From positions 1 to 64,000 of the forward strand of contig NZ_JACXZS010000013.1 in NCBI RefSeq assembly GCF_014779795.1: a DNA stretch of 64,000 bases. The letters run 5' to 3'. Source of the DNA: Microbacterium helvum. Its GTDB lineage: Bacteria; Actinomycetota; Actinomycetes; Actinomycetales; Microbacteriaceae. A program made the position numbers and the translations under genes. The notes under the pieces were generated by a model. That model was not told where the DNA came from and made no database searches. It saw nothing but the letters and a program-made list of their open reading frames with translations. Positions 1 through 64,000 of this stretch are shown in pieces. Every line of letters starts with the position of its first letter. The stretch's first letter is position 1.

Positions 1-79
1 GGTTCGCGTGATCGGGCTTGGCCTCATCCAGCATCCGCAACGCGCGCTCACGCATCTCCGCCGAGTACTTCTGATTCAT
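1..79 (-). CDS. IS3-family transposase OrfA, N-terminal fragment (runs off the left edge)
   Basis: Only about 26 codons are in the window. The start is ATG with its first base at 79, and the protein begins MNQKYSAEMRERALRMLDEA. That is the usual opening of the helix-turn-helix OrfA subunit of IS3-family transposases, which binds the element ends before OrfAB performs the cut. An AAGGATGG stretch just upstream can serve as ribosome binding site. Nothing of the catalytic DDE subunit is visible, so activity cannot be judged. The short terminal repeat lies 25-48 bases upstream. Confidence 0.7.
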   Translation of the reverse strand, partial: MNQKYSAEMRERALRMLDEAKPDHAN

Positions 80-127
80 CGTGTTCCATCCTTACTTCAA
101 GAACGGAACGAAACCCAGGGCGATTCA
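1..127. mobile_element. IS3-family insertion sequence, one end only
   Basis: This is the terminal part of an insertion sequence that continues beyond the left edge. Read on the minus strand, the element begins at 127 with TGAATCGCCCTGGG, which resembles the terminal inverted repeats of actinobacterial IS3-family elements. An orfA-like reading frame starts 48 bases inside it. The boundary at 127 falls exactly where similarity to metallophosphoesterase begins on the other side, so the element has disrupted that gene. The other end and any target duplication are outside the window. The family assignment rests on the terminus and the first 26 residues of OrfA. Confidence 0.7.
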
Positions 128-518
128 GTATGAGGAGGCCGGCTGGACAATCCTCCCCGAAGTCGTGTCCGGAACCCGCGTGGGAACCTGCATGCTGGCG
201 TCGCACTACCCCTACTTCGGAGACACCCAGAGCGATGATCGCCATGTCTCGCATCGACCCGTCGACCGGGGACTCCCGCTACTGCATGGACACACCCACG
301 ATCGCGAGAACGGCCCGATCGGTCACCAGTTCCACGTCGGGGTTGATGCCTTCGCGTTCGCACCGATCCCGATGGCTCTCGTCGATGCCTGGCTCGAAGA
401 CCTTCGCCGAGAAGAAGCGGAGATCGCGACCATCGTTCGCGAACGCTCCGCGGCCGGGCCGAGCACACCGCTGTCCGAGGTGGCGGAGCGGCTCGGGATC
501 AATCTCGACGACTTGTGA
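128..518 (+). pseudogene. Metallophosphoesterase, 5'-truncated by the IS element
   Basis: The remaining frame keeps the C-terminal half of a calcineurin-like phosphoesterase. It shows a GHTH motif (around 287-298), followed by HVGVDAFAFAPI, an arrangement characteristic of small bacterial metallophosphoesterases. The upstream metal ligands (D-x-H and GNHD motifs) are missing because the frame meets the insertion-sequence end at 127/128. An in-frame GTG at 81 lies inside the insertion sequence, so any product from it would be a chimera without an active site. The tail reads SEVAERLGINLDDL before the stop. I treat it as inactive. Confidence 0.75.
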
Positions 519-681
519 CCCTATCGACGCGGAGTTCGGACTCGGCGGCCAACGCATCAGCTCCCGTCTGAGCCCCTCGATAACATCGAAGACAGGGGTC
601 GGGATCCCGGATCCCCGCTCCGGAAGTGTGCAGTTCTGCGGTTGTGCCCGTCGAAAAGCAGTGCGAGAACAGGACGTTGTC

Positions 682-3405
682 ATGGCGAGACTCAACCTCA
701 AGGCCGTCGAGGAGCGCGTCGCACCATTGGCTGGCCGCGAGAGCTACGACCGCGAGTTCATCTTCGACCTGCTGCTCGCGTACGGCAAGCCGCAAAGCAG
801 CGTCACACGGCTACGCAACGGAGACCTGAACGTCGCCGCCAACCCCGCGACGGAGGTCGCACAGAAGAAGGTCGTCTACTTCAAGGAGACGACCGCTGAC
901 CCGCTCGCCGTGCTCGAGGAGTCAAAAACCTCTCCCGATGTGGTGCGCTTCAGCACGCGCTTCGTCATCGTCACCGACTACGACGAGCTCGTCGCGCACG
1001 ACACCCAGACCGGCGAGACGATCGGCTTCCCGATCCGCGAGATCAACCAGCACTTCACGTTCTTCCTGCCATGGGCCGGCATGGAGAAGGCCCAGTACGT
1101 CGCCGAGGCGCACGCCGACGTCAAAGCCGCCGAGCGTATGGGCAAGTTGTTTGACGAGCTGCTCCACGCCAACCCGGGCCTGTTGGAGGAGCCGCACGGC
1201 CGACACGCGCTGAACCTCTTCTTCACGCGTCTGCTGTTCTGCTTTTTCGCCGAGGACACCGAGATCTTCGCGCAGAACCAGTTTACGAATGCCGTTGGAT
1301 CGCACACATTGGCCGATGGCTCAGACACCGCCGAGTTCCTCACCGATCTGTTCTTGGCGCTCGACACTGAGAGTCCTGCAGGCAAGCCGAGCCACGTTGC
1401 GGCATTCCCCTACGTCAACGGGCGGCTCTTCCGAGCGGACAACCGGTTCGTTGTGCCTCAGTTCACGAAGGTGGCCCGCGACGAACTGATCAACGCTGGC
1501 AAGCTCATCTGGCGTGAGATCAATCCCGACATCTTCGGCTCGATGTTCCAGGCGATCGTCACGCCCGGCAAGCGCAGCGACCTCGGCCAGCATTACACCT
1601 CGGTGCCGAACATCCTGAAGACGATCGAGCCACTGTTCCTCGATGCGCTCAAGGACGAGCTGGATGCCGGCCATGACTCGATGAAGAAGCTCGAAGCCCT
1701 CCTCGAGCGCATCAGCGCGATCAAGGTCTTCGACCCGGCATGTGGCTCGGGAAACTTCCTCGTCATCGCGTACAAGGAGCTGCGCCGACTGGAGCATGCG
1801 ATTCTGGAGCGCCTCGCCGCGCTGAACGAGAAGCACCGCGTACTGTTCGCGGAATCGAAGATCAACATCGAGAACTTCTTCGGCATTGAGATCGACGACT
1901 TCGCCGTCGAGGTCGCGATCCTGTCGCTGTGGATCGCCAAGCACCAGATGAACTCTGAGTTCAAGGACAAGTTCGGCGTCTCGATCCCACTGATCCCGCT
2001 GAAGGAGACCGGACAGATCAAGCACGGCAACGCGACCCGCGTTGACTGGAACGAGGTCTGCCCGAACGACGGCGGCGAGATCTACCTCATCAGCAACCCG
2101 CCGTACGTCGGATCGAGTATGCAGACAAAGGAGCAGAAGGCCGAGTTTAGGTCGGTCTTCGGCGCGAGGCCCTTCTCCGCGAACCTCGACTACATTTCGC
2201 TCTGGTTCGTCAAGGGGTCTGATTACATTCGGGGGTCACGGGCACGACTCGCCTTCGTGACGACGAACTCAGTCTCGCAAGGTGACCACGTGGGTTTGAT
2301 GTTCCCGACAGTGCTGTCCGGTGGTATCGAGATCGGGTTCGCGTACACCTCTTTCAAATGGGAGAACAACGCAAAGCGCAACGCGGGCGTGACGGTCGCT
2401 GTGATAGGCCTTCGGAATGCCTCGACGACGGAGAAGTACATCTACACCGACGGTCTACAGATCGCGGCTACAAGCATCAACGGATATCTGGCTGACGGAC
2501 CAAGCGTTTACCTCGGACGCCGCTCTGCTCCTCTCGCCGCTGGGTTCCCGAGAATGGTGCGCGGATCCCAGCCGTCCGATGGCGGCCATCTCATCATGGA
2601 TGCGGCAGGGCGGGCAGAGCTGCTTTCGACCGCATCTGAAGCGGTCCAGTTTGTGAAGCTGTACATGGGATCGTCGGAGTTCATCAACGATGCGGAACGA
2701 TACTGCCTTTGGGTGGAGCCCCGCGAGGCCAACCATGCAATGTCGATCCAGGGGATGCTGCCGCGACTGAACCGAGTAGCCGAGTTTCGCAGCAGTCCGG
2801 ACCGAAACGACGAGACAACGAAGGAGCTCGCCGCCAAGCCCTGGCAGTTCAAGCAGCCGGCGTACAAGCCGACAGACTCGATCATCGTTCCTCGGGTGTC
2901 ATCCGTACGGCGACCGTACATGCCCATGGGCTTTCTCGGGCCGGACACCGTGATCTCGGATGCAGCTTTTGCTGTGTACGACGCAGAACCGTGGGCATTC
3001 GCCGTGCTGACCTCCTCGATGCACATGGTCTGGACCAGAGCTATCGGTGGCCGAATGAAGACCGACTACCGCTACTCGAACACAATTGTCTACAACAACT
3101 TCCCGGTGCCGCCGCTCTCGGACGCAGTGAAGGAGAAGCTCACGGTCGCGGCGCTGCGCGTGCTGGATGTGCGCGAGTACCACTGCGACCATACGCTCGC
3201 CGAGCTCTACGATCCGGACAAGATGCCCGACGATCTGCGCGCGGCGCACGCCGAGGTCGACGCACTGGTCGACTCGATCTACTCCAAAAAGCCGTACGAG
3301 ACCGACGAGCAGCGGCTCTCCGATCTGTTCGCGATGTACGAGCGCATGACCGCCGCAGAGGCCGTCAAGACGCCGGTGAAGAAGACCAGAGGAAGCCGGA
3401 AGTGA
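682..3405 (+). CDS. MmeI/YeeA-like N6-adenine DNA methyltransferase, first gene of a three-gene defence operon
   Basis: A 907-residue class I SAM-dependent DNA methyltransferase. Motif I FDPACGSGNF is near residue 350 and the N6-adenine catalytic motif NPPY near 472. The N-terminal region (RFVIVTDYDELVAHD) matches the front of MmeI-type type IIG enzymes, and the C-terminal third should hold the target-recognition domain. I see no clear PD-(D/E)XK nuclease motif in the N-terminus, so this protein probably only modifies and recognises DNA. The start ATG at 682 was chosen because the homology begins there; the frame is open further upstream but without similarity. The last bases overlap the helicase start (GTGA). 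It is probably the modification and specificity part of a restriction-like system. Confidence 0.85.
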   Translation: MARLNLKAVEERVAPLAGRESYDREFIFDLLLAYGKPQSSVTRLRNGDLNVAANPATEVAQKKVVYFKETTADPLAVLEESKTSPDVVRFSTRFVIVTDYDELVAHDTQTGETIGFPIREINQHFTFFLPWAGMEKAQYVAEAHADVKAAERMGKLFDELLHANPGLLEEPHGRHALNLFFTRLLFCFFAEDTEIFAQNQFTNAVGSHTLADGSDTAEFLTDLFLALDTESPAGKPSHVAAFPYVNGRLFRADNRFVVPQFTKVARDELINAGKLIWREINPDIFGSMFQAIVTPGKRSDLGQHYTSVPNILKTIEPLFLDALKDELDAGHDSMKKLEALLERISAIKVFDPACGSGNFLVIAYKELRRLEHAILERLAALNEKHRVLFAESKINIENFFGIEIDDFAVEVAILSLWIAKHQMNSEFKDKFGVSIPLIPLKETGQIKHGNATRVDWNEVCPNDGGEIYLISNPPYVGSSMQTKEQKAEFRSVFGARPFSANLDYISLWFVKGSDYIRGSRARLAFVTTNSVSQGDHVGLMFPTVLSGGIEIGFAYTSFKWENNAKRNAGVTVAVIGLRNASTTEKYIYTDGLQIAATSINGYLADGPSVYLGRRSAPLAAGFPRMVRGSQPSDGGHLIMDAAGRAELLSTASEAVQFVKLYMGSSEFINDAERYCLWVEPREANHAMSIQGMLPRLNRVAEFRSSPDRNDETTKELAAKPWQFKQPAYKPTDSIIVPRVSSVRRPYMPMGFLGPDTVISDAAFAVYDAEPWAFAVLTSSMHMVWTRAIGGRMKTDYRYSNTIVYNNFPVPPLSDAVKEKLTVAALRVLDVREYHCDHTLAELYDPDKMPDDLRAAHAEVDALVDSIYSKKPYETDEQRLSDLFAMYERMTAAEAVKTPVKKTRGSRK

Positions 3406-5387
3406 ACGCGAGCAAGAAGCCCGTCAACATCGTCAACGTCACCTACGCGCAGACCAAGGCGTCGGTGAACACCGACAAGCTTGGCATGCGCGAGATGCAG
3501 CAGCGGGTGTTCGCGCAGCGTGACGCCCAGCACCTGCTGGTGAAGGCCCCGCCGGCTTCGGGCAAGTCGCGCGCGTTGATGTTCGTGGCGCTCGACAAGC
3601 TGTACAACCAGGACCGCAGGAAGGTCATCGTCGCGGTGCCTGAGCGCTCGATCGGCGCGTCGTTTGCTCCGACGGCGCTGACGAAGCATGGCTTCTGGGC
3701 CGACTGGGAGATCAAGGACGAGAACAACCTCTGCGACGCGGGGTCGTCGGCCGGAAAGGTCGACGCGTTCCTCAGGTTCCTCGAGGGCTCCGACGCGACG
3801 CTGGTCTGCACGCACGCGACGCTGCGGTTCGCGTTCGAGAAGCTGGCGCCTGACGCTTTCAACGGCACGGTGCTCGCGATCGACGAGTTCCACCACGTCT
3901 CCGCTGACACGGAGAGCTCGCGCCTGGGCGCGCTGCTGCGCGACGTGATGAACGGCTCCGACGCGCACATCGTCGCGATGACGGGCTCGTACTTCCGCGG
4001 CGACTCGGTGCCCGTGCTCTCGCCCGAAGATGAGGCGAAGTTCACGCCGGTCACGTTCAACTACTACGACCAGCTCAACGGGTACGAGCACCTGCGCTCA
4101 CTCGGTATCGGTCACCACTTTTATCAGGGCCGGTACACCGACGCGATCGGCGAGGTCCTCGACCTCGACAAGAAGACCATCGTGCATATCCCGAACGTCA
4201 ACTCCGGGGAGTCTACGAAGGACAAGCTGGAGGAGGTCGGCCATATCCTCGACACCATCGGCGAGGTCGTTAACGAGGACGAAGACACCGGCATCATCAG
4301 CGTGCGCCGGGGCGACACCGGCGAGATCGTGCGAGTCGCGGACCTCGTCGACGACACCGACCAGAAGAAGCGAGGCGACACTCTCCACTTCCTGGCGCAC
4401 ACGGCCTCGAAGGACCGCGACGCAGTGGACGTGATCATCGCCCTCGGGATGGCGAAGGAGGGCTTTGACTGGCCGTTCGCCGAACACGCGCTGACCGTCG
4501 GGTACCGAGCCTCACTCACCGAGGTCATCCAGATCATCGGGCGGGTGACGCGCGACAGCCCCGGCAAGGCGCACGCGCAGTTCACGAACCTCATCGCTGA
4601 GCCGGATGCCTCGCAGGGCGAGGTCAAGGTGTCGGTGAACAACATGCTCAAGGCGATCACCGCATCGCTGCTCATGGAGCAGGTGCTCGCGCAGAACTTC
4701 CAGTTCAAGACGAAGAAGTTCGACGGCGACGATGTGAAGAAGCCTGGAGAGCTAAAGGTCAAGGGCTTCAAGGAGCCCTCCACCGCGCGCGTGACGCAAA
4801 TCGTCGAGACAGACCTGAACGACCTAAAAGCGACGATCCTGCAGGACGACACCTTCGCGAAGGCCGCGGCCGGCTCGGTGGATGCTGAGACGACGAACAA
4901 GGTACTGATTCCGAAGATCATCCGTGAGAAGTACCCGGACCTCAGCGAAGCTGAGGTCGAGCAGGTGCGTCAGCAGGTGGTCGTCGATTCGGTGATCAAG
5001 ACCGGTGAGGTGCGCGAAGTCGGCGACAAGCGCTTCATCAAGCTCGCGGAGAAGTTCGTGAACATCGACGAGTTGAGCATCAACCTCATCGACTCGGTGA
5101 ACCCGTTCCAGCGCGCGTTCGAGGTCATGTCGAAGTCGGTCACGCCGTCGGTGCTGAGGATCATCCAGGACCAGATCGCGGCCACCCGGATCGAGTTCAC
5201 CGAGGCAGAGGCGCTGGCGCTGTTCCCGAAGATCCAAACCTGGGTGAAGGTCAACGGGCGCCGTCCCGACGTGCGCGCTGAGGACCCGAACGAGAAGCGT
5301 CTCGCGGCCGCCCTGCTGTTCCTGCAGAAGCTCAAGCAACAGCGCGAGGCCGAGAAGCGCGCAACAGAGACGGCGACCGAAGCGTGA
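3402..5387 (+). CDS. DEAD/DEAH-box SF2 helicase, second gene of the defence operon
   Basis: A 661-residue superfamily 2 helicase or translocase. Walker A is PPASGKS at residues 50-56, Walker B is DEFH near 161, a motif III-like TGS follows, and motif VI QIIGRVTR is near 377. The C-terminal third is charged and matches no domain I know. The GTG start overlaps the methyltransferase stop by four bases, and the stop overlaps the next GTG the same way, so the three genes are translationally coupled. By analogy with type I and type III restriction, it would translocate DNA for the nuclease. That role is inferred from the neighbours, while the helicase assignment itself is firm. Confidence 0.85.
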   Translation: MNASKKPVNIVNVTYAQTKASVNTDKLGMREMQQRVFAQRDAQHLLVKAPPASGKSRALMFVALDKLYNQDRRKVIVAVPERSIGASFAPTALTKHGFWADWEIKDENNLCDAGSSAGKVDAFLRFLEGSDATLVCTHATLRFAFEKLAPDAFNGTVLAIDEFHHVSADTESSRLGALLRDVMNGSDAHIVAMTGSYFRGDSVPVLSPEDEAKFTPVTFNYYDQLNGYEHLRSLGIGHHFYQGRYTDAIGEVLDLDKKTIVHIPNVNSGESTKDKLEEVGHILDTIGEVVNEDEDTGIISVRRGDTGEIVRVADLVDDTDQKKRGDTLHFLAHTASKDRDAVDVIIALGMAKEGFDWPFAEHALTVGYRASLTEVIQIIGRVTRDSPGKAHAQFTNLIAEPDASQGEVKVSVNNMLKAITASLLMEQVLAQNFQFKTKKFDGDDVKKPGELKVKGFKEPSTARVTQIVETDLNDLKATILQDDTFAKAAAGSVDAETTNKVLIPKIIREKYPDLSEAEVEQVRQQVVVDSVIKTGEVREVGDKRFIKLAEKFVNIDELSINLIDSVNPFQRAFEVMSKSVTPSVLRIIQDQIAATRIEFTEAEALALFPKIQTWVKVNGRRPDVRAEDPNEKRLAAALLFLQKLKQQREAEKRATETATEA

Positions 5388-6580
5388 GCACGAATGAGAA
5401 CATCGGGCCCGTCGACTTCGTCCTGACCGACTTCCAGGCGGTTCTCGACGCCGACGTTGACGGCCTGCTCGATGCGCCGGAGAAGCCCCGAAAGGTCACC
5501 TCGTCCGATCGCCTCGCGCGAGCATTCCTGGAGATCGTGGAGTTCTACCGGGCCCACGGCCGGGTGCCGAGCTCGATCACCCGCGAGATCGCCGAACGCA
5601 AGCTCGGTGCGAGACTCGACGGCTTCCTCGCCAGTGAGGAACGCGCGACCGCCGTCAAGCATCTCGACGAGTTCGGTCTGCTCGAAGCGCCGCAAGCACC
5701 GGCATCGATCGACGAACTCCTCGAGGGGGACGACCTTGACGACCTGCTGGGCGATGACGGCGGCATCCTCGACGTTTCGGACCTCCCAATCCGCCGGAGT
5801 TCTGACGCGCCCGACTCTGTGGCGAAGCGCACGAAAGCGCAGGACTTCGAGAGCTTCGAGCACCTGTTTCGCGCCAAGCACGCCGAACTGAAAGAGGGAA
5901 CGATCACGCTGGCACCCTTCAAAGGCGTGCACACCATTCAGGAGGGCCGGTTCTTCGCCCTCAACGGCATGCTGCTCTTCGTCGCCGAGGTCGGCGAATC
6001 GCTGTCAATGGTCGTCGGCGGCAAGGCCGAGCAGAAACAGCGACTCCGTGTGATCTTCGAGAACGGGACTGAGTCCTCGTTGTACCGGCAGTCGCTCTCG
6101 ATCCGGCTGCACGAGCAGGCAGGGCGGGCGCTCGTCCGAGCTGGAGCGTCAGCTGACGACATCCTCGACGGCGATGTCGAAACCGGACACATCTACGTTC
6201 TTCAGTCGCTCAGTACCGACCCTCTGGTTGCGAACATGAAGGATCTGCACAAGATCGGCTTCTCGACCACGAGCGTCGAGCAACGCATCAAGAACGCGGA
6301 GAAGTCGCCGACCTACCTCATGGCCCCCGTGAAGGTTGTGGCCGACTACCGGCTTTACAACGTGAAGGCGTCGTGGCTCGAGCATCTTCTGCACCGGGTT
6401 TTTGCGGAGGTACGGCTGGACCTCACCCAGGTCGATAAGAAGGGCCGGAACTACGACCCCTCGGAGTGGTTCGTCGTTCCCTATGATGTGATCAACCAAG
6501 CCGCGACGATGATCATGTCCGGCGAGATCACGAACTACGTCTACGACAGGGCGGAACGTCGACTGGTCGAACGGGATTGA
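5384..6580 (+). CDS. GIY-YIG nuclease family protein (T5orf172/MUG113 type), third gene of the defence operon
   Basis: 398 residues. The GIY-YIG module is at about 268-350: GHIYVLQSL gives the first strand, KIGFSTTSVEQRI corresponds to the YIG half with its arginine, and WLEHLLHRVF carries the expected catalytic glutamate. The N-terminal 150 residues are mostly charged, with a very acidic stretch (EGDDLDDLLGDDGG) and no recognised fold. The GTG start overlaps the helicase stop (GTGA). As the only obvious nuclease in the operon it is the likely cleavage subunit, which would fit a methyltransferase that lacks a nuclease domain. Whether it cuts DNA, and at which signal, cannot be read from the sequence. 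Confidence 0.8.
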   Translation: MSTNENIGPVDFVLTDFQAVLDADVDGLLDAPEKPRKVTSSDRLARAFLEIVEFYRAHGRVPSSITREIAERKLGARLDGFLASEERATAVKHLDEFGLLEAPQAPASIDELLEGDDLDDLLGDDGGILDVSDLPIRRSSDAPDSVAKRTKAQDFESFEHLFRAKHAELKEGTITLAPFKGVHTIQEGRFFALNGMLLFVAEVGESLSMVVGGKAEQKQRLRVIFENGTESSLYRQSLSIRLHEQAGRALVRAGASADDILDGDVETGHIYVLQSLSTDPLVANMKDLHKIGFSTTSVEQRIKNAEKSPTYLMAPVKVVADYRLYNVKASWLEHLLHRVFAEVRLDLTQVDKKGRNYDPSEWFVVPYDVINQAATMIMSGEITNYVYDRAERRLVERD

Positions 6581-6592
6581 TAATTTGTGGGC

Positions 6593-6606
6593 CGCGGCGC
6601 GCCGCG
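6593..6606. repeat. Perfect 14-bp palindrome between the two convergent defence operons
   Basis: CGCGGCGCGCCGCG reads the same on both strands. It sits in the 33-base gap between the stop of the GIY-YIG gene (6580) and the stop of the CBASS effector gene (6614, opposite strand). It could act as a short bidirectional terminator, though there is no T-run. Confidence 0.5.
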
Positions 6607-6613
6607 CAACTTC

Positions 6614-7345
6614 CTAACCGGTCGGCGATTGCAACGGCAAGTAGTACGCGTCCAGATCGATCGCCAACGCCGTGCCGAGGCGGGAGAGCGCGCGATACAG
6701 ACGTGTGGCGAACCAGATCAACTCCTGCCCGGGTGTCGCGTAGGTAAGCCCCTCCGTGCGGTCGAACGCGCCACCACGGACGGCGATGCCGAGATCGAGC
6801 GCCGTGGGCACGGTCTCTGTGATTGCGCCGACACCTGCGGCGCCGCGGATGTCGCTCCAGTCGAGGTCTGTGCTGAGAAAGACACCCAGAATCGGCTTGG
6901 TGTCCGGGTCCTGTGGCGGGTAGGTGCCGCCGGCGTGCCGGATTTCTGCTGAGGTTCGGTGAAGCCGCCGGACGCTCGCGACCTTGTCCCGAGCGTAATC
7001 GAGATTGTCCTTGTTCATGCGAGGTTTCACTTCGCACACGGCGTACACGCTTTCCGCGGGCACGAAGCTCACATTCCCCTGTTCGAAGAACAGAGGTGAG
7101 TACTGCCGATCGTAGATGCCGATATCGATCTGCCCGCTCTGCTGCCCGAGGGAGTCGATCGCGAAGATCGGCCCCACGCCGTACCGCTGAGGAAGGAACT
7201 CTCGGAGCACGCTGGTCCACTGCTCCTCGGTCGCGTCGCCCTTCGTCCCGGGATGATCGGTGAACTGGGGCATGAGTCCGAGCCCGGTGAGCATGTGATC
7301 CTGCTTAGCCGTGTAGGCCTTGGCGAGGTCGAACGGTTCAACCAT
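6614..7345 (-). CDS. DUF6602-like PD-(D/E)XK nuclease, probable CBASS effector
   Basis: 243 residues; last gene of the CBASS operon. The opening HPGTKGDATEEQW, then REFLPQRYGVG, GQIDIGIYD and VYAVCEVK, follows the DUF6602 pattern. The acidic residues E41, D74 and the E105-x-K107 pair have the spacing of a PD-(D/E)XK nuclease core. The second half (about 130-243) shows no SAVED domain, membrane segment or other known cyclic-nucleotide sensor. The ATG at 7345 overlaps the end of the JAB gene by eight bases, so the two are coupled. In type II CBASS the gene besides the cyclase, Cap2 and Cap3 is normally the effector, so I infer nucleotide-activated DNA cleavage. I cannot say how it would sense the signal. 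Confidence 0.65.
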   Translation of the reverse strand: MVEPFDLAKAYTAKQDHMLTGLGLMPQFTDHPGTKGDATEEQWTSVLREFLPQRYGVGPIFAIDSLGQQSGQIDIGIYDRQYSPLFFEQGNVSFVPAESVYAVCEVKPRMNKDNLDYARDKVASVRRLHRTSAEIRHAGGTYPPQDPDTKPILGVFLSTDLDWSDIRGAAGVGAITETVPTALDLGIAVRGGAFDRTEGLTYATPGQELIWFATRLYRALSRLGTALAIDLDAYYLPLQSPTG

Positions 7346-7823
7346 GTGTGTGCTCGTTCTCTGTCGACGGGACGGGCAGATCGCCCGTGGGGATGATGGC
7401 ACACGTCCGCAGCCGGACACCGCGCGCGAGGTGCAGGTCGATCGCGTACTGGTCCTCGACGCGTCGTGCGATCAGCAGCAAGGTCGGCTGCATCGTGCGG
7501 ACCGCTGTCGTAACGGTGGTCAGCCTGTCAGTCGCGCTGGCGGGGACATCCATCGGGTGAGAGTGCCAATCCCCGAGATACCCCACCCGCGGATCCAGAT
7601 CGCGCAGCCGGCGCACCGCTCGTCGCGTCACGCCGGCGGGGAGGCGATACGCGGTATGCCCTCGTTCGACGGTGGCAAATTCGACGGCGTGGGTGACCCA
7701 CGGGTACCGGCTGGTGTGGACCCCGACGAGGATCCCTCCGGTCTCCAACGGATGGGACAAGGTCGCCGCCGCGCGGATCGTGTCGAGGGCCGACTCAGAG
7801 ACATGCACCGTCGTGCTACGCAT
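7338..7823 (-). CDS. cap3: JAB/JAMM metalloprotease, CBASS Cap3
   Basis: 161 residues. The JAMM zinc site is visible: E27 (LETGG), H87-S-H89-P, S96 and D99. In type II CBASS, Cap3 is a deubiquitinase-like peptidase that removes the cyclase from the targets to which Cap2 attached it. The spacing between HSHP and S-x-x-D is one residue shorter than the commonest JAMM consensus. Two starts are possible, 7823 (MRSTT) or 7835 (MSGQM). Both overlap the end of the Cap2 gene, and I use the shorter. The C-terminal 50 residues extend beyond the JAB core. It is the third of four coupled genes. Confidence 0.85.
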   Translation of the reverse strand: MRSTTVHVSESALDTIRAAATLSHPLETGGILVGVHTSRYPWVTHAVEFATVERGHTAYRLPAGVTRRAVRRLRDLDPRVGYLGDWHSHPMDVPASATDRLTTVTTAVRTMQPTLLLIARRVEDQYAIDLHLARGVRLRTCAIIPTGDLPVPSTENEHTHG

Positions 7824-9387
7824 TTGCCCGCTCATGATCCCACTCCTCTGCCGCCGGAAACACGAAGCTGCCTCGCGTATCGAACGGTGCGGCATCAATC
7901 GGATGGAGAACGGTGACGACGTCCTGCGCGCCGGTGTCGCGACCCGTGAGGAGTTCCACCGCCAGGAGCGCTGCGTCGGCGGCCGCTCGGAGGACGGCAG
8001 TCGGCGGCGCGTTATGTACCGGGGCGGTGCAGCCGAGCTCCAGGAATCCCTCCGTCTCCTCGTCGTCACCAGCAGGGATCGCCGGGAACGCCGGGCTCGT
8101 GCGCTGGAGAATCGGCACGTCCCCGTGGGTTTGCCGCTGGATGCGAAACAGGCGGCCGCCACGATGCAACGACACCGAGACAAGCGGAACGTTCTCCAGC
8201 TCGCATGCGCGGGCGAGCGCGAGAGTTGCAGCGAACATGCCCGTGCAATCGACCACAAGGTCGAACCCTCGAATGATGATCGCAACCTGTTCCGGGGCCA
8301 ACGGAAGCGCTGCTCCCTCCACCGTCCGACACCACGGTGCAGGACCCGCGATCCTCACGCTCATTCCCACGGTCTTCGAGTAGCCGACGAGGTAGTCATC
8401 GAGGACATGCCGGGCAAGGTTCACCGATCGGAGATCATCGTCATCACGAAGGTGAAGCTCACCGACACCGCTACACGCCAGCGACAGCGCGACCTGACCG
8501 CCCACCGCTCCCACACCGGCCACGAGTACACGCTTGTCTTGCAGAATGCTGGCGTCAGGCCCAGCGCGACGAATGCGGCTAGCCACATCACTCGGAGAGG
8601 TCGAGTGCGGAGACGCACCCAGCTCCGCTCCGGCGCCAGCGAAGGAGAGCACCAGCGCCTCGAACTGCCCGTACTTCGGCCAAGCGAGAACCGCGAAGTC
8701 ATATCCACCGCTCGCCTCTCCTTGAGCCGCGCCGTCGCGCCGCCCAAGACCGTGATTGAGATTGTCCCGCTGCCGACGCGTAAGAGCGGCGCGGAATTCG
8801 TCGAGCGACCGGGGGGCCACCCGGACACTGTCGCGGTACATCACCACACCCTCCAGCGGGTGATCGTCGCGTGCGTTCTTCGTGAGAGTAAGGGTCGCTT
8901 TGGACTTCCCGTGGACGACATGGATGTCACCGTTGCGAGGCGCCCCTAGAAGTGCCGGCAAGTCGAGCTCGGCGCGCACAGCGGCGATCCCGGGGAACAG
9001 GACCCACGAGTCAAGCGCACGGTCCTCGAGTTCGAACCCGTCCCGCGCACTGGCGGCCCAACGATCCAGACGCGCGGAGAACGCGGCCCACGTCTGCCCG
9101 TGGATCTGCGCCGGATCGTCGTCGGCCCACAGGCAGATGTATCCCGATTTCGGCAGCACGTGATCAGCGATCAATCCCGGGACGAACGCCTTGGCTGCCA
9201 CTGCCGGCCACCCGTCGGTGATCGCGATCTCCATCACACGCGCGTCAGTGAGCGGCTCGAGCGACTCAGGAATCGCTCCCGTCCAGTGGCACCCATCCGA
9301 GCCGACCGTGGGGCTGAATCCTGCGCGGACCAACTCCGCACAAAACGCCTCAAACGCCGCCTGGTCGTACACGAAGGACCCCGACAC
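7816..9387 (-). CDS. cap2: Fused E2-E1 ubiquitin-like transfer enzyme, CBASS Cap2
   Basis: 523 residues. The N-terminal half is E2-like, with a candidate catalytic Cys85 in SGYICLWADDD. The C-terminal half is an E1/ThiF adenylation domain with the nucleotide loop GVGAVGG at 291-297, the RDDDDL strand and N/R contacts near 322-326, and a candidate E1 cysteine 453 in LGCTAPVHNAPP. In type II CBASS, Cap2 adenylates the C-terminus of the CD-NTase and conjugates it to cellular targets, priming cyclic-nucleotide synthesis. The gene starts 7 bases after the CD-NTase stop and overlaps Cap3. Domain order and both cysteines are intact, so it should be active. Confidence 0.88.
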   Translation of the reverse strand: MSGSFVYDQAAFEAFCAELVRAGFSPTVGSDGCHWTGAIPESLEPLTDARVMEIAITDGWPAVAAKAFVPGLIADHVLPKSGYICLWADDDPAQIHGQTWAAFSARLDRWAASARDGFELEDRALDSWVLFPGIAAVRAELDLPALLGAPRNGDIHVVHGKSKATLTLTKNARDDHPLEGVVMYRDSVRVAPRSLDEFRAALTRRQRDNLNHGLGRRDGAAQGEASGGYDFAVLAWPKYGQFEALVLSFAGAGAELGASPHSTSPSDVASRIRRAGPDASILQDKRVLVAGVGAVGGQVALSLACSGVGELHLRDDDDLRSVNLARHVLDDYLVGYSKTVGMSVRIAGPAPWCRTVEGAALPLAPEQVAIIIRGFDLVVDCTGMFAATLALARACELENVPLVSVSLHRGGRLFRIQRQTHGDVPILQRTSPAFPAIPAGDDEETEGFLELGCTAPVHNAPPTAVLRAAADAALLAVELLTGRDTGAQDVVTVLHPIDAAPFDTRGSFVFPAAEEWDHERANA

Positions 9388-9394
9388 GACGCAG

Positions 9395-10447
9395 TCACCC
9401 GTGCGATCGAGCGAAGCCCCGTGCCCGCGCCGGCCCCGTCGCGCTCACCGCCGCAACGCCAAGGATCGGCCTCCCGTCCGCTCCGCAACCGGGCGGAAGG
9501 GGAAGCACCTGGCCGCGGTCATTCGAACCAAGGATCTCTCGCCAGATCGCGGCCGCGGCGCACGCATCTGCACGGAGCGCTTGCTCGGCCCGGGACGCCA
9601 GTAGAACGAATCGCTTCGAAGCGATATGCCACTGAGCCTCGGATAGTGCGGGACGAAGCGGCGTCCCCAGGATGGGGTCGGACAACTCCGCCGTTGCCGC
9701 CCGTTCGAACTCGGTGGCGACTTCGCGGAGCGAGCCGGCAAGCAATTCGGCCCACGAACCGCCGACCACGCGACCAGCTTTCCACGCGTAGTACGCGGCG
9801 ATCTCGACATACAAGCCGCCCGGCTTTGCTTCAGCCAGGTGTGTGTGGCGCACCTGCCGCAACAGTCGCACCACCGGCTTGTACGCATTCCGAGTTCCAA
9901 CCGTCGGACTCGATGCACTCGTCGAAAGCGCATCCGTCTCCGCGGCGAACAGCACTGGACTCGTCTTGATCCATCGCGTCGACGGCTCCGACCAGGAATC
10001 GCGGTCCCGAGTCGGGATCCCCCAATGCTCCCCCCACGGGACGGCGGGAACAGCATCAACGCTGAACGCCAAGTCAGCCTGCGACCCCGGCGCCGCGAAG
10101 TCGATCTTCACGCTCCGCGCTTGCAGGGTCACCCGGCCACCCTGCCCAACTAGCCCGTAGTGAGCAATCAAGACCTTCGCAACCCGGTCGTAGATCGTCG
10201 TTGGATTGGACGACGTCGACAGTGCCTTGAAACGAAGAAAGACATCGACATCTTTCCCCGGGTAGCGACCGGTCTCACGCGCATACGACCCGATCAGGAT
10301 CGTGTCGATACCCCATTCCTTGAGACCGGAATCCGTCTCCAGCAGCTCTCTGACCTCAGTGTGAGCCGCAATGGCACGCTGTCGCTTCTCCCCGCTGATT
10401 GACACGTTCGATACGGCGCCTTCGAACTGATCCCCCAGGATCTCCAT
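9395..10447 (-). CDS. CD-NTase (cGAS/DncV-like nucleotidyltransferase), CBASS sensor
   Basis: 350 residues. The nucleotidyltransferase signature is complete: G53-S54-Y in LIGSYARETG, metal-binding D66 and D68 in KDVDVF, and a third acid D131 in FSVDAVPAVPW. It should make a cyclic or linear oligonucleotide on phage infection; the clade and product cannot be assigned by eye. In-frame ATGs exist at 10456 and 10447. I choose 10447 because GGGAGG lies nine bases before it but directly touches the other. The protein ends in glycine, fitting Cap2-type C-terminal conjugation. It is the first gene of the operon and its promoter must lie within 10448-10781. Confidence 0.88.
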   Translation of the reverse strand: MEILGDQFEGAVSNVSISGEKRQRAIAAHTEVRELLETDSGLKEWGIDTILIGSYARETGRYPGKDVDVFLRFKALSTSSNPTTIYDRVAKVLIAHYGLVGQGGRVTLQARSVKIDFAAPGSQADLAFSVDAVPAVPWGEHWGIPTRDRDSWSEPSTRWIKTSPVLFAAETDALSTSASSPTVGTRNAYKPVVRLLRQVRHTHLAEAKPGGLYVEIAAYYAWKAGRVVGGSWAELLAGSLREVATEFERAATAELSDPILGTPLRPALSEAQWHIASKRFVLLASRAEQALRADACAAAAIWREILGSNDRGQVLPLPPGCGADGRPILGVAAVSATGPARARGFARSHG

Positions 10448-10781
10448 GGATCGCATCCTCCCAGTGCTCAAGCGGTCGACAGATTGGCGGTTGATTGACT
10501 GTCATCTGACCCAGCGTCAACCCCAGACAGTAGCGGCGACCCCAGACACCGGCGGTTGGCGACTGTCGAAACGAAAGTCCAGCTGGCACTCACCGCGCCC
10601 CACCGCATTCTCTGGAGCGTCCCGGAGGGCCAGCTAACCGGCCCTCCACCATCATCGCCGGGAACCCACAAGATGCCATTACGGCTTGGGACAGACGCGC
10701 GACCCAACGACTCGAAATGTCCATCTGGACACCGCGTGGACATTTCACCCGCGAAATGGACATCTCAGAAAAATCCCTACA
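10448..10781. other. Gap between CBASS and dnaB with a 10-bp inverted repeat
   Basis: No gene is apparent in these 334 bases. GAAATGTCCA (10714-10723) and TGGACATTTC (10737-10746) form a perfect 10-bp inverted repeat with a 13-base spacer, and a related AAATGGACAT follows at about 10754. This is the joint between the conserved replication locus and the defence island, and the CBASS promoter must also lie here. The repeat could be an operator, a recombination scar or an old element end. Nothing in the sequence decides which. Confidence 0.5.
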
Positions 10782-13367
10782 CTACCCGAAGTCGCCGGGT
10801 GCCATGTCGGTGAAGCGCGAGAAATGACCCTGGAACGCGACCGTGATGGTGTCGGTGGGGCCGTTGCGGTGCTTGGCGACGATGAGGTCGGCCTCGCCGG
10901 CACGCGGCGAGTCCTTCTCGTAGGCGGCCTCGCGGTGCAGCAGCACCACCATGTCGGCGTCCTGCTCGATCGAGCCCGACTCACGAAGGTCGGACAGCGC
11001 CGGCTTCTTGTCGGCGCGCTGCTCGGCACCACGGTTCAGCTGCGACAGCGCGATGACCGGAACGCCGAGCTCTTTCGCGAGCAGCTTCAGCGCGCGCGAG
11101 AACTCGGAGACCTCTTGCTGACGCGACTCGACGCGCTTTCCCGACGTCATCAGCTGCAGATAGTCGATCACGACGAGCTTGAGGCCGGCGCGCTGCTTGA
11201 GGCGGCGGCACTTGGCGCGGATCTCGACGAGCGTCATGTTCGGGCTGTCGTCGATGTAGAGCGGCGCGTCGTTGATGCGGCCTCGGGTAGCGGCGACCGT
11301 CGTCCAGTCGCGGGAGTCGAGCGTGCCCTTGCGCATCGACTGCAGCGGGATCGCACCCTCGGCGCTCAGCAGTCGCATGGCGATCTCGCTGCGCCCCATC
11401 TCGAGTGAGAAGAAGATCGTGGGCATGTCGTGCTTGACGGCCGCCGAACGCGCGAAGTCGAGTGCGAGCGTCGAGTTGTGCGTCGGGATCATCGACGTGC
11501 CCGCGAGGTACAGGTGGTCGTCGTTGTCGACCTGCACGCATCGGACGGGAACGCTTGCGATCGGGCGGATCGCCTTCACATAGCGAGTGCCCGTGCGCAG
11601 TGTGTTCGCGGGTCGCTCCTGCCGGTGAAGGTTACGCTTGCGCTCCAGCCAGAAGACGTCATCCGTCGTCGAGAAGTTCAGGATGTAACAGGTCGACGAC
11701 GCTTCGGTACGCCCGTTCACACGCTTCGTCGTCCGGCCGCACCGGTAGCCGAGGCTGACGATCAGCTCGTACACCGAATCGGCGAGCTTCTTGCTCGTGA
11801 CGGCGAACTGGCACGAACCGACGCCCCTGACGACGGTGCCGTCGGTGTCGAGCAGCCCTGCGAGCAGTTCACGCCGCTGCGCCTCGGATGCACGCAGGTA
11901 CGCCGCCGGCACATGCTTGTCACCGAGCACTCCGGCCTTGCGCAACAGGGCAGTGAACGACCCGTGGTCGCGATAGCACGCAGCGCACTGCTGCGCCTCG
12001 CCCGAGAACGGCTCGCCGCAGTCGGGGCACGACAGCCGTTCGGGATGCGCGCCCTTGTTCTTCGGACCGCACGTACGACCGCACGTGCGCACGTGCGGGT
12101 GGCGCGCGAAGAACTCGACGCCGCACACCTCGCAGTTGCGGACGAGGGCTTCTCGTTCGAGGAGCTGGAGCGAATACAGCATCCCGCCGCGCGACTCCAC
12201 CCGCAGACCGCCGCTGCGCGCGACGAGCGACGGGATCTCGTCCGTCTCGCTCGTCATCCGCGCGCCGTCGCTGTGGCCATCGCCCAGCCAGGCACCCAGT
12301 GCGTAGGGAGCAACAGGAAGATCGGCCTCGGGCGCCTGCAGCGCGTGAGCGTTGCGCACGGAGTGGTTGGCACGTCCGTCGGCCGCCACGGTCAGCGTGG
12401 CCAGCATCTGCTCTGTCGTGATCACAGCCGGACCGCGACCGCCGCGCCTGGCCGACCGGGTCTCGGTGACCCACTGGTGCTCGGCGTCGGCGATGATCGT
12501 CGAGCCATCCGAGAACTCGACCTCGTAGCAGGGGCGACCCTCCATGATCTCGGTCGCGGCGACCACCTTCGTCGGTCGCCCGCCGGCGTCGTACAGCTCG
12601 TCGCCGACCTTGACCTCGCCCATCGTGGTCCACCCCGTCGGCGTGGCCAGCGGAGTGTCGAGGGCGAGCGCCTTACCCATCGCCGGTCGCGCCGCGATGA
12701 TGATCATCTGGCCGGGGTGCAGGCCGTTGGTGAGCTGGTCGAGACCCGAGAAGCCGGTGGGGATGCCGGTCATCTGACCGTCCCGGCCGCGGGCGGCCTC
12801 GATCTCTTCGACGGCGGCATCCACGGCGATCGTCAAGGGGACGTAGTCCTCGGCCTGCTCGGCACCGGTGACGGAGTAGATCTCGGCCTGCGCGTTGTTG
12901 ACGAGGTCGAGGGCCTCGCCTTGGCCCGAGTACCCCATCTGCACGATGCGCGTGCCAGCCTCGACGAGCCGGCGCAGCAGCGCGCGCTCCGACACGATCG
13001 ACGCGTAGTAACCGGCGTTGGCCGCGGTGGGGACGATCGAGGTCAGGGTGTGCAGGTAGTCCGCACCGCCGGCACGCTGCAGGTCGCCGGTCTTGATCAG
13101 CTCGTCGGTGACGGCGACGACGTCGGTCGGCTCGCCGTGCGAGTAGAGGGTGAGGATCGCCTCGAAGATGAGCTCGTGCTTCGGGATGTAGAAGTCGCTG
13201 CCCCGGAGCGTCTCGATGACGTCCGCCACGGCATCCTTCGAGAGCAGCATGCCGCCGAGCGCGCTCTGCTCGGCGAGGAGGTCGTGAGGGGGCGTTCGCT
13301 CGTAGTCGCTGCGGCCGTTGTCACGGGGCCCGCCCATGCGCTCTTCGGAGATGTCGGCGATCGACAT
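10782..13367 (-). CDS. dnaB: Replicative DNA helicase DnaB with an in-frame intein
   Basis: The precursor is 861 residues; removing the 399-residue intein leaves a 462-residue DnaB, the normal length. The N-terminal domain starts around HDLLAEQSALGGM. The RecA-type core has its P-loop split as ARPAMGK / STLALDF by the intein, then Walker B VVIDYLQLM, and LSQLNRGAEQR and DLRESGSIEQDAD in the second extein part. The start at 13367 is chosen for an AGGAGG ten bases upstream and because the sequence then matches other DnaB proteins. The hexameric helicase unwinds DNA at the fork. The helicase works only after splicing, since both halves of the ATP site come from different exteins. Confidence 0.95.
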   Translation of the reverse strand: MSIADISEERMGGPRDNGRSDYERTPPHDLLAEQSALGGMLLSKDAVADVIETLRGSDFYIPKHELIFEAILTLYSHGEPTDVVAVTDELIKTGDLQRAGGADYLHTLTSIVPTAANAGYYASIVSERALLRRLVEAGTRIVQMGYSGQGEALDLVNNAQAEIYSVTGAEQAEDYVPLTIAVDAAVEEIEAARGRDGQMTGIPTGFSGLDQLTNGLHPGQMIIIAARPAMGKALALDTPLATPTGWTTMGEVKVGDELYDAGGRPTKVVAATEIMEGRPCYEVEFSDGSTIIADAEHQWVTETRSARRGGRGPAVITTEQMLATLTVAADGRANHSVRNAHALQAPEADLPVAPYALGAWLGDGHSDGARMTSETDEIPSLVARSGGLRVESRGGMLYSLQLLEREALVRNCEVCGVEFFARHPHVRTCGRTCGPKNKGAHPERLSCPDCGEPFSGEAQQCAACYRDHGSFTALLRKAGVLGDKHVPAAYLRASEAQRRELLAGLLDTDGTVVRGVGSCQFAVTSKKLADSVYELIVSLGYRCGRTTKRVNGRTEASSTCYILNFSTTDDVFWLERKRNLHRQERPANTLRTGTRYVKAIRPIASVPVRCVQVDNDDHLYLAGTSMIPTHNSTLALDFARSAAVKHDMPTIFFSLEMGRSEIAMRLLSAEGAIPLQSMRKGTLDSRDWTTVAATRGRINDAPLYIDDSPNMTLVEIRAKCRRLKQRAGLKLVVIDYLQLMTSGKRVESRQQEVSEFSRALKLLAKELGVPVIALSQLNRGAEQRADKKPALSDLRESGSIEQDADMVVLLHREAAYEKDSPRAGEADLIVAKHRNGPTDTITVAFQGHFSRFTDMAPGDFG
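11475..12671 (-). other. Class 3-type intein in DnaB with a LAGLIDADG endonuclease and zinc-finger insert
   Basis: 399 residues from Ala1 to Asn399, inserted between Lys and Ser of the DnaB P-loop; the +1 residue is Ser. Residue 1 is Ala, not Cys or Ser. The class 3 triad is present: Trp67 in block B (EHQW), Cys378 at block F position 4 (VRCVQVD) and Thr397 in block G (PTHN). In this class the block F cysteine makes the first attack. A homing endonuclease of the LAGLIDADG type is inserted, with motifs LGAWLGDG (126-132) and LLAGLLDTDG (269-278). Between them lie Cys pairs (C180/C183, C197/C201, C215/C218, C229/C232) suggesting zinc fingers. All splicing residues look intact. Confidence 0.88.
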
Positions 13368-13859
13368 AGGGTCGGGGCCTCCTATCGTTCGCTCTTTCAA
13401 CGAAGACGCGCGCGATCCTGCGCCCCCGGGTAGCCGCAGACCACGCTAAGGACGGCCTCCGACACTCGCAACACGGCCTGTGGATAACTGTGTGGAAAGC
13501 CTGAGAGAAACGCCGACACACCTGTGAAGAACCTCTGTGGAGAACTCCTGGGGTTTCTGGGGGATATATCGCGGAAATCCCCTCTGATCAGGCATCCACG
13601 AATTCACACCCTGTGGAGGGATTCGTGGTTGAAGTCGAGGTTGAAGGTTGGGTGCGACGCTGTGGCCTGTGCACAATTCCGGGGACACCGCATCCGCTCG
13701 CGCCCCGCGGCTCCGCGAGGCCGTCGATTCGGAAGACGCCCTGGACACGGCGAGGAACGCTGCGCTACCCTCGGAGCACCAGGCACCCTCACGCACGATC
13801 CGTTCGGCCGTTCCACTGTCCGTTCTGGATGTGCGGCTTATTCGTCGTGGGAGGTGAAC
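13368..13859. other. Gap upstream of dnaB with DnaA-box-like sequences
   Basis: About 490 bases without a convincing gene. A perfect TTATCCACA (DnaA box, minus strand) lies at 13479-13487. Related TGTGGA or TGTGCACAA sequences occur close by, around 13490, 13534, 13611 and 13670. This could be a secondary DnaA-binding cluster upstream of dnaB or simply the dnaB control region. The dnaB ribosome binding site AGGAGG is at its left end. Confidence 0.4.
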
Positions 13860-15038
13860 GTGGAGATCGCAACCTCTGTCGGTGCAACAGCACCGTTGCC
13901 GAGGATCGTGCGGCTGGCCCTCATCGGGGTCGGGACCGCGTTCGCCTGGATCGTCGTCTCGCTCCTGCTGGGCCTCGGGCTCGGCCAGGCGCATGCAGAC
14001 GACAACGACCACGACGGACTGCTCGGGGGTGTCCTCGGTGCCGTGACCTCGACGGTCGATACGACCGCGTCGACGCTGACCAACACGGTCACCGACACCG
14101 TCTCGACCACCACGACGACCGTCACCGACGTCGTCGACACGGTGGTCGCGGTCGTCCCGGCGCCGGTGCAGAAGCCGGTGAGCGAGGTCGTGCAGACGGT
14201 CGGCTCGACCGTCACCGACACGGTCGCGGCCGTCACGGAGCCCGTCACCCAGGTGGTGTCGGGGGGCGTCGTCAGCGGGATCACTCAGCCTGTCATCGAC
14301 GTCGTGACGCAGGTTCCCGTCGTCGGCGACGTCGTCACCGGAATCGGCCTCGACGACACCGTGGACGACCTCGGCGAGACCGTCGACGAGACGGTCGGCG
14401 GGGTTGTGGGCGGGGTCGTCGACGCCGTGGAAGACACCGGCTCCGCAATCGGCGGGACGCCGGCGGAGAACCCCGGAAGCGGCGTGGTTCCGGCGCTGCC
14501 GGAGCTGCCGATCGTCTCGGAGCTTCCAGAGCTCCCGATCGTCTCCGAACTCCCCGAACTGCCCATCGTCTCCGAGCTCCCGCTCGTCTCGGGGCCGCCC
14601 GCCGGCGCGGAATCTCCGACGGCTCCTCCGCTTCCTGAGGATGCCGGCGCTGCTGCCTCCCCCGACCAGCCCTCCGCGGGTTCCGCCATCATCGTCGATG
14701 TCGTGGATGCTGCCGACGCTGCGTTCGCGCAGCCCGCGAGCATCCGTGACGCGTGGGGTGCGGCATCCGTCAGCGCGACCGGCTCGCCGGCGGTCATCGT
14801 CACTTCTTCCGCGGCGCTGCCTGGCAGCGCGGGCGGTACGACCAACAGCGGTGGCGCAGGGCTCTGCCTGCCCACGTCATCGACTTCTGCGGGACCCGGC
14901 GGTGCGGGTCCCGGCGCCTGGGCGTTCGACGCCCTCGATCCTCTCGACGCAGACCGTGCCTGGGTGCGTCGCGCAGGACCCGAGGACGAGCACGCGCCAC
15001 CGGCGCCTATCGGCTCCACCGACGTCTCCCCCGACTGA
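13860..15038 (+). CDS. Secreted or membrane-tethered Val/Thr-rich repeat protein, function unknown
   Basis: 392 residues. An N-terminal hydrophobic segment (about residues 15-40, ending GLGQAHA) looks like a signal peptide or anchor. The next 150 residues are built of short Thr/Val/Asp repeats (TVTDTV, TVVAVV, DTVDDLGETVDE). Then comes a threefold ELPELPIVS repeat and a Pro/Ala-rich tail. The GTG start at 13860 follows GGGAGG by five bases; another GTG two codons earlier is possible. There is no sorting signal at the C-terminus. Composition resembles the next gene, so the two are probably related cell-surface proteins. I do not recognise a family. Confidence 0.75.
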   Translation: MEIATSVGATAPLPRIVRLALIGVGTAFAWIVVSLLLGLGLGQAHADDNDHDGLLGGVLGAVTSTVDTTASTLTNTVTDTVSTTTTTVTDVVDTVVAVVPAPVQKPVSEVVQTVGSTVTDTVAAVTEPVTQVVSGGVVSGITQPVIDVVTQVPVVGDVVTGIGLDDTVDDLGETVDETVGGVVGGVVDAVEDTGSAIGGTPAENPGSGVVPALPELPIVSELPELPIVSELPELPIVSELPLVSGPPAGAESPTAPPLPEDAGAAASPDQPSAGSAIIVDVVDAADAAFAQPASIRDAWGAASVSATGSPAVIVTSSAALPGSAGGTTNSGGAGLCLPTSSTSAGPGGAGPGAWAFDALDPLDADRAWVRRAGPEDEHAPPAPIGSTDVSPD

Positions 15039-15169
15039 TCGGCTCGCGGCCGTCTTCCGTGCTCCTCGGAGCCCTCATGACGGCAGAGCATCGGCGTGCC
15101 TTCGCACGCCTGCAGCGCTGCGCTCTCTCGCGCGCGCCGCGAACCGATCAATCCTTGAAGGGGAACATC

Positions 15170-16915
15170 ATGCGCACTATCTACAAGCGCGCCCTCTTGG
15201 GCACGCTCATCGCCGGCGGCATCACGCTGCTCGGCGCGACGGTCGCGAACGCGGCCGAACCTCCCACCGACCCGGACCTGCTCTCGTCCGTGGTCGCCGA
15301 CGACGGACTCGTCGACTCCATCGTCGGCGACGGCATCGTCGACCCGCTGCTCGGCGACGACGGCGCTGCCGCGCCCGTGACCGATGCCGTCGCCGAAGTC
15401 GTCGACGGCGTGACCGGCACGACGGCCGGCACCGCGATCACCGAAGCCCTGACGGGCGACGACAGCGCGCTCAACGACGTCGTCGGCGACGGGGCGCTTG
15501 TCGAGGGCGGCACGGCAGGCAACCTCGCCGCCAACGGTGATGCGGTCCTGAACGACGTCGCCGCGGGCGACGTGCAGGCCGCGGTGACCGACCTCGGCAC
15601 CACCGTCGAAGACATCGGGTCGGACGTCGGCCAGACCGTCACCACGGCGGCCGCGAACGTCGACGACCAGGTCGTCGACGGTGTCGTGGCCGATGCCCTC
15701 GCCGACACCGCGGGCATCCTGGCAGGCGGTGATCCCGCTGCCGGCCTCGACACTCTCGTGCAGGACCTCGGCGACAACACCGCCGACGCGATCGACACGA
15801 GCGGTCTCGCGGAGGACGCGCTGGAGCAGACGCTCGAAGGCGGACCGACCGCGACGCCCGCCACGCCGGTCGACGACGCGGACGGTCTGCTGACCGGGCT
15901 GACCGAGGACGACGGGCTCGTCGACGGCCTCGTCGGCGACAGCGTGCTCGACCCGATCCTCGGCGAGGACGGTGCCCTCGAGCCCGTGACCGACGCCGTC
16001 GGCGACCTGCTCGACGGCGTGACCGACACGACCGCCGGGAGCGATCTGCTCGACGGCCTGCTCGGCGAGGACTCGGGCCTCAACGACGTCGTGGGCGACG
16101 GCATCCTCGTCGAGGGCGGACTCGTCGGCAACGCCGTCGACAACGCCGACAACACGATCGACGACCTGCTCGACGGCGATGTGGACGGCGTGGTCAACGA
16201 CCTCGGCACGACTGTCTCGGACCTCGGCTCGGACGTCGGCACCACGGTGACCAACGCGACCGAGAACACGGCCGACCAGGTCATCGACGGTCTCGTGAAC
16301 GATGCCCTCGGCGACGCCGGCACCATCGTCGACGAACTGCTCAACGGGGGCGACGTCGTGGGCGCGGTGACCGACACCGTGCAGCACGCGGGTGACAACC
16401 TGACCGATGCCGTCGACAACACGGGACTCGTGGACGACCTGCTGACCGACGTGCTGGGCGACACCGATCCGACCGATCCCACGGACCCGACCGATCCGAC
16501 GGACCCCACGGACCCGACCGATCCCACGGACCCGACGGACCCGACCGACCCGACCGATCCGACCGATCCGACGGACCCCACGGACCCGACCGATCCCACG
16601 GACCCGACTGACCCGACCGATCCGACCGATCCGACCGATCCGACGGACCCTGGCACGCCAGGAACCCCTGGAACGCCCGGCACCCCCGGAACCCCGGGAA
16701 CGCCCGGCACCCCCGGCACCCCCGGCACCCCGGGAGTGAACGGATCCAACGGTTCCAACGGTTCCCACGGCGCGACCGGCTCGGCGGCTGACGCCGGCTC
16801 GGCCACCGCACTCGCTGCGACAGGAGGGGCGGGCGCGTTCCCGTTCCTGCTGCTGGGACTCTCGCTCCTGGCGGCGGGCGCGTTCGCGCGCGCGTCGCGG
16901 CGACGCTCCGCGTGA
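15170..16915 (+). CDS. LAXTG-anchored acidic repeat surface protein
   Basis: 581 residues. A signal peptide ends near VANAAEP. Two homologous domains of about 185 residues follow, each starting with GLVDxxVGDxxxDPxLG and containing a TDLGTTV block. Next is a stalk of 21 TDP units, nine GTP (collagen-like) units and a short GSN-rich linker. The end is a sorting signal: LAATGG, a hydrophobic segment and an Arg-rich tail, matching the LAXTG motif used by class E sortases of high-GC Gram-positives. It should be covalently wall-attached. Repeat number is likely to vary between strains. The binding partner is unknown. AAGGGG precedes the ATG. Confidence 0.85.
   Translation: MRTIYKRALLGTLIAGGITLLGATVANAAEPPTDPDLLSSVVADDGLVDSIVGDGIVDPLLGDDGAAAPVTDAVAEVVDGVTGTTAGTAITEALTGDDSALNDVVGDGALVEGGTAGNLAANGDAVLNDVAAGDVQAAVTDLGTTVEDIGSDVGQTVTTAAANVDDQVVDGVVADALADTAGILAGGDPAAGLDTLVQDLGDNTADAIDTSGLAEDALEQTLEGGPTATPATPVDDADGLLTGLTEDDGLVDGLVGDSVLDPILGEDGALEPVTDAVGDLLDGVTDTTAGSDLLDGLLGEDSGLNDVVGDGILVEGGLVGNAVDNADNTIDDLLDGDVDGVVNDLGTTVSDLGSDVGTTVTNATENTADQVIDGLVNDALGDAGTIVDELLNGGDVVGAVTDTVQHAGDNLTDAVDNTGLVDDLLTDVLGDTDPTDPTDPTDPTDPTDPTDPTDPTDPTDPTDPTDPTDPTDPTDPTDPTDPTDPTDPTDPTDPGTPGTPGTPGTPGTPGTPGTPGTPGTPGVNGSNGSNGSHGATGSAADAGSATALAATGGAGAFPFLLLGLSLLAAGAFARASRRRSA
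16463..16732 (+). repeat. Coding tandem repeats: 21 x 9 bp (Thr-Asp-Pro) then 9 x 9 bp (Gly-Thr-Pro)
   Basis: The first array (16463-16651) varies only at third positions (ACC/ACG, GAT/GAC, CCG/CCC). The second (16652-16732) is (GGN ACN CCN)9. Both keep the reading frame, so slippage in multiples of nine bases would change stalk length without breaking the protein. Confidence 0.9.
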
Positions 16916-17075
16916 CCCGGCGGGGCAAGTCGACGTTCCCCAGACGCCCCTCGCCCCGACTCGCGTGAGCAGGCGGGAGGACCGCCCCCACCGGTCCTCC
17001 CGCCCCTGAACCGCCCTCGGCCGTGTGACCGGCTCTTGCCTGGACCGGCCGCGGCCGAGGGTGCCACACCGATCC

Positions 17076-17167
17076 CGGTTCGTATCGTCCGTCACTGCCT
17101 GGACCGGACGATACGAACCGAGATCCACCGAGCGGATGCTGCGACCCGGGGGGCTCGCAGCATCCGC
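17076..17167. repeat. Two adjacent perfect hairpins (16 bp and 13 bp stems)
   Basis: The first hairpin pairs 17076-17091 with 17105-17120 (CGGTTCGTATCGTCCG and its complement, 13-base loop). The second pairs 17132-17144 with 17155-17167 (GCGGATGCTGCGA and complement, 10-base loop). They lie in the 394-base gap between the surface protein and the acetyltransferase gene. The first arm is not GC-only, unlike the usual terminators here. Together they may terminate the upstream gene. The rest of the gap shows nothing else. Confidence 0.6.
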
Positions 17168-17309
17168 TCCGGCATGTCCTGCCAGAGCTCCCGCGGTCTG
17201 GGCGTCTTGTCCTCGCTCGCGCCTCGCTCCGCGGGGCGACCGGAAGCAGGGCGACCGGAAGCGGAGCGTCCGCGTTGCGCACCCCACCACGGGCAGCCAG
17301 AGTGGAGGG

Positions 17310-18584
17310 ATGCCGCCGCCTGAGCCGTACTCCCTCCAGCCCATCGGCGAGGACCGCCACGACGACGTCCTGCTGCTCGACGTCTGGGCGTTCCCGACCG
17401 GCGACACGGTCGAGGCGCTGCGCGACCTTCCCAGCCCACTGAGCTGGGACCGCACGTACGGCGTCGTCCATGCCGACGACCCGACGCTGCTCGCCGGTTT
17501 CCACGGCGCCTATCCGCTGCGTGCCTACCCCGTCCCCGGAGCCGAGGCGTCGTGCGGCTGGCTGACGTGGGTCGGTGTGCACCCGGCGCACCGGCGGCGC
17601 GGCATCCTTCGCGGCATGATCGAGCACCACTTCGCCGACTGCCTCGCGCACGGCGAGCCGATCTCGGGCCTCATGGCCGCCGAGACCCCGATCTACGGAC
17701 GCTTCGGGTACGGCATGGCCTCGACGCAGCTGAACCTCACCATCCCGCGCCGCGCGGCCCTGCGTCCGGTCGCGGGATCGGCGGATCTCGCCGTGACCCT
17801 GGAGGTGTGGGATGCCGCGGCCCACGGCGACCTCGTCGCCGGCATCCACCGCGACTATGCCCGCCTGCCCGCCGGCCTCGGCCGACCGGGCTGGGCGACG
17901 CGCGAGACGCCCGCGCAGCGCACCGCTCGCAACACCGACGCCCCGATCCACCGCGGCGGCAAGGAGGCGCTGCGCGTGCTGCTGGTGCGCGATGCCTCAG
18001 GCACGGCGATCGCGTACGCGACGTTCCGTCGGTCGAGCTCGTGGGAGCGCGCCGGCGCCGAAGGCACCGTGCACGTGCGCGAGGCCGTCGCGCTCACGGC
18101 TGCGGCCGCGCACCGCATGTGGTCGGTGCTGCTCGACCTCGACCTGACCAGCAAGGTGCAGATCGCGAACCTGCCTGTCGATGACCCGATCGTGACGCTG
18201 CTGGTCGACATCCGCCCCGCGCTGCCGGACTACCAGGACAACAGCTGGATCCGCATCCTCGACCTGCCGGCCGCCCTGTCGCAGCGCGCCTACGCGGGCG
18301 ACGTGGACCTCGTGCTCGAGGTGACCGACGCGATGCTGCCCGCCAATGCCGGCCGCTGGCGCGTGCGCGCCGAGGCATGGGGCCACGCCGAGGTGACCGC
18401 GTCCGAGGCTGAGCCCGACCTGATGCTCGACATCCGCGAGCTCGGCGCCGCGCACCTCGGTTCGGTGACGCTGTCGTCGCTCGCCCAGGCCGGCCTGGTC
18501 ACGGCGCGCACCCCCGAAGCGCTGCGCCAGGCCTCCGCGGCGTGGTCGTGGCCCGTCGCCGCCGGCGCGAACTGGATCTTCTGA
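17310..18584 (+). CDS. Eis-like GNAT N-acetyltransferase
   Basis: 424 residues. The N-terminal GNAT domain has the acetyl-CoA loop VGVHPAHRRRGILRGMIEHH near residues 89-108, followed by ETPIYGRFGYG. A central second GNAT-like fold and a C-terminal SCP2-like domain complete the three-domain Eis architecture, and the protein ends in Phe, whose carboxylate is catalytic in mycobacterial Eis. Those enzymes acetylate aminoglycosides and other amines; the natural substrate here is unknown. The ATG at 17310 directly follows GGAGGG, which is closer than ideal, so the true start may be slightly different. It is a single gene with no operon partners. Confidence 0.85.
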   Translation: MPPPEPYSLQPIGEDRHDDVLLLDVWAFPTGDTVEALRDLPSPLSWDRTYGVVHADDPTLLAGFHGAYPLRAYPVPGAEASCGWLTWVGVHPAHRRRGILRGMIEHHFADCLAHGEPISGLMAAETPIYGRFGYGMASTQLNLTIPRRAALRPVAGSADLAVTLEVWDAAAHGDLVAGIHRDYARLPAGLGRPGWATRETPAQRTARNTDAPIHRGGKEALRVLLVRDASGTAIAYATFRRSSSWERAGAEGTVHVREAVALTAAAAHRMWSVLLDLDLTSKVQIANLPVDDPIVTLLVDIRPALPDYQDNSWIRILDLPAALSQRAYAGDVDLVLEVTDAMLPANAGRWRVRAEAWGHAEVTASEAEPDLMLDIRELGAAHLGSVTLSSLAQAGLVTARTPEALRQASAAWSWPVAAGANWIF

Positions 18585-18697
18585 CGGCCCCGGCCGCCGG
18601 CATCCCACCCTCCCCCGCGAGACGCCACACCCTGACAGGAGCCGCCACACTCCACGCGACGAAGTGCGGCGTCGCGTGCAGGAATGCGGCGCCTGGC

Positions 18698-18743
18698 CCG
18701 GAAGCGGGCCGGAAGCGGGCCGGAAGCGACCCGGAAGCGGGCC
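18698..18743. repeat. 11-bp tandem repeat (CCGGAAGCGGG), about four copies
   Basis: Four near-identical units lie between the convergent acetyltransferase and rplI genes; the third carries a changed end (CGGAAGCGACC). Similar CGACCGGAAGC units occur near 17236-17262. There is no coding sign. It may be replication slippage in a GC-rich spacer. Confidence 0.6.
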
Positions 18744-18750
18744 GAAACGA

Positions 18751-18798
18751 CGGATGCCGCGGCCCTGACCTTCGAGAAGGTCGGGGCCGCGGCATCCG
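18751..18798 (-). terminator. Terminator hairpin of the rpsF-rplI operon
   Basis: A 20-bp stem (18751-18770 with 18779-18798, one G-T wobble) with an eight-base loop lies 13 bases beyond the rplI stop. On the transcribed minus strand it is followed by a short TCGTTT stretch. The arms begin and end with CGGATGCC and GGCATCCG. Confidence 0.75.
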
Positions 18799-18811
18799 AT
18801 CCGCGCCAGGA

Positions 18812-19264
18812 TTACTTGGCGGCGACCACCTGCAGGGTGATCACGGCGGTGAGGTCGTCACGCAGGCGAACGGTCGCCTCGTGCTCGCCCACCGACTTGA
18901 TCGGCGAGGTGATGTGGATCTTGCGCTTGTCGAGCTCGCCGAGACCGGCGGCCTTGACCGCGTCGGCCACGTCGACGGTCTTGACCGCACCGAACAGGCG
19001 GCCCTCGGCGCCGGCCTTGACGGCCAGGCGGACCTTGTTGGTCTCGAGGTTGTTCTTGAGCGCCACAGCCTCTTCGTGGTCGTGGATCGCGCGGGCGTCG
19101 CGGGCGGCGCGGATCGACGCCACCTGCTTCTCGCCACCGCGGGTCCACGCGACCGCGAAGCCCTGGGGGATGAGGTAGTTGCGGGCGTACCCGTTCTTGA
19201 CCTCGACAACATCACCGGCGCTGCCGAGCCCGGCGACCTCGTTCGTGAGAATGAGCTTTGCCAT
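18812..19264 (-). CDS. rplI: 50S ribosomal protein L9
   Basis: 150 residues, full length for L9. The N-terminal rRNA-binding domain shows [21 protein letters not shown] with the invariant GDVVxVKxGYxRNYLxP pattern. A central helix links to the C-terminal domain ending ITLQVVAAK. It binds 23S rRNA near the L1 stalk and helps frame maintenance. It is the last gene of the rpsF-ssb-rpsR-rplI operon, 11 bases after rpsR. Confidence 0.97.
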
Positions 19265-19275
19265 GTGGGTACTCC

Positions 19276-19530
19276 TTAGCGGCCAGCGCCGGCGTAAGGC
19301 AGGAGCGCCATTTCGCGCGCGTTCTTGATCGCCTTGGCGATCAGACGCTGCTCCTGCACCGAGACACCGGTGATACGACGGGCGCGGATCTTCCCGCGCT
19401 CCGAGATGAACTTGCGGAGGGTGGCGACGTCCTTGTAGTCGATGACGCCGACACGGATCGCCTTCGCGGGAGCGGCGTTCTTCGCGCCCTTCCGCGGCTT
19501 CCGACGGTCGCCGGTTGCCTTTCCAGCCAT
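19276..19530 (-). CDS. rpsR: 30S ribosomal protein S18
   Basis: 84 residues. The family core is clear: [48 protein letters not shown]. It binds 16S rRNA as a pair with S6, whose gene opens this operon. The N-terminal extension is rich in Lys/Arg, and no Cys zinc ligands are present (the zinc-free form). A perfect 12-bp hairpin lies between it and ssb. Confidence 0.97.
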
Positions 19531-19554
19531 GGTGTTTCCTTAGTTTTCTTCGAT

Positions 19555-19579
19555 CGGATGCCTGGGCCCCAGGCATCCG
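19555..19579. repeat. Perfect 12-bp hairpin between ssb and rpsR
   Basis: CGGATGCCTGGG pairs with CCCAGGCATCCG around a single central base. It lies inside the ribosomal operon, 24 bases before the S18 start, so it is more likely a processing or attenuation structure than a full terminator. Confidence 0.6.
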
Positions 19580-19595
19580 GAATCTGTATCTGAGA

Positions 19596-20120
19596 TCAGA
19601 ACGGGGTGTCGTCGCCGTAGGCGCCCGGAGCCGCCCACGCGTCGCCGCCGCCGCCGTTCGAGGAGCCGGGCGTCGACCACGGCTCGTCGGCGACCTGTGC
19701 CGGGCGCGACTGACCGCCGCCACCGCCGAAGCTTCCGCCGCCACCGCCGGAGCCGCCCGCGGCGCGGGTGACCGAAGCGGTCGCGTAGCGCAGCGACGGG
19801 CCGATCTCGTCGACCTCGAGCTCGATCGCGGTGCGGTTGTTGCCCTCGCGGTCCTGGTAGCTGCGCTGCTTGAGGCGGCCGGTCGCGATGACCCGCATGC
19901 CCTTGGTCAGCGAGCCGGCCACGTGTTCGGCGAACTCACGCCACACGCTCGCGCGGAGGAACAGCGCTTCGCCGTCCTTCCACTCGTTGCTCTGACGGTC
20001 GAAGTTGCGGGGCGTCGACGCGATCGTGAAGTTCGCGACGGGGAGGCCGTTCTGCGTGTAACGCAGCTCGGGATCAGCCGTGAGGTTGCCCACGACGGTG
20101 ATGATCGTCTCGCCGGCCAT
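19596..20120 (-). CDS. ssb: Single-stranded DNA-binding protein
   Basis: 174 residues. An OB fold occupies about 1-115 ([43 protein letters not shown]). A flexible Gly-rich linker follows, and the acidic C-terminal tip ends DDTPF, the docking tail for replication and repair partners (DDIPF in E. coli). It lies five bases after rpsF. It works with DnaB at the fork, and the shared locus reflects that. No unusual features. Confidence 0.96.
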
Positions 20121-20125
20121 CTGCC

Positions 20126-20494
20126 TTATGCCTTCGCAGCCTTGGCGGTCTTGCGGGCGGCACGCTCGTCGGCACGCTGCTTCTCGGACGCGATCATGGC
20201 GATCGCCTCTTCGGCGCGGAGCACCTTGGTGCGCATGATGCGCTCGTCGAGGTTCAGCTGACGGTCGAGCTCCTGCGTGGTCGCAGCGGTCGCCGTGAAG
20301 TTGACGACGGCGTAGATGCCCTCGTTCTTCTTCTGGATCTCGTACGCAAGACGGCGCTTGCCCCAGATGTCGATGTTCTCGATGGTGCCGCCGTCGGTCG
20401 TGATGACCTTCAGGAACTTGTCGAGGTTGGCGCCGACCTGGCGCTCGTCGATCTCAGGGTTCAGGATGACCATGAGTTCGTACTGGTGCGTCAC
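20126..20494 (-). CDS. rpsF: 30S ribosomal protein S6
   Basis: 122 residues, with [13 protein letters not shown] at the N-terminus and [23 protein letters not shown] in the core. It pairs with S18 on the 30S platform. The start is GTG at 20494, preceded by a near-perfect AAGGAGGT seven bases upstream, indicating strong translation. The C-terminal tail is Ala/Lys-rich. It is the first gene of the operon; the promoter lies in 20544-20640. Confidence 0.96.
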
Positions 20495-20520
20495 TAACCC
20501 ACCTCCTTCGGACTAGAACG

Positions 20521-20543
20521 GCTGTCGGGCATTTCCCGGCAGC
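20521..20543 (-). promoter_or_regulatory. Hairpin in the rpsF leader
   Basis: On the minus strand GCTGCCGGG pairs with CCCGACAGC (one mismatch) around AAATG, 26 bases upstream of the S6 start. rpsF leaders in other bacteria carry an S6:S18-binding autoregulatory structure. I cannot see its conserved bulge clearly here, so the role is a guess. Confidence 0.4.
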
Positions 20544-20646
20544 AGGAGGGTGTGTTTGCACGTCGTCCGATAGGCGCGCGGGTGCGCACTCACACGGACA
20601 ACCCTCCTATGGTACCGGATGCCGCAACGGGCGCCGAATCGGCCCG

Positions 20647-21846
20647 TCAGTGGAACGCGTTCAGCCCGGTCAGGTGCTGGCCGAGGATGAGGGTGTGCAC
20701 CTCGTCGGTGCCCTCATAGGTGCGCACCGACTCCAGGTTCGCGGCGTGACGGATCGGGGAGTTCTGCAGCAGCACGCCCTCGCCGCCCAGGATCGTGCGG
20801 GCCTCGCGGGCGATCGCGATGGCCTCGCGCACGTTGTTGAGCTTGCCGAGCGAGACCATCGCGGGGGTCAGGGTTCCGGCATCCTTCGCGCGTCCGAGCT
20901 GCAGCGCGAGCAGCGCGCCCTTCTGCAGCTCGACGACCATGTCGACGAGCTTGCGCTGCGTCAGCTGGAACCCGGCGACCTTCCGCCCGAACTGCTCCCG
21001 CCGCAGCGCATGCTGCAGCGCCGTCTCGTAGCTGTCGCGCGCCGCGCCGAGCGCGCCCCACACGATGCCGTAGCGGGCCTCGTTCAGCGCCGAGAACGGC
21101 CCGCGCAGTCCGCGCGCGCCCGGAAGAAGAGTGGATGCCGCCACCCGCACCCGATCGAAGGTCAGCTGCGTCTGCACCGACGCCCGCATCGACCCCTTCG
21201 GCTCGAGCACGGCGATGTCGAGCCCCGGCGCATCGGTGGGCACGAGGAAGCCGCGCACGCCCTCGTCGGTCTGCGCCCACACGACGACGAGCTGCGCGAT
21301 CGAGGCGAGGCCGATCCAGCGCTTGGCGCCCTCGATGATCCAGTCCGAGCCGTCACGGCGCGCGAACGTCGTCATGCTCGCCGGGTCGGAGCCCGCACCC
21401 GGCTCGGTGAGCGCGAAGCTGCCGATGACCTCGCCCGCGGCCATGCGCGGCAGCCACTCCTGCTTCTGCTCGTCAGACCCCCAGCGGTGGATCGACCCCA
21501 TCGCGAGCGACCCCTGCACCGAGACGAACGTCCGGATGCCGGAGTCGCCGGCCTCCAGCTCCAGCGCCGCCAGGCCGTACTCGACGGCACTGGCGTGACG
21601 GCATCCATATCCCTCCAACGTCATGCCGAGCACGCCCAGGCGTCCGAGAGCGGGGGCGAGCTCCGTGGGGAAGACGCCCCGGTCGAACCAGTCCGCGATG
21701 TGCGGACGGATCTCGGCGTCGACGAACGAGCGCACGCCGTCGCGGGTCTCGCGCTCGGCCGGGCTCAGCAGCGCGTCGATGCCGAGGACGTCGGAGGCCG
21801 CACGCAGGGCGTCGAGGTCGTCGGGGTCATGAGCGACATCGGTCAT
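20647..21846 (-). CDS. Acyl-CoA dehydrogenase, glutaryl-CoA dehydrogenase-like
   Basis: 399 residues, typical length. Family blocks are visible: the FAD-binding region FALTEPGAGSDPASM near 143-157, EGAKRWIG, and the catalytic base E378 in YEGTDEVH near the C-terminus, the GCDH-like position. The YEGTxxxHxLILG end is close to glutaryl-CoA dehydrogenases, which oxidise and decarboxylate glutaryl-CoA in lysine and tryptophan breakdown. The chain length and decarboxylation cannot be settled from sequence, so a general short-chain acyl-CoA dehydrogenase is the alternative. It stands alone and is divergent from the next gene, with 32 bases between the two starts. Confidence 0.85.
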   Translation of the reverse strand: MTDVAHDPDDLDALRAASDVLGIDALLSPAERETRDGVRSFVDAEIRPHIADWFDRGVFPTELAPALGRLGVLGMTLEGYGCRHASAVEYGLAALELEAGDSGIRTFVSVQGSLAMGSIHRWGSDEQKQEWLPRMAAGEVIGSFALTEPGAGSDPASMTTFARRDGSDWIIEGAKRWIGLASIAQLVVVWAQTDEGVRGFLVPTDAPGLDIAVLEPKGSMRASVQTQLTFDRVRVAASTLLPGARGLRGPFSALNEARYGIVWGALGAARDSYETALQHALRREQFGRKVAGFQLTQRKLVDMVVELQKGALLALQLGRAKDAGTLTPAMVSLGKLNNVREAIAIAREARTILGGEGVLLQNSPIRHAANLESVRTYEGTDEVHTLILGQHLTGLNAFH

Positions 21847-21878
21847 GGCCTCGATTCTGCCCCGGGTAGCGTGTGCGC

Positions 21879-22877
21879 ATGGAGTGGACCGGCGACACCG
21901 CAGCGGGAGACTGGCTGCGCCAGGACATCGATCAGCCGTGGCGCGGGACGATGAACGACATCGTGCCTCGCGGGTTCGAGGGGTACGCCCGGGTGTTCCA
22001 CCGCTCGACGCGCGAGCGCCCCGTGGGGCGGCCCTGGCCGGCCGAGCCGTATGAGCGGCACCGCGCCGAGTGGGACGCGGTCATGCACGGCGACATCGAC
22101 GTCGAACCGGCGCGCTGGGCCGACGCCGCAGCGGCGTTCGGCACGACGATGCACGCGGGCGCGCAGTGGAACCGGCTCGTACGGGGCGACTTCCGCGCCC
22201 GCGGCGTAGAGCCGCTCGACGGTGACGGCTGGCGCTACTCCGAACCGCGCGAGGGATGCCTCGACCCCGAGTCCGTCGCGGCGCTCGCGGCCGTGGCGGC
22301 CGAGTACACGACGACCCCCGACGACGCATACGTGGCGGTGTGGGAAGGATGGGGCGGGCTCGTCGGATCGTTCGGTCCGGCGCCGACGGCAGCACTCGCC
22401 GTATCGGAGCCGCAGCTCGCCGACAACGAGATGGAGTGGGTGTCGCTCGAAGAGCACCATCGCCGGATGCTCGGATTCGCGGTCACCGACCCGTTCAACA
22501 ACGTCTTCCGCAAGCCGGTGTGGCGGCCCGGCCGGCTCTCGGACGAGATCTCGCGGGCAGTGATGGACGGCGCGCGGCTCGACCTGCCAGGTCGTCCGCA
22601 CGTGCTGTTCCGGGCTCGGCTCGACGAGCTCGCGACGCCGGAATGGGCGACGCGCGTGCCCTGGGCCGACCAGACGCCCGAGTGGACGGCATCCCCGAGC
22701 TGGATCTGGCCCTCCGACCACGCCTTCGCGATCGCGAGCGAGATCGACTGGGACTCGACGATCGTCGCGGGCTCGAACGCGTTCGTGCGCGCCGTGTGCG
22801 CGCACCCCGGGCTGGAGGCGCTGCCGATCCGCGAAGGCACGATGCTCACCTGGGACTCCGACGACCTCAACCGCTGA
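21879..22877 (+). CDS. Conserved hypothetical protein
   Basis: 332 residues, soluble, Trp-rich and acidic. I know no domain for it. It opens GDWLRQDIDQPWRGTMNDIVPRGFEGYARVFH and ends with a block rich in aromatic and acidic residues (WIWPSDHAFAIASEIDWD). The pattern of conserved-looking Trp/Asp segments is that of a single globular domain. The ATG at 21879 follows GTGTGCGC without a good ribosome binding site; transcription may be leaderless. It lies divergent from the acyl-CoA dehydrogenase and convergent with the next membrane protein. Function unknown. Confidence 0.7.
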   Translation: MEWTGDTAAGDWLRQDIDQPWRGTMNDIVPRGFEGYARVFHRSTRERPVGRPWPAEPYERHRAEWDAVMHGDIDVEPARWADAAAAFGTTMHAGAQWNRLVRGDFRARGVEPLDGDGWRYSEPREGCLDPESVAALAAVAAEYTTTPDDAYVAVWEGWGGLVGSFGPAPTAALAVSEPQLADNEMEWVSLEEHHRRMLGFAVTDPFNNVFRKPVWRPGRLSDEISRAVMDGARLDLPGRPHVLFRARLDELATPEWATRVPWADQTPEWTASPSWIWPSDHAFAIASEIDWDSTIVAGSNAFVRAVCAHPGLEALPIREGTMLTWDSDDLNR

Positions 22878-22923
22878 TCCGCCGGACGTTGAGCGACACT
22901 TCGACTCCAGGCGGCGGATCCGC

Positions 22924-23730
22924 TCAACGACCAGGAGGGGGGTCAGCGGGGCGACCCGCTGCGTGCACTCGCGGGCGGGACACGACCCAGCTCGCCAGCA
23001 GCTGCGCGCCGATCGCGGCGCCCACGCCGACGACGAAGGCGAACCAGCCCCACGGCAGCACCGCGACGGCGACCACGACGCAGAAGGTCGCGAGGCCCAC
23101 CATGCCGGTGAGCGCACCGGCGAGGGTCGCGCGCACGTGCGCTGCACCGGCCTGGGCGTGCACGAACGCCGCGATGATGCTGACGCCGATCGGGAAGGGC
23201 GCGAGCGCCCCCGTCCAGAACGGTCCGAGCACACCTGCCGCCGAGGTCACGGCGAGCACGAGACCGCCGGTCGCGACGGCGCGGGCGGCGAGGTCCCACC
23301 GGGGCGGCGCCGGCGCCGGGGGCAGGTCCGCCTCGGCCGGCGGCAGCAGCGATCCTGCCGTCGCGATCGCGGCCAGGGCGACCCCGAACGCGACGACCGG
23401 CGCCAACGAGACGGCGGAGGTGGCGGCATCCATCCCCAGCACGACGACCCAGCCGATGAGCAGCGTCAGTGCCCACGGCAGGCGGCGCGCGACCCACGCG
23501 TAGACGAGGGCGAAGGCGGCGAGCGCGGCAACGCCGGTGAGGGATGCCGTCGCCGCATGGCTCGTGAACACGGCGCCGTGCTGCACGAACACGATGAAGA
23601 GGATGGGACCGGCCACCACCGGCTGGCCGATCAGGATCCCCGCGACGCCCGGACCCCAGCGACGGCCTGCGAGTGTCGAGGCCACCACGAGCGCCGGTGC
23701 GAGCAGGAGTTTGAGAAGCAGTGTCTCCAC
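22924..23730 (-). CDS. Integral membrane protein, unknown function
   Basis: 268 residues with about eight hydrophobic segments, starting with LLLKLLLAPALVVASTLAGRR and ending near WFAFVVGVGAAIGAQLLASWVV. GVAGILIGQPVVAGP near residues 28-42 is a conserved-looking motif between the first two helices. The middle carries a short Pro/Ala-rich loop (residues 130-145). No transporter signature or ligand-binding motif is recognisable. It may be a small-molecule permease, but that is only a guess from topology. It is a single gene on the minus strand, with its promoter within the 183-base divergent gap shared with the SGNH hydrolase. Confidence 0.7.
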   Translation of the reverse strand: METLLLKLLLAPALVVASTLAGRRWGPGVAGILIGQPVVAGPILFIVFVQHGAVFTSHAATASLTGVAALAAFALVYAWVARRLPWALTLLIGWVVVLGMDAATSAVSLAPVVAFGVALAAIATAGSLLPPAEADLPPAPAPPRWDLAARAVATGGLVLAVTSAAGVLGPFWTGALAPFPIGVSIIAAFVHAQAGAAHVRATLAGALTGMVGLATFCVVVAVAVLPWGWFAFVVGVGAAIGAQLLASWVVSRPRVHAAGRPADPPPGR

Positions 23731-23864
23731 TTGCAGTCAGTATTCCAGCGGCCGACGTGTCGCCGTGTGCACGTTACTCGCCACGAATGCCCTGAAGGCG
23801 ATAAGTTCGCGACGACAGCCTCGGGTGTTCCGGCGGCGGCGCGGGTCACTGGGGACCCCGCAAG

Positions 23865-23879
23865 CGATTATCGATTATG
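23865..23879 (+). promoter_or_regulatory. Candidate GntR operator upstream of the SGNH hydrolase-GntR pair
   Basis: CGATTATCGATTATG ends 34 bases before the SGNH hydrolase start. Its first 13 bases are identical to the site upstream of the fucose sugar-binding protein at 46540-46552. It is AT-rich in a GC-rich setting and contains the palindrome ATCGAT. Its position suits autoregulation by the GntR protein two genes downstream. Confidence 0.55.
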
Positions 23880-23913
23880 CTGACGGAACACGCTCCAACG
23901 ATGGGAAGAACGG

Positions 23914-24552
23914 ATGCCTCGCACCACCACGCTCGTCTTCGCCGGCGATTCGATCACCGACTCCGGGCGCGACCGCGACGACATCGCCTCGCTGGGGGAC
24001 GGGTACGTCCGCCTGATCGCGCAGACGGTCGACAGCCGCGGCGAGACGGTGGTCAACAAGGGCATCTCGGGCAACCGCGCCGTCGACCTCGAGGCCCGCT
24101 GGGACGACATCCTCGCCGCAGGGCCCGACGTGCTCACCGTCTACATCGGCGTGAACGACATGTGGCGTCGCTTCGACAACGACGACCCGACGTCGGCCGA
24201 GGACTTCGAGACGACCGTCGCGGGCCTGCTGCAGACGGCTCGGGATGCCGGCGTCCCGCGCATCCTGCTCATCGAACCGTTCTTCGTGCCGGTGCGGGAC
24301 GACCAGGTGTCGTGGCTCGACGACCTGAACCCGAAGCGCGACGCCGTGCGGCGCCTGGCGGAACGGTTCGACGCGACGCTCGTCGAACTGCACGACGCCG
24401 TGACCGCCGCGGCCGCCGAGCACGGCGCCGCCGCGATCGTTCCCGACGGCGTGCACCCGACGCCGCAGGGATCGGCGATCATCGCCGACGCGTGGCTCGC
24501 CGCCCACCTGGGTGCGGTGGTCGAGACCCCCGGGAAGGCAGGTTCCGCATGA
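23914..24552 (+). CDS. SGNH/GDSL hydrolase (esterase or deacetylase)
   Basis: 212 residues. All four SGNH blocks are present: G11-D12-S13 (catalytic Ser), NKGISGNR (block II Gly), IGVNDMW (block III Asn) and DGVHPTPQG (Asp/His dyad). There is no signal peptide, so it acts in the cytoplasm. Such enzymes remove acyl groups from sugars or lipids. Being translationally coupled to a GntR regulator whose candidate operator also marks fucose genes, it may deacetylate imported oligosaccharides (inference). It is preceded by GGAAG six bases before the ATG. The exact substrate is unknown. Confidence 0.85.
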   Translation: MPRTTTLVFAGDSITDSGRDRDDIASLGDGYVRLIAQTVDSRGETVVNKGISGNRAVDLEARWDDILAAGPDVLTVYIGVNDMWRRFDNDDPTSAEDFETTVAGLLQTARDAGVPRILLIEPFFVPVRDDQVSWLDDLNPKRDAVRRLAERFDATLVELHDAVTAAAAEHGAAAIVPDGVHPTPQGSAIIADAWLAAHLGAVVETPGKAGSA

Positions 24553-25214
24553 CCGATGCGCTCAGTTCCGTCACCGAGCTCAAGCGCGGCCTGCTCTCGG
24601 ACCAGATCTACGAGCTCGTCAAGACGATGATCAAGGACGGCTCGCTCGAACCCGGCGAGCAGCTCGTCGAGTCGCAGCTCGCCCGCCGCCTGCAGGTCAG
24701 TCAGGCGCCGGTGCGCGACGCGCTCAAGCAGCTGGTGCACGAAGGTCTCGTCACCCACGTGCGCCACCAGGGCAGCTTCGTCACGAGCTACACCGACGAA
24801 GAGGTCGCGCAGGCCCGCCAGGCGCGCGCCGAGCTGGAATCGATCGTGGGCCGCCTCACCTGCGGCACGCTGTCGGCGTCGACGCGTGCCCGGCTCGAAG
24901 CCCTGATCGCCCAGATGCACGAGGCCGCGGACGAGAAGGACCTCGGCGCGTTCCGCGAGCTGGACTTCGCGTTCCACCGCTCGGTGGTCGAGGCCAGCGG
25001 CAACGTGTACCTGCCGCGCATGTGGGACATCATCGAGCCGAGCCTGCGCTCGTTCCACGTGCTCGCCGACCCCGACTACCCGGGCGACTGGCACGTCGCG
25101 GCGGACTGGCACAAGAGCCTGCTCGACGCGCTCGACGGGGGCGATCCCGAGGGTGCCGCACAGCTCTTCTATGCACACGCCGCGGGCACGCTGCTGCCCG
25201 ACGAGCAGGCGTAG
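24549..25214 (+). CDS. GntR-family transcriptional regulator (FadR/FCD subfamily)
   Basis: 221 residues. The winged HTH is at about 15-80 (LSDQIYELVKTMIKDGSL, ESQLARRLQVSQAPVRDAL, GSFV). The all-helical FCD ligand domain follows (about 88-215) with ELDFAFHRSVVEASGN and the HKSLLDAL segment, which hold metal/ligand residues in this group. FCD regulators often sense sugar acids. The ATG overlaps the hydrolase stop (ATGA). Matching candidate operators lie in front of its own operon and of the fucosidase and fucose importer genes more than 20 kb away, suggesting it is the fucose regulator. That link is inferred from DNA sites only. Confidence 0.88.
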   Translation: MTDALSSVTELKRGLLSDQIYELVKTMIKDGSLEPGEQLVESQLARRLQVSQAPVRDALKQLVHEGLVTHVRHQGSFVTSYTDEEVAQARQARAELESIVGRLTCGTLSASTRARLEALIAQMHEAADEKDLGAFRELDFAFHRSVVEASGNVYLPRMWDIIEPSLRSFHVLADPDYPGDWHVAADWHKSLLDALDGGDPEGAAQLFYAHAAGTLLPDEQA

Positions 25215-25222
25215 AGCTTCGG

Positions 25223-25257
25223 GATTCCGGATGCCGGCGGCCGGGGCATCCAGAATC
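25223..25257 (+). terminator. Intrinsic terminator of the SGNH-GntR operon
   Basis: GATTC-x-GGATGCC pairs with GGCATCC-x-GAATC, followed by TTTCACCTTTTC. It begins eight bases after the GntR stop. This is one of the few hairpins here with a T-rich tail. Confidence 0.75.
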
Positions 25258-25353
25258 TTTCACCTTTTCTCGACGCCGATGTAGAGATCGCCCGGTCGGT
25301 TCCGTCTCCTATCCGAAGCGGCCAGAATGGGCCGCACGGAACGGGAGGCTGTC

Positions 25354-25761
25354 ATGGCCAAGTATCTGATGCTCAAGCACTACCGGGGCGGTCGCCCGTC
25401 GGCGAACGAGACGCCGATGGACCAGCTCACGAAGGAGGAGTGGAACGCTCACGTGCAGTACATGCAGGACATGGAGCGGCGGCTCTTCGACTCGGGCGAG
25501 CTGCTGGCGTCGGAGGGCCTGTCGATGGGGGGCGCCTGGGTGCGCTTCGACGGCGAGGGACGACCGCCGATCGTCGACGGCCCGTTCGCCGAGACGAAGG
25601 ACCTCATCGCGGGCTGGATGATGATCGACGTCGACTCGTACGACCGCGCGGTCGAACTCGCCTCGGAGCTGTCGGCGGCGCCGTGGGCCGGTGGCAGGCC
25701 GCTCGGCGAATGGCTCGAGCTGCGCGAGGTCATGTTCTCCACCACCGCCGACGCGGAGTGA
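25354..25761 (+). CDS. YCII/DGPF-domain protein, partner of an ECF sigma factor
   Basis: 135 residues with the DGPF motif (VDGPFAETKDLIAGWMMIDVDSYDRA) typical of YCII-related dimeric alpha-beta barrel proteins. Genes of this kind sit next to ECF42-group sigma factors, as here, where the sigma gene starts one base after this stop. The function of DGPF proteins is not settled; they may be enzymes or ligand sensors. GGGAGG lies seven bases before the ATG at 25354. No signal peptide. Confidence 0.88.
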   Translation: MAKYLMLKHYRGGRPSANETPMDQLTKEEWNAHVQYMQDMERRLFDSGELLASEGLSMGGAWVRFDGEGRPPIVDGPFAETKDLIAGWMMIDVDSYDRAVELASELSAAPWAGGRPLGEWLELREVMFSTTADAE

Positions 25762-25762
25762 C

Positions 25763-26896
25763 ATGGATCCCACGGCCCTGCGCCGCGCGATCCCCGAGGT
25801 CGTCGGCATCCTCGTCCGGCGCGGAGCAGACTTCGCGTCGGCCGAGGATGCCGTGCAGACCGCGCTGCTGCGCGCGGTCGAGCGGCCACCCGCCGAGGAG
25901 GTGCGCGACGTCCGGGCATGGCTCGTCACCGTTGCGTGGCGGGTGTTCCTCGACCAGGTGCGCAGCGAGTCGGCGCGCGCCGAGCGTGAGGAGCGGCTCG
26001 CGCGGGAACCCGAGCCCGGGTCGGTGCCGCAGCACGACGACACGCTCGGCCTCTACTTCTTGTGCACCCACCCGACCTTGACGGCATCGTCGGCGACCGC
26101 GCTCACGCTGCGCGCGGTCGCCGGCCTCACGACGCGGCAGATCGCGGACGCCTTCCTCGTGCCCGAGGCCACGATGGCGCAGCGCATCAGTCGTGCGAAG
26201 CAGCGGCTCGCCGGCATCCCGCTGGATCAGCCGGGCGATCTGTCGCGCGTGATGCGCGTGCTTTATCTCGTCTTCAACGAGGGGTACTCCGGCGAGATCG
26301 ACATCGCCGCCGAGGCGATCCGGGTGACGCGGCAGCTGGCCGCGCTCACCGACGAGCCGGAGGTCGGGGGCCTCCTCGCCCTCATGCTGCTGCACCACGC
26401 GCGACGGCCGGCGCGCGTGGTGGACGGGCGCCTCGTCCCGCTCGCCGAGCAGGACCGCTCGCTGTGGGACGAGCCGGCCATCGTCGAGGGCGTCGCCGTA
26501 CTGCAGGCGTCTCTCGCGCGCGACCGCCTCGGGCAATACCAGACGCAGGCCGCGATCGCCGCGCTGCACGCGGATGCGCCGACCGCCGCCGAGACCGACT
26601 GGGTGCAGATCGTCGAGTGGTACGACGAGCTGCTGGCGTTCGGCGATTCGCCGGTCATCCGGCTGGGCCGCGCGGTCGCCGTCGGCGAGGCCGACGGCCC
26701 GCGCGCAGGGCTCGTCGCCCTCGGCGGCGTGGGCGAAGAGGTGCCGAGGTATCACGCGGCGCTCGCCTATCTGCATGAACGGGCGGGCGAGAGGGATGCC
26801 GCCACCGCCGAGTACGCGGAGGCGGCCCGCCGCGCGACCAGCGCGCTCGAACAGCAGCACCTGCTGCGGCAGGCCGAGCGCCTGCGGCGCGCCTGA
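25763..26896 (+). CDS. ECF RNA polymerase sigma factor, ECF42-type with C-terminal helical extension
   Basis: 377 residues, twice the length of a minimal ECF sigma. Region 2 is at about 1-75 (EDAVQTALLRAVERPP, WLVTVAWRVFLDQVR). Region 4 is at about 105-160 (TLRAVAGLTTRQIADAFLVPEATMAQRISRAKQRL). The remaining 200 residues form the DUF6596/TPR-like extension, with VLYLVFNEGYSG and repeats of paired helices. ECF42 members lack an anti-sigma factor and depend on this extension, with DGPF proteins as the usual linked genes. It probably directs transcription of DGPF genes including its neighbour, from family knowledge. Confidence 0.88.
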   Translation: MDPTALRRAIPEVVGILVRRGADFASAEDAVQTALLRAVERPPAEEVRDVRAWLVTVAWRVFLDQVRSESARAEREERLAREPEPGSVPQHDDTLGLYFLCTHPTLTASSATALTLRAVAGLTTRQIADAFLVPEATMAQRISRAKQRLAGIPLDQPGDLSRVMRVLYLVFNEGYSGEIDIAAEAIRVTRQLAALTDEPEVGGLLALMLLHHARRPARVVDGRLVPLAEQDRSLWDEPAIVEGVAVLQASLARDRLGQYQTQAAIAALHADAPTAAETDWVQIVEWYDELLAFGDSPVIRLGRAVAVGEADGPRAGLVALGGVGEEVPRYHAALAYLHERAGERDAATAEYAEAARRATSALEQQHLLRQAERLRRA

Positions 26897-26960
26897 GCCC
26901 GGCGCACGCGCGTCACCTTCAGTTCGCCTGCCGTTCGCCGGGACTCACTAGCGTCGCCGA

Positions 26961-28340
26961 GTGCTCTCTGCCGTCCCCCGCCTCACGCGTCCTCTTCTCA
27001 TCGGCATCGCGGCCGTGATCGCCGCGCTGCTCGTGCTGCTGCCGGCATCCGGCGCCTCGGCGCACCCGGCGGGGAGCACCGGTGTCTTCATCACGGTGCA
27101 GTCCGACGCCGTCGACGTGAAGATGCAGATCCAGAAGGCCGGTTTCGTCGCCGCCACCGGCTATGACATCGCCACCGACCAGGCCGAGCTCGACGCTGTA
27201 GCCGACAACCTGATGACATTCATCCTCAACCGGGTGACGGTCGCTGACGATTCGTCGACACTGACCGCGTCGGTGATCGAGCGGCCCCGGTTCGTCACGG
27301 TCAACGACGAGGACTCGATCGAGACGGCGATCCGGTTCGCGGACGACGGCCGGCCGATCGAGGGCGCCGTCACGCTCGACTATGACTTCATCCTCGACGT
27401 CGTGCCGTCGCACCAGGTGTACGTGGCGCTCGTCAGCGACTGGAACAACGGCCAGGTCGCGGAGGGCGACCCCGAGGTCGTCGGAGTGCTCGGGGGCGGG
27501 GTGACCGAGATCACCCTCGACCGCGCGCAGCAGACGCCGCTGCACGGCTTCTTCTCGGTCGTGTGGCTCGGGATGCTGCACATCGCGGAGGGCACCGACC
27601 ACCTGCTGTTCCTCACGACGCTGCTGATCGTCGCGCCGTCGCTGGCGGTGCGATCGCGACGAGGGTTCCGCTGGACGCAGCCCATCCCGACCAAGCGCGC
27701 GGTGCTGCGGGCGGCGCTCATCATCACCTCGTTCACGGTCGGCCATCTGATCACGCTGGCCCTGGTGTCGCTCGGGGTGATCTCGTTCCCGACCAAGCCG
27801 GTCGAGATCCTCGTGGCGGTGTCGATCGTGGTCGCGGCCGTGCATGCGATCAAACCGCTCATGCCCCGCGGCGAGCTGCTCATCGCCGGGGTGTTCGGGC
27901 TCGTCCACGGCACCGCGTTCGCCACGACGATCCTCGACCTGAACCTCGGCTTCGGCGAGAAGCTCGTCGCCATCCTGGGTTTCAACATCGGCGTCGAACT
28001 CGCGCAGCTGATCGCCGCCGTGCTCGTGCTGCCGCTGCTGATCTGGCTGTCGCACGCCCGCGCCTACCCCGCCTTCCGCACCGTGATCGCGGGCCTTGCG
28101 ATCGTGGCCGCCTCGGCCTGGATCATCGCCATCAGCATCGACGGCACGACTGTGCTGCAACCCGTCTTCGACGGCATCGCCCGATACCCGCTGGTCGGGT
28201 ACCTGGTGCTCGTCGCGGTCGTGGCGACGCTGTGGCACTTCACGCGTGACACGCAGCGGAAGAGCGGTGTCGACGGCGGTGCGGAGCCGACGAACCCGGC
28301 CGGCGCCGCCGAGGCGGCCGCGGAGCACACCCGCGTGTGA
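26961..28340 (+). CDS. HupE/UreJ-family membrane protein
   Basis: 459 residues. A signal-like segment ends GASAHPAG. An extracytoplasmic domain of about 190 residues follows, then six or seven membrane helices. The HupE signature GMLHIAEGTDHLLF, with two His and one Asp in the first helix, and later histidines (VGHLI, VHGTAFATT) suggest metal (nickel) transport, known for HupE and UreJ. The long N-terminal extracellular domain marks the HupE_UreJ_2 type. No hydrogenase or urease gene is nearby. The start is GTG at 26961. Transport specificity is inferred. Confidence 0.82.
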   Translation: MLSAVPRLTRPLLIGIAAVIAALLVLLPASGASAHPAGSTGVFITVQSDAVDVKMQIQKAGFVAATGYDIATDQAELDAVADNLMTFILNRVTVADDSSTLTASVIERPRFVTVNDEDSIETAIRFADDGRPIEGAVTLDYDFILDVVPSHQVYVALVSDWNNGQVAEGDPEVVGVLGGGVTEITLDRAQQTPLHGFFSVVWLGMLHIAEGTDHLLFLTTLLIVAPSLAVRSRRGFRWTQPIPTKRAVLRAALIITSFTVGHLITLALVSLGVISFPTKPVEILVAVSIVVAAVHAIKPLMPRGELLIAGVFGLVHGTAFATTILDLNLGFGEKLVAILGFNIGVELAQLIAAVLVLPLLIWLSHARAYPAFRTVIAGLAIVAASAWIIAISIDGTTVLQPVFDGIARYPLVGYLVLVAVVATLWHFTRDTQRKSGVDGGAEPTNPAGAAEAAAEHTRV

Positions 28341-28605
28341 CGCCCGGAAGCGGGTCCTGCTCCGGGTGAGGCAGGCCCCCGGTCTCGCCGCACACATCCC
28401 CGGTCTCGCCGAGCCATGGGATTTCCGCCGAAACCGGGGACGACACCCCCGGGCTCGCGCCGAATCCCCTGCCTCGACGCGTAGACCCCCGCTCTCGACG
28501 AAGCAGGAGAGACCGGATGCCGGGCGCCCGGCATCCCGCCCCCACCGGCGTCACAACCCGGCGTCGCACCCGGAACCTGGGGCGCCGGGGCCCGGGCGTT
28601 ACGGG
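28341..28605. terminator. Convergent spacer with a perfect 22-bp palindrome (28515-28536)
   Basis: Between HupE and the convergent DUF916-like gene there is no coding sequence. GGATGCCGGGCGCCCGGCATCC at 28515-28536 is perfectly self-complementary and may terminate both directions. The rest holds several CCCCGGTCTCGCCG / CCGAAACCGGGG type segments similar to those near 55260-55300. Confidence 0.55.
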
Positions 28606-29721
28606 TCAGTCGGCGACGGCGGCGGGAGCCTTCGCGCGTTCCGCCTCGAGTGCCTTCTCGACGGCCTCGCTCACGCGGGCGTCCTCACGCTCCTGCGCGA
28701 CGGCCCGGCGACGGCCGCGACGGCGCAGCACCAGAACGACTGTCGCGGCCACGAGTGCCACGACGATCAGCAGCATCCACGGCACGGCGGCACCGACACC
28801 CGCCGCCGACACCTCGGCGATCGGGGAACGCGAGCCTGCGGCATCCGTCACCACGGGCGTGACCGCCGTCGACGCGAGCAGCGCGAACAGCGGCGGGACG
28901 TTGGGGACGACCACCGTCTGCGTCAGGCTCTCGCCGGGCAGCAGCTCGGGGATCGCGTCCGCCGCAGGCGCCTCGGTCGCGAGCAGCCCGAACACGCCGC
29001 CCACGGTCGAGGACGGGTCGGCCGAGATCGCCGCGTTGCCGGTGTTGTGCAGCGTGTAGGTCAGGGTGGCGTCGCCGCCCGCGAACGGATTGAGACCGCC
29101 GTTCCACGAGACCGACAGGTCCTCGACGGCGAGCGCGGGGGCCAGCTCGCCGCCGACCCGGAGGGTGACGCGGATGCCGAGACGGCGGTCGACGTTCACG
29201 CCGCTGTCGGCGTCGGGCACGGTGAGCGACGTCACGATGCCGCCGGCGTAGTCGCCGGGCGTTGCGTCGTCGGGGATGGACACGGTGAACGGGATGCTGG
29301 CGGTCGCACCCGCCGCGAGGGTCACGGTGTCCTGGCCCGGGGTGATCCACGCGCCGACGGCCTTCGACTCCTCGCCGGCGACGACGAGCGAGAGGGCGCC
29401 GTCGTCGGAGGTGAAGCCGTCCGCCGCGTACACCTTGAGGTCGACCGGCTGATCGCCGTGGTTGGCGACCACGATGCCGTCGGTGAGCGAGCCGCCGGGG
29501 TCGATCGTGTAGCCGTAGTTCGTGCGGTCGGCGCCGAAGTTGTTGGACTCGGTGCGGACGGTCCAGTTGACGTCGGACGCGTCGGGCGCCGCGGCAGCCG
29601 AGACAGGCGCGGCGGCCATGGCCGGGGCAGCAGGGAGGGCGATGACGAGCGCGACGGCGACGGCCGCGAACAGGGCGCGGACGCGGAGACGCGGTCGGGG
29701 GGAGGCGGGGCGTGCGTTCAC
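28606..29721 (-). CDS. DUF916/WxL-interacting-like surface protein with C-terminal membrane anchor
   Basis: 371 residues. The signal peptide ends near APAMAAAP. The body (WTVRTESNNFGADRTNYGYTIDPGG, GDYAGGIVTSL, then an Ig-like domain ending before PIAEVSAAG) follows the pattern of actinobacterial WxL/peptidoglycan-binding DUF916 proteins. One membrane helix (AVPWMLLIVVALVAATVVLVL) and a charged cytoplasmic tail close it. DUF916-type proteins bind WxL domains of co-encoded proteins. The upstream phosphatase has a WxL-like end, so the two may form a surface complex. The GTG start at 29721 has a weak ribosome binding site. Confidence 0.75.
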   Translation of the reverse strand: MNARPASPRPRLRVRALFAAVAVALVIALPAAPAMAAAPVSAAAAPDASDVNWTVRTESNNFGADRTNYGYTIDPGGSLTDGIVVANHGDQPVDLKVYAADGFTSDDGALSLVVAGEESKAVGAWITPGQDTVTLAAGATASIPFTVSIPDDATPGDYAGGIVTSLTVPDADSGVNVDRRLGIRVTLRVGGELAPALAVEDLSVSWNGGLNPFAGGDATLTYTLHNTGNAAISADPSSTVGGVFGLLATEAPAADAIPELLPGESLTQTVVVPNVPPLFALLASTAVTPVVTDAAGSRSPIAEVSAAGVGAAVPWMLLIVVALVAATVVLVLRRRGRRRAVAQEREDARVSEAVEKALEAERAKAPAAVAD

Positions 29722-29754
29722 GGTGGGCTTTCGGGGTGGAGCGGAAACGGGACT

Positions 29755-29791
29755 GTCCGTGGGAGAGAGGAAGGCCCTCTCTCCCACGGAC
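29755..29791 (-). terminator. Perfect 15-bp hairpin between the surface phosphatase and the DUF916-like gene
   Basis: GTCCGTGGGAGAGAG (29755-29769) pairs with CTCTCTCCCACGGAC (29777-29791), with a seven-base loop. It lies between the phosphatase stop and the next gene of the same operon. It probably reduces read-through, setting different amounts of the two surface proteins. Confidence 0.65.
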
Positions 29792-29813
29792 GTCGGTGTG
29801 GCGACGGGGGCGA

Positions 29814-31724
29814 TCAGCCGGCGAGCGCCGTGATCGTCAGGGTCGCGCGGTAGCTGCCCGTCTGGGTCTCGGTCGGCAGCTTCAGGTCGAGGTCGGCGCC
29901 GAGCAGCGCCTCGCCCTTGTCGTGGCCCTGCACGGCTGCGCCGAGCACACGGTCGACCGACAGGCCGGCGCCGCCGTCGAAGCCCGACGTGACGGACGCA
30001 CCCGCGACCGCACCGGCGCCCGGCGTGACGACCTTCGGCGACCAGCCGAGGTAGCTGCCCGAGAACGTCTTCTTGCCGTCGGCGAATTCGCCGAGCACCG
30101 ACGTGATCGACCACGGCGCGAGCGACGAGCGGGTGTCGGACACCGCGATCGGGTTGATCGCGCCCTTCGCCTCGAAGTAGCCGTCCTTCTCTTCAGCCGT
30201 GCCGAGGTCGACGAGGCCGTTGTGACCTTCGATCGTCCACCCGAACTCGCCCGGGGCGGCCGTGGGCACGACGACCTGCAGCTCTTCGCCGCCGTCAGCG
30301 TGGTGCGGGTGGATCGTGACCGAGTCGATCTTCGACTCGACGCCGCCATTGGCGGACGCCTGCGAGCGGATGCCCTCGACGACGAGCTCGTCGGCCTTGA
30401 CCTGCACCTTGACGTAGCTGCGGGTCTTCTCCTGGCTCTGCACCGAGTTGTACCAGTAGCTCGACGGGTTCAGCGGGTCGGCGCCGTTCCCGGCACCGCT
30501 CGTGCCGCTGTTGTCTGGCGCGGTGATGTCGTAGTACTTCGAGCCCGAGGCGGAGTTGGCCGTCATGTAGATGACGCCGCCCTCGCCGACGAACACGTCG
30601 TTGGCGCCCGGCTGCTCGTCGGGGTTGGCCTTCTCGCCGTCCTTGATCTCGTAGCTGCGGGTGTACACGTGGTCGTGGCCCTGCAGCACGAGGTCCACCC
30701 CGAGCTGCGAGAACGTGGTCGGGAAGTCGACGCGACGCACCTTGTTGTCGCCGTCCTTCGCGTGCGAAGCGGCCGAGTAGATCGAGTGGTGGTACACGAG
30801 GACGGTGTACTTGGCGTCAGCGCCGTGGGCCTTCACGACGTCGGTCACGTACTGCACGTGAGCCTCGTCGCCGCCGCCCGTGGCGTTGTTGTAGCTGTTG
30901 CTGTTCAGGTCGATGAACAGCACGTCCTTGTAGATGTACCAGTAGTCGCCGCCGGACTCCGTCGCGGTGTTGCCCGCGCGGTAGTAGTCGGCCGAGTAGT
31001 CGGTGTTCGGCGTGTAGAAGTGCTGCTCGTACGCCTTTCCGCCCACGTCGTGGTTTCCGATGGTGGCGGCCCACGGGTACGAGCGCAGCTGCTCGGGCGC
31101 GAGGAACGCGTCCCACTGGGCCTCGGTGTTCGCCGTCTCGACCTGGTCGCCGCCCGAGACGAGCAGCTCGGTGTCGGGGTTGGCGTTCAGCGCGACATTC
31201 ATCGTGTCGACCCAGCCGGCCTGGTCGTTCGCCACGTTGCCCGAGGCGCCGATCTGCGGGTCGCCGAAGAACAGGAAGTCGAAGTCACCCTCGAACGACT
31301 GCGTCTTGAACGAGTAGGTGGGCGACCAGTTGCCGTCCGAGCCGACGCGGTACGAGTACTGCGTGTTCGCCTGCAGGTCCGACAGCGTGGCGTGCCGGTT
31401 GAAGCCTCCGCTGGACGCGATGTTGGCGGACCCGGTCGCGGCGAAGCTCGTCACCGAGGCGACGAACTGGCCGCCCACGAGCGCCGAGGTGGGGGCGATC
31501 TGCACGACCTGCGCGCTGTCGGCCGAGGAGTACCAGGTGACCGTGCGCTGGGTCTCGTCCGCACCGACGCCCAGCACGATGCCGGTGTAGTTCGCCGTGG
31601 TGGCCGCCTGCGCACCGGCGGGCGCGGCGAACGCACCGCCGAACGCCAGCGCGGCGCTGACCGCTGCGGCCGAGAGCCACAGGGCCGCACGGCCCGAGGG
31701 CCGCGATGTTGCTTCCGAAAGCAT
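29814..31724 (-). CDS. Secreted purple-acid-phosphatase-like metallophosphoesterase with WxL-like C-terminus
   Basis: 636 residues. The signal peptide ends GAQAATT. An N-terminal fibronectin-like domain (YTGIVLGVGADETQRTVTW, ANTQYSYRVG) precedes the catalytic metallophosphoesterase domain. Its metal motifs are complete: FFGDPQIG, SGGDQVE, GNHDVGG, VYHHSIYS and LQGHDHVYTRS. The last 100 residues (YLGWSPKVVTPGAGAV, LLGADLDLKLP, YRATLTITALAG) resemble a WxL cell-wall binding domain. It should release phosphate from organic esters at the cell surface. The ATG at 31724 is chosen because the signal peptide starts there. It is followed by the DUF916-like partner. Confidence 0.82.
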   Translation of the reverse strand: MLSEATSRPSGRAALWLSAAAVSAALAFGGAFAAPAGAQAATTANYTGIVLGVGADETQRTVTWYSSADSAQVVQIAPTSALVGGQFVASVTSFAATGSANIASSGGFNRHATLSDLQANTQYSYRVGSDGNWSPTYSFKTQSFEGDFDFLFFGDPQIGASGNVANDQAGWVDTMNVALNANPDTELLVSGGDQVETANTEAQWDAFLAPEQLRSYPWAATIGNHDVGGKAYEQHFYTPNTDYSADYYRAGNTATESGGDYWYIYKDVLFIDLNSNSYNNATGGGDEAHVQYVTDVVKAHGADAKYTVLVYHHSIYSAASHAKDGDNKVRRVDFPTTFSQLGVDLVLQGHDHVYTRSYEIKDGEKANPDEQPGANDVFVGEGGVIYMTANSASGSKYYDITAPDNSGTSGAGNGADPLNPSSYWYNSVQSQEKTRSYVKVQVKADELVVEGIRSQASANGGVESKIDSVTIHPHHADGGEELQVVVPTAAPGEFGWTIEGHNGLVDLGTAEEKDGYFEAKGAINPIAVSDTRSSLAPWSITSVLGEFADGKKTFSGSYLGWSPKVVTPGAGAVAGASVTSGFDGGAGLSVDRVLGAAVQGHDKGEALLGADLDLKLPTETQTGSYRATLTITALAG

Positions 31725-31947
31725 GTGTCTTCCGTTCTGTCTGGAAGCGGGTGGGGGAATGGCGTCGGGTGTCGCCCCGGCTCCAACAGGCGAGCCTCGC
31801 GGCGGCACGTGACGCTCGACATCCGGCTCCGTGAACGGATACTGCCGGCAAAGCGAACAGTCGGCGAACGCGGACACCTGCGGGACATGCCGGGGGCCGG
31901 CGTCGCGCATGCTGGAAGCATCCCGCTCTCCATCCGCTAGGACGACC

Positions 31948-32607
31948 GTGCTTCTCCGCGCCCTTTCAGCGACGGCTGCCGTCGCTGCGCTTGTGCTCTC
32001 GCTGACCGGCTGCGCCACCGACGACTGGTCGACCCCGCGCGCGCAGCCGACGATCGTCGGTACGCCGGCCGCGGGGTTCCTGCCGGCCACCGCGCCCTCG
32101 CCCGAGGCGACGGTGACCCCTGAGGACGGCTCGTGGAACGGCGTCTCGCCGTCGGCCGGCTACCGCGTCGTGCTGCTCACGAGCGGTTCGGATGCGACGA
32201 CCGGCGTGCTCAACACCGCGGTCGCGGAGTGGGCCTCGGATGAAGGTGCGTCGCTTCGGACCGTCGCCGCCGAGGAGTCGGACCCGATCCCCGCGATCGT
32301 CGACGCGATGGACATGAATCCCGACCTCATCGTGAGCACCGGCGAGGCTCTGGTCGACGCTCTCGCCCTGGTCAGCCCCAACCATCTCGACGTGTCGTTC
32401 CTCGTCCTGGGCGCCGAGCTCGCCGAGCCCACGTACAACGTCACCTCCGTCGACTGGACCGGCGCCGGCTTCCGCGGCGAGGGCCTCGGCTCGGCGACGC
32501 ACTTCGACGAGGATTCGTTCACGCCGGCACGTGCCGATGCGGCGATCCGCGCGGGGTCGGCGGCCGTGCTGACCGGCATGACCGGCGTCGTGCTCTGGAT
32601 CGATTGA
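31948..32607 (+). CDS. Lipoprotein, BMP-like, function unknown
   Basis: 219 residues. The N-terminal signal with lipobox LTGC predicts a lipid-anchored extracellular protein. A Pro/Thr-rich linker leads to a compact domain (GYRVVLLTSGSDATTGVLN, DPIPAIVDAMDMNPDLIVSTGEALVDALALV) that looks like half of a periplasmic-binding/BMP fold. The GTG at 31948 is the most likely start, since the hydrophobic core begins right after it. No transporter genes are beside it. A divergent 223-base gap to the phosphatase gene serves as promoter region and shows no other feature. Confidence 0.7.
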   Translation: MLLRALSATAAVAALVLSLTGCATDDWSTPRAQPTIVGTPAAGFLPATAPSPEATVTPEDGSWNGVSPSAGYRVVLLTSGSDATTGVLNTAVAEWASDEGASLRTVAAEESDPIPAIVDAMDMNPDLIVSTGEALVDALALVSPNHLDVSFLVLGAELAEPTYNVTSVDWTGAGFRGEGLGSATHFDEDSFTPARADAAIRAGSAAVLTGMTGVVLWID

Positions 32608-32663
32608 TCCGGGATGCCGGCGGCCGGGCCCGCCGGCCGGCGCGAGCAGGAGAGGATGGAAGC

Positions 32664-32933
32664 ATGTCCTCCTCCAACGAACGTCAATCGAACCCGACGG
32701 CGTGGGCCGCATTCTGGCTTGCCCTCGCCGGCCTTGTGCTCATGCCCATCCCGCTGTTCATCGGCCTGATCCTGGGCGGCGCTCTCTCGGTGATCGCCGC
32801 GGTCCTCGCCGTCATCGCACTTCTCAAGGGACTCGCGCGCAGCGGCAAGGGGATCGCTCCGGTCGTCTTCGCCGCGATCTTCATCGCGCTCACGTGGGGC
32901 GGCATCTCGATCGGCGGCGGCACCGTCTGGTGA
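32664..32933 (+). CDS. Small DUF4190-like membrane protein
   Basis: 89 residues with two hydrophobic helices (AFWLALAGLVLMPIPLFIGLIL, SVIAAVLAVIALLKG) and a third C-terminal one (VFAAIFIALTWGGISIGGG). The pattern is that of DUF4190 proteins common in actinobacteria. GGAGAGGATGG precedes the ATG at 32664. It follows the lipoprotein gene by 56 bases, with a GC-rich hairpin-like stretch between. Function unknown. Confidence 0.65.
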   Translation: MSSSNERQSNPTAWAAFWLALAGLVLMPIPLFIGLILGGALSVIAAVLAVIALLKGLARSGKGIAPVVFAAIFIALTWGGISIGGGTVW

Positions 32934-33037
32934 GTCCGGATGCCGGAGACCACGGGTTCGCGTGAGCCGCGGTCGTCGCTCACAATGACCCCACGCAGGC
33001 TCTGGTCCTGCGGTGAGCTGAGGGATATGGTCGCTGC

Positions 33038-33415
33038 ATGGCGGAGAGACTGGTCGAGAAGCTCGCCGGGGCGGTCCCCTCGTGGGGCGCCCGCATCGCG
33101 TACGGAGAGAAGTCGACGGTCGGCGGGCAGGACATCGTGCCCGTCGCGATCGTCGTCTTCGGATTCGGCGCCGGGGAGGGGTCGGGTGAGACGCCTCCCA
33201 CTGAGAAGCTGCCCCAGGGCAAAGGCGAAGGATCGGGCGGAGGCGGCGGCGGCATCGCGCTGCCTATCGGCGCCTACGTCCCGGGCCCGAGCGGGACCGT
33301 CTTCAAACCGAACTCGATCGCCCTTGTGATCGCGGTGACGCCGATCGTCATGAGCGTGGCGGCTGCCATCGCCAGCGTGTCCGCCGTGCGGAGCGCCGTC
33401 AAGCTTCTCCGCTGA
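33038..33415 (+). CDS. GerW/YtfJ-like protein
   Basis: 125 residues. AYGEKSTVGGQDIVPVAIV, then FGFGAGEGSG and a poly-Gly stretch followed by IALPIGAYV, follow the GerW (YtfJ) family pattern. A hydrophobic C-terminal helix (IALVIAVTPIVMSVAAAIASV) ends the protein. YtfJ was described in spore formers, but homologues occur in non-sporulating actinobacteria, where the role is unknown. The ATG at 33038 has no strong ribosome binding site. It is a stand-alone gene. Confidence 0.65.
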   Translation: MAERLVEKLAGAVPSWGARIAYGEKSTVGGQDIVPVAIVVFGFGAGEGSGETPPTEKLPQGKGEGSGGGGGGIALPIGAYVPGPSGTVFKPNSIALVIAVTPIVMSVAAAIASVSAVRSAVKLLR

Positions 33416-33509
33416 CAAGAGCGCCGACGCGACGAACCGCGGCGGAAGGACGCTCCCACGCGCCGCCTCGAACCCACCACAGGGGCGCGCTCAGAGCTCG
33501 GCGACCGAC

Positions 33510-34124
33510 TCAGTCGAGCTCGCGAATCACCCTCGCGGGGTTGCCGACGGCGAGCACGTTCGCGGGAAGATCTTTCGTCACGACGGCTCCTGTGCCGACG
33601 ACGGTGTTGTCGCCGATCGTCACGCCAGGACACACGATGACACCGCCGCCCAGCCACACGTTGTCACCGATCGTGATCGGCTCCGCGGCTTCGAGCTTGT
33701 CGCGGCGACGTTGCGCGTCGAGGGGGTGGGTCGGGGTGAGCAGCTGCACGTTCGGACCGATCTGGCAGTCCTCACCGATGGTGATCGCAGCGACATCGAG
33801 CGCCGTCAGGTTCGAGTTGATGGCCGTGCGCGCACCGATGTGGAGGTTGCGGCCGAGATCGACGAACAGCGGCGGCTTGAGCCAGACGTCTTCGCCGAGG
33901 GTCCCGACGAGGTCGGAGAGGATGCCGGCTGCCGAGCCGTCGTCGGCGACCACGGCCCGCTCGTACTCGCGTACGAGGCGGACGGCCCGGAGCACGGCGG
34001 TGCCGATGTCGGGATCATCGGCGATGTAGAAGTCGCCCGCGAGCATCCGCTCGTAGTTGGTGCGGTCGTCGCCGGCGAAGTAGTCGCTGTCGATGGTGTC
34101 CTCCTTGATGCCGGGGCGAGGCAC
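33510..34124 (-). CDS. Maltose/galactoside O-acetyltransferase-like hexapeptide acetyltransferase
   Basis: 204 residues. An N-terminal Mac domain (ERMLAGDFYIADDPDI) precedes left-handed beta-helix hexapeptide repeats (ITIGEDCQIGPNVQLL, ITIGDNVWLGGGVIVCPGVTIGDNTVVGTGAVV). The catalytic His is in LLTPTHPLDAQRR. Members transfer acetyl from acetyl-CoA to sugar hydroxyls, forming trimers. The length is normal. It is divergent from the next methyltransferase gene, with 56 bases between starts. The natural sugar acceptor is not known. Confidence 0.88.
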   Translation of the reverse strand: MPRPGIKEDTIDSDYFAGDDRTNYERMLAGDFYIADDPDIGTAVLRAVRLVREYERAVVADDGSAAGILSDLVGTLGEDVWLKPPLFVDLGRNLHIGARTAINSNLTALDVAAITIGEDCQIGPNVQLLTPTHPLDAQRRRDKLEAAEPITIGDNVWLGGGVIVCPGVTIGDNTVVGTGAVVTKDLPANVLAVGNPARVIRELD

Positions 34125-34180
34125 ATGCTAACTCGCCGGGGTGGGCGTTCGGCGTCGCTCTTCGGCCTAGCATCGGGATC

Positions 34181-34933
34181 GTGACCGACGCCGAGCTCGC
34201 GAAGACCTTTCTGACGATCGGTGAGGAGTACGAACGGTACCGACCAGGGTTTCCTGACGAGATCGCCGCGGCCGTGGCACCGGAACGGATGCGTCACATC
34301 CTCGACCTCGCTGCGGGCACGGGCAAGTTCACGGAGCGACTCGTCTCCCGCGCAGACCGGGTCGTCGCCGTCGATCCGTCCGAGCCGATGCTCGCTGAAC
34401 TGCGGCGAAAGCTGCCTGAGGTCTCTGCGCTCATAGGCACCGCCGAGGCGATTCCGCTCCCGGACGCCGGCTTCGAACTCGTCACCGTCGCCCAGGCGTA
34501 CCACTGGTTCGACCCTGAGCCCGCGTCGCGTGAGATCCGCCGTGTGCTGACTCCGACGGGCAGGCTCGCCTTGATCTGGAACGCCCCGGATCCTCGCTGC
34601 GCGTGGGATTCGGATGCCTACCGGATCGCCCACCCCCGGCCAGAGTCGGAGTCGGCGTCGGCCGAGCCCGCCACCGTTCTGCCGCGATGGGACGTGCCGG
34701 GGTTCACTCAGGTCGACAGCATCCGGTTCCCCTGGTCCGAACAGATCACGCGCTCGGACTATCTCAGCCGTTGGATGACGGTAAGCACGTTCCTCGCGGC
34801 CGACGAACGGGAACGCAGCGAGCTGGTCAGAAGAGTGGAAGGCGTGCTCGACGACCACCCGGACACACGCGGCCGTCACGTGCTCCAGCTGCCGCAAGTC
34901 ACGGACGCACTCCTCTACGAGCAGACGGCCTAG
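34181..34933 (+). CDS. Class I SAM-dependent methyltransferase (Methyltransf_11 type)
   Basis: 250 residues. Motif I is ILDLAAGTGKFTERL near 43-57, motif II VVAVDPSEPMLAELR, and the post-motif region AEAIPLPDAGFELVTVAQAYHWFD is typical of UbiE-like small-molecule methyltransferases. The substrate cannot be inferred. The GTG start is at 34181. It lies 57 bases before the SRPBCC gene on the same strand; they may form an operon, but no functional link is evident. Confidence 0.82.
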   Translation: MTDAELAKTFLTIGEEYERYRPGFPDEIAAAVAPERMRHILDLAAGTGKFTERLVSRADRVVAVDPSEPMLAELRRKLPEVSALIGTAEAIPLPDAGFELVTVAQAYHWFDPEPASREIRRVLTPTGRLALIWNAPDPRCAWDSDAYRIAHPRPESESASAEPATVLPRWDVPGFTQVDSIRFPWSEQITRSDYLSRWMTVSTFLAADERERSELVRRVEGVLDDHPDTRGRHVLQLPQVTDALLYEQTA

Positions 34934-34990
34934 GCAGCTCACCCGCAGGTCGCGTGGTCGTGCGCCCAGCCTTCAGGGCAGGATGAACAC

Positions 34991-35425
34991 GTGCCTTCGT
35001 CGTTCACGCTCGTCACCGAGGCATCCATCTCCGCGGAGGCGCTCTTCGACCTCTCGCTCGACATCGATGCGCACGTCGACTCGATGTCTCAGACCGGTGA
35101 GCGCGCGATATCGGGCGTCACGACCGGGGTTATCGGGCTCGGCGACACAGTCACGTGGCGGGCCCGGCACTTCGGTATCTGGTGGACGATGACGTCACAG
35201 ATCACCGCGTTGGATCGACCGAGTCATTTCACGGACCGCCAGGTCCGCGGTCCGTTCAAGACCTTCGTGCATGAGCACCGTTTCGAGCAGCTCGCGACGG
35301 GTTCGAGGATGACCGACACGATCACGCTCGCTTCGCCCGTCTTCGGCGCGTTGGTGGAGCGGCTGATCCTCGTCCCCTACCTTCGCCGGTTGATCGCGCG
35401 GCGCAACGCGCACCTCGTGGGCTAG
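34991..35425 (+). CDS. SRPBCC-family (START/Bet v1-like) protein
   Basis: 144 residues. FTLVTEASISAEALFDLSLDIDAH at the start, GDTVTWRARHFGIWW in the middle and FVHEHRFEQLATGSRMTDTITLASP are typical of the SRPBCC ligand-binding fold. Such proteins bind hydrophobic ligands or act as cyclases; the role here is unknown. The start is GTG at 34991. The last four bases overlap the end of the convergent NUDIX gene. Confidence 0.8.
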   Translation: MPSSFTLVTEASISAEALFDLSLDIDAHVDSMSQTGERAISGVTTGVIGLGDTVTWRARHFGIWWTMTSQITALDRPSHFTDRQVRGPFKTFVHEHRFEQLATGSRMTDTITLASPVFGALVERLILVPYLRRLIARRNAHLVG

Positions 35426-36000
35426 GTCCTGTCCGCGGTCGCCAGCGGCGCCAGAAGGCCTCTAGCCGCAGCGCAGGCGCGTGCAACGATCAGCGATGGG
35501 TCGACGATCTGCCCGCTCGCGATCGCGGCGTCGAGCTCACTGGTCGTCATGCGAGCGCGGTGGACCTGCTCCGCAGGATCAGAGGTGTCCATCGATCCGG
35601 CAACGGTTCCGGCTTCGCAGAGGAAGAGGTGGACCGGCCACGCTGCGCGCCCAGGGTTCACGAAGAACGTGTGCAAGGGGACCAGCTCGTGGGGGATGAG
35701 TCCGAGCTCTTCCTCCAGCTCGCGGCGCGCGGCCGCTTCGGGGGTCTCGCCCTGGTCACCTGCACCGCCGGGAAGATCGTAGATCCACCGGTCGAGCGGG
35801 TACCGGTACTGCCGAGTGAGCACGACGTGCTCGCCATCGACGACAAGAGTGGCGACGGCAAAGGGAATGCTCTCGTCCACCTCGTAGATCGAGACAGTCC
35901 CGTCGGTGAGGAGGACCGTGTGATCGACCAGCCGGACGCGGCCCGCGTAGGCCTCCGCGCGGCCGATCGTCTTCCATCCCTGCTCCGTGCCGCTGGTCAT
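35422..36000 (-). CDS. NUDIX hydrolase, ADP-ribose pyrophosphatase-like
   Basis: 192 residues. The NUDIX box is complete: GGAGDQGETPEAAARRELEEELG, read in two parts as G-x5-E and REL-x-EE-x-G. LTRQYRYPLDRWIYDLPGG before it is the pattern of ADP-ribose or sugar-nucleotide pyrophosphatases. It hydrolyses a nucleoside diphosphate linked to another moiety in the cytoplasm. The ATG at 36000 is chosen because homology begins there. Convergent with the SRPBCC gene. Confidence 0.87.
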   Translation of the reverse strand: MTSGTEQGWKTIGRAEAYAGRVRLVDHTVLLTDGTVSIYEVDESIPFAVATLVVDGEHVVLTRQYRYPLDRWIYDLPGGAGDQGETPEAAARRELEEELGLIPHELVPLHTFFVNPGRAAWPVHLFLCEAGTVAGSMDTSDPAEQVHRARMTTSELDAAIASGQIVDPSLIVARACAAARGLLAPLATADRT

Positions 36001-36071
36001 AGGGCCACCGTACGCGCGGACTGAAGAGGTGCCCCGCGTGCCGGCTCCGATCTTCCGCGACTCGGCGCCGA

Positions 36072-36377
36072 TTACGAGAACACCGGGTCCAGGAAGCGGC
36101 GCTCGTAGCGGCGGATGCACCCGGTCGTGCGGGCGAACTCGAAGGCCTCCTGGCATTCAGGGTCGGTCTTCGAAGCGGTGCGGTAGACCTCGTACTCGGC
36201 CAGCGAGGGGAACGTGAACAGGGCGAACGCCTCGTCACTGTCACCTTCGCTGGGCATGAAGTAGCCGTGGTGGGTGCCGCCGAGCCTGTTGACGAGACGG
36301 ATCCAGGTGCGGCCGTACTCGGTGAACTCGTCGAGCTTGTCGGGGTCGATCTCGTAGCGAAGGTGGACGGTGATCAT
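36072..36377 (-). CDS. NIPSNAP-family protein
   Basis: 101 residues. MITVHLRYEIDPDKLDEFTEYGRTW and the FPSLAEYEVYR segment are typical of NIPSNAP/dimeric alpha-beta barrel proteins. They form dimers and may bind small molecules; enzymatic roles are mostly unproven. The ATG at 36377 follows AAAGGA. A further in-frame ATG 30 bases upstream is less likely. No operon partner. Confidence 0.8.
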   Translation of the reverse strand: MITVHLRYEIDPDKLDEFTEYGRTWIRLVNRLGGTHHGYFMPSEGDSDEAFALFTFPSLAEYEVYRTASKTDPECQEAFEFARTTGCIRRYERRFLDPVFS

Positions 36378-36402
36378 CGGGGGTCCTTTGCGTTCGGGCT
36401 TG

Positions 36403-36570
36403 TCCACGAGTCTCGTCGATCTGCGCGCGACGGTGGCGCGCTACCCGCACGACCCGCGCCCGCGTCGCCTGGTCGGCGACCTTCGCAGCGCGAGTCCTGA
36501 TCTCGAGAAGCTCTGGAACACGGCGACGGGGCCGGCGATCGTGCTGGGTACGCAGACGCTCGTCGAGTAG
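36403..36570 (+). pseudogene. C-terminal remnant of an MmyB-type HTH transcriptional regulator
   Basis: About 55 codons reading LVDLRATVARYPHDPR, RLVGDLRSASPDLEKLWNTA. This matches the end of the MmyB-like ligand-binding domain of XRE regulators (pattern LVxxLRxxxARxPxDPxxxxLVGxLxxxSxxFxxLWxxH). The HTH and the rest of the domain are absent, and the upstream bases are the start region of the NIPSNAP gene on the other strand. It is most likely debris left after deletion. Confidence 0.6.
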
Positions 36571-36596
36571 CGGACGGCGGCGCACCTACTACGGTG

Positions 36597-37076
36597 ATGC
36601 CCATGGGTCATGTCCGTAGCGCACGCCGCGCATCGATGCTCGGCGGCACGCTCACCCTTCTCGGCATCGTCGCGCTCCTGGCCGCGTGCGCGCAGTCCTA
36701 TCCGATCCCCCGTGCGCCTGATGGCGACCCGATCGAGGCGGCGAAGGCGCTGTCAGACGCTCCAGACCTCGTCCACTCGAGTTCCGCCGAGGAGAGTTGC
36801 GGAGCGTTCGTGCTCGGTCAGGATGAAGCCGTTCCGACCGATGCGGTGGATTGTCTGTCGGCGGCCGTTTCCTCGGGTGAGGATGCGGCGCTCGCCTGGA
36901 GCTTCCCCACCACGGAGGGCGACCCGATCGTCTCTTTCGCGTTCGCAGCGGGTGGCGCCGAGGTCACCGTCTACACGACGAACGCGTTCGATTCATACGG
37001 CGGCGATCCGGAATGGACGCAGAGCTCGTGCGATCCCATCACCGCAACGAGCCGCACCGGGTGCCCAGCCTCCTAG
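36597..37076 (+). CDS. Putative lipoprotein
   Basis: 159 residues. The N-terminus has Arg residues, a hydrophobic core (LGGTLTLLGIVALLAAC) and a lipobox-like LAAC, so it is probably lipid-anchored. The mature part is acidic and includes four cysteines (ESCGAF, VDCLSA, SSCDPI, TGCPAS) that could form two disulfides. I recognise no family. Starts at 36594 (GTG), 36597 or 36603 are all possible. Weak ribosome binding site. Function unknown. Confidence 0.6.
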   Translation: MPMGHVRSARRASMLGGTLTLLGIVALLAACAQSYPIPRAPDGDPIEAAKALSDAPDLVHSSSAEESCGAFVLGQDEAVPTDAVDCLSAAVSSGEDAALAWSFPTTEGDPIVSFAFAAGGAEVTVYTTNAFDSYGGDPEWTQSSCDPITATSRTGCPAS

Positions 37077-37152
37077 CGACGTGATCCGGCCGGCGCTCGC
37101 ATGCAAGCCGAGGGATGTCCCGAGTCAGCATCGCTCGCGAGTGCGTCCGCGC

Positions 37153-37503
37153 CTAAGCCCAACCGAGTTCGCGCAGGCGGGTGTCATCCAGCCCGAAGTA
37201 GTGGCCGATCTCGTGTACGAGGGTGATCCGCACGCGCAGCCGCAAGGCATCGAGATCTGCGCTGTGCGCCTGCATGTTGTTCTTGAACAGGGTGATCCGG
37301 TCCGGCAGTTCCCCGTAGCCGTACACGCCACGCGTCTTCAGCGGGCGCCCACTGTAGAGACCGAACAGCCGCGGCCGCTCGCCCACGGGCTGATTCGCAA
37401 TGAGGATCGCGACGTTCTCGAGACCCCGCACCATGCCATCGGGCAGGGCCTCGTACTCCTCCGCGACCATCGCCTCGAAATCCGCGTCCGAGATCTCGAC
37501 CAT
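37153..37503 (-). CDS. Zincin-like metallopeptidase family protein
   Basis: 116 residues. HEIGHYFGLDD near the C-terminus is the HExxHxxxxxD zinc motif of the small metallopeptidase family (PF06262, minimal MMP-like domain). ISDADFEAMVAEEYEALPDGM and YGYGELPDRITLFKNN are other family blocks. It is cytoplasmic, with a substrate not known. Starts at 37503 and 37512 are both plausible. Single gene. Confidence 0.87.
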   Translation of the reverse strand: MVEISDADFEAMVAEEYEALPDGMVRGLENVAILIANQPVGERPRLFGLYSGRPLKTRGVYGYGELPDRITLFKNNMQAHSADLDALRLRVRITLVHEIGHYFGLDDTRLRELGWA

Positions 37504-37614
37504 GCTCACCATTCTGCGCGCCCCGTCGGTCCACGGCGGCGCGCACCCGCATCCGGTCCGCAGAAAGTCAAGGGGGGTGAGCCTCACGCCACGAGCAGGT
37601 CAGGCTCCCGGGAA

Positions 37615-37889
37615 CCGCTGCGCTGATCAACAACCAGAGCCAGGGCCTCGATGCGATCCTCTCCAGTCACGAGAACAACGTCGCCGCTCGGCAGAACCAG
37701 GACATGCGCACCATCTCGGCGTTCGCCGCGCTGCTCGCCGTGCCCACGCTCATCGCGGGGCTCTACGGGATGAACTTCAAGAACATCCCGCTGGTGCAAT
37801 GGCAAGACGGGTGGACCGTGGTCGGGCTCAGCATCGTCGTCATCGATCTCATCATCCACGGGCTCTTAAAACGCCGCCGCTGGCTGTGA
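37615..37889 (+). pseudogene. CorA-type magnesium transporter, C-terminal fragment
   Basis: The frame encodes only the end of CorA: ALINNQSQGLDAILSSHENN, RQNQDMRTISAFAALLAVPTLIAGLY with the pore signature YGMNF (about 37770), and the second membrane helix ending LLKRRRWL. The large cytoplasmic domain is missing and an in-frame stop lies near 37580. An ATG at 37704 would give just 61 residues with both membrane helices. It is most likely a deletion remnant, although a two-helix product cannot be excluded. Confidence 0.7.
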
Positions 37890-37900
37890 ACCGTCGGCGC

Positions 37901-38611
37901 TCAGTCGCGCGACGTCGCGTTCACGCTGCCGGAGCGCTCCTGCCCGCTCAGGCGGGCGATGGCGGTCATCATCCGCTCGGTGATCTCGCGACGGGCCTTG
38001 CCGTCGGGCACGCCCTCGAGATCCGACAGATCGAGCGGCTCGCCGAAGCGCACCTCGACGCGCGGCCTGCCCGGCAGCAGATGACTCAGCGGCTTGATGC
38101 TCCCGGTGCCGATCAGGCCGACGGGAACGACCGCGGCGCCGGTATCGCGCGCCATCCACGCCGCTCCGCCGTGGCCCTCGTGCAGCTTGCCGTCGCGGGA
38201 GCGGGTCCCCTCGGGGAACACCGCGAACACGCTGCCGGCTCGGAGGATGCCGGCACCCGCGTCTAGTGCGGCGCGCGCATCACGACCCGTCGCCCGATAC
38301 ACCGGAACGCCGCCGATCGACGTGAAGAACCAGCGCGTGAAACGGCCGATCACTCCCGAGCCGGTGAAGTACGACGACTTGATGAGGAACTGCACCGGGC
38401 GGGCCGCAGAGGTCGGGATGATCACGGTGTCGAGCGAAGCCAGGTGGTTGCTCGCCAACAGCACCGGACCGCGCTCGGGCACGTTGCCCCGACCGACGAT
38501 GCGCGGCCGGTACATCAGCCAGAACAACGGTCGCAGGACCACCCGCCCGACGAAGTAGATGGCACCCGGCCGTGGGGCGGGCGCAGGGGTCGACGGGGCA
38601 GGCGCTGTCAC
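37901..38611 (-). CDS. 1-acyl-sn-glycerol-3-phosphate acyltransferase (PlsC-like)
   Basis: 236 residues. The acyltransferase blocks are intact: NHLASLD (NHx4D, catalytic His), GGVPVYRATGRDA, FPEGTRSRDGKL and AAVVPVGLIGTG. One N-terminal hydrophobic segment (VVLRPLFWLMY) places it at the membrane. It transfers the second acyl chain in phosphatidic acid synthesis. The start is GTG at 38611. The stop is 11 bases from the CorA remnant, convergent. Confidence 0.88.
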   Translation of the reverse strand: MTAPAPSTPAPAPRPGAIYFVGRVVLRPLFWLMYRPRIVGRGNVPERGPVLLASNHLASLDTVIIPTSAARPVQFLIKSSYFTGSGVIGRFTRWFFTSIGGVPVYRATGRDARAALDAGAGILRAGSVFAVFPEGTRSRDGKLHEGHGGAAWMARDTGAAVVPVGLIGTGSIKPLSHLLPGRPRVEVRFGEPLDLSDLEGVPDGKARREITERMMTAIARLSGQERSGSVNATSRD

Positions 38612-38662
38612 CTGGCCACCCTACCCGGCGTCGCCCAGAGGGTTGCGCGGACAACCGGGTCT

Positions 38663-39505
38663 CTACATTCCGTAGACCCGGGCTGCGACGGCACTCCACA
38701 ACGCCTCGGGTCGGGTGCCCCACGCGCGCTCGACGCGATCGACCAGCCGCGGATAGGACTCGACGCGGGTCGACATCGGCCAGTCGCTGCCGAACATCAG
38801 CCGATCCCCGCCGAAGGCGTCGAACGCCGTTGCGACGAGCGCGTCCAGGCGGTCGACATCGTCGGCACCGGTCACAAGACCCGAGAGCTTCGCGGCGCTG
38901 TTCGGGGCGGCAGCGACGCGGCCCAACGAGTCCACCCACTCGGGGGTGGAGTCGGCAGCCCCGAGCCCCAGGTGGCAGAGGATGAACGTGGTGCGTGGAT
39001 GCCGCACCGCGACTCGTGCGACGGCATCGAGCTGCGCGGGCCGGACGAGCCACTCGATCACGCGACCCGACGCGGCCGCACCCTCGCACAGCGCGTCGAG
39101 CCCGGGAACGTCCGACAGGCCGGCGGCGCCACCGGGCGTCGCGACGCGGATGCCGCGCACGCGGTCGTTCAGCACGGTCGTGGCGAGGCCGGCCCAGCCT
39201 TCGGTGCCGGGGACGTATTGAAGCACCACCGAACGCACCACGGGGTCGGTCGCGGCCACCTCCAGCAGCCACCGCATCTCTGGCAGCGTGTCGCCGGCTT
39301 GCACGGCGATGGCGGTGATGACGGGGCCGGTCGAGAGGTCGGGTTGCGACGTTTCGTCTCGCTGCGCTCGCTCGACGAGCTGGAGCGTTGCCGTCCGGAG
39401 GTCTGCGGGCGACGCGTCCCGCGGCAACCCCATGTCATCCCGGAACCACGACAGCGAGAAGCGCGACAGGTCCCACAGATGGACGTGGGCATCGACGATC
39501 GTCAC
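38663..39505 (-). CDS. Amidohydrolase, L-fuconolactonase-like
   Basis: 280 residues. TIVDAHVHLWDLSRFSLSW (HxH metal pair), FILCHLGLG, and MFGSDWPMS near residue 239 are the amidohydrolase_2 blocks, in the arrangement of fuconolactonase/TIM-barrel lactonases. In the oxidative L-fucose route it opens L-fuconolactone to L-fuconate. The GTG start overlaps the aldo/keto reductase stop (GTGA), so the enzyme that would make the lactone is translationally coupled. It is the last gene of the operon. A fuconate dehydratase, the next step, is not in the window. Confidence 0.82.
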   Translation of the reverse strand: MTIVDAHVHLWDLSRFSLSWFRDDMGLPRDASPADLRTATLQLVERAQRDETSQPDLSTGPVITAIAVQAGDTLPEMRWLLEVAATDPVVRSVVLQYVPGTEGWAGLATTVLNDRVRGIRVATPGGAAGLSDVPGLDALCEGAAASGRVIEWLVRPAQLDAVARVAVRHPRTTFILCHLGLGAADSTPEWVDSLGRVAAAPNSAAKLSGLVTGADDVDRLDALVATAFDAFGGDRLMFGSDWPMSTRVESYPRLVDRVERAWGTRPEALWSAVAARVYGM

Positions 39506-40443
39506 AGGTGCTCGATCTCGGTCCAGAGCTCGTCGGGGATCTCGGCGTGCTCTGCCAGCGCGAAGTCGGCGACTTCGGCAGCGGTGCGCGCGCCCACCAC
39601 CACCGCTTCGACGGCTCGAAGACGCAGCGGGTACCGCGACGCCACGTGGCGCAGCGGCAGACCGTGCGACTCGGCAAGCGCGGCCAGGGCGAATGCGCGC
39701 GTGCGCTGCTCGGGCGATGCCTCGCGGTAGTCGAAGTACGGGGTGTTCTCGGGGTCGGCGAGGATGCCCGAGTTGAACACGCCGGCGGCCACCACACCCA
39801 CACCGCGCGATTCGGCAACGGGCAGCAGCTCTGCCTCGCCGCGCTGGTCGAGCAGGGTCGTGCGCCCCGCGATCATCACGACGTCGATGTCGGCCTCGCG
39901 CACGAAGCGTGTCAGCGGATCGGGCCACACCATGCCGACCCCGATCGCCCGCACGACGCCCTGTGAACGCAGCGAGAGCAGCTCGGGCATCGCCGAGCGC
40001 AGCGCCTCGTCGACGTCCATCGGGTCGTGCAGGTACAGCAGATCGACGCGGTCGGTCCCCAGTCGCGAGAGGCTCCCCTCGAGGCTGCGCAGAACCCCGT
40101 CACGAGACAGGTCCGCGACCGTGTCGGCTCCGACAGCGCCGGACGCCACCTCAGCGCCGCCGGCATCCACGATCTTCCGACCCACCTTGGTCGCGAGCAC
40201 CACGGAGTCACGCGGCACGCCCGCGAGCGCCCGCCCCAACCGCGCCTCGCTCGCCCCGGCACCGTAGTGCGGGGCGGTGTCGAAGAAGCGAATGCCGGCG
40301 TCCAAGGCCGCCCCGACGGTCGCGTCCGCGTCGGCGTCGGCGACGGCCGTGAACAGGTTGCCGATCGGCGCACACCCCAGCCCGAAGGTGTCGGACGCGC
40401 CCGGGGTCGGCGTCAGCGGGCGAAGGCCTGCGCGGAACGCCAC
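39502..40443 (-). CDS. Aldo/keto reductase, L-fucose (D-threo-aldose) dehydrogenase-like
   Basis: 313 residues. The catalytic tetrad is visible: D54-region FFDTAPHYG (Asp, Tyr), KVGRK (Lys) and YLHDPMD (His). LGCAPIGNLF at the start is characteristic of D-threo-aldose/L-fucose dehydrogenases, which oxidise L-fucose to L-fuconolactone with NAD(P)+. Its GTG start lies within the end of the RraA-like gene (31-base overlap), with GAGGAG eight bases before it. Its coupling to a lactonase supports the function. Substrate preference among related sugars cannot be told. Confidence 0.83.
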   Translation of the reverse strand: MAFRAGLRPLTPTPGASDTFGLGCAPIGNLFTAVADADADATVGAALDAGIRFFDTAPHYGAGASEARLGRALAGVPRDSVVLATKVGRKIVDAGGAEVASGAVGADTVADLSRDGVLRSLEGSLSRLGTDRVDLLYLHDPMDVDEALRSAMPELLSLRSQGVVRAIGVGMVWPDPLTRFVREADIDVVMIAGRTTLLDQRGEAELLPVAESRGVGVVAAGVFNSGILADPENTPYFDYREASPEQRTRAFALAALAESHGLPLRHVASRYPLRLRAVEAVVVGARTAAEVADFALAEHAEIPDELWTEIEHL

Positions 40444-41204
40444 AGCTCGTACTCCTCACGCGAGTCGGGCGTCAGCGGGTAGTAGTCGCTCAGGCGCGCG
40501 CCCTCGTCGAGGCGGCGGCGGCTGAAGGCCTCCCAGTCCTCGTGGTCCTGCGCGGACTCGAGCACGGCGCCGGCCATAGCCTGGGGCACGATCACGGGTC
40601 CGTCGCCGTCGGCGATCACGACGTCGCCGGGCATGCACAACGCTCCGCCGACTGCCACCGGCACATCGTACGCCCACGGGAACAGCTCGGTCTGCGACGC
40701 GTAGTGCGGCGTGGTTCCGGTCGACCAGACCGGAAGGCCGAGGTCTTTGATGCGGTCGGAATCGCGGATGCGCCCGTCGACCACGATGCCCACGCCGCCC
40801 TTCTTGACGAAGTAGCGCGCCAGGATGTCGCCGATGCAGCCCGAGTACTTGCTGCCGAACGCCTGGATCACCAGCACATCGCCGGGCTTGACCTCTTCGA
40901 GCACGTGCCACAGGGCCGTATGCCGTTCGACGTATTCCTGGCCGTGGCCCGAGGCGAGGTCCTCGCGCTGCGGCATGAACTGGAGCGTGATCGCCGAGCC
41001 GACGACGCGCTGCCCCTCTGCCAGTGGCCGCGGACCCTCAACGAAGGAGCGGGTGATCCCCATGCCATGCAGTTTGGCGCATGCGGTCGCCGACGACACC
41101 CGCTCGAGGTCGCGCAGCGTCTGCGGATCGGCGCGGCGGTACGCGTCGCCGCGCACCGGCAGCTCGAAGTCCGGGCGCGGGAACGGGGCGGCGGTGTCAG
41201 ACAT
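40413..41204 (-). CDS. RraA-family aldolase-like protein
   Basis: 263 residues, longer than minimal RraA (about 160). GDVLVIQAFGSKYSGCIGDILARYFVKKGG and the DGRIRDSDRI segment match the RraA/HMG aldolase family, with the G-x-R and D-x-D-type metal/substrate residues. Family members are either RNase E regulators or pyruvate-releasing aldolases. Inside a sugar operon an aldolase or decarboxylase role on a keto-deoxy sugar acid is more likely (inference). AAGGAG lies before the ATG. It overlaps the previous gene by eight bases. Confidence 0.8.
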   Translation of the reverse strand: MSDTAAPFPRPDFELPVRGDAYRRADPQTLRDLERVSSATACAKLHGMGITRSFVEGPRPLAEGQRVVGSAITLQFMPQREDLASGHGQEYVERHTALWHVLEEVKPGDVLVIQAFGSKYSGCIGDILARYFVKKGGVGIVVDGRIRDSDRIKDLGLPVWSTGTTPHYASQTELFPWAYDVPVAVGGALCMPGDVVIADGDGPVIVPQAMAGAVLESAQDHEDWEAFSRRRLDEGARLSDYYPLTPDSREEYELWRSAQAFAR

Positions 41205-43158
41205 GGGTCACTCCTTCGAGAGGTACAGACAGGGGAAGAGTGGATGCCGCACCCCGGTGCCGCGGCATGACGCCGGAGTTCACCGTGTGCAGAGTCAGGT
41301 CGGCGCGGTGCGCGGGCGGCAGGTCGATCACGACCGCATCGTCGCCCGGGTCGAGCTCGCGCGTCACCGAGACCTGGTGCCCGGGGGTCGCCGCGTACGC
41401 GGTGCTGCGACCGGGATACACGCCGTCGGCCTCGGTGTGGGCGGTGACCGATGCGATGCGCCGCTCGCCGAAGCGCGAGGCCCGCACCACCACGCGGCGA
41501 GCGCGGGTGGTCGACGTGTTCACGAGCGACACGTCGATGTCATCGCCGTCCAGGCGCGACACGAGCGCAGCGACATCGGGCGGCAGTCCCGGGCGGCCGG
41601 CCGCGACATCCTCGTAGACCACGGCCGCGAACGGCAGCCCGCCGTTGTAGAGCACCTGCGGGGTGCCTGAGATCAGCTGGCTCAGCACCTCGGTGACCAC
41701 CGGGTTCACGCGCTGCCAGAAGTGCAGGTGTGCGGCATCCGGATCCGTCGGGGCGCCCTGCATCAGCGCGACGCGACGTGCGACCTGGCCGAGCGCCATC
41801 TCGAGCGCGCGCTCCGGGTAGTCGGGCAGCTCGCCGTCGAGGAATGCCAGCCACGGCGCCTCATGCCCCGCCTCGGCCTTGTCGCGGAACGGCTTCACCG
41901 GATCGGCCATGGGCGGCAGGCCCTCGACGGCGCGGCGCAGGCGCGCCAGGTCGTCGTCGCGGCGCGACCACCACCACACCCACAGCGGCAGCTCGAGCGG
42001 CATGGGGCCGTAGTCGAACCAGCCGTGGCGCCCGAACCGGTGCGGCACCAGGAGCGACGGGGTGGCGGCATCCTCTCCCCAGCGCGCGAGCCAGCCGCCC
42101 CGCAGACTGAACGGGGTCTCGGCGATGGGGGCGACGATCGCGTGGTCGAGCACCGTGTCGAGTACGGTGCGCGCCATGTCGAGCGCGGAGTCGTCGCCCG
42201 TGACGAACGCCTCGTTGATGCCGGCGATGACCGTGGCCATGCCCACCGAGGGGAGGCCGTGCGGCCACGTCCAGCCGTAGTGCCCGCCGTGCCAGCGACC
42301 CTCGTGCAGACCGCCGACGACTCCGTCGGGCGAGACGTTGTCGGGGATCAGCCCGGCGTTCTCGGCGGCACGGGCGCGCCAGCCGTCGACGTAGGTGCGC
42401 AGCCACGCGGCCGAGGCCTCGTCGCCGTCGTACAGCCAGCGGTTCGCGACGAGGCTCGTCGCGGCGAGGTTCACCGCGACATCGCCCGCAGCGGCCCGGT
42501 GCATTGCCTCGCCCATCGCGGTCGCGAGCGCCGGGTCGGCCAGGTCGTCCCACTCGGCGACGCCGGGCACGTACTCCAGCGGCAAGCCATACGCGCGCAT
42601 CTCACGGCGGTCGGCCGAGTACGGCTCGGGTTCGTCGCTGAGACCGGGGCGCGGACCGAGGGCGCCGTTGTGGGGCGCGGTGATGATGTTGTGGATGCCG
42701 TCATAGTTGCCGTTCGCGGCATCCACATACAGCTGCGCGAACCGTCGGGCGCGCTCGGCGAACACCGGGTCGGCAGGGTCGGCGGCGCACAGCGCGTAGA
42801 AGAAGATGAGCGACTCGCCCTGGTGGAACCAGTCGTACCCGTTCTCGTACTCGCCGGTGACCATGCCGGCCTCGGCGAGCTGCGCGGTCACGCCCTCCCA
42901 GTGGCGCTTGGCCGCGGCGAGCACCTCGTCGCTCCCGCCCAGCAGGTAGAACGCCGGCCAGTTGAAGTAGGGCTCGTACAGGTCGTCGACTCCGTCGCGG
43001 TCCTCGAACACCGCGTCGAACTTCACACCGCCGTCGGGGCGCGTGAAGGTCTCCGAGAACACGCGCCACGCGTCTTCGATCTCGGCGAACAGCCGGCGCT
43101 GCAGCACTGCCCAGGCAGGGATCGCCGTCAGCGGACGGACGGGAAGGGGCTCAGGCAT
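41197..43158 (-). CDS. Large unknown protein of the fucose operon, predicted alpha/alpha-toroid with C-terminal beta domain
   Basis: 653 residues, no signal peptide, so cytoplasmic. The first 470 residues show repeated helical pairs with aromatic and acidic motifs (YFNWPAFYLLGG, YENGYDWFHQGESLIFFY, WHGGHYGWTWPHG, WWWSRRDDD), reminiscent of alpha/alpha-barrel glycosidases or lyases. The last 150 residues look beta-rich (DIDVSLVNTSTTRARRVVV). I recognise no named family. It begins four bases after the second permease gene, so it is in the importer operon. It may cleave imported fuco-oligosaccharides. That is inference from position. Confidence 0.7.
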   Translation of the reverse strand: MPEPLPVRPLTAIPAWAVLQRRLFAEIEDAWRVFSETFTRPDGGVKFDAVFEDRDGVDDLYEPYFNWPAFYLLGGSDEVLAAAKRHWEGVTAQLAEAGMVTGEYENGYDWFHQGESLIFFYALCAADPADPVFAERARRFAQLYVDAANGNYDGIHNIITAPHNGALGPRPGLSDEPEPYSADRREMRAYGLPLEYVPGVAEWDDLADPALATAMGEAMHRAAAGDVAVNLAATSLVANRWLYDGDEASAAWLRTYVDGWRARAAENAGLIPDNVSPDGVVGGLHEGRWHGGHYGWTWPHGLPSVGMATVIAGINEAFVTGDDSALDMARTVLDTVLDHAIVAPIAETPFSLRGGWLARWGEDAATPSLLVPHRFGRHGWFDYGPMPLELPLWVWWWSRRDDDLARLRRAVEGLPPMADPVKPFRDKAEAGHEAPWLAFLDGELPDYPERALEMALGQVARRVALMQGAPTDPDAAHLHFWQRVNPVVTEVLSQLISGTPQVLYNGGLPFAAVVYEDVAAGRPGLPPDVAALVSRLDGDDIDVSLVNTSTTRARRVVVRASRFGERRIASVTAHTEADGVYPGRSTAYAATPGHQVSVTRELDPGDDAVVIDLPPAHRADLTLHTVNSGVMPRHRGAASTLPLSVPLEGVTHV

Positions 43159-43162
43159 CCGT

Positions 43163-44116
43163 TCAGCCCTTCGTCGCCCCGGCGGCCAGGCCGCCGATGA
43201 TGTGCCGCTGCATGATGATGAAGAAGATCACCGCGGGCGCGATCGCCAGCAGGAGCGTCGGGAAGAGCACGGTGTAGTCGGTCGAGTACTCGCCCACCGC
43301 CGCGTACACGCCGGTGGTGACGGTGTAGATGCCCGAGCCGGGGCCGAGGATGATCTGCGGGCTGACGAAGTCGTTCCACACGCCGATCGAGTTGAGCACG
43401 ATGATCGTCGCGACCACGGGACGCATGATCGGGAAGATGCACGACCAGAAGGCGCGCATCCGGCTCGCGCCGTCGAGGGCGGCGGCCTCGTCGATGTCGC
43501 GAGGAACCGTGCGCAGGTAGGCGGCGAACAGGAAGATCGTCACCGGCAGGGTCGCAGCGGTCTCGAACAGGATGAATCCGGGGATCGTGTTGATGAGGCC
43601 GAGCACGCGCAGCACGAACACGACGGGGATGAGCGTCACCTGGCCGGGGATGAACAGGCCAGACACGAACACTACGAGCAGCAGCACGTGCCAGCGGGTG
43701 CGACCGCGGGCGATCACATAGGCGACCGGCGCCGACAGCACGATGCAGAAGAAGTTGACCAGCGCGACGAACAGCAGCGTGATGCCGTAGGCGCCGACCA
43801 CGTTGAACTTCTCGCTCGTGATCGCGGCCCACAGGTGGTCGAACGTGAACATCTCGGGCGTGATCAGCAGCGGATGCAGCACGATGTCGGCCTGCGGCTT
43901 GAAGGCGCTGATCAGCAGGATGTACATCGGCACGAGCATGATCAGCGCGAGGGCGCCGAGCAGGATCCACTTGACGATCGTGACGGCCAGCGGCGTGCGC
44001 TCGGCGGCGGAGCCCGGGCCGCGACGGCGACCGCTGCGGCGCGGCTTGCGGCGCACATCGGCGAGGTAGACCTCGCCCGCGATGCTGGGGCCGGTGGTCT
44101 CGGTCGAGATGGTCAT
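43163..44116 (-). CDS. Carbohydrate ABC transporter permease (MalG-type)
   Basis: 317 residues, six membrane helices after an Arg-rich N-terminus. The EAA loop is ALDGASRMRAFWSCIFPIMRP near residue 211, where the ATPase docks. This is the CUT1 second permease. Its ATG overlaps the stop of the first permease (ATGA). No ATPase gene is in the operon, as usual for CUT1 systems that share MsiK-type ATPases. The substrate is inferred as fucose or fuco-oligosaccharide. Confidence 0.92.
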   Translation of the reverse strand: MTISTETTGPSIAGEVYLADVRRKPRRSGRRRGPGSAAERTPLAVTIVKWILLGALALIMLVPMYILLISAFKPQADIVLHPLLITPEMFTFDHLWAAITSEKFNVVGAYGITLLFVALVNFFCIVLSAPVAYVIARGRTRWHVLLLVVFVSGLFIPGQVTLIPVVFVLRVLGLINTIPGFILFETAATLPVTIFLFAAYLRTVPRDIDEAAALDGASRMRAFWSCIFPIMRPVVATIIVLNSIGVWNDFVSPQIILGPGSGIYTVTTGVYAAVGEYSTDYTVLFPTLLLAIAPAVIFFIIMQRHIIGGLAAGATKG

Positions 44117-45090
44117 GATTCGCTCGCCTTCTGGTCGGCGCCGCGGCGGGCGAAGGTCACGGCCAGGCCGATGACCGCGGTCACGACCAGCAGCACGATG
44201 GACTGCGCCGCGCCGAACCCGAGGTTCGCGTGCGCGAACGAGTCGCGGAGGATCTGGTAGACGATGGTCTGCGTCGAGGCGGCCGGGCCGCCGTCGGTCA
44301 GGGCCAGGATGATGTCGTACGCCTTGAGCAGGCCGACGAGGGTGAGCACGAGGTTCACGGTGACCACCGGAGCGATGAGGGGCACCGTGATGCTCTTGAA
44401 CTGCTGCCAGCGGGATGCCCCGTCGACTGTGGCGGCCTCGTAGTACTCGGCGGGAACGGACTTGATGCCGGCCAGGTACAGGATCATGTTGAAGCCGAAG
44501 TGCGACCACACGATGGTGGCGATCACACTCACCTTGGCGAAGGTCACATCCGTCAGGAAGGGGAGAGGGCTCACCCCGAACTGCGTCAGCAGGGAGTTGA
44601 CCGCCCCCTGCGGCGAGAGGATCGCCGACCACAGGAACCCGATGATAAGCGCGCTGATGATGTACGGGTAGAAGAAGATCGTGCGCATCACCGTGTTGGT
44701 GCGCGTGTTGCCGGCGATGAGGGCGGCGACGCCCAGCCCGATGCCGTTGCACAGGATCGTGCCGGCCACCGCGATGACGGCGGTGAAGATCGCGGCGTCG
44801 ATCGTGCGCGGGTTCTTGAACGCCTTGGCGTAGTTGTCGAGCCCGATGAAGTCGAAGTGCAGGCTGTAGCCGTTCCAGTCGGTGAAGCTCAGCACGACGG
44901 CCAGCAGCATCGGGATCAGGAACATCGCGATGAACACGATGAGCGCGGGCCCCGCCATGATCGCCCCGGCGAGGCGGTCCTGCCACGAGGTGAGCCCGCG
45001 TCGGCGAGGCGTCGCCTTCGCCCTCGGACTCGTGGTGCCCGCGAGCCGGGCCACGGTGTCGGCCATATCAGTCTGCTTTCGTGTCGTCAT
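44113..45090 (-). CDS. Carbohydrate ABC transporter permease (MalF/UgpA-type)
   Basis: 325 residues with six membrane helices. The EAA motif is EYYEAATVDGASRWQQFKSI near residue 218. The N-terminal 40 residues are basic and cytoplasmic. It forms the heterodimeric channel with the following permease. The ATG at 45090 lies 127 bases after the sugar-binding protein gene, separated by a stable hairpin that may lower its expression relative to the binding protein. Confidence 0.92.
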   Translation of the reverse strand: MTTRKQTDMADTVARLAGTTSPRAKATPRRRGLTSWQDRLAGAIMAGPALIVFIAMFLIPMLLAVVLSFTDWNGYSLHFDFIGLDNYAKAFKNPRTIDAAIFTAVIAVAGTILCNGIGLGVAALIAGNTRTNTVMRTIFFYPYIISALIIGFLWSAILSPQGAVNSLLTQFGVSPLPFLTDVTFAKVSVIATIVWSHFGFNMILYLAGIKSVPAEYYEAATVDGASRWQQFKSITVPLIAPVVTVNLVLTLVGLLKAYDIILALTDGGPAASTQTIVYQILRDSFAHANLGFGAAQSIVLLVVTAVIGLAVTFARRGADQKASES

Positions 45091-45162
45091 CGAAACGAGG
45101 GATGCCGGGCCTCGGGGCCGCCGGCGTGCCCGGGGTCTTGCGGGAGTCGGGGTCGGGGAGGT

Positions 45163-45212
45163 TGCCGCCGCGCCGGATCGGCGGCGCTCATCGCGTCACC
45201 GGCGCGGCGGCA
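45163..45212 (-). terminator. Hairpin between sugar-binding protein and permease genes
   Basis: TGCCGCCGCGCC (45163-45174) pairs perfectly with GGCGCGGCGGCA (45201-45212), loop of 26 bases. It starts six bases after the binding-protein stop. Such structures in sugar ABC operons protect the upstream message or attenuate the permeases. Confidence 0.6.
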
Positions 45213-45217
45213 GGTCA

Positions 45218-46492
45218 TCACTGGATGTTGGCCGTGAACCAGGCGTCCATCGAGCTGTTCACGTCGGCGGCGGAGGTGCCGCCGAGCAGCGCCTGCGTCT
45301 GCGTGTTGATCTCGCCCGAGTAGCCGTCGGGGAGCTTCTTCTCGCCGTAGCCGCCACCGGTCGGGGTGTACGCCGACGCCGGGGTGTCGGACACGATCTG
45401 CAGCAGCTCTTTGCCGAGGTCGGTCATGTCGTACTCGTAGCCGTCTCGGTAGTTGCCGTCGACCTCGAGCTGGCTCATGACGGCGTCCTCGTCGGTGACG
45501 AGCCACTCCACGAGGTCGGCCGCCGCGTCGGCGTGCTTCGACTCCTTCATGATCACGTACGGGCTGGCGATGTTGGCGCCCATGGCCGGATCCTTCACGC
45601 CGTCGACCGCGGGGCCGCGGAAGACGCCGATCGGGGCCGGGTCGGTGGCCTTCGCCTCGCTGCCGACGAACCAGCTGCCCATCGGGTAGATGGCTGCACC
45701 GCCGCTGAGGAAGGTCTGCTCGGCGTCGACGTACTTCACGCCCAGCGCGTCGGCGTTCGTGTACCCCTCGGCGATCCAGTCCGCGTAGAGCTCGGTGTAG
45801 TCGCCGTAGCTCTTCGAGAACGTGGTCTTGCCGTCGTTCATGTCGGCGTACCAGTCGGCGTTGTCGCCCACGACCGACGGCAGCGCGAGCGTCTGCAGCG
45901 CGTAGCTCGACATCCAGTCGCCGCCGGTGAGGATCGGCGTCCAGCCGGCGTCCTTGAGCTTGCCGAGGTCATCGGTCAGCTCGTCGACCGTGGTGGGCAC
46001 CTCGTCGATGCCGGCCTCGGCGAACGCGTCCTTGTTGTAGAACCAGAGGCTCTGCAGCTGCACGCCGACGCCGGCCATGTAGTACTTGCCGTCGATCGAG
46101 TACTGGTCGGCGAGCGGACCGCTCGTGGCCCAGTCGTAGTCCGACAGATCGACGAGCTCTTCGGCGAGCTCGGGCGAGGGCGCCACCGACTGCACGATGT
46201 CGGGCGCCTGGCCGGCGGCGAGAAGTCGCGGCACGGCAGCGCTCACGCCCTCCTGGCCGGGGTTGTCGATCACGACATCGACGTTCGGGTGGGCCTTCTC
46301 GTACGGCGCGACGAGCTCGTTCCACCAGTCCTCGGTGAGGTTCGGCGTCACGTTGACGAGAACGCGAAGCTGGATCTTCTCGTCGTCCTTGCTGCTATCA
46401 CCCCCGCTCTGGGGGCTGGAGGAGCAGCCGGCAAGAAGCGTCACGGCGGCCGCTCCGGCGCCGATCGCTGTGAGGGTACGTCTGCTGATCAT
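45218..46492 (-). CDS. ABC transporter sugar-binding lipoprotein
   Basis: 424 residues. The lipobox is LLAGC, followed by a Ser/Gly linker. The mature part is a CUT1-type solute-binding protein (TEDWWNELVAPYEKAHPNVDV, PDIVQSVAPSPEL, GGAAIYPMGSWFVGSEA). It captures the sugar outside the membrane for the two permeases that follow. The ATG at 46492 is chosen because the signal peptide and an AGAGG site fit; a more upstream in-frame ATG exists. A candidate operator lies 48-60 bases upstream. Confidence 0.92.
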   Translation of the reverse strand: MISRRTLTAIGAGAAAVTLLAGCSSSPQSGGDSSKDDEKIQLRVLVNVTPNLTEDWWNELVAPYEKAHPNVDVVIDNPGQEGVSAAVPRLLAAGQAPDIVQSVAPSPELAEELVDLSDYDWATSGPLADQYSIDGKYYMAGVGVQLQSLWFYNKDAFAEAGIDEVPTTVDELTDDLGKLKDAGWTPILTGGDWMSSYALQTLALPSVVGDNADWYADMNDGKTTFSKSYGDYTELYADWIAEGYTNADALGVKYVDAEQTFLSGGAAIYPMGSWFVGSEAKATDPAPIGVFRGPAVDGVKDPAMGANIASPYVIMKESKHADAAADLVEWLVTDEDAVMSQLEVDGNYRDGYEYDMTDLGKELLQIVSDTPASAYTPTGGGYGEKKLPDGYSGEINTQTQALLGGTSAADVNSSMDAWFTANIQ

Positions 46493-46539
46493 CGTCGATC
46501 CTCTCGTGGGCACATCATCGGGACGGGTCGAACATACAC

Positions 46540-46552
46540 TAATCGATAATCG
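46540..46552 (-). promoter_or_regulatory. Candidate GntR operator upstream of the sugar-binding protein gene
   Basis: On the minus strand CGATTATCGATTA, identical over 13 bases to the site in front of the SGNH-GntR operon. It overlaps GATAA-TCGG-TTATC, an imperfect palindrome at 46545-46558. It is AT-rich and suitably placed for repression. Confidence 0.6.
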
Positions 46553-46571
46553 GTTATCAACAATGGAGATC

Positions 46572-47897
46572 TCATGACGTGAGGAATCTCACGACCGCCG
46601 GGCCGACGGCCTCGACCGGCACCTCGACGACGAGCACGTCGCCTCGCCGCTCGGCCGCCACCGGCGCTCCGTCGACCGTCACGGCGGTGGCGGCATCCAC
46701 TCCCGACGGGCTCGCGATCTCGACCCGACCGGCCGCGTCGACGATCGCGTTGGCGCGGTCGCCCGTGCGCGTCCAGCGCACCCATGGCCCATCGGAGGAC
46801 GGCGCGCCCTGAAGGGGCCGCGATCCGAACACGGCATCGCCGTGGCGCGCGTTCCACGCGCCGAGCGCGCGCAGCGTCGCCTGCTGCGGGGCGGGGAGGG
46901 TTCCGGATGCCGTGGGGCCGACGTTCAGCAGCAGGTTGCCGCCGCGCGACACGACGTCGATGAACAGGCGGATCGCCGCCGGTCCATCCAGGTTGTGCTC
47001 GGAACCTTCCAGGCGGTTGTAGCCGAAGGAGTACCCGATGCCGCGGCAGTTCTCCCACGCCGCCGACCCTTCGTTCGACCGGCCGCTCTCGTACTCGCTG
47101 GTGAGGAAGTCGGCGTGCACGCCGCTCCAGCGGTCGTTGACGACGCCGTCTGGCGTCGCGGTGTAGAAGCGGTCGAACACGTCGGCGAGGCTGAACGGCC
47201 CGGGCGCGTGGCCCGCGACGGGCCAGCCGATGTCGCCCCACAAGAGGTCGGGGCGGTACCGCTCGATGAGGTCGACGAGGTGATCGTGCGCGTAGCGGGC
47301 GTACTCGTCGCCCGCCGGCGGCACCAGCTGCGCATCGGACTCGATGGGCGCCGCCGCCCCCACGTGCCAGTCCAGCCCGCCGGAGTAGTATGCGCCGAAG
47401 CGCAGGCCGGCTGCGCGCGCCGCCTCGGCGAACTCGCCGACCAGGTCACGTCGAGGCCCGCGGCCGACAGCGTTGCGATCACCCGTGTGCGGAGCATCCC
47501 ACAGCGCGATGCCGTCGTGATGCTTCGTCGTCGGCACGACATAGCGCGCGCCGGCTGCGGCGAACATCGCCACCAGCGCGTCGGCATCGAACGCGTCGGC
47601 GGTCCAGTCGTCGAGGAACTCGTCGTACGGCCGCCCCTGATAGGTCTCGCGGTGATGCTCGGCCGCGGGACTCCCGGCGATGCGGATCGTGTTCGCGTAC
47701 CACTCGGCGTACGGGTTATGGCGGTACCACCGGGTGTCGTCGATCGTGCCGAGCGCGCCGATCGGCTCTGCCCACGCCGGCACCGAGTACGCCCCCCAGT
47801 GCACGAAGATGCCGAGCTTCGCGTCGCGGAACCAGTCCGGCACCGGCCTCTCGAACCGTTCATACTCTCGGGGTCGGGTGTCGACGTCCTGGTCCAT
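46572..47897 (-). CDS. Alpha-L-fucosidase, GH29
   Basis: 441 residues, no signal peptide, so it acts on imported oligosaccharides. GH29 blocks are WFRDAKLGIFVHWGAYSVPAW at the start, VVPTTKHHDGIALWD, and LLWGDIGWP with the catalytic nucleophile Asp. GGNLLLNVGPTASG follows, and a short C-terminal beta domain. It retains the anomeric configuration while releasing L-fucose. AGGAGG lies seven bases before the ATG. The sugar-binding protein gene starts 79 bases downstream with its own candidate operator. Confidence 0.92.
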   Translation of the reverse strand: MDQDVDTRPREYERFERPVPDWFRDAKLGIFVHWGAYSVPAWAEPIGALGTIDDTRWYRHNPYAEWYANTIRIAGSPAAEHHRETYQGRPYDEFLDDWTADAFDADALVAMFAAAGARYVVPTTKHHDGIALWDAPHTGDRNAVGRGPRRDLVGEFAEAARAAGLRFGAYYSGGLDWHVGAAAPIESDAQLVPPAGDEYARYAHDHLVDLIERYRPDLLWGDIGWPVAGHAPGPFSLADVFDRFYTATPDGVVNDRWSGVHADFLTSEYESGRSNEGSAAWENCRGIGYSFGYNRLEGSEHNLDGPAAIRLFIDVVSRGGNLLLNVGPTASGTLPAPQQATLRALGAWNARHGDAVFGSRPLQGAPSSDGPWVRWTRTGDRANAIVDAAGRVEIASPSGVDAATAVTVDGAPVAAERRGDVLVVEVPVEAVGPAVVRFLTS

Positions 47898-47947
47898 TCC
47901 GGGTCCTCCTCGCCAGGTCCCGCAGCGGCGCGGGCCGGTCATCGATG

Positions 47948-47960
47948 CTATCGATAACCG
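47948..47960 (-). promoter_or_regulatory. Candidate GntR operator upstream of the fucosidase gene
   Basis: On the minus strand CGGTTATCGATAG, matching the other two sites in 10 of 13 positions and sharing the TTATCGAT core. It lies 51-63 bases before the fucosidase start. A second ATCGAT is nine bases away. Confidence 0.5.
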
Positions 47961-48000
47961 ATGAGAGTCGGGATGCGGGGCGCCCGGGTAACGTGGCCGC

Positions 48001-49263
48001 ATGACCAGCCTCCCCCCGGCCCCGCCCACGTTCGACGCGCGGCCGCTCGTCGAACCGGTGCCGCCCGGCGCGGCGCGGGCGTTCACGCAAGAGCTCAAGC
48101 GCACCGGGCGGCTGCCGTCGGCCTCGAACGCCGCCATCGTGATCGTCGGCGTCACGCTCGTCGGCGTGGTGGTGTTCGGCTCGATGGTCGTCACGATGAT
48201 CAGCGCCGTCTTCGGCGCGATCATGGGCGCCATGCAGGGTGGATCGCTGGTCGCGCTCTTCGGTGCGCTGGTCCCTGTGCTGTTCTTCGGCGCGATCATC
48301 GCCGTCGCGGTCGTCCTGATCGTGCGCAGCGCGCGCACGGGCGACGAGCGCCGCTACCGCCTCGATGGGTTCGCGCGCGCGAACGGCATGTCGTACGTGC
48401 CGCAGTTCGGGAACCCCGGCCTGCCGGGCATGATCTTCTCGCTCGGCAGCGCACGCAACGCGACCGACCTGGTGCGCGGCGACCGGCCCCGTTTCGTCGA
48501 GTTCGGCAACTACGCCTACACGACCGGCTCAGGAAAGAACAAGACCACGCACCGGTGGGGCTACGTCGCCGTCAAGCTCGACGTTCCGCTGCCCAACATC
48601 GTGCTCGATGCGACCAGCAACAACTCGCTGTTCGGTTCGAACCTGCCGGCGTCGTTCGACAAGGACCAGCGGCTGAGCCTCGAGGGCGACTTCGACCGCT
48701 ACTTCGACCTGTACTGCCCGGCCGGCTACGAGACCGATGCGCTGTACCTGTTCACGCCCGACATCATGGCGCGCTTCATCGACCACGCCGCGGCCCTCGA
48801 CGTCGAGATCGTCGACGACTGGCTGTTCCTCTACGCGCGGCGCGACTTCTCGACGCTCGACCCGGCGACGTGGGCATGGCTGTTCTCGGTCGTCGGCGCG
48901 CTGCTCGACAAGTTCGCGCAGTGGGCGCGCTGGCGCGACGATCGCCTCGCCGCCGCGGCGGCTGCGACGCCGGCGACGCCGCAAGCGATGATTCCGGATG
49001 CCGCCGCCCCCGGCACCGGCCCGGTCACGGCCGGGGCGGTCCAGGGTGGCGGCGGTGCGGCATCCACCGTCCCCTTCGTGGCCCCGCTGGACGCGCTCCG
49101 CCCGCCGCCGGGCGTCGCCCCGCAGGGACGCCGGCTGGAGCGCCGCGTGCCATGGCTCCCGATCATCATCATCGGCGCCTTCGTGCTGTTCTGGATCCTG
49201 TCGCAGCTCGGCGTGCTCGGCGGGCTGCTGGGCGGCCTGGTCGGCGGCCTCACCGGCGGCTGA
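48001..49263 (+). CDS. Membrane protein, DUF3137-like, function unknown
   Basis: 420 residues. Two helices near the N-terminus (AAIVIVGVTLVGVVVFGSMVV, LFGALVPVLFFGAIIAVAVV), a soluble domain of about 200 residues (GFARANGMSYVPQFGNPG, YFDLYCPAGYETDALYLFTPDIMA), a Pro/Ala-rich linker and one C-terminal helix (LPIIIIGAFVLFWILSQLGVL). The soluble part resembles proteins annotated as DUF3137 in actinobacteria. No catalytic residues are evident. Divergent from the fucosidase, with 103 bases between. Confidence 0.65.
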   Translation: MTSLPPAPPTFDARPLVEPVPPGAARAFTQELKRTGRLPSASNAAIVIVGVTLVGVVVFGSMVVTMISAVFGAIMGAMQGGSLVALFGALVPVLFFGAIIAVAVVLIVRSARTGDERRYRLDGFARANGMSYVPQFGNPGLPGMIFSLGSARNATDLVRGDRPRFVEFGNYAYTTGSGKNKTTHRWGYVAVKLDVPLPNIVLDATSNNSLFGSNLPASFDKDQRLSLEGDFDRYFDLYCPAGYETDALYLFTPDIMARFIDHAAALDVEIVDDWLFLYARRDFSTLDPATWAWLFSVVGALLDKFAQWARWRDDRLAAAAAATPATPQAMIPDAAAPGTGPVTAGAVQGGGGAASTVPFVAPLDALRPPPGVAPQGRRLERRVPWLPIIIIGAFVLFWILSQLGVLGGLLGGLVGGLTGG

Positions 49264-49355
49264 ACGATCCGAAGCGTGGGGAATTGTCCCCATCGCAGCC
49301 CTCGCGACCGTTCGGCACCGTGGTGAGCGACTGTGTCGAGACGGAGGACGGACCC

Positions 49356-50102
49356 ATGCGCATCACGACGAAGACCGCGACGGCACTCGTCGCCCTGGCA
49401 GCCGTGGCCGCGGTGGTCACCGGGTGCAGCGCCCCGGCCGAGTCGGCGCCGACCGAGACGGCCGCGGCCTCGACGCCGGCACCGACTCCGACCACGCCGT
49501 CCGCGCCCTCGGGCTGCCCGGAGCTCGCGGTCGGCGTGGTGGTGACCGCCGATCAGCTCGACGACTGCGCGGCGCGGCGCATGGTGGACTCGGCCGGGTT
49601 CGCGTACGACACGCTCACCAACGACGAACCTGGCACGAACCGCTACGACACCGCGACCGGGGACTTCGAATCGCTGACCGCGTCGCTCTCGATCATCGTG
49701 GTCGATGGCGAGGCATGGGTGAAGACCGCGGAGTCGGACTGGCAGGCTCCCGATCAGGATTCCGAGGATTTCGGGATCGCGGCGGGGAGCCAAGTCGCCG
49801 CGAACTACACCTCAGGCGACCCAGATCACGCGGTCCGCACCTTCGTGGGCGCCATGGACGGGCCAGGCGCGGGCGGCGAGTTCACCGTGACCGGCACCGG
49901 CGAACGCCTCGGCGAAGAGGTCTTCGTGATGACGGGCACATCGTTCATCGGCAGCACCGGTTACGACGCGACCCGCGAGTACACGGCCGACTACGTGCTC
50001 ATGGCATCGTCCGGCAGCGGCAGCTTCAACACCCGAGACTTCACCAGCACGGTAACCATCACCGAGTTCGACAAGGCGCAGAAGATCACCGCCCCGAACT
50101 GA
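49356..50102 (+). CDS. Lipoprotein, LppX/LprG-like fold possible
   Basis: 248 residues. Lipobox VVTGC is followed by a Pro/Thr/Ala-rich linker of 30 residues. The mature domain (FESLTASLSIIVVDGEAWVKTAESDW, YDATREYTADYVLMASSG) has repeating beta strands, similar to lipid-binding lipoproteins of actinobacteria. GGAGG lies eight bases before the ATG. The role is unknown, and the fold assignment is tentative. Same strand as the DUF3137-like gene, 92 bases downstream. Confidence 0.65.
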   Translation: MRITTKTATALVALAAVAAVVTGCSAPAESAPTETAAASTPAPTPTTPSAPSGCPELAVGVVVTADQLDDCAARRMVDSAGFAYDTLTNDEPGTNRYDTATGDFESLTASLSIIVVDGEAWVKTAESDWQAPDQDSEDFGIAAGSQVAANYTSGDPDHAVRTFVGAMDGPGAGGEFTVTGTGERLGEEVFVMTGTSFIGSTGYDATREYTADYVLMASSGSGSFNTRDFTSTVTITEFDKAQKITAPN

Positions 50103-50181
50103 CCGGGATCGCCCAGGACCAGGGGCGTATGCTGTCGGGCGTGCAGAACTCGGTCACGACGCCCCGCGGGCGTAAGGGGGT

Positions 50182-50204
50182 CCTCGGCGCCAGACGCGCC
50201 GAGG
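50182..50204 (+). terminator. Hairpin after the lipoprotein gene
   Basis: CCTCGGCGC pairs with GCGCCGAGG around a five-base loop, 80 bases beyond the stop. There is no T-run. It may terminate the upstream message. Confidence 0.45.
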
Positions 50205-50330
50205 GGATGTAGCTGTGCGCGTCGCCCGGTCTTCGACCAGGGGTGACGCAGCCCGCATCCTCCGCGAGCCGTCGGCTTGCGGCATCCCATCGTTCGCCGA
50301 AACCGGCGATCCCTCGTGAATCAAGGAATC

Positions 50331-50819
50331 ATGCACGCATTCACCGAGAAGGACATCCGCGCGTCCTTCGTCAACGCCTCGCTCCGCGAGCGCAATTCGC
50401 TCATCGTCCCCGATCTGCGCGACATCGAGTGGGACAAGCTGGACTACTTCGGCTGGCGCGACCCCAAGCAGCCCCTCGCGGGCTTCCTGGTCGTGGCGGT
50501 CGATGACGCTCCCGTCGGCATCCTGCTGCGCCAGACCGAGCAGCGCACGCGCACCCGCGCGCAGTGCTCGTGGTGCGAGGACGTCACCCTGCCCAACGAG
50601 GTCGTGATGTTCAGCGCCAAGCGCGCCGGCAAGGCCGGCCGCAACGGCGACACCGTCGGCACCCTGCTGTGCGAGAACTTCGAGTGCTCGGTCAATGTGC
50701 GCCGACCGGTGCCGCCCGCTTACCTCGGGTTCGACGTGAAAGCCGCCCGTGACCGGCGCATCGCGGCCCTGCGCGAGCACGCCGTGGGCTTCGCGCGCGA
50801 CATCCGCGACAGCGCCTGA
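50331..50819 (+). CDS. FBP/FusB-like treble-clef zinc-finger protein
   Basis: 162 residues. The C-terminal half has the four-cysteine treble-clef: CSWCED near residue 82 and CENFEC near 118, in the FBP_C pattern (AQCSWCED, LLCENFECSVNVRRP). FusB-type proteins bind elongation factor G and can release it from fusidic acid. Actinobacterial homologues are generally uncharacterised. The N-terminal helical domain is shorter than in FusB. The ATG at 50331 follows AAGGA. A stand-alone gene ending at a strong hairpin. Confidence 0.8.
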   Translation: MHAFTEKDIRASFVNASLRERNSLIVPDLRDIEWDKLDYFGWRDPKQPLAGFLVVAVDDAPVGILLRQTEQRTRTRAQCSWCEDVTLPNEVVMFSAKRAGKAGRNGDTVGTLLCENFECSVNVRRPVPPAYLGFDVKAARDRRIAALREHAVGFARDIRDSA

Positions 50820-50829
50820 CGTCAGGAAC

Positions 50830-50878
50830 GTGGATGCCGGCGGCCCGGGCCCGCGTCGGCCGGGGTGCCGGCATCCAC
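50830..50878. terminator. Hairpin terminator with GGATGCC arms
   Basis: GTGGATGCCGGC (50830-50841) pairs with GCCGGCATCCAC (50867-50878), and the loop holds another self-complementary GGCCCGGGCC. It follows the FusB-like gene by 10 bases. The next 136 bases lead to the ABC transporter and show no other feature. Confidence 0.65.
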
Positions 50879-51014
50879 TCACCGAAGCCACCTTGTCGTT
50901 GAGCGAGCGCCAGCGAGACGACCGGGCGCCCGGCATCCACCCATGACGGATGTCACGGGCACGTCGTGACGCACGTGTGAGGAGCCGGCCGCCCCCGGCC
51001 GGGACCATGAAGTC

Positions 51015-51956
51015 ATGGAGATCACACAGACCACGACGGCGACGCGGAACGCGCCGGCCGCCGCCCCGCGCTGGGCCGTCGACGCGACAGAGCTGCGCAA
51101 GAGCTTCGGCGCCGTCAGCGCCGTCGACGGCGTCACGCTGCAGGTGCGGCCGGGCGAGATCGTCGCGTTCCTCGGCCCGAACGGCGCCGGCAAGACGACG
51201 ACGATCGACATGATGCTCGGCCTGTCGCAGCCCGACTCGGGCGCCGTCCGGGTGTTCGGCGAGTCGCCGCGGGCCGCCATCTCGCACGGGCTCGTGAGCG
51301 CCGTGCTGCAGACCGGCGGACTGCTGAAAGACATCACGGTGCGCGAGACCCTCGACCTCACCGCGAGCCTGTTCGCCGACACCCGGCCCATCGCCGAGGT
51401 CATGCAGCGCGCGGGCATCGCCGAGATCGGCGACCGGCTGGTCGGGCTGTGCTCGGGCGGTCAGCAGCAGCGGCTGCGCTTCGCGATGGCGCTGCTGTCA
51501 GACCCTGGCCTGCTGATCCTCGACGAGCCCACGACCGGCATGGACGTCGAGGGTCGCCGCTCGTTCTGGAGCGCGATCCGCGCCGACGCCGCCCGCGGCC
51601 GCACGGTGCTGTTCGCCACCCACTACCTCGACGAGGCCGACGAGTACGCCGACCGCATCGTGCTCATGAGCCGCGGCCGCATCGTCGCCGACGGCACGAC
51701 CGCCGAGATCAAGAACCTGGTGTCCGGGCGCATCGTCCACGCCACCCTCCCCGGCGCCGACCCGGTCGCGATCGCGGCGCTCCCCGGCGTCGAGGAGGTC
51801 GAGGTCAAGGGCGACCGCATCGCCGTCCACACCAAGGACTCGGACGCCGTCGCCCGGCACCTGCTCACCCAGACCGAGGCGCGCGACCTCGAGATCACCG
51901 CCCAGAACCTCGAGAGCGTGTTCCTCGCCCTCACCTCGGAAGGGGACAAGTCATGA
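51015..51956 (+). CDS. ABC-2 type exporter ATPase (DrrA-like)
   Basis: 313 residues. Walker A GPNGAGKTTT near 55-64, signature CSGGQQQRL near 142, Walker B LLILDEPTTGMD, and the H-loop FATHYLDEADEYADRI are complete. The C-terminal 80 residues form the extra domain of drug/lipid exporters. It powers the permease encoded next (ATGA overlap) and may be regulated by the downstream two-component system. Substrate unknown. Confidence 0.92.
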   Translation: MEITQTTTATRNAPAAAPRWAVDATELRKSFGAVSAVDGVTLQVRPGEIVAFLGPNGAGKTTTIDMMLGLSQPDSGAVRVFGESPRAAISHGLVSAVLQTGGLLKDITVRETLDLTASLFADTRPIAEVMQRAGIAEIGDRLVGLCSGGQQQRLRFAMALLSDPGLLILDEPTTGMDVEGRRSFWSAIRADAARGRTVLFATHYLDEADEYADRIVLMSRGRIVADGTTAEIKNLVSGRIVHATLPGADPVAIAALPGVEEVEVKGDRIAVHTKDSDAVARHLLTQTEARDLEITAQNLESVFLALTSEGDKS

Positions 51957-52795
51957 CCACCACCACCTCCGGCACCGCCGGCATCCAGGCATCCACCGCG
52001 GACCGCGTGCAGCTCGACCGGCGCGTGCCCCCGTTCGGCGGGTTCACCCTGACGTACCTGGGCATCGAGCTCAAGCGCAAGCTGCGCAACCGGCGCACCC
52101 TGATCTTCACGGTCGCATTCCCCATCGTGATGTTCGTGATCATCGGGCTGCCGCTGCGCGACACGCAGCTGACCGCGACTCCCATCGCCGACGGCGGTCC
52201 CTCCGTGGCGGCGTACATCATGGTGTCGATGGCGATGTACGGGGCCATGATGTCGGCCACCCAGACGGGGGCGACCGTCGCCGTCGAGCGGCAGCAGGGC
52301 TGGAGCCGCCAGCTGCGCCTCACCCCGCTGAACCCCCTGGTCAACGTGCTCATCAAGATGATCGCCGGCATGCTCTTCGGCGTGATCGCGATCGTCGCGA
52401 CCTTCGCCGCGGGTGCGATCGCCGGCATCCAGCTGTCGCCGGTCCAGTGGATCGCCACCGGCCTCGCGTCGTGGCTGCTCGCCGGCGCCGTCTTCACCAC
52501 CCTCGGCCTGATGGTCGGCTACATGGTGCGCAGCGAGAACGTCGCCCAGATCACGAGCCTCGCGATCGTGGTGCTCGCCTTCCTCGGCGGCCTGTTCTAC
52601 CCGGTCGAGACGATGCCCGAGCTCATGCAGGTGATCGCGAAGTTCACGCCGGTCTACGGCATCAGCGAGATCGCCCGCGAGCCCCTCACCGGCGCCCCGT
52701 TCGACGCCCTGGCGCTCATCAACGCCATCGTGTGGCTCGGCATCTTCGTCGCCGGCACGGTGTTCTTCTTCCGCCGCGACACGAAGCGCATGTGA
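51953..52795 (+). CDS. ABC-2 type transporter permease
   Basis: 280 residues, six membrane helices, first at RTLIFTVAFPIVMFVIIGLPL and last at IVWLGIFVAGTVFFF. The region EIAREPLTGAP between the last helices is typical of ABC-2 permeases of the DrrB/YhfN kind. It forms the export channel with the preceding ATPase. The ATG overlaps the ATPase stop. It ends at a perfect 20-bp hairpin six bases beyond the stop. Confidence 0.9.
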   Translation: MTTTTSGTAGIQASTADRVQLDRRVPPFGGFTLTYLGIELKRKLRNRRTLIFTVAFPIVMFVIIGLPLRDTQLTATPIADGGPSVAAYIMVSMAMYGAMMSATQTGATVAVERQQGWSRQLRLTPLNPLVNVLIKMIAGMLFGVIAIVATFAAGAIAGIQLSPVQWIATGLASWLLAGAVFTTLGLMVGYMVRSENVAQITSLAIVVLAFLGGLFYPVETMPELMQVIAKFTPVYGISEIAREPLTGAPFDALALINAIVWLGIFVAGTVFFFRRDTKRM

Positions 52796-52800
52796 TTCGG

Positions 52801-52842
52801 AGGGGTGGATGCCGGCGGCCCCGGCCGCCGGCATCCACCCCT
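52801..52842. terminator. Perfect 20-bp hairpin terminator after the ABC exporter
   Basis: AGGGGTGGATGCCGGCGGCC pairs with its exact complement around a two-base centre. It contains the shared GGATGCC/GGCATCC arms and is the strongest hairpin in the window. Confidence 0.75.
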
Positions 52843-52844
52843 CG

Positions 52845-53175
52845 CTTGGGTCCCGCCCCCGCACCGCCCGCCGCAGCGAACGCGGTTTCTCGCCGAAGAC
52901 GCATGTCATCTACGTCGACGACGTGGTGCCTCGGCGAGAAACCGCGCTGTCGACGAGGGGTGAGGACGGCGGGACGGAGGACGGGAGGACCGAACGCCGA
53001 GCCGGACCACGAGGCCTGAGGACCAGGGCCGGAGGACCAGCATCTACCTCTCTCTTGGGTCCCGCCCCGCACCCCCCGCCGCAGCGAACGCGGTTTCTCG
53101 CCGAAGACGCATGTCATCTACGTCGACGACGTGGTGCCTCGGCGAGAAACCGCGTTGTCGACGAGGGGTGAGGAC
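52845..53175. repeat. Duplicated 123-bp palindromic element (two direct copies)
   Basis: Copies lie at 52845-52967 and 53054-53175 and differ at a few positions. Each contains a long hairpin: in copy 2 AACGCGGTTTCTCGCCGA (53087-53104) pairs perfectly with 53139-53156; in copy 1 the stem is 16 bp (52881-52896 with 52931-52946). The 34-base loop is identical in both copies and contains ACGTCGACGACGT. No frame is coding. They may be REP/MITE-like elements or a structured RNA in the leader of the two-component system genes. Confidence 0.75.
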
Positions 53176-53190
53176 CTCGGGCACAGACGG

Positions 53191-53281
53191 GCGGCCGGAG
53201 GACGGAGAACGGGCGGCCGGGCGGCCGGAGGACGAGCGGCCGGAGGACGAGCGGCCGGAGGACGGAGAACGGGCGGCCGGG
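53191..53281. repeat. GC-rich tandem repeat (GCGGCCGGAGGACGA, 15 bp)
   Basis: Two exact 15-bp units (53221-53250) are flanked by variants; a 31-base segment at 53191-53221 recurs exactly at 53251-53281. G-rich, purine-biased imperfect repeats continue to about 53370. No coding sign. The rest of the gap up to the kinase start at 53422 holds its promoter region. Confidence 0.6.
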
Positions 53282-53421
53282 GGCGGAGCCGGGAGGCAGA
53301 GCCGGGGCCGGAGGCCGCGGCCGGAGAACCGCGGCCCGAGACGGGGCCGGAGAACCGCGGCTCAGGACGGCATCGAAGCGACGACGAAGGGCGGCCCTAG
53401 GGTGAAAGGCGAGGTGAGAGC

Positions 53422-54585
53422 GTGAGCGACGAGTCGGATCGGCAGGCGTGGGGACCGCTGTGGATCATGCGGCCGGGCGGCGGACGCCCGATCGACGGCT
53501 ACCGGATTCCGTCGGTGCTGTGGTCGACGGCGGCGCTGCGGTGGTACGTCGGCGGCGGCATCTCGCTGCTGTGGATGTTCAGCGCGGGCACCGAGATCGT
53601 GCACGCGGCGGGCTCGACGGCCTCGGCCGTGCTGGGCGTCACCGTGCTGTGCGTGTACGCGGCGGCGTTCCTCGTCGCGACGCCGATCAACTGGACGCTG
53701 CCGCGCCCACGGCGCGTGGTGTCGATCGCGGCGGTGTTCGCGCTGTCGTTCGCGCTGTGGCCCTGGCTCGGCTGGGGGATCGGGACGCTCTGGACCTACG
53801 TCGGCGTGCTGATCGCGACCGCCCTGCTGCCGTGGCCGGTCACGTGGATCTCGATCTTCGCCCTGGCCGCACTCGCGCTCCTGTTCGACGTGATCGACGT
53901 CGGCTGGAACGCCGACGTGCTGTGGGTGCCGGCGATCATCGCCTCGATCTCGCTCATGATGGCCGCGTTCATGCGGTCGATCGACTCGCTCGGGCGCATG
54001 CGCATGGCCCAGCGCGAGGTCGAGCGCCTCGCCGCCGAACGCGAGCGCGGACGGGTGGCCCGCGACATCCATGACATCCTCGGGCACTCGCTCACCGTGA
54101 TCACCGTCAAGACCGAGCTCGCGCGCAGGCTCGTCGACGCCGACCCCGAGCGTGCCAAGGCCGAGCTCGCCGAGGTCGAGGCGCTCTCGCGTGGCGCCCT
54201 CGCAGACGTGCGGGCGACGGTCGCGGGCTTCCGCGGTGTGAGCGTCAGCGGCGAGCTCGCCGCAGCCCGCGTCGCTCTCGCCGCCGTCGACATCGCGCTC
54301 GACGCCCCGGCCACCACCGAGGCCGTGCGCCCCGAGCATCGCGAACTCGCCGGCTGGGTCGTGCGCGAGGGCGTCACGAACGTCGTGCGGCACGCGCAGG
54401 CGAGCCGCTGCCGCATCCGCCTCGAGCCTCGCCGCGTCGCTGTCGAGGACGACGGCATCGGCCCCGTGGAGGGTGAGGCCGGCACCGGACTGGCGGGCCT
54501 GCGAGAGAGAGTGGATGCCGCCGGCGGGCGTCTCGCCGTCGGCCGCAGCGATCTCGGCGGCTTCCGGCTGGAGGTGACGCTGTGA
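53422..54585 (+). CDS. Sensor histidine kinase, DesK/LiaS-type (HisKA_3)
   Basis: 387 residues. Four or five membrane helices (about 35-175) form the sensor. The dimerisation and phosphoacceptor region is VARDIHDILGHSLTVITVKTE with His near residue 217, and the ATPase has VREGVTNVVRHA and GTGLAGLRERV. It likely senses membrane or cell-envelope stress and phosphorylates the following response regulator. The GTG start at 53422 is preceded by GAGGTGAGAGC. It overlaps the regulator by four bases. The neighbouring ABC exporter is the probable target. Confidence 0.9.
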   Translation: MSDESDRQAWGPLWIMRPGGGRPIDGYRIPSVLWSTAALRWYVGGGISLLWMFSAGTEIVHAAGSTASAVLGVTVLCVYAAAFLVATPINWTLPRPRRVVSIAAVFALSFALWPWLGWGIGTLWTYVGVLIATALLPWPVTWISIFALAALALLFDVIDVGWNADVLWVPAIIASISLMMAAFMRSIDSLGRMRMAQREVERLAAERERGRVARDIHDILGHSLTVITVKTELARRLVDADPERAKAELAEVEALSRGALADVRATVAGFRGVSVSGELAAARVALAAVDIALDAPATTEAVRPEHRELAGWVVREGVTNVVRHAQASRCRIRLEPRRVAVEDDGIGPVEGEAGTGLAGLRERVDAAGGRLAVGRSDLGGFRLEVTL

Positions 54586-55187
54586 TCCGGCTGCTCATCG
54601 CCGACGACCAGGCGCTCGTGCGCGGAGCGCTGTCGGCGCTGCTCGGGCTGGAGGGCGACATCGAGGTCGTCGCCGAAGTGGGGCGCGGCGACGAAGTCGT
54701 GGCCGCCGCCGTCGAGGCGCGGGCCGATGTCGCACTGCTCGACATCGAGATGCCGGGAATGGACGGGATCGCCGCGGCCGCCGCCCTGCGCACCGCGCTG
54801 CCGTCGTGCCGGGTCCTGATCGTCACGACCTTCGGTCGCCCCGGGTACCTGTCCCGAGCGATGCGCTCCGGCGCCTCGGGCTTCGTGGTGAAAGACACGC
54901 CGGCCGCTCAGCTCGCCGACGCGGTGCGCCGCGTCGCACAGGGCATGCGCGTGGTCGACCCGGCGCTGGCGGCGGACTCGCTCGCACAGGGCGTCTCGCC
55001 GCTCACCGAGCGCGAGACCGACGTTCTCGCGACCGCGCGCACCGGCGGCTCGATCGCCGACATCGCCCGCATCCTGCACCTGTCGGAGGGCACCGTGCGC
55101 AACCACCTGTCGAGCGCCATCGGCAAGACCGAGGGCCGCAACCGCGCCGACGCCGCTCGCATCGCCGAAGAGAACGGCTGGCTCTAG
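54582..55187 (+). CDS. Response regulator, NarL/LuxR family (DesR-like)
   Basis: 201 residues. The receiver domain shows IADDQALVRGAL, phosphoacceptor Asp in VALLDIEMPGMDG (near 53) and Lys in FVVKDTP. The LuxR-type HTH is at the C-terminus (LTERETDVLATARTGGSIADI, LSEGTVRNHLSSAIGK). Activated by the kinase just upstream. It probably controls the exporter operon, typical of DesK/DesR-linked ABC-2 systems. GTG start overlaps the kinase stop. Confidence 0.92.
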   Translation: MIRLLIADDQALVRGALSALLGLEGDIEVVAEVGRGDEVVAAAVEARADVALLDIEMPGMDGIAAAAALRTALPSCRVLIVTTFGRPGYLSRAMRSGASGFVVKDTPAAQLADAVRRVAQGMRVVDPALAADSLAQGVSPLTERETDVLATARTGGSIADIARILHLSEGTVRNHLSSAIGKTEGRNRADAARIAEENGWL

Positions 55188-55256
55188 CCCGGGAGACCGG
55201 GGATCCGCGCAGCGAACCAGGGGATTCACCTCGACACAAGGGACGTCACCCTCGGT

Positions 55257-55303
55257 CTCGGCGGGAATCCCCGGTCTCGCCGAAACAGGGGATTCCCGCC
55301 GAG
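55257..55303. terminator. Perfect 16-bp hairpin between convergent genes
   Basis: CTCGGCGGGAATCCCC (55257-55272) pairs with 55288-55303, with a 15-base loop. It lies between the response regulator and the DUF779 gene and may terminate both. Its loop and flanks resemble the CGGTCTCGCCG segments at 28370-28450. Confidence 0.6.
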
Positions 55304-55311
55304 CCCCGGGG

Positions 55312-55704
55312 TCAGCCGCGCAGGCCGAAGTGGTCGAGCTCGGCGTCGTCGAGCATGCGGCTGCGGATGATGAAGCGATTGCCGGTCGGCCCCTCGACGC
55401 TGAAGCCGGCTCCGCGGCCGGGCACCACGTCGATCGTGAGGTGCGTGTACTTCCAGTACTCGAACTGCGCGGAAGAGATGAACACCTCGACGGGGTCGTC
55501 CAGGCCCACGTCGAGGCCGCCCAGCCGGACGTCCGACGGCCCGGTCATGAACATGCCGACCGGGAAGCACATCGGCGCGCTCCCGTCGCAGCAGCCGCCG
55601 GACTGGTGGAACATCAGCGGTCCGTGCTGAACCGTGAGCTGACGGAGAAGGGATGCCGCAGCATCCGTCACCGCCACACGCGAGTAGGTGCGGGTCTCGG
55701 ACAT
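55312..55704 (-). CDS. DUF779 protein, partner of aldehyde dehydrogenase
   Basis: 130 residues. MFHQSGGCCDGSAPMCFPVG is the DUF779 hallmark, with a Cys-Cys pair and a further Cys that may bind metal. YWKYTHLTIDVVPGRGAGFSVEGP is also conserved. DUF779 genes are regularly found behind ExaC/AcoD-type aldehyde dehydrogenases, as here, although their biochemical role is unsettled. The ATG is at 55704. The gap of 236 bases to the dehydrogenase has no other gene. Confidence 0.88.
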   Translation of the reverse strand: MSETRTYSRVAVTDAAASLLRQLTVQHGPLMFHQSGGCCDGSAPMCFPVGMFMTGPSDVRLGGLDVGLDDPVEVFISSAQFEYWKYTHLTIDVVPGRGAGFSVEGPTGNRFIIRSRMLDDAELDHFGLRG

Positions 55705-55940
55705 CGGGACTCCTTGTCGTGTTCCGGTCGTTGAGCGGAGCGAGGACACTTCGTCTCGTCGCTTCACTCCTCGCTCAGTGACCGACTCGCGAAGGCCAAA
55801 CGCCGTGAGCGCACGGGCGCTGGAGCGCCCTCCGCGGGGCGACCAGTGGAAGATGACCCGGGCGGAGCGTCTGGGGCGCGCTCCGCCCGGGCCGGGGATG
55901 CCGGTCCCGCAGCCCCCCGGTGGCGGGACCGGCGTGGGGC

Positions 55941-57491
<1,551 letters not shown>

Positions 57492-57603
57492 GCTGGTCTC
57501 CTTCGACGCTTCGGCGACGGTCGTCGTCGCCTGCGAAGAAGGTAGGCCGCGCAACGTTGCATCACGTTGCGCGGCCGGTTCGCGCGGTGGCTTCCGCGTC
57601 TGA

Positions 57604-58002
57604 TCAGGCTCCGAGACGCTCGCGGACGCCGGCGAAGTGGACGTTCTCCATGACGCCGAGCAGGTTGCCGAACGGGTCGACGACGGATGCCGTCACGAAC
57701 CCCTCCCCGCGCACGGTGACCGGCTGGAACTCGGTCGCGCCCCGCTCGAGCAGCGCCGCGTTGACGGCGGCGACATCGTCGACCTGCCAGTAGAGGATCG
57801 GACCGCCGGGAGCGGCCGGTGCCGTGTCGGGGCGCCACGCGGCGTCGATGATGCCGAACTCGTGCTCGTACGGCCCGACGCGGAACTCGACGTAGCCGGG
57901 GCGGCGGAAGTAGGGCTCGATACCGAGCACATCGGCGTACCAGGCGGCCGCGGCATCGAGGTCGGCGGAGTAGACGTTCTGGGTGGCGAATCCGTTGAGC
58001 AT
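57604..58002 (-). CDS. VOC-family glyoxalase/dioxygenase-like protein
   Basis: 132 residues, one pair of beta-alpha-beta-beta-beta modules ([59 protein letters not shown]). VOC proteins bind a metal and act on small electrophiles, antibiotics or catechols. [10 protein letters not shown] is the usual C-terminal metal-side motif. Located between the regulator and the aldehyde dehydrogenase gene, it may help detoxify aldehydes. Exact reaction unknown. Confidence 0.82.
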
Positions 58003-58063
58003 GAGGGTTCCTCTCTGTGGTGAACCCATCATGGCGATCATTGCGGACAGATCAGGTCCGCAA

Positions 58064-59410
58064 TCAGAGATCGCTCTCGAGTTTCTCGATACGCGTCACA
58101 AGTCCTGCGCGTCGCGGCGAGCGAGCGGGCAGCATCGACAGGCACAGCCTCAGCAGCTCGGCGTCGCCGGCGCCGGCATCCGTCTCGGCGAACGCCAGCA
58201 GGACCTCGATGGATGCCTCGGCCATGAGTGCCTCGCGCAACGCGGTCCGCACGGTGTCGCGGAACTCCTCGACGCCCGGTGCGACGGAGTCGGGAAGGAC
58301 GTCGCCGCGGTAGGCCGCAAGCGCCACGCGATGCGCTCCGCGGTCGAGCAGCGACAGCACCTGGTGCGCGTCGGTCTCGAGCTCGACGCCGAGCCGGTAC
58401 GGACGCGACTCGGGCACCAGCGCCGGCGCCGAGGCGGTCAGGGCTCGCCGCAGCCGGACCATCTCGGCCCGCAGCGTGACGGCCGATGCCTCGCGAGCCG
58501 TGTCGCCGTAGACCAGGTCGCCCAGTCGCTCGGCCGACAGGCCCTGGCGGTGCACCGCGAGCATGAGCAGCAGCTCGGCATGGCGTGCACCGAGTTCCGA
58601 GACCGTCTCGACGCCGTCGCCGGCCACCTCCAGCAGCGCGCGGTCCCGCCCGAGCACGCGCAGTGTCGCCCGGGTCGGCTCGGGCCGGCGCGCAGGTGCG
58701 CGACGCGATGCGGACCCGGATCCCCGGTCCGCCCTCGCCTTGAGCCGAGCGACCAGGAGCTCGCCCTCGATCGCCCGGGCTGTGGCATCCACCAGCAATT
58801 GAGCCTGGGGTGTGACGGCCTGCACCCCGCCGGTCACATCGATGACGCCCACGAGACGCCGCGTCTCCGGGTCGTGCACGGGCGCCGCGGTACATGACCA
58901 CGGCTGCACCAGGCGGTTGTAGTGCTCGGCTCCGCGGATCTGCACTGATCGGTCGAGCGCGAGCGCGGTGCCCGGGGCGGCGGTGCCGACCGCGTCCTCC
59001 GACCAGTTCGCGCCTTCCACGAAGCCCATGTCGCCGGTGAGGCGCCGCACGTGCCGGTCGCCCTCGATCCACAGCAGGCGGCCGGCGGCGTCGCCGACGG
59101 CGACCGCGACCCCCGACTCGGCGGCGTCGCCCGGCAGCAGCAGCCCGCGCACCATGTCGATCACCGCGGCGAGCGGGTGCGCCTGCCGATACGCGTCGAG
59201 CTCTTCCGCGGTGAGGTCCAGCGGTGGCAGCGCTTCGGCCGCGACAAGACTGTCGAGGGATCGCCGCCACGAGTCCCGCACGAGCGTGCGCACGTCGTCG
59301 AGCCGCTGGTCGCCGGTGTTGCCGGCCACGAGCTCCTCGTGGGCGCGCTCGATCAGCAGACGCGAGGTCTCGGGCGACACCTCACGTCGTTCTGACCAGG
59401 GTGATGACAC
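58064..59410 (-). CDS. GAF-domain transcriptional regulator with C-terminal winged-helix/SARP-like domain
   Basis: 448 residues. The N-terminus (RDSWRRSLDSLV, then WSEDAVGTAAPGTALALDR, LVGVIDVTGGVQAV) is the AcoR-like sensory GAF module. Instead of a sigma-54 AAA+ domain, the rest contains a winged helix of the OmpR/SARP kind (LGARHAELLLMLAVHRQGLSAERLGDLVYG, VTLRAEMVRLRRAL) and a helical tail. This AcoR-without-sigma-54 design is known in actinobacteria. GTG start at 59410 with GGAG five bases upstream. It probably activates the aldehyde dehydrogenase gene downstream on the same strand. Confidence 0.75.
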   Translation of the reverse strand: MSSPWSERREVSPETSRLLIERAHEELVAGNTGDQRLDDVRTLVRDSWRRSLDSLVAAEALPPLDLTAEELDAYRQAHPLAAVIDMVRGLLLPGDAAESGVAVAVGDAAGRLLWIEGDRHVRRLTGDMGFVEGANWSEDAVGTAAPGTALALDRSVQIRGAEHYNRLVQPWSCTAAPVHDPETRRLVGVIDVTGGVQAVTPQAQLLVDATARAIEGELLVARLKARADRGSGSASRRAPARRPEPTRATLRVLGRDRALLEVAGDGVETVSELGARHAELLLMLAVHRQGLSAERLGDLVYGDTAREASAVTLRAEMVRLRRALTASAPALVPESRPYRLGVELETDAHQVLSLLDRGAHRVALAAYRGDVLPDSVAPGVEEFRDTVRTALREALMAEASIEVLLAFAETDAGAGDAELLRLCLSMLPARSPRRAGLVTRIEKLESDL

Positions 59411-59601
59411 GGCGGCTCCGATCGGCGTCGGTGGAGCGTGCGTCCAGTGTAGGCGCGGCAGGTGCGCCCGGCATCCCGTCGATTCGCCCGCACCCCCGCG
59501 CACGCGATCCGAATGACACGCCGCAATTGCATCTTGCGAACTACTGTGCACTCCGTGGTACCGTGCCGTCAACAGCACACCGAGCGGGCGAGGAGACGCG
59601 C

Positions 59602-59961
59602 GTGGATACGACGCAACTGCTGAAGGGGGTGCTGGATGCCGCCGTGCTGGCCGTCGTCCAGCACGACGACGGCTACGGGTACGACATCGTGCGGCGCCTG
59701 CGCGAAGCCGGACTCGGCGATGTCGGCGATGCCTCGGTCTACGGCACCCTTCGCCGCCTCTACACCGCCGGTGCACTGTCGAGCTACGTCGTGCCCTCCG
59801 ACGGAGGACCCCACCGCAAGTACTACGCGATCAACGCGCAGGGCCGCGAGATGCTGCGGGCTCAGCGTGCCGACTGGTCGCACTTCGCCACCGCCATGTC
59901 GGGCCTGCTCGACGAGCGTGCGGCGACCACGCCGCTGCGCAAGATCGGAGACAACAGGTGA
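59602..59961 (+). CDS. PadR-family transcriptional regulator
   Basis: 119 residues. The winged HTH shows AAVLAVVQHDDGYGYDIVRRLREAG, DASVYGTLRRLYTAGALSSYVV and GGPHRKYYAINAQGREML. PadR regulators repress envelope-stress and drug-export genes. GTG start at 59602, with AGGAG upstream. The stop overlaps the next membrane gene (GTGA), so this is a PadR/DUF1700-type pair controlling itself. Confidence 0.9.
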   Translation: MDTTQLLKGVLDAAVLAVVQHDDGYGYDIVRRLREAGLGDVGDASVYGTLRRLYTAGALSSYVVPSDGGPHRKYYAINAQGREMLRAQRADWSHFATAMSGLLDERAATTPLRKIGDNR

Positions 59962-61046
59962 TCGCCACTGCCCCCACCCTCGACAGCCGCATCGCAGCGT
60001 TCGCCGCCGCCGTGCGAGCCCAGCTCGCCGACCTTCCGGCTGACGACGTCGACGACCTTGTCGACGGTCTCGCGGCCGACCTCGCCGAGCAGGCTTCCGA
60101 GGTCGAAGCGTTCGAGCTTCCCGACCCCGTCGCCTACGCGGCAGAGCTGCGATCCGCCGCGGGTCTTCCCGAGCGAGTGGATGCCGCCGCCCGTCGTCCG
60201 TCCGTGTGGTCGAGGATGCGGGGGCTCGGAGCCGACGCCGTTCGCGGCATCCGTTCGTCCGCGGCGGGTGCATGGCTGGTCGACCTCCTCGTCGCTCTGC
60301 GCCCGGTGTGGTGGATCGCCAGGGGCTGGGTGCTGTACGCGTTGATCGCGCCGCTGCTCGGGATCTGGAGCGGGATCGTCGGCTTTCCGTGGCAGAGCAC
60401 CTGGGGATGGGTGCTGCTCGCGGCGCTGGTGCTGCTGAGCATCCAGTGGGGGCGCGGGCGCTGGGCCCCGGTCGTGTGGCTGCGGGTCGTGCGCACGGTC
60501 GTCAGCGTCGTGACCGCGATCGCGCTGCCCTTCGTGGCCGCGGGCGCGGTTGCCTCGATACAGGCGATGATCTCGTACACGCGCAACGTCGCGAGCTCGG
60601 GCGACGCCTACACGCCCGGCCTGGCCGTCGACGGCATGCGGGTCCGCAACATCTTCGCGTACGACGCCGACGGCAACCCGATCCCGGCCGTGCAGCTGTT
60701 CGACCAGGATGGCCGGCCCCTGGCCACCGTGGGTGTGGAGGGGCAGCGCGCGGACTGGCCGGTCGATTACTACTTCGACGGCGGCGGCGGTCCGGTGCCA
60801 GTGGCGGTCACCGTTCCCGGTCGCGGCTCGGTCTGGAACATCTATCCGCTGAACGAGGCCCCGGCATCGTACGGCGGCGTGGTCTCACCGACCGACGCGG
60901 TGACACCGGCGTTCCCCTTCGCGACCGCGTCCGCGGTGCCGCAGACCGCTGTGCCGGAGCCGAGCCCGACCCCGACCGACGCCGTGACACCGCCGGCCGA
61001 GCAGGGTGTCACGTCCGACAGCGCGGCGAGCGGAGCCGAGGGATGA
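59958..61046 (+). CDS. Membrane protein with DUF1700-like N-terminus, partner of PadR
   Basis: 362 residues. The N-terminal 70 residues (VRAQLADLPADDVDDLVDGLAADL) resemble the cytoplasmic DUF1700/HAAS helical part of PadR-linked proteins. Four membrane helices follow, then an extracellular beta-rich region (GDAYTPGLAVDGMRVRNIFAYD) and a Pro/Thr-rich tail. It probably senses or modulates the envelope together with the PadR protein. GTG start overlapping the PadR stop. Confidence 0.75.
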   Translation: MIATAPTLDSRIAAFAAAVRAQLADLPADDVDDLVDGLAADLAEQASEVEAFELPDPVAYAAELRSAAGLPERVDAAARRPSVWSRMRGLGADAVRGIRSSAAGAWLVDLLVALRPVWWIARGWVLYALIAPLLGIWSGIVGFPWQSTWGWVLLAALVLLSIQWGRGRWAPVVWLRVVRTVVSVVTAIALPFVAAGAVASIQAMISYTRNVASSGDAYTPGLAVDGMRVRNIFAYDADGNPIPAVQLFDQDGRPLATVGVEGQRADWPVDYYFDGGGGPVPVAVTVPGRGSVWNIYPLNEAPASYGGVVSPTDAVTPAFPFATASAVPQTAVPEPSPTPTDAVTPPAEQGVTSDSAASGAEG

Positions 61047-61195
61047 TCGCGGGGACGGATGCCGCAGCCACGGACGCCGCGGCGCAGACCGCCGCGGCGC
61101 CGCTGGAGGCGGCATCCGCTTCTCCCCGCATCGTGAGCATCGACATCACGCACCTCGTCCGCGCGGCTCTCGACGGCATGCCGCCGGGCACCTGA
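61043..61195 (+). CDS. Small 50-residue ORF coupled to the DUF1700-like gene
   Basis: The ATG overlaps the stop of the previous gene (ATGA), with GAGG before it. The product is Ala-rich at first (GTDAAATDAAAQTAAAP) and ends IVSIDITHLVRAALDGMPPG. No family is recognised. Translational coupling is its main support, and composition is only weakly informative. Confidence 0.4.
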   Translation: MIAGTDAAATDAAAQTAAAPLEAASASPRIVSIDITHLVRAALDGMPPGT

Positions 61196-61217
61196 GTCGG
61201 GTGTGCCTGCCGCTGGC

Positions 61218-62870
61218 TCAGCTCGCGCGCCACGCCTCACGGCGTGCCGCCTGCTCGGCGGGGTCGGGCACCGGCAGCGACGCGAGCAGGCGCCTGGTGT
61301 AGTCCTGCTGCGGGTCGCCCAGCACGCGAGACGTCGGCCCCTCTTCGGCGATCACGCCCTGGTGCAGCACCACGACGCGGTGCGCGAGCATGTCGACGAC
61401 GGCGAGGTCGTGCGTGATGAACAGCGTCGCGAACCCGAACTGCTGCTGCAGCTCGCGGAACAGCTCGAGCACACGCGCCTGCACCGAGACGTCCAGCGCG
61501 CTGGTCGGCTCGTCGGCGATCAGCAGCTTCGGGTCGAGCGCCAGCGCACGCGCCAGCGAGGCGCGCTGGCGCTGACCGCCCGACAGCTCGTGCGGAAACC
61601 GGTCGCCGTAGTCGCGCGGCAGCTGCACGGCCTCGAGCAGCTCGTCCACGCGGCCGCGTGCGTCGGCCGGGCTGGACGCCCTGCCGTGCACGACGAGCGG
61701 CTCGGCGACACAGTCGGCGATCGTGAGCAGCGGATTGAAGCTCGTGGCGGGATCCTGGAAGACGAAACCCATCTCGCTGCGGCGCGGGCGGAACTCGCGC
61801 TCCCGCACGCCCTTCATCTCGGTGCCGAGCACCCGCAGCGAGCCGTCGGCGACGGGCGTGAGCCCCGCGATCGCACGGCCGATCGTGGTCTTGCCCGAAC
61901 CGCTCTCGCCCACGAGCCCCAGCACCTCGCCGGGGGCGATCGAGAAGCTGACCCGGTCCACGGCGCGGAACGTCGGCCGCCCGAGTCGCCCCGGGTACTC
62001 GATGACGAGATCGGATGCCGCCACCGCCGGCTCTCCGCCGCCCACCGCCGGGAGGTCCCGGTCGATGATCTCGACGCGCGGCACCGCCGCGAGCAGGCGC
62101 TTGGTGTAGTCGTGCTGCGGAGCGGCGAACAACTCGCGCACCGGCGCGGTCTCGACGATCTCGCCGTCGTACATCACCGCGACGCGGTCGGCGAGGTCGG
62201 CGACCACCCCCATGTTGTGGGTGATCAGCACGATCGCGGTCCCGGTCTCGTCGCGGAGCGTCCGCAGCAGGTCGAGGATCTCGGCCTGCACGGTGACGTC
62301 GAGCGCCGTGGTGGGCTCGTCGGCGAGGATCACCGCGGGCTCCAGCGCGAGCGCCATCGCGATGACGATGCGCTGCTTCTGCCCGCCCGAGAACTGGTGC
62401 GGATAGTCGTTGACCCGCCTCTCCGGATCCGGGATGCCGACACGCCGCAGCATCTCGACGGCCCGGGCCTTCGCCTCCTTCTTGCCGAGGCGTTCGTGGG
62501 CCTGCAGGCCCTCGATCAGCTGCCAGCCGACGGTGAAGACCGGGTTCAGGGCGGTCGAGGGCTCCTGGAAGATCATCGCCGCCTTGGCCCCGCGCAGGCG
62601 GCGCAGGTCGTCATGCGGGATCCCGACGATGTTCTCGCCCTCCAGCAGCACGGTGCCCTGGAGCGTGGCCGTCTCGGGCAGGAGCCCGAGGATCGAGCGG
62701 GCGGTCACGGTCTTGCCGCTGCCGGACTCGCCGACGATGGCGAGCACCTCGCCGCGGCGCACGTCAAGATCCACCCCGCGGACGGCCGCGACGTCGCCGC
62801 CGTCGGTCGAGAACGTGATGCCGAGGTTGCGGATCTCGACCGGCGTCGCGGTCGCCTCGTGGGGGCTCAT
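61218..62870 (-). CDS. Dipeptide/oligopeptide ABC transporter, fused double ATPase (DppD-DppF type)
   Basis: 550 residues with two complete nucleotide-binding domains. First: Walker A GESGSGKT near 43, signature FSGGQKQR, Walker B ILADEPTTALD. Second: GESGSGKT near 320, LSGGQRQR, LIADEPTSALD. Both have the oligopeptide C-terminal motif (APQHDYTKRLL, DPQQDYTRRLL). Normally these are separate genes; fused forms occur in actinobacteria. It drives peptide (or nickel, glutathione) import. The ATG overlaps the stop of the permease. Confidence 0.93.
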   Translation of the reverse strand: MSPHEATATPVEIRNLGITFSTDGGDVAAVRGVDLDVRRGEVLAIVGESGSGKTVTARSILGLLPETATLQGTVLLEGENIVGIPHDDLRRLRGAKAAMIFQEPSTALNPVFTVGWQLIEGLQAHERLGKKEAKARAVEMLRRVGIPDPERRVNDYPHQFSGGQKQRIVIAMALALEPAVILADEPTTALDVTVQAEILDLLRTLRDETGTAIVLITHNMGVVADLADRVAVMYDGEIVETAPVRELFAAPQHDYTKRLLAAVPRVEIIDRDLPAVGGGEPAVAASDLVIEYPGRLGRPTFRAVDRVSFSIAPGEVLGLVGESGSGKTTIGRAIAGLTPVADGSLRVLGTEMKGVREREFRPRRSEMGFVFQDPATSFNPLLTIADCVAEPLVVHGRASSPADARGRVDELLEAVQLPRDYGDRFPHELSGGQRQRASLARALALDPKLLIADEPTSALDVSVQARVLELFRELQQQFGFATLFITHDLAVVDMLAHRVVVLHQGVIAEEGPTSRVLGDPQQDYTRRLLASLPVPDPAEQAARREAWRAS

Positions 62871-63862
62871 TCGACCTCTCCCATGAACTCGCGGCTGGCG
62901 GGCTGCTGCGCGGCCACCGCATCGGCGGGTGTGAGCGTCCTCGACGCGCGGCGGCGGGCGCGAAGGCGCGGGTCGGCCAGGTCGTTGAGGCTCTCGCCGA
63001 TGAGGGTGACGCCGAGCACGACCAGAACGATCGCGACGCCGGGCGGGATCGCGGTCCACCAGATGCCGCTCGTGACGTCGCTGATCGACTTGTTGAGGTC
63101 GTAGCCCCACTCGGCGGCCGCGGTCGGCTCGATGCCGAACCCGAGGAAGCCGAGGGCCGCAAGGGTCAGGATCGCCTCGGACGCGTTGAGCGTGAAGATG
63201 AGCGGCAGCGTGCGCGTCGCGTTGCGGAACACATGGCGGAACATGATGCGCCACGTCGAGGCGCCGGTGACCTTGGCGGACTCGACGAACGCCTCGGACT
63301 TCACGCGCACCGTCTCTGCCCGCACGACCCGGAAGTACTGCGGGATGAACACGACCGTGATCGAGATGGCCGCCGACAGGATGCCGGCCCACAGCCCCGA
63401 CTGTCCGCCGCTGATCGCGATCGACGCGACGATCGCGAGCAGCAGCGTCGGGAACGCGTAGATCGCGTCGGCGATCACGACGAGGGTTCGATCGGCCCAG
63501 CCGCCGAAGTAGCCCGACACGAGACCGAGCAGGATGCCGGCGAAGATCGACAGCACCACGGCGACGACGATCACCAGCAGCGCGGTCTGCGCTCCCCAGA
63601 TCGTGCGCGACAGCACGTCGTACCCGCCGACGGTCGTGCCGAGCCAGTGCTCGGCGCTCGGCGGCTGCTGCGAGCCGAAGTTCTCGCCGTCCGCCGAGAG
63701 CTGGTTGTAGCTGTACGGCGCGATCCACGGCGCGAAGAGCGCCATGACGAGGAAGATCCCGGTGAGCACGAGACCGGCGACGAGCATGCCGCGCTGCAAC
63801 CCGACGCTCTGGCGGAACTGGTGGATGACCGGCAGGCGGTCCACGAGACGAAGGCGGGCCAC
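62867..63862 (-). CDS. Peptide ABC transporter permease (DppC/OppC type)
   Basis: 331 residues. A conserved N-terminal segment (MLVAGLVLTGIFLVMALFAPWIAPY) is followed by HWLGTTVGGYDVLSRTIWGA and a permease domain with five helices. The EAA-like loop is FVESAKVTGASTWRIMFRHVFRN. The GTG start at 63862 is next to the stop of the partial DppB gene. It forms the channel with that partner. Confidence 0.93.
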   Translation of the reverse strand: MARLRLVDRLPVIHQFRQSVGLQRGMLVAGLVLTGIFLVMALFAPWIAPYSYNQLSADGENFGSQQPPSAEHWLGTTVGGYDVLSRTIWGAQTALLVIVVAVVLSIFAGILLGLVSGYFGGWADRTLVVIADAIYAFPTLLLAIVASIAISGGQSGLWAGILSAAISITVVFIPQYFRVVRAETVRVKSEAFVESAKVTGASTWRIMFRHVFRNATRTLPLIFTLNASEAILTLAALGFLGFGIEPTAAAEWGYDLNKSISDVTSGIWWTAIPPGVAIVLVVLGVTLIGESLNDLADPRLRARRRASRTLTPADAVAAQQPASREFMGEVE

Positions 63863-63863
63863 G

Positions 63864-64000
63864 TCAGTACCTCACCCTCGGGTCCACGAAGGCGGCGATG
63901 ACATCGACGATGAAGTTCGTGAACGCCACGATGATCGCCAGCAGCACGACGATGCCCTGCACGGCCACGAAGTCGCGCGCCAGCAGGTACTGCGTCAGCT
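63864..64000 (-). CDS. Peptide ABC transporter permease (DppB type), C-terminal fragment cut by the window edge
   Basis: The last 44 codons are in the window: LTQYLLARDFVAVQGIVVLL, then an FTNFIVDVIAAFVDPRVRY end. IVDVxYAxxDPRVRY is the typical C-terminus of DppB/OppB permeases. The rest of the gene, and likely a substrate-binding protein gene, lies beyond the right edge. Confidence 0.88.
   Translation of the reverse strand, partial: LTQYLLARDFVAVQGIVVLLAIIVAFTNFIVDVIAAFVDPRVRY

Follow-up and report, generated by a model that had tools for sequence, protein, structure and literature searches.

A likely ATP-dependent restriction-modification operon of the OspHL35III / DnmA-YeeB-YeeC kind in Microbacterium helvum

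We analyzed a stretch of 64,000 nucleotides of the Microbacterium helvum genome (contig NZ_JACXZS010000013.1, hereafter the window) that hosts three adjacent genes on the forward strand, with the following features:

682..3405, + strand: MmeI-like m6A DNA methyltransferase (DnmA/YeeA type), 907 aa, ATG start, TGA stop
2497..3117, + strand: target recognition domain (TRD), position from Pfam MmeI_TRD
3402..5387, + strand: SF2 helicase-like ATPase, probable translocase (YeeB type), 661 aa, GTG start, TGA stop
5384..6580, + strand: GIY-YIG (T5orf172/MUG113) protein (YeeC type), 398 aa, GTG start
6173..6577, + strand: GIY-YIG domain, with G268, Y271, K290, G292, R301, E333 and H337 (protein numbering)

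The open reading frames bear out the original prediction of three genes with four-base overlaps, since both junctions, at 3402 and 5384, read GTGA. An AGGA lies 5' of the methyltransferase ATG at 682. A type II CBASS operon adjoins the three-gene operon.

The same three genes were expected to co-occur in other genomes, and a search of gene neighbourhoods found that they do. Among 80 relatives fetched by the helicase, the nuclease gene was present in 79 and the methyltransferase gene in 71 (70 upstream and 1 downstream). In the nine loci without a methyltransferase, the contig extends no more than 2,406 bp upstream, and in the one without a nuclease it ends 2 bp downstream; the absent genes are thus those of loci at contig ends. 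The three-gene order recurs in 15 phylum-level groups, and the window proteins cover nearly the whole of their family profiles. Gene gaps, counted by hand in 70 loci, were at most 73 nt between methyltransferase and helicase in 45 loci and at most 53 nt between helicase and nuclease in 67. Such tight spacing over 15 phylum-level groups indicates that the gene order is not due to chance. In some relatives, toxin-like or regulatory genes sit in the gap between methyltransferase and helicase. Judged from sequence, motor and nuclease are separate genes, overlapping here, that are nearly always encoded together.

The Pfam domains MmeI_N, _hel, _Mtase, _TRD and _C matched the methyltransferase above cut-off, PADLOC identified it as PDLC03598 REase_MTase_IIG (E=5e-284), and its family profile matched the MmeI structure 5hr4 (E=2e-279). 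The protein carries the catalytic motifs DPACGSGNF and NPPY. Motif I is kept in 100 and motif IV in 101 of the 102 helicase-linked methyltransferases whose N-terminus was covered, near-duplicates included. The view of this protein as MmeI-like and devoid of a nuclease motif was confirmed, and a clear PD-(D/E)XK motif was looked for in its N-terminus and not found. Aligned jointly with MmeI, the window protein has gaps at D70 and K82 and a lysine at E80; in the profile alignment, the family consensus has a glutamate, a lysine and nothing at D70, E80 and K82, respectively. The strict D70/E80/K82 columns are matched by none of the 102 linked methyltransferases. By comparison, eight of nine unlinked MmeI relatives from the same phylum have D(9-10)ExK, five by aligned column and three more by reading; the nine are drawn from 11 found beside the window's genome, two genomes with weak MmeI_TRD (G384 and G575) being left out. 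We also considered a hidden nuclease in the methyltransferase and rejected it. A loose D(7-12)ExK occurs outside the aligned columns in 14 of the 102 linked proteins, the background being lower (67 in 2,052 windows), but none lies in the aligned columns and, among the loose matches listed, all eight are out of register. At the level of sequence, the methyltransferase holds the only recognised TRD of the operon and has no in-register nuclease motif.

Using the specificity code positions of PMC4833311, we read the code residues of the window protein as R642, Q645, D723, K737, Q738, R751, D773, A774, K806, D808 and R810 (MmeI numbering), which gives a predicted methyltransferase site of 5'-GNGRm6AG. 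Target recognition varies strongly in relation to the motor: compared to the nearest relative (L021), TRD-N is 48% identical and the helicase 95%, and 99 distinct recognition codes occur among 110. Residues 806 and 808 are charge-complementary in 102 of 110 code pairs (shuffled mean 51.4, maximum 67 in 5,000 shuffles), the remaining 8 lacking complementarity. We mapped the position-6 code on a quick tree of 110 helicase rows, 101 of them labelled, and counted 31 C/G changes, while the shuffled mean was 32.0 and 110 of 300 shuffles were as low. This code therefore changes as often as under shuffling, which argues for restriction.

In the helicase-like ATPase, the Pfam DEAD domain scored above cut-off, and ResIII and Helicase_C below theirs. 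The protein has the motifs PPASGKS, DEFHH, TGS and GRVTRD; among its homologues, DExH, TGS and GRxTRD are kept in 110 out of 110 and Walker A in 107. Structure comparison returned an SF2 fold for its model, which is itself of moderate confidence (pLDDT 73). The fold matches are not specific to DNA translocases: RNA sensors (RIG-I/MDA5) ranked first, and DEAD-box RNA helicases followed within about 1.5 Z. The duplex-DNA motors Hef, Mfd and FANCM came within about 1 Z of the top match, and Foldseek also matched LlaBIII. The protein is probably a translocase. The resemblance to RIG-I/MDA5 would also fit a BREX-like or signalling defence, in which methylation labels self and the motor and nuclease, instead of cutting phage duplex upon collision, block replication, introduce nicks or act on RNA or host DNA. 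The poor characterization of GIY-YIG/T5orf172 proteins and the toxin-like or regulatory genes in some gaps speak for the same reading. We consider it unlikely, given how close the duplex-DNA motors come to the best match and given that solo relatives have a PD-(D/E)XK cutter instead, which points to DNA cutting.

The GIY-YIG protein matched MUG113 and T5orf172 of Pfam above cut-off. Its AlphaFold2 model (pLDDT 87, pTM 0.45) is built of a helical N-domain, a central beta-barrel and a C-terminal GIY-YIG domain. The seven domain residues listed above, which include the active-site residues (GIY, KIG here in place of YIG, plus R and E), are invariant in 115 out of 115 homologues, after leaving out of the 118 aligned the three that do not reach the domain. 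A lysine replacing the YIG tyrosine is described for R.Hpy188I in the covered part of PMC2630997. A fold search of the PDB with the model yielded no hit with E <= 0.001, and there is no GIY-YIG structure among the matches listed. The list consists of barrel matches (EF-P/eIF5A, CarD and Tudor-like, Z up to 6.1), which are too weak for the central domain to be named from it. Viral predicted T5orf172/GIY-YIG models are among the structural matches, and PDB sequence searches with the helicase profile, the nuclease profile and the GIY-YIG domain returned nothing useful. The GIY-YIG assignment rests on Pfam, on the residues and on the viral models, and nuclease activity is predicted. By hhalign, the C-terminal part of the helicase shares a short motif with the N-terminal part of the nuclease (probability 92.8 over 33 columns, dropping to 53.9 when longer segments are used), which at most hints at a shared module.

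We rejected the variable central domain as a second specificity domain: over 98 loci, with overall divergence controlled, its divergence does not track that of TRD-N (r=0.003, a value reached in 233 of 500 permutations). The same result bears on a mode of action close to the site, in which cleavage by the GIY-YIG protein falls at a set distance from the methyltransferase-bound site and the helicase acts as a switch, as in CglI (R2H2). In CglI, recognition resides in the endonuclease, and the nuclease and methyltransferase families differ from those of the window operon. CglI resembles the operon in that a helicase-like ATPase and an endonuclease are separate subunits acting on an asymmetric site, with cleavage nearby (excerpts of PMC5737866). 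Unlike CglI, no second recognition domain is recognised in the window operon, and we regard site-proximal action as very improbable.

The original prediction that the functions of a type IIG enzyme are split between subunits and joined to a translocase is well supported by the loss of the cis nuclease, the GIY-YIG protein and SF2 motor in trans, and the near-strict co-occurrence of the genes. We consider it likely that the operon is an ATP-dependent restriction-modification system of the OspHL35III / DnmA-YeeB-YeeC kind, whose three proteins together probably destroy incoming unmarked phage DNA. The methyltransferase would mark one adenine in an asymmetric site, the predicted 5'-GNGRm6AG. At an unmarked site, it would recruit or activate the other two proteins: the SF2 motor, which would translocate along duplex DNA, and the GIY-YIG protein, which would cut where two complexes meet, most likely from inversely oriented unmarked sites. 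The two-site collision is proposed by analogy only. Because only one strand is marked, each daughter keeps the mark on one member of a pair of opposed sites, and a requirement for two such sites would thus protect host DNA that has just been replicated.

Vibrio crassostreae became more sensitive to some phage clades when dnmA and yeeB were deleted (a result cited in PMC9973331). No report of cleavage by OspHL35III or DnmA-YeeB-YeeC systems was found in the portions of the literature covered. For B. subtilis, the covered parts of PMC9973331 and PMC7261158 report that deleting the three genes left three phages unaffected, that phage genomes show no depletion of the DnmA motif and that plasmid uptake stayed the same after dnmA deletion, and the authors call the cluster a relic. 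These results favour a reading of the window operon as an orphan-methylase relic, where the methyltransferase regulates genes and the other two proteins no longer restrict. We give this reading little probability, because the nuclease residues are all kept and the motor motifs nearly all, the methyltransferase lies beside the other two genes in 71 of 80 loci with the others cut by contig ends, and specificity at position 6 is spread over the helicase tree as though at random, unlike a conserved regulatory mark. The mutual exclusion of cis and trans nucleases, together with specificity turnover, argues for DNA restriction by the family overall. A broader proposal, which we regard as possible rather than likely when taken whole, is that these operons form a distinct translocating restriction class. 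An asymmetric half-site recogniser that lost its cis nuclease would work with a duplex-DNA motor and a GIY-YIG cutter supplied in trans, and this would be the first long-range, ATP-driven restriction to use a GIY-YIG nuclease. The class would be active in most carriers, making the B. subtilis relic an exceptional case, and phages would counter it by carrying only the methyltransferase, even as a tandem version with two specificities. The kind is widespread and its best-studied example was declared inactive, while the window copy keeps the active-site residues looked for.

Several known systems share parts of this architecture. MmeI (Type IIL, PDB 5hr4) has the same methyltransferase-TRD architecture and specificity code positions but bears PD-(D/E)XK in its chain, whereas the window methyltransferase has no such nuclease in its chain and has partner genes instead. 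The Type ISP enzymes LlaGI and LlaBIII likewise combine a motor, a gamma-type methyltransferase and a TRD for an asymmetric site; they are single polypeptides with an Mrr nuclease (PMC3874165, in part), whereas the window has three open reading frames, a GIY-YIG protein and no Mrr domain in the Pfam scan. The operon may thus work like a dismantled Type ISP enzyme, with GIY-YIG replacing the Mrr nuclease. In the AchA6III type (Blow et al. 2016, PMC4752239, legend to S4 Fig B), an MmeI-like methyltransferase without nuclease motif has a partner motor, which is a fused PLD nuclease-translocase, unlike the separate motor and GIY-YIG protein of the window. One relative (L151) has an arrangement resembling that type. 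Similarity of the methyltransferase to DrmMI of DISARM (E=1e-36) is weaker than to REase_MTase_IIG (5e-284), and the helicase and GIY-YIG protein had no PADLOC match to Drm models at E<=0.01. Similarity to PglX of BREX covers the catalytic core only, far below NCBIfam cut-offs, and no BREX partners (BrxC/PglY, PglZ) occur among the seven proteins scanned (682-10471). Unlike in Type I systems, which combine HsdM and HsdR with a separate HsdS subunit bearing two TRDs, one MmeI_TRD lies inside the methyltransferase and no S subunit is among the three proteins. Morgan et al. in 2009 are said to have suggested a Type I-like system for DnmA-YeeB-YeeC. In B. subtilis, gene order and domains equal those of the window, and the DnmA mark is m6A in GACGAG (parts of PMC7261158 and PMC9973331). 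The B. subtilis control genome matches PDLC03598 and PF20466. B. subtilis YeeB and YeeC are reported, in the same excerpts, to be inactive and to be missing short stretches at their C-termini, whereas the window proteins are near full-profile and have another predicted site. The split-enzyme part of the original prediction thus stands, and its claim of an unrecognised layout does not: besides dnmA-yeeB-yeeC, Blow et al. 2016 described the three-protein OspHL35III type, with several hundred REBASE members (PMC4752239, S4 Fig C). That type comprises an MmeI-like methyltransferase without endonuclease motif and with a single TRD, a separate translocase and a separate GIY-YIG endonuclease, and comparison by text description and figure legend revealed no difference. 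With an MmeI-like methyltransferase-TRD protein free of a nuclease motif, an adjacent SF2 protein and an adjacent GIY-YIG protein, the window operon looks like a well-preserved further representative of this already described layout.

The three genes of the operon occupy the positions given for them in the original prediction, and consecutive genes overlap by GTGA at both junctions (ORF reading):
682-3405, + strand: methyltransferase gene
3402-5387, + strand: helicase gene
5384-6580, + strand: GIY-YIG protein gene
The contig starts at window base 1. The methyltransferase start is preceded by AGGA and aligns with that of a Paenarthrobacter homologue.

The first protein contains all five MmeI Pfam domains, and the profile of its family retrieves MmeI (5hr4) at 2e-279. 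Among its helicase-linked homologues, methyltransferase motifs I and IV are kept in 100/102 and 101/102 proteins, respectively. In a joint alignment with MmeI, none of the 102 linked methyltransferases with a covered N-terminus (near-duplicates counted in) retains D70/E80/K82. As a comparison set, we read nine unlinked MmeI relatives that other genomes in the same phylum encode, leaving out two weak genomes (G384 and G575); the several kb read on each side contain neither a helicase nor a nuclease of the family. Eight of the nine have D(9-10)ExK at the nuclease position, five by aligned column (L149, L150, L153, L154, L155) and three by reading (L152, L156, L157); the methyltransferase is split over two ORFs in L152 and L154. 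The ninth, L151, lacks the motif and adjoins a PLD-SNF2 protein and a GHKL ATPase (L151:4337-12543). It resembles AchA6III (Blow et al.), also an MmeI-like methyltransferase without nuclease motif, but has the ATPase in addition. Since the motif is present in eight of nine unlinked and none of 102 linked proteins, and L151 lies beside PLD-SNF2, the cutter is part of the same chain or else belongs to partners. PADLOC matches the window protein to its REase_MTase_IIG model PDLC03598 at 5e-284, and names this nuclease-less methyltransferase (682-3405) a Type IIG restriction enzyme-methyltransferase; annotation based on PDLC03598 may overcount single-chain IIG enzymes.

The second protein bears SF2 helicase motifs. 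DExH, TGS and GRxTRD are kept in 110/110 homologues, and PP[AG]SGKS in 107 (exceptions L114, L115 and L118). The nearest structures to its model (pLDDT 73) are RIG-I/MDA5 (best Z 15.8). Hef, Mfd, FANCM and DEAD-box RNA helicases follow at no more than about 1.5 Z below the best match, and 983 of 993 chains aligned reach Z ≥ 8; Foldseek matches include LlaBIII (Type ISP) and HsdR. As RNA and DNA helicases match with similar Z, the modeled fold identifies the protein as SF2, but not the nucleic acid on which it acts. The third protein has T5orf172/MUG113 at its C-terminus, and its model (pLDDT 87, pTM 0.45) predicts a small beta-barrel between a helical and a C-terminal domain. Viral T5orf172/GIY-YIG models match it; in the PDB fold search, matches to the barrel took up the list and no GIY-YIG structure appeared. 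G268, Y271, K290, G292, R301, E333 and H337 are invariant in 115/115 homologues (118 aligned, three truncated before these residues). We paired Y271, K290, R301 and E333, by our own matching, with Y63, K73, R84 and E149 of R.Hpy188I, for which passages of PMC2630997 propose roles and report a lysine at the YIG tyrosine. In four loci (L010, L142, L088, L093) the gene is divided into two ORFs past the helical N-domain (profile about 96-130 of 404), which suggests that this domain is separable.

The association of the three genes recurs widely. We searched genome contigs with a profile of the helicase alignment, which matched at least 590 stretches, of which at least 557 were confirmed. Among the best 80 of these confirmed loci, the helicase is present in all, the GIY-YIG gene in 79 and the methyltransferase in 71, upstream of the helicase in 70 and downstream in one (L040). 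Where the methyltransferase is missing (nine loci), the contig extends no more than 2,406 bp upstream; where the nuclease is missing (one locus), it extends 2 bp downstream. Counted by hand over the 70 loci, the methyltransferase and helicase genes lie no more than 73 nt apart in 45 loci and are separated by 0.47-4.4 kb in 24; the remaining locus (L075) has its methyltransferase split over two ORFs. Between helicase and nuclease, 67 of the 70 have a gap of at most 53 nt. Among the matches listed, those with named organisms span 15 phylum-level groups, including a Methanosarcinaceae MAG (L059). The same gene order is found in all 12 plasmid loci fetched from 263 records, with the methyltransferase in pieces in L012 and partial in L020, where other genes interrupt the locus. 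The system is sparse: among 296 genomes from the window's class, a full-length helicase match occurs only in the window's genome and in a single other, and two more have partial weak matches.

The wider gap hosts accessory genes. ORFs of at least 50 aa occur in 23 of the 24 wide-gap loci among the best 80 of at least 557 (exception L098). Seven of the ten slot ORFs scanned match Pfam: three Schlafen/AlbA_2 (two with HATPase_c_4), one RhuM, two Fic and one Abi_C; the loci with such genes include L047, L048, L056, L062 and L065. By BLAST, 10 slot ORFs from nine loci cluster with two Schlafen/AlbA_2 proteins. Plasmid slots hold toxin-antitoxin pairs or a DUF4433-macro pair (L015, L019), and the slot protein of plasmid locus L017 has no Pfam match.

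Downstream of the operon, on the opposite strand, PADLOC and Pfam matches delineate a Type II CBASS-like operon (6614-10471):
9395-10471, - strand: CD-NTase
7816-9387, - strand: Cap2-like E1-E2
7338-8285, - strand: Cap3-like JAB
6614-7420, - strand: NucC-like effector
At 10782-13400 (- strand), a LAGLIDADG/intein-like insert splits a DnaB replicative helicase (Pfam LAGLIDADG_3 over cut-off, Hom_end under cut-off).

Sequence divergence concentrates in target recognition. Compared to the Agromyces locus L021, nearest in the helicase tree (helicase identity 95%), the window shares 89% in MmeI_N, 88% in the spacer, 77% in the catalytic domain, 48% in TRD-N, 75% in TRD-C, 87% in the C-domain and 78% in the nuclease; across the 18 actinobacterial comparisons, TRD-N identity ranges from 34 to 49%. 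At MmeI position 6, E806-R808 specifies C and K-D specifies G, according to part of PMC4833311. Residues 806/808 are charge-complementary in 102/110 proteins (shuffled mean 51.4, maximum 67 in 5000). The resulting C/G label changes 31 times on a quick helicase tree with 101 labeled rows (shuffled mean 32.0, as low in 110/300 shuffles), and the 11-residue recognition codes take 99 distinct forms among 110 proteins. In the window, the code reads G (D723/K737), unassigned (R642/Q645), G (R751/D773), R (A774/R810), A, G (K806/D808). The published code therefore predicts 5'-GNGRm6AG for the window and roughly AAGRAC for L021.

The methyltransferase was found in 38 viral-contig loci, accompanied by the helicase in 26 and by both partners in 24. 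Of the 12 without the helicase, nine have no more than 1.34 kb of sequence downstream. In L133 and L134 the methyltransferase stands alone, with neither partner despite room downstream. L139 has a nuclease fragment only: its 1280-aa protein (L139:7848-12511) has two MmeI methyltransferase-TRD units without the N-terminal domain and is followed by a YeeC-like ORF that ends before the GIY-YIG domain, 18 bases short of the contig end. The protein is possibly a two-specificity anti-restriction methylase. Leptospira phage LE1 (NC_048892.1 40647-43100) has a methyltransferase homologue, and its records gave no helicase match. Phages with L133-, L134- or LE1-type enzymes presumably mark their own DNA.

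At the sequence level, the operon has overlapping genes for one recognizer without in-register cis nuclease and for a motor and a trans nuclease that both look intact. Methylase bound at unmarked sites would load the motor and the GIY-YIG protein, and complexes from opposed sites would collide and trigger cutting. The opposed-site requirement is borrowed, by analogy, from the argument for MmeI and Type ISP enzymes, which mark a single strand (passages of PMC3874165). Against restriction, parts of PMC9973331 report that in B. subtilis three phages were unaffected by the deletions and that phage genomes show no depletion of the motif, and a passage of PMC7261158 that deletion of dnmA left plasmid uptake unchanged in B. 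subtilis. However, PMC9973331 cites work in which deletions in V. crassostreae made the bacterium more sensitive to some phage clades. The window operon is a real, conserved and probably functional restriction system.

We found no biochemical demonstration of such a system in the open-access literature, which excludes most subscription papers. The window operon belongs to an already described kind, that of OspHL35III and DnmA-YeeB-YeeC. For OspHL35III, passages of Blow et al. 2016 (PMC4752239) describe an MmeI-like methyltransferase without endonuclease motif, with the translocase and the GIY-YIG endonuclease each separate, and several hundred such systems in REBASE (S4 Fig legend). Morgan et al. 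2009, as cited in PMC7261158, placed DnmA among motif-less MmeI homologues flanked by yeeB/yeeC-like genes and proposed a Type I-like system for this group.
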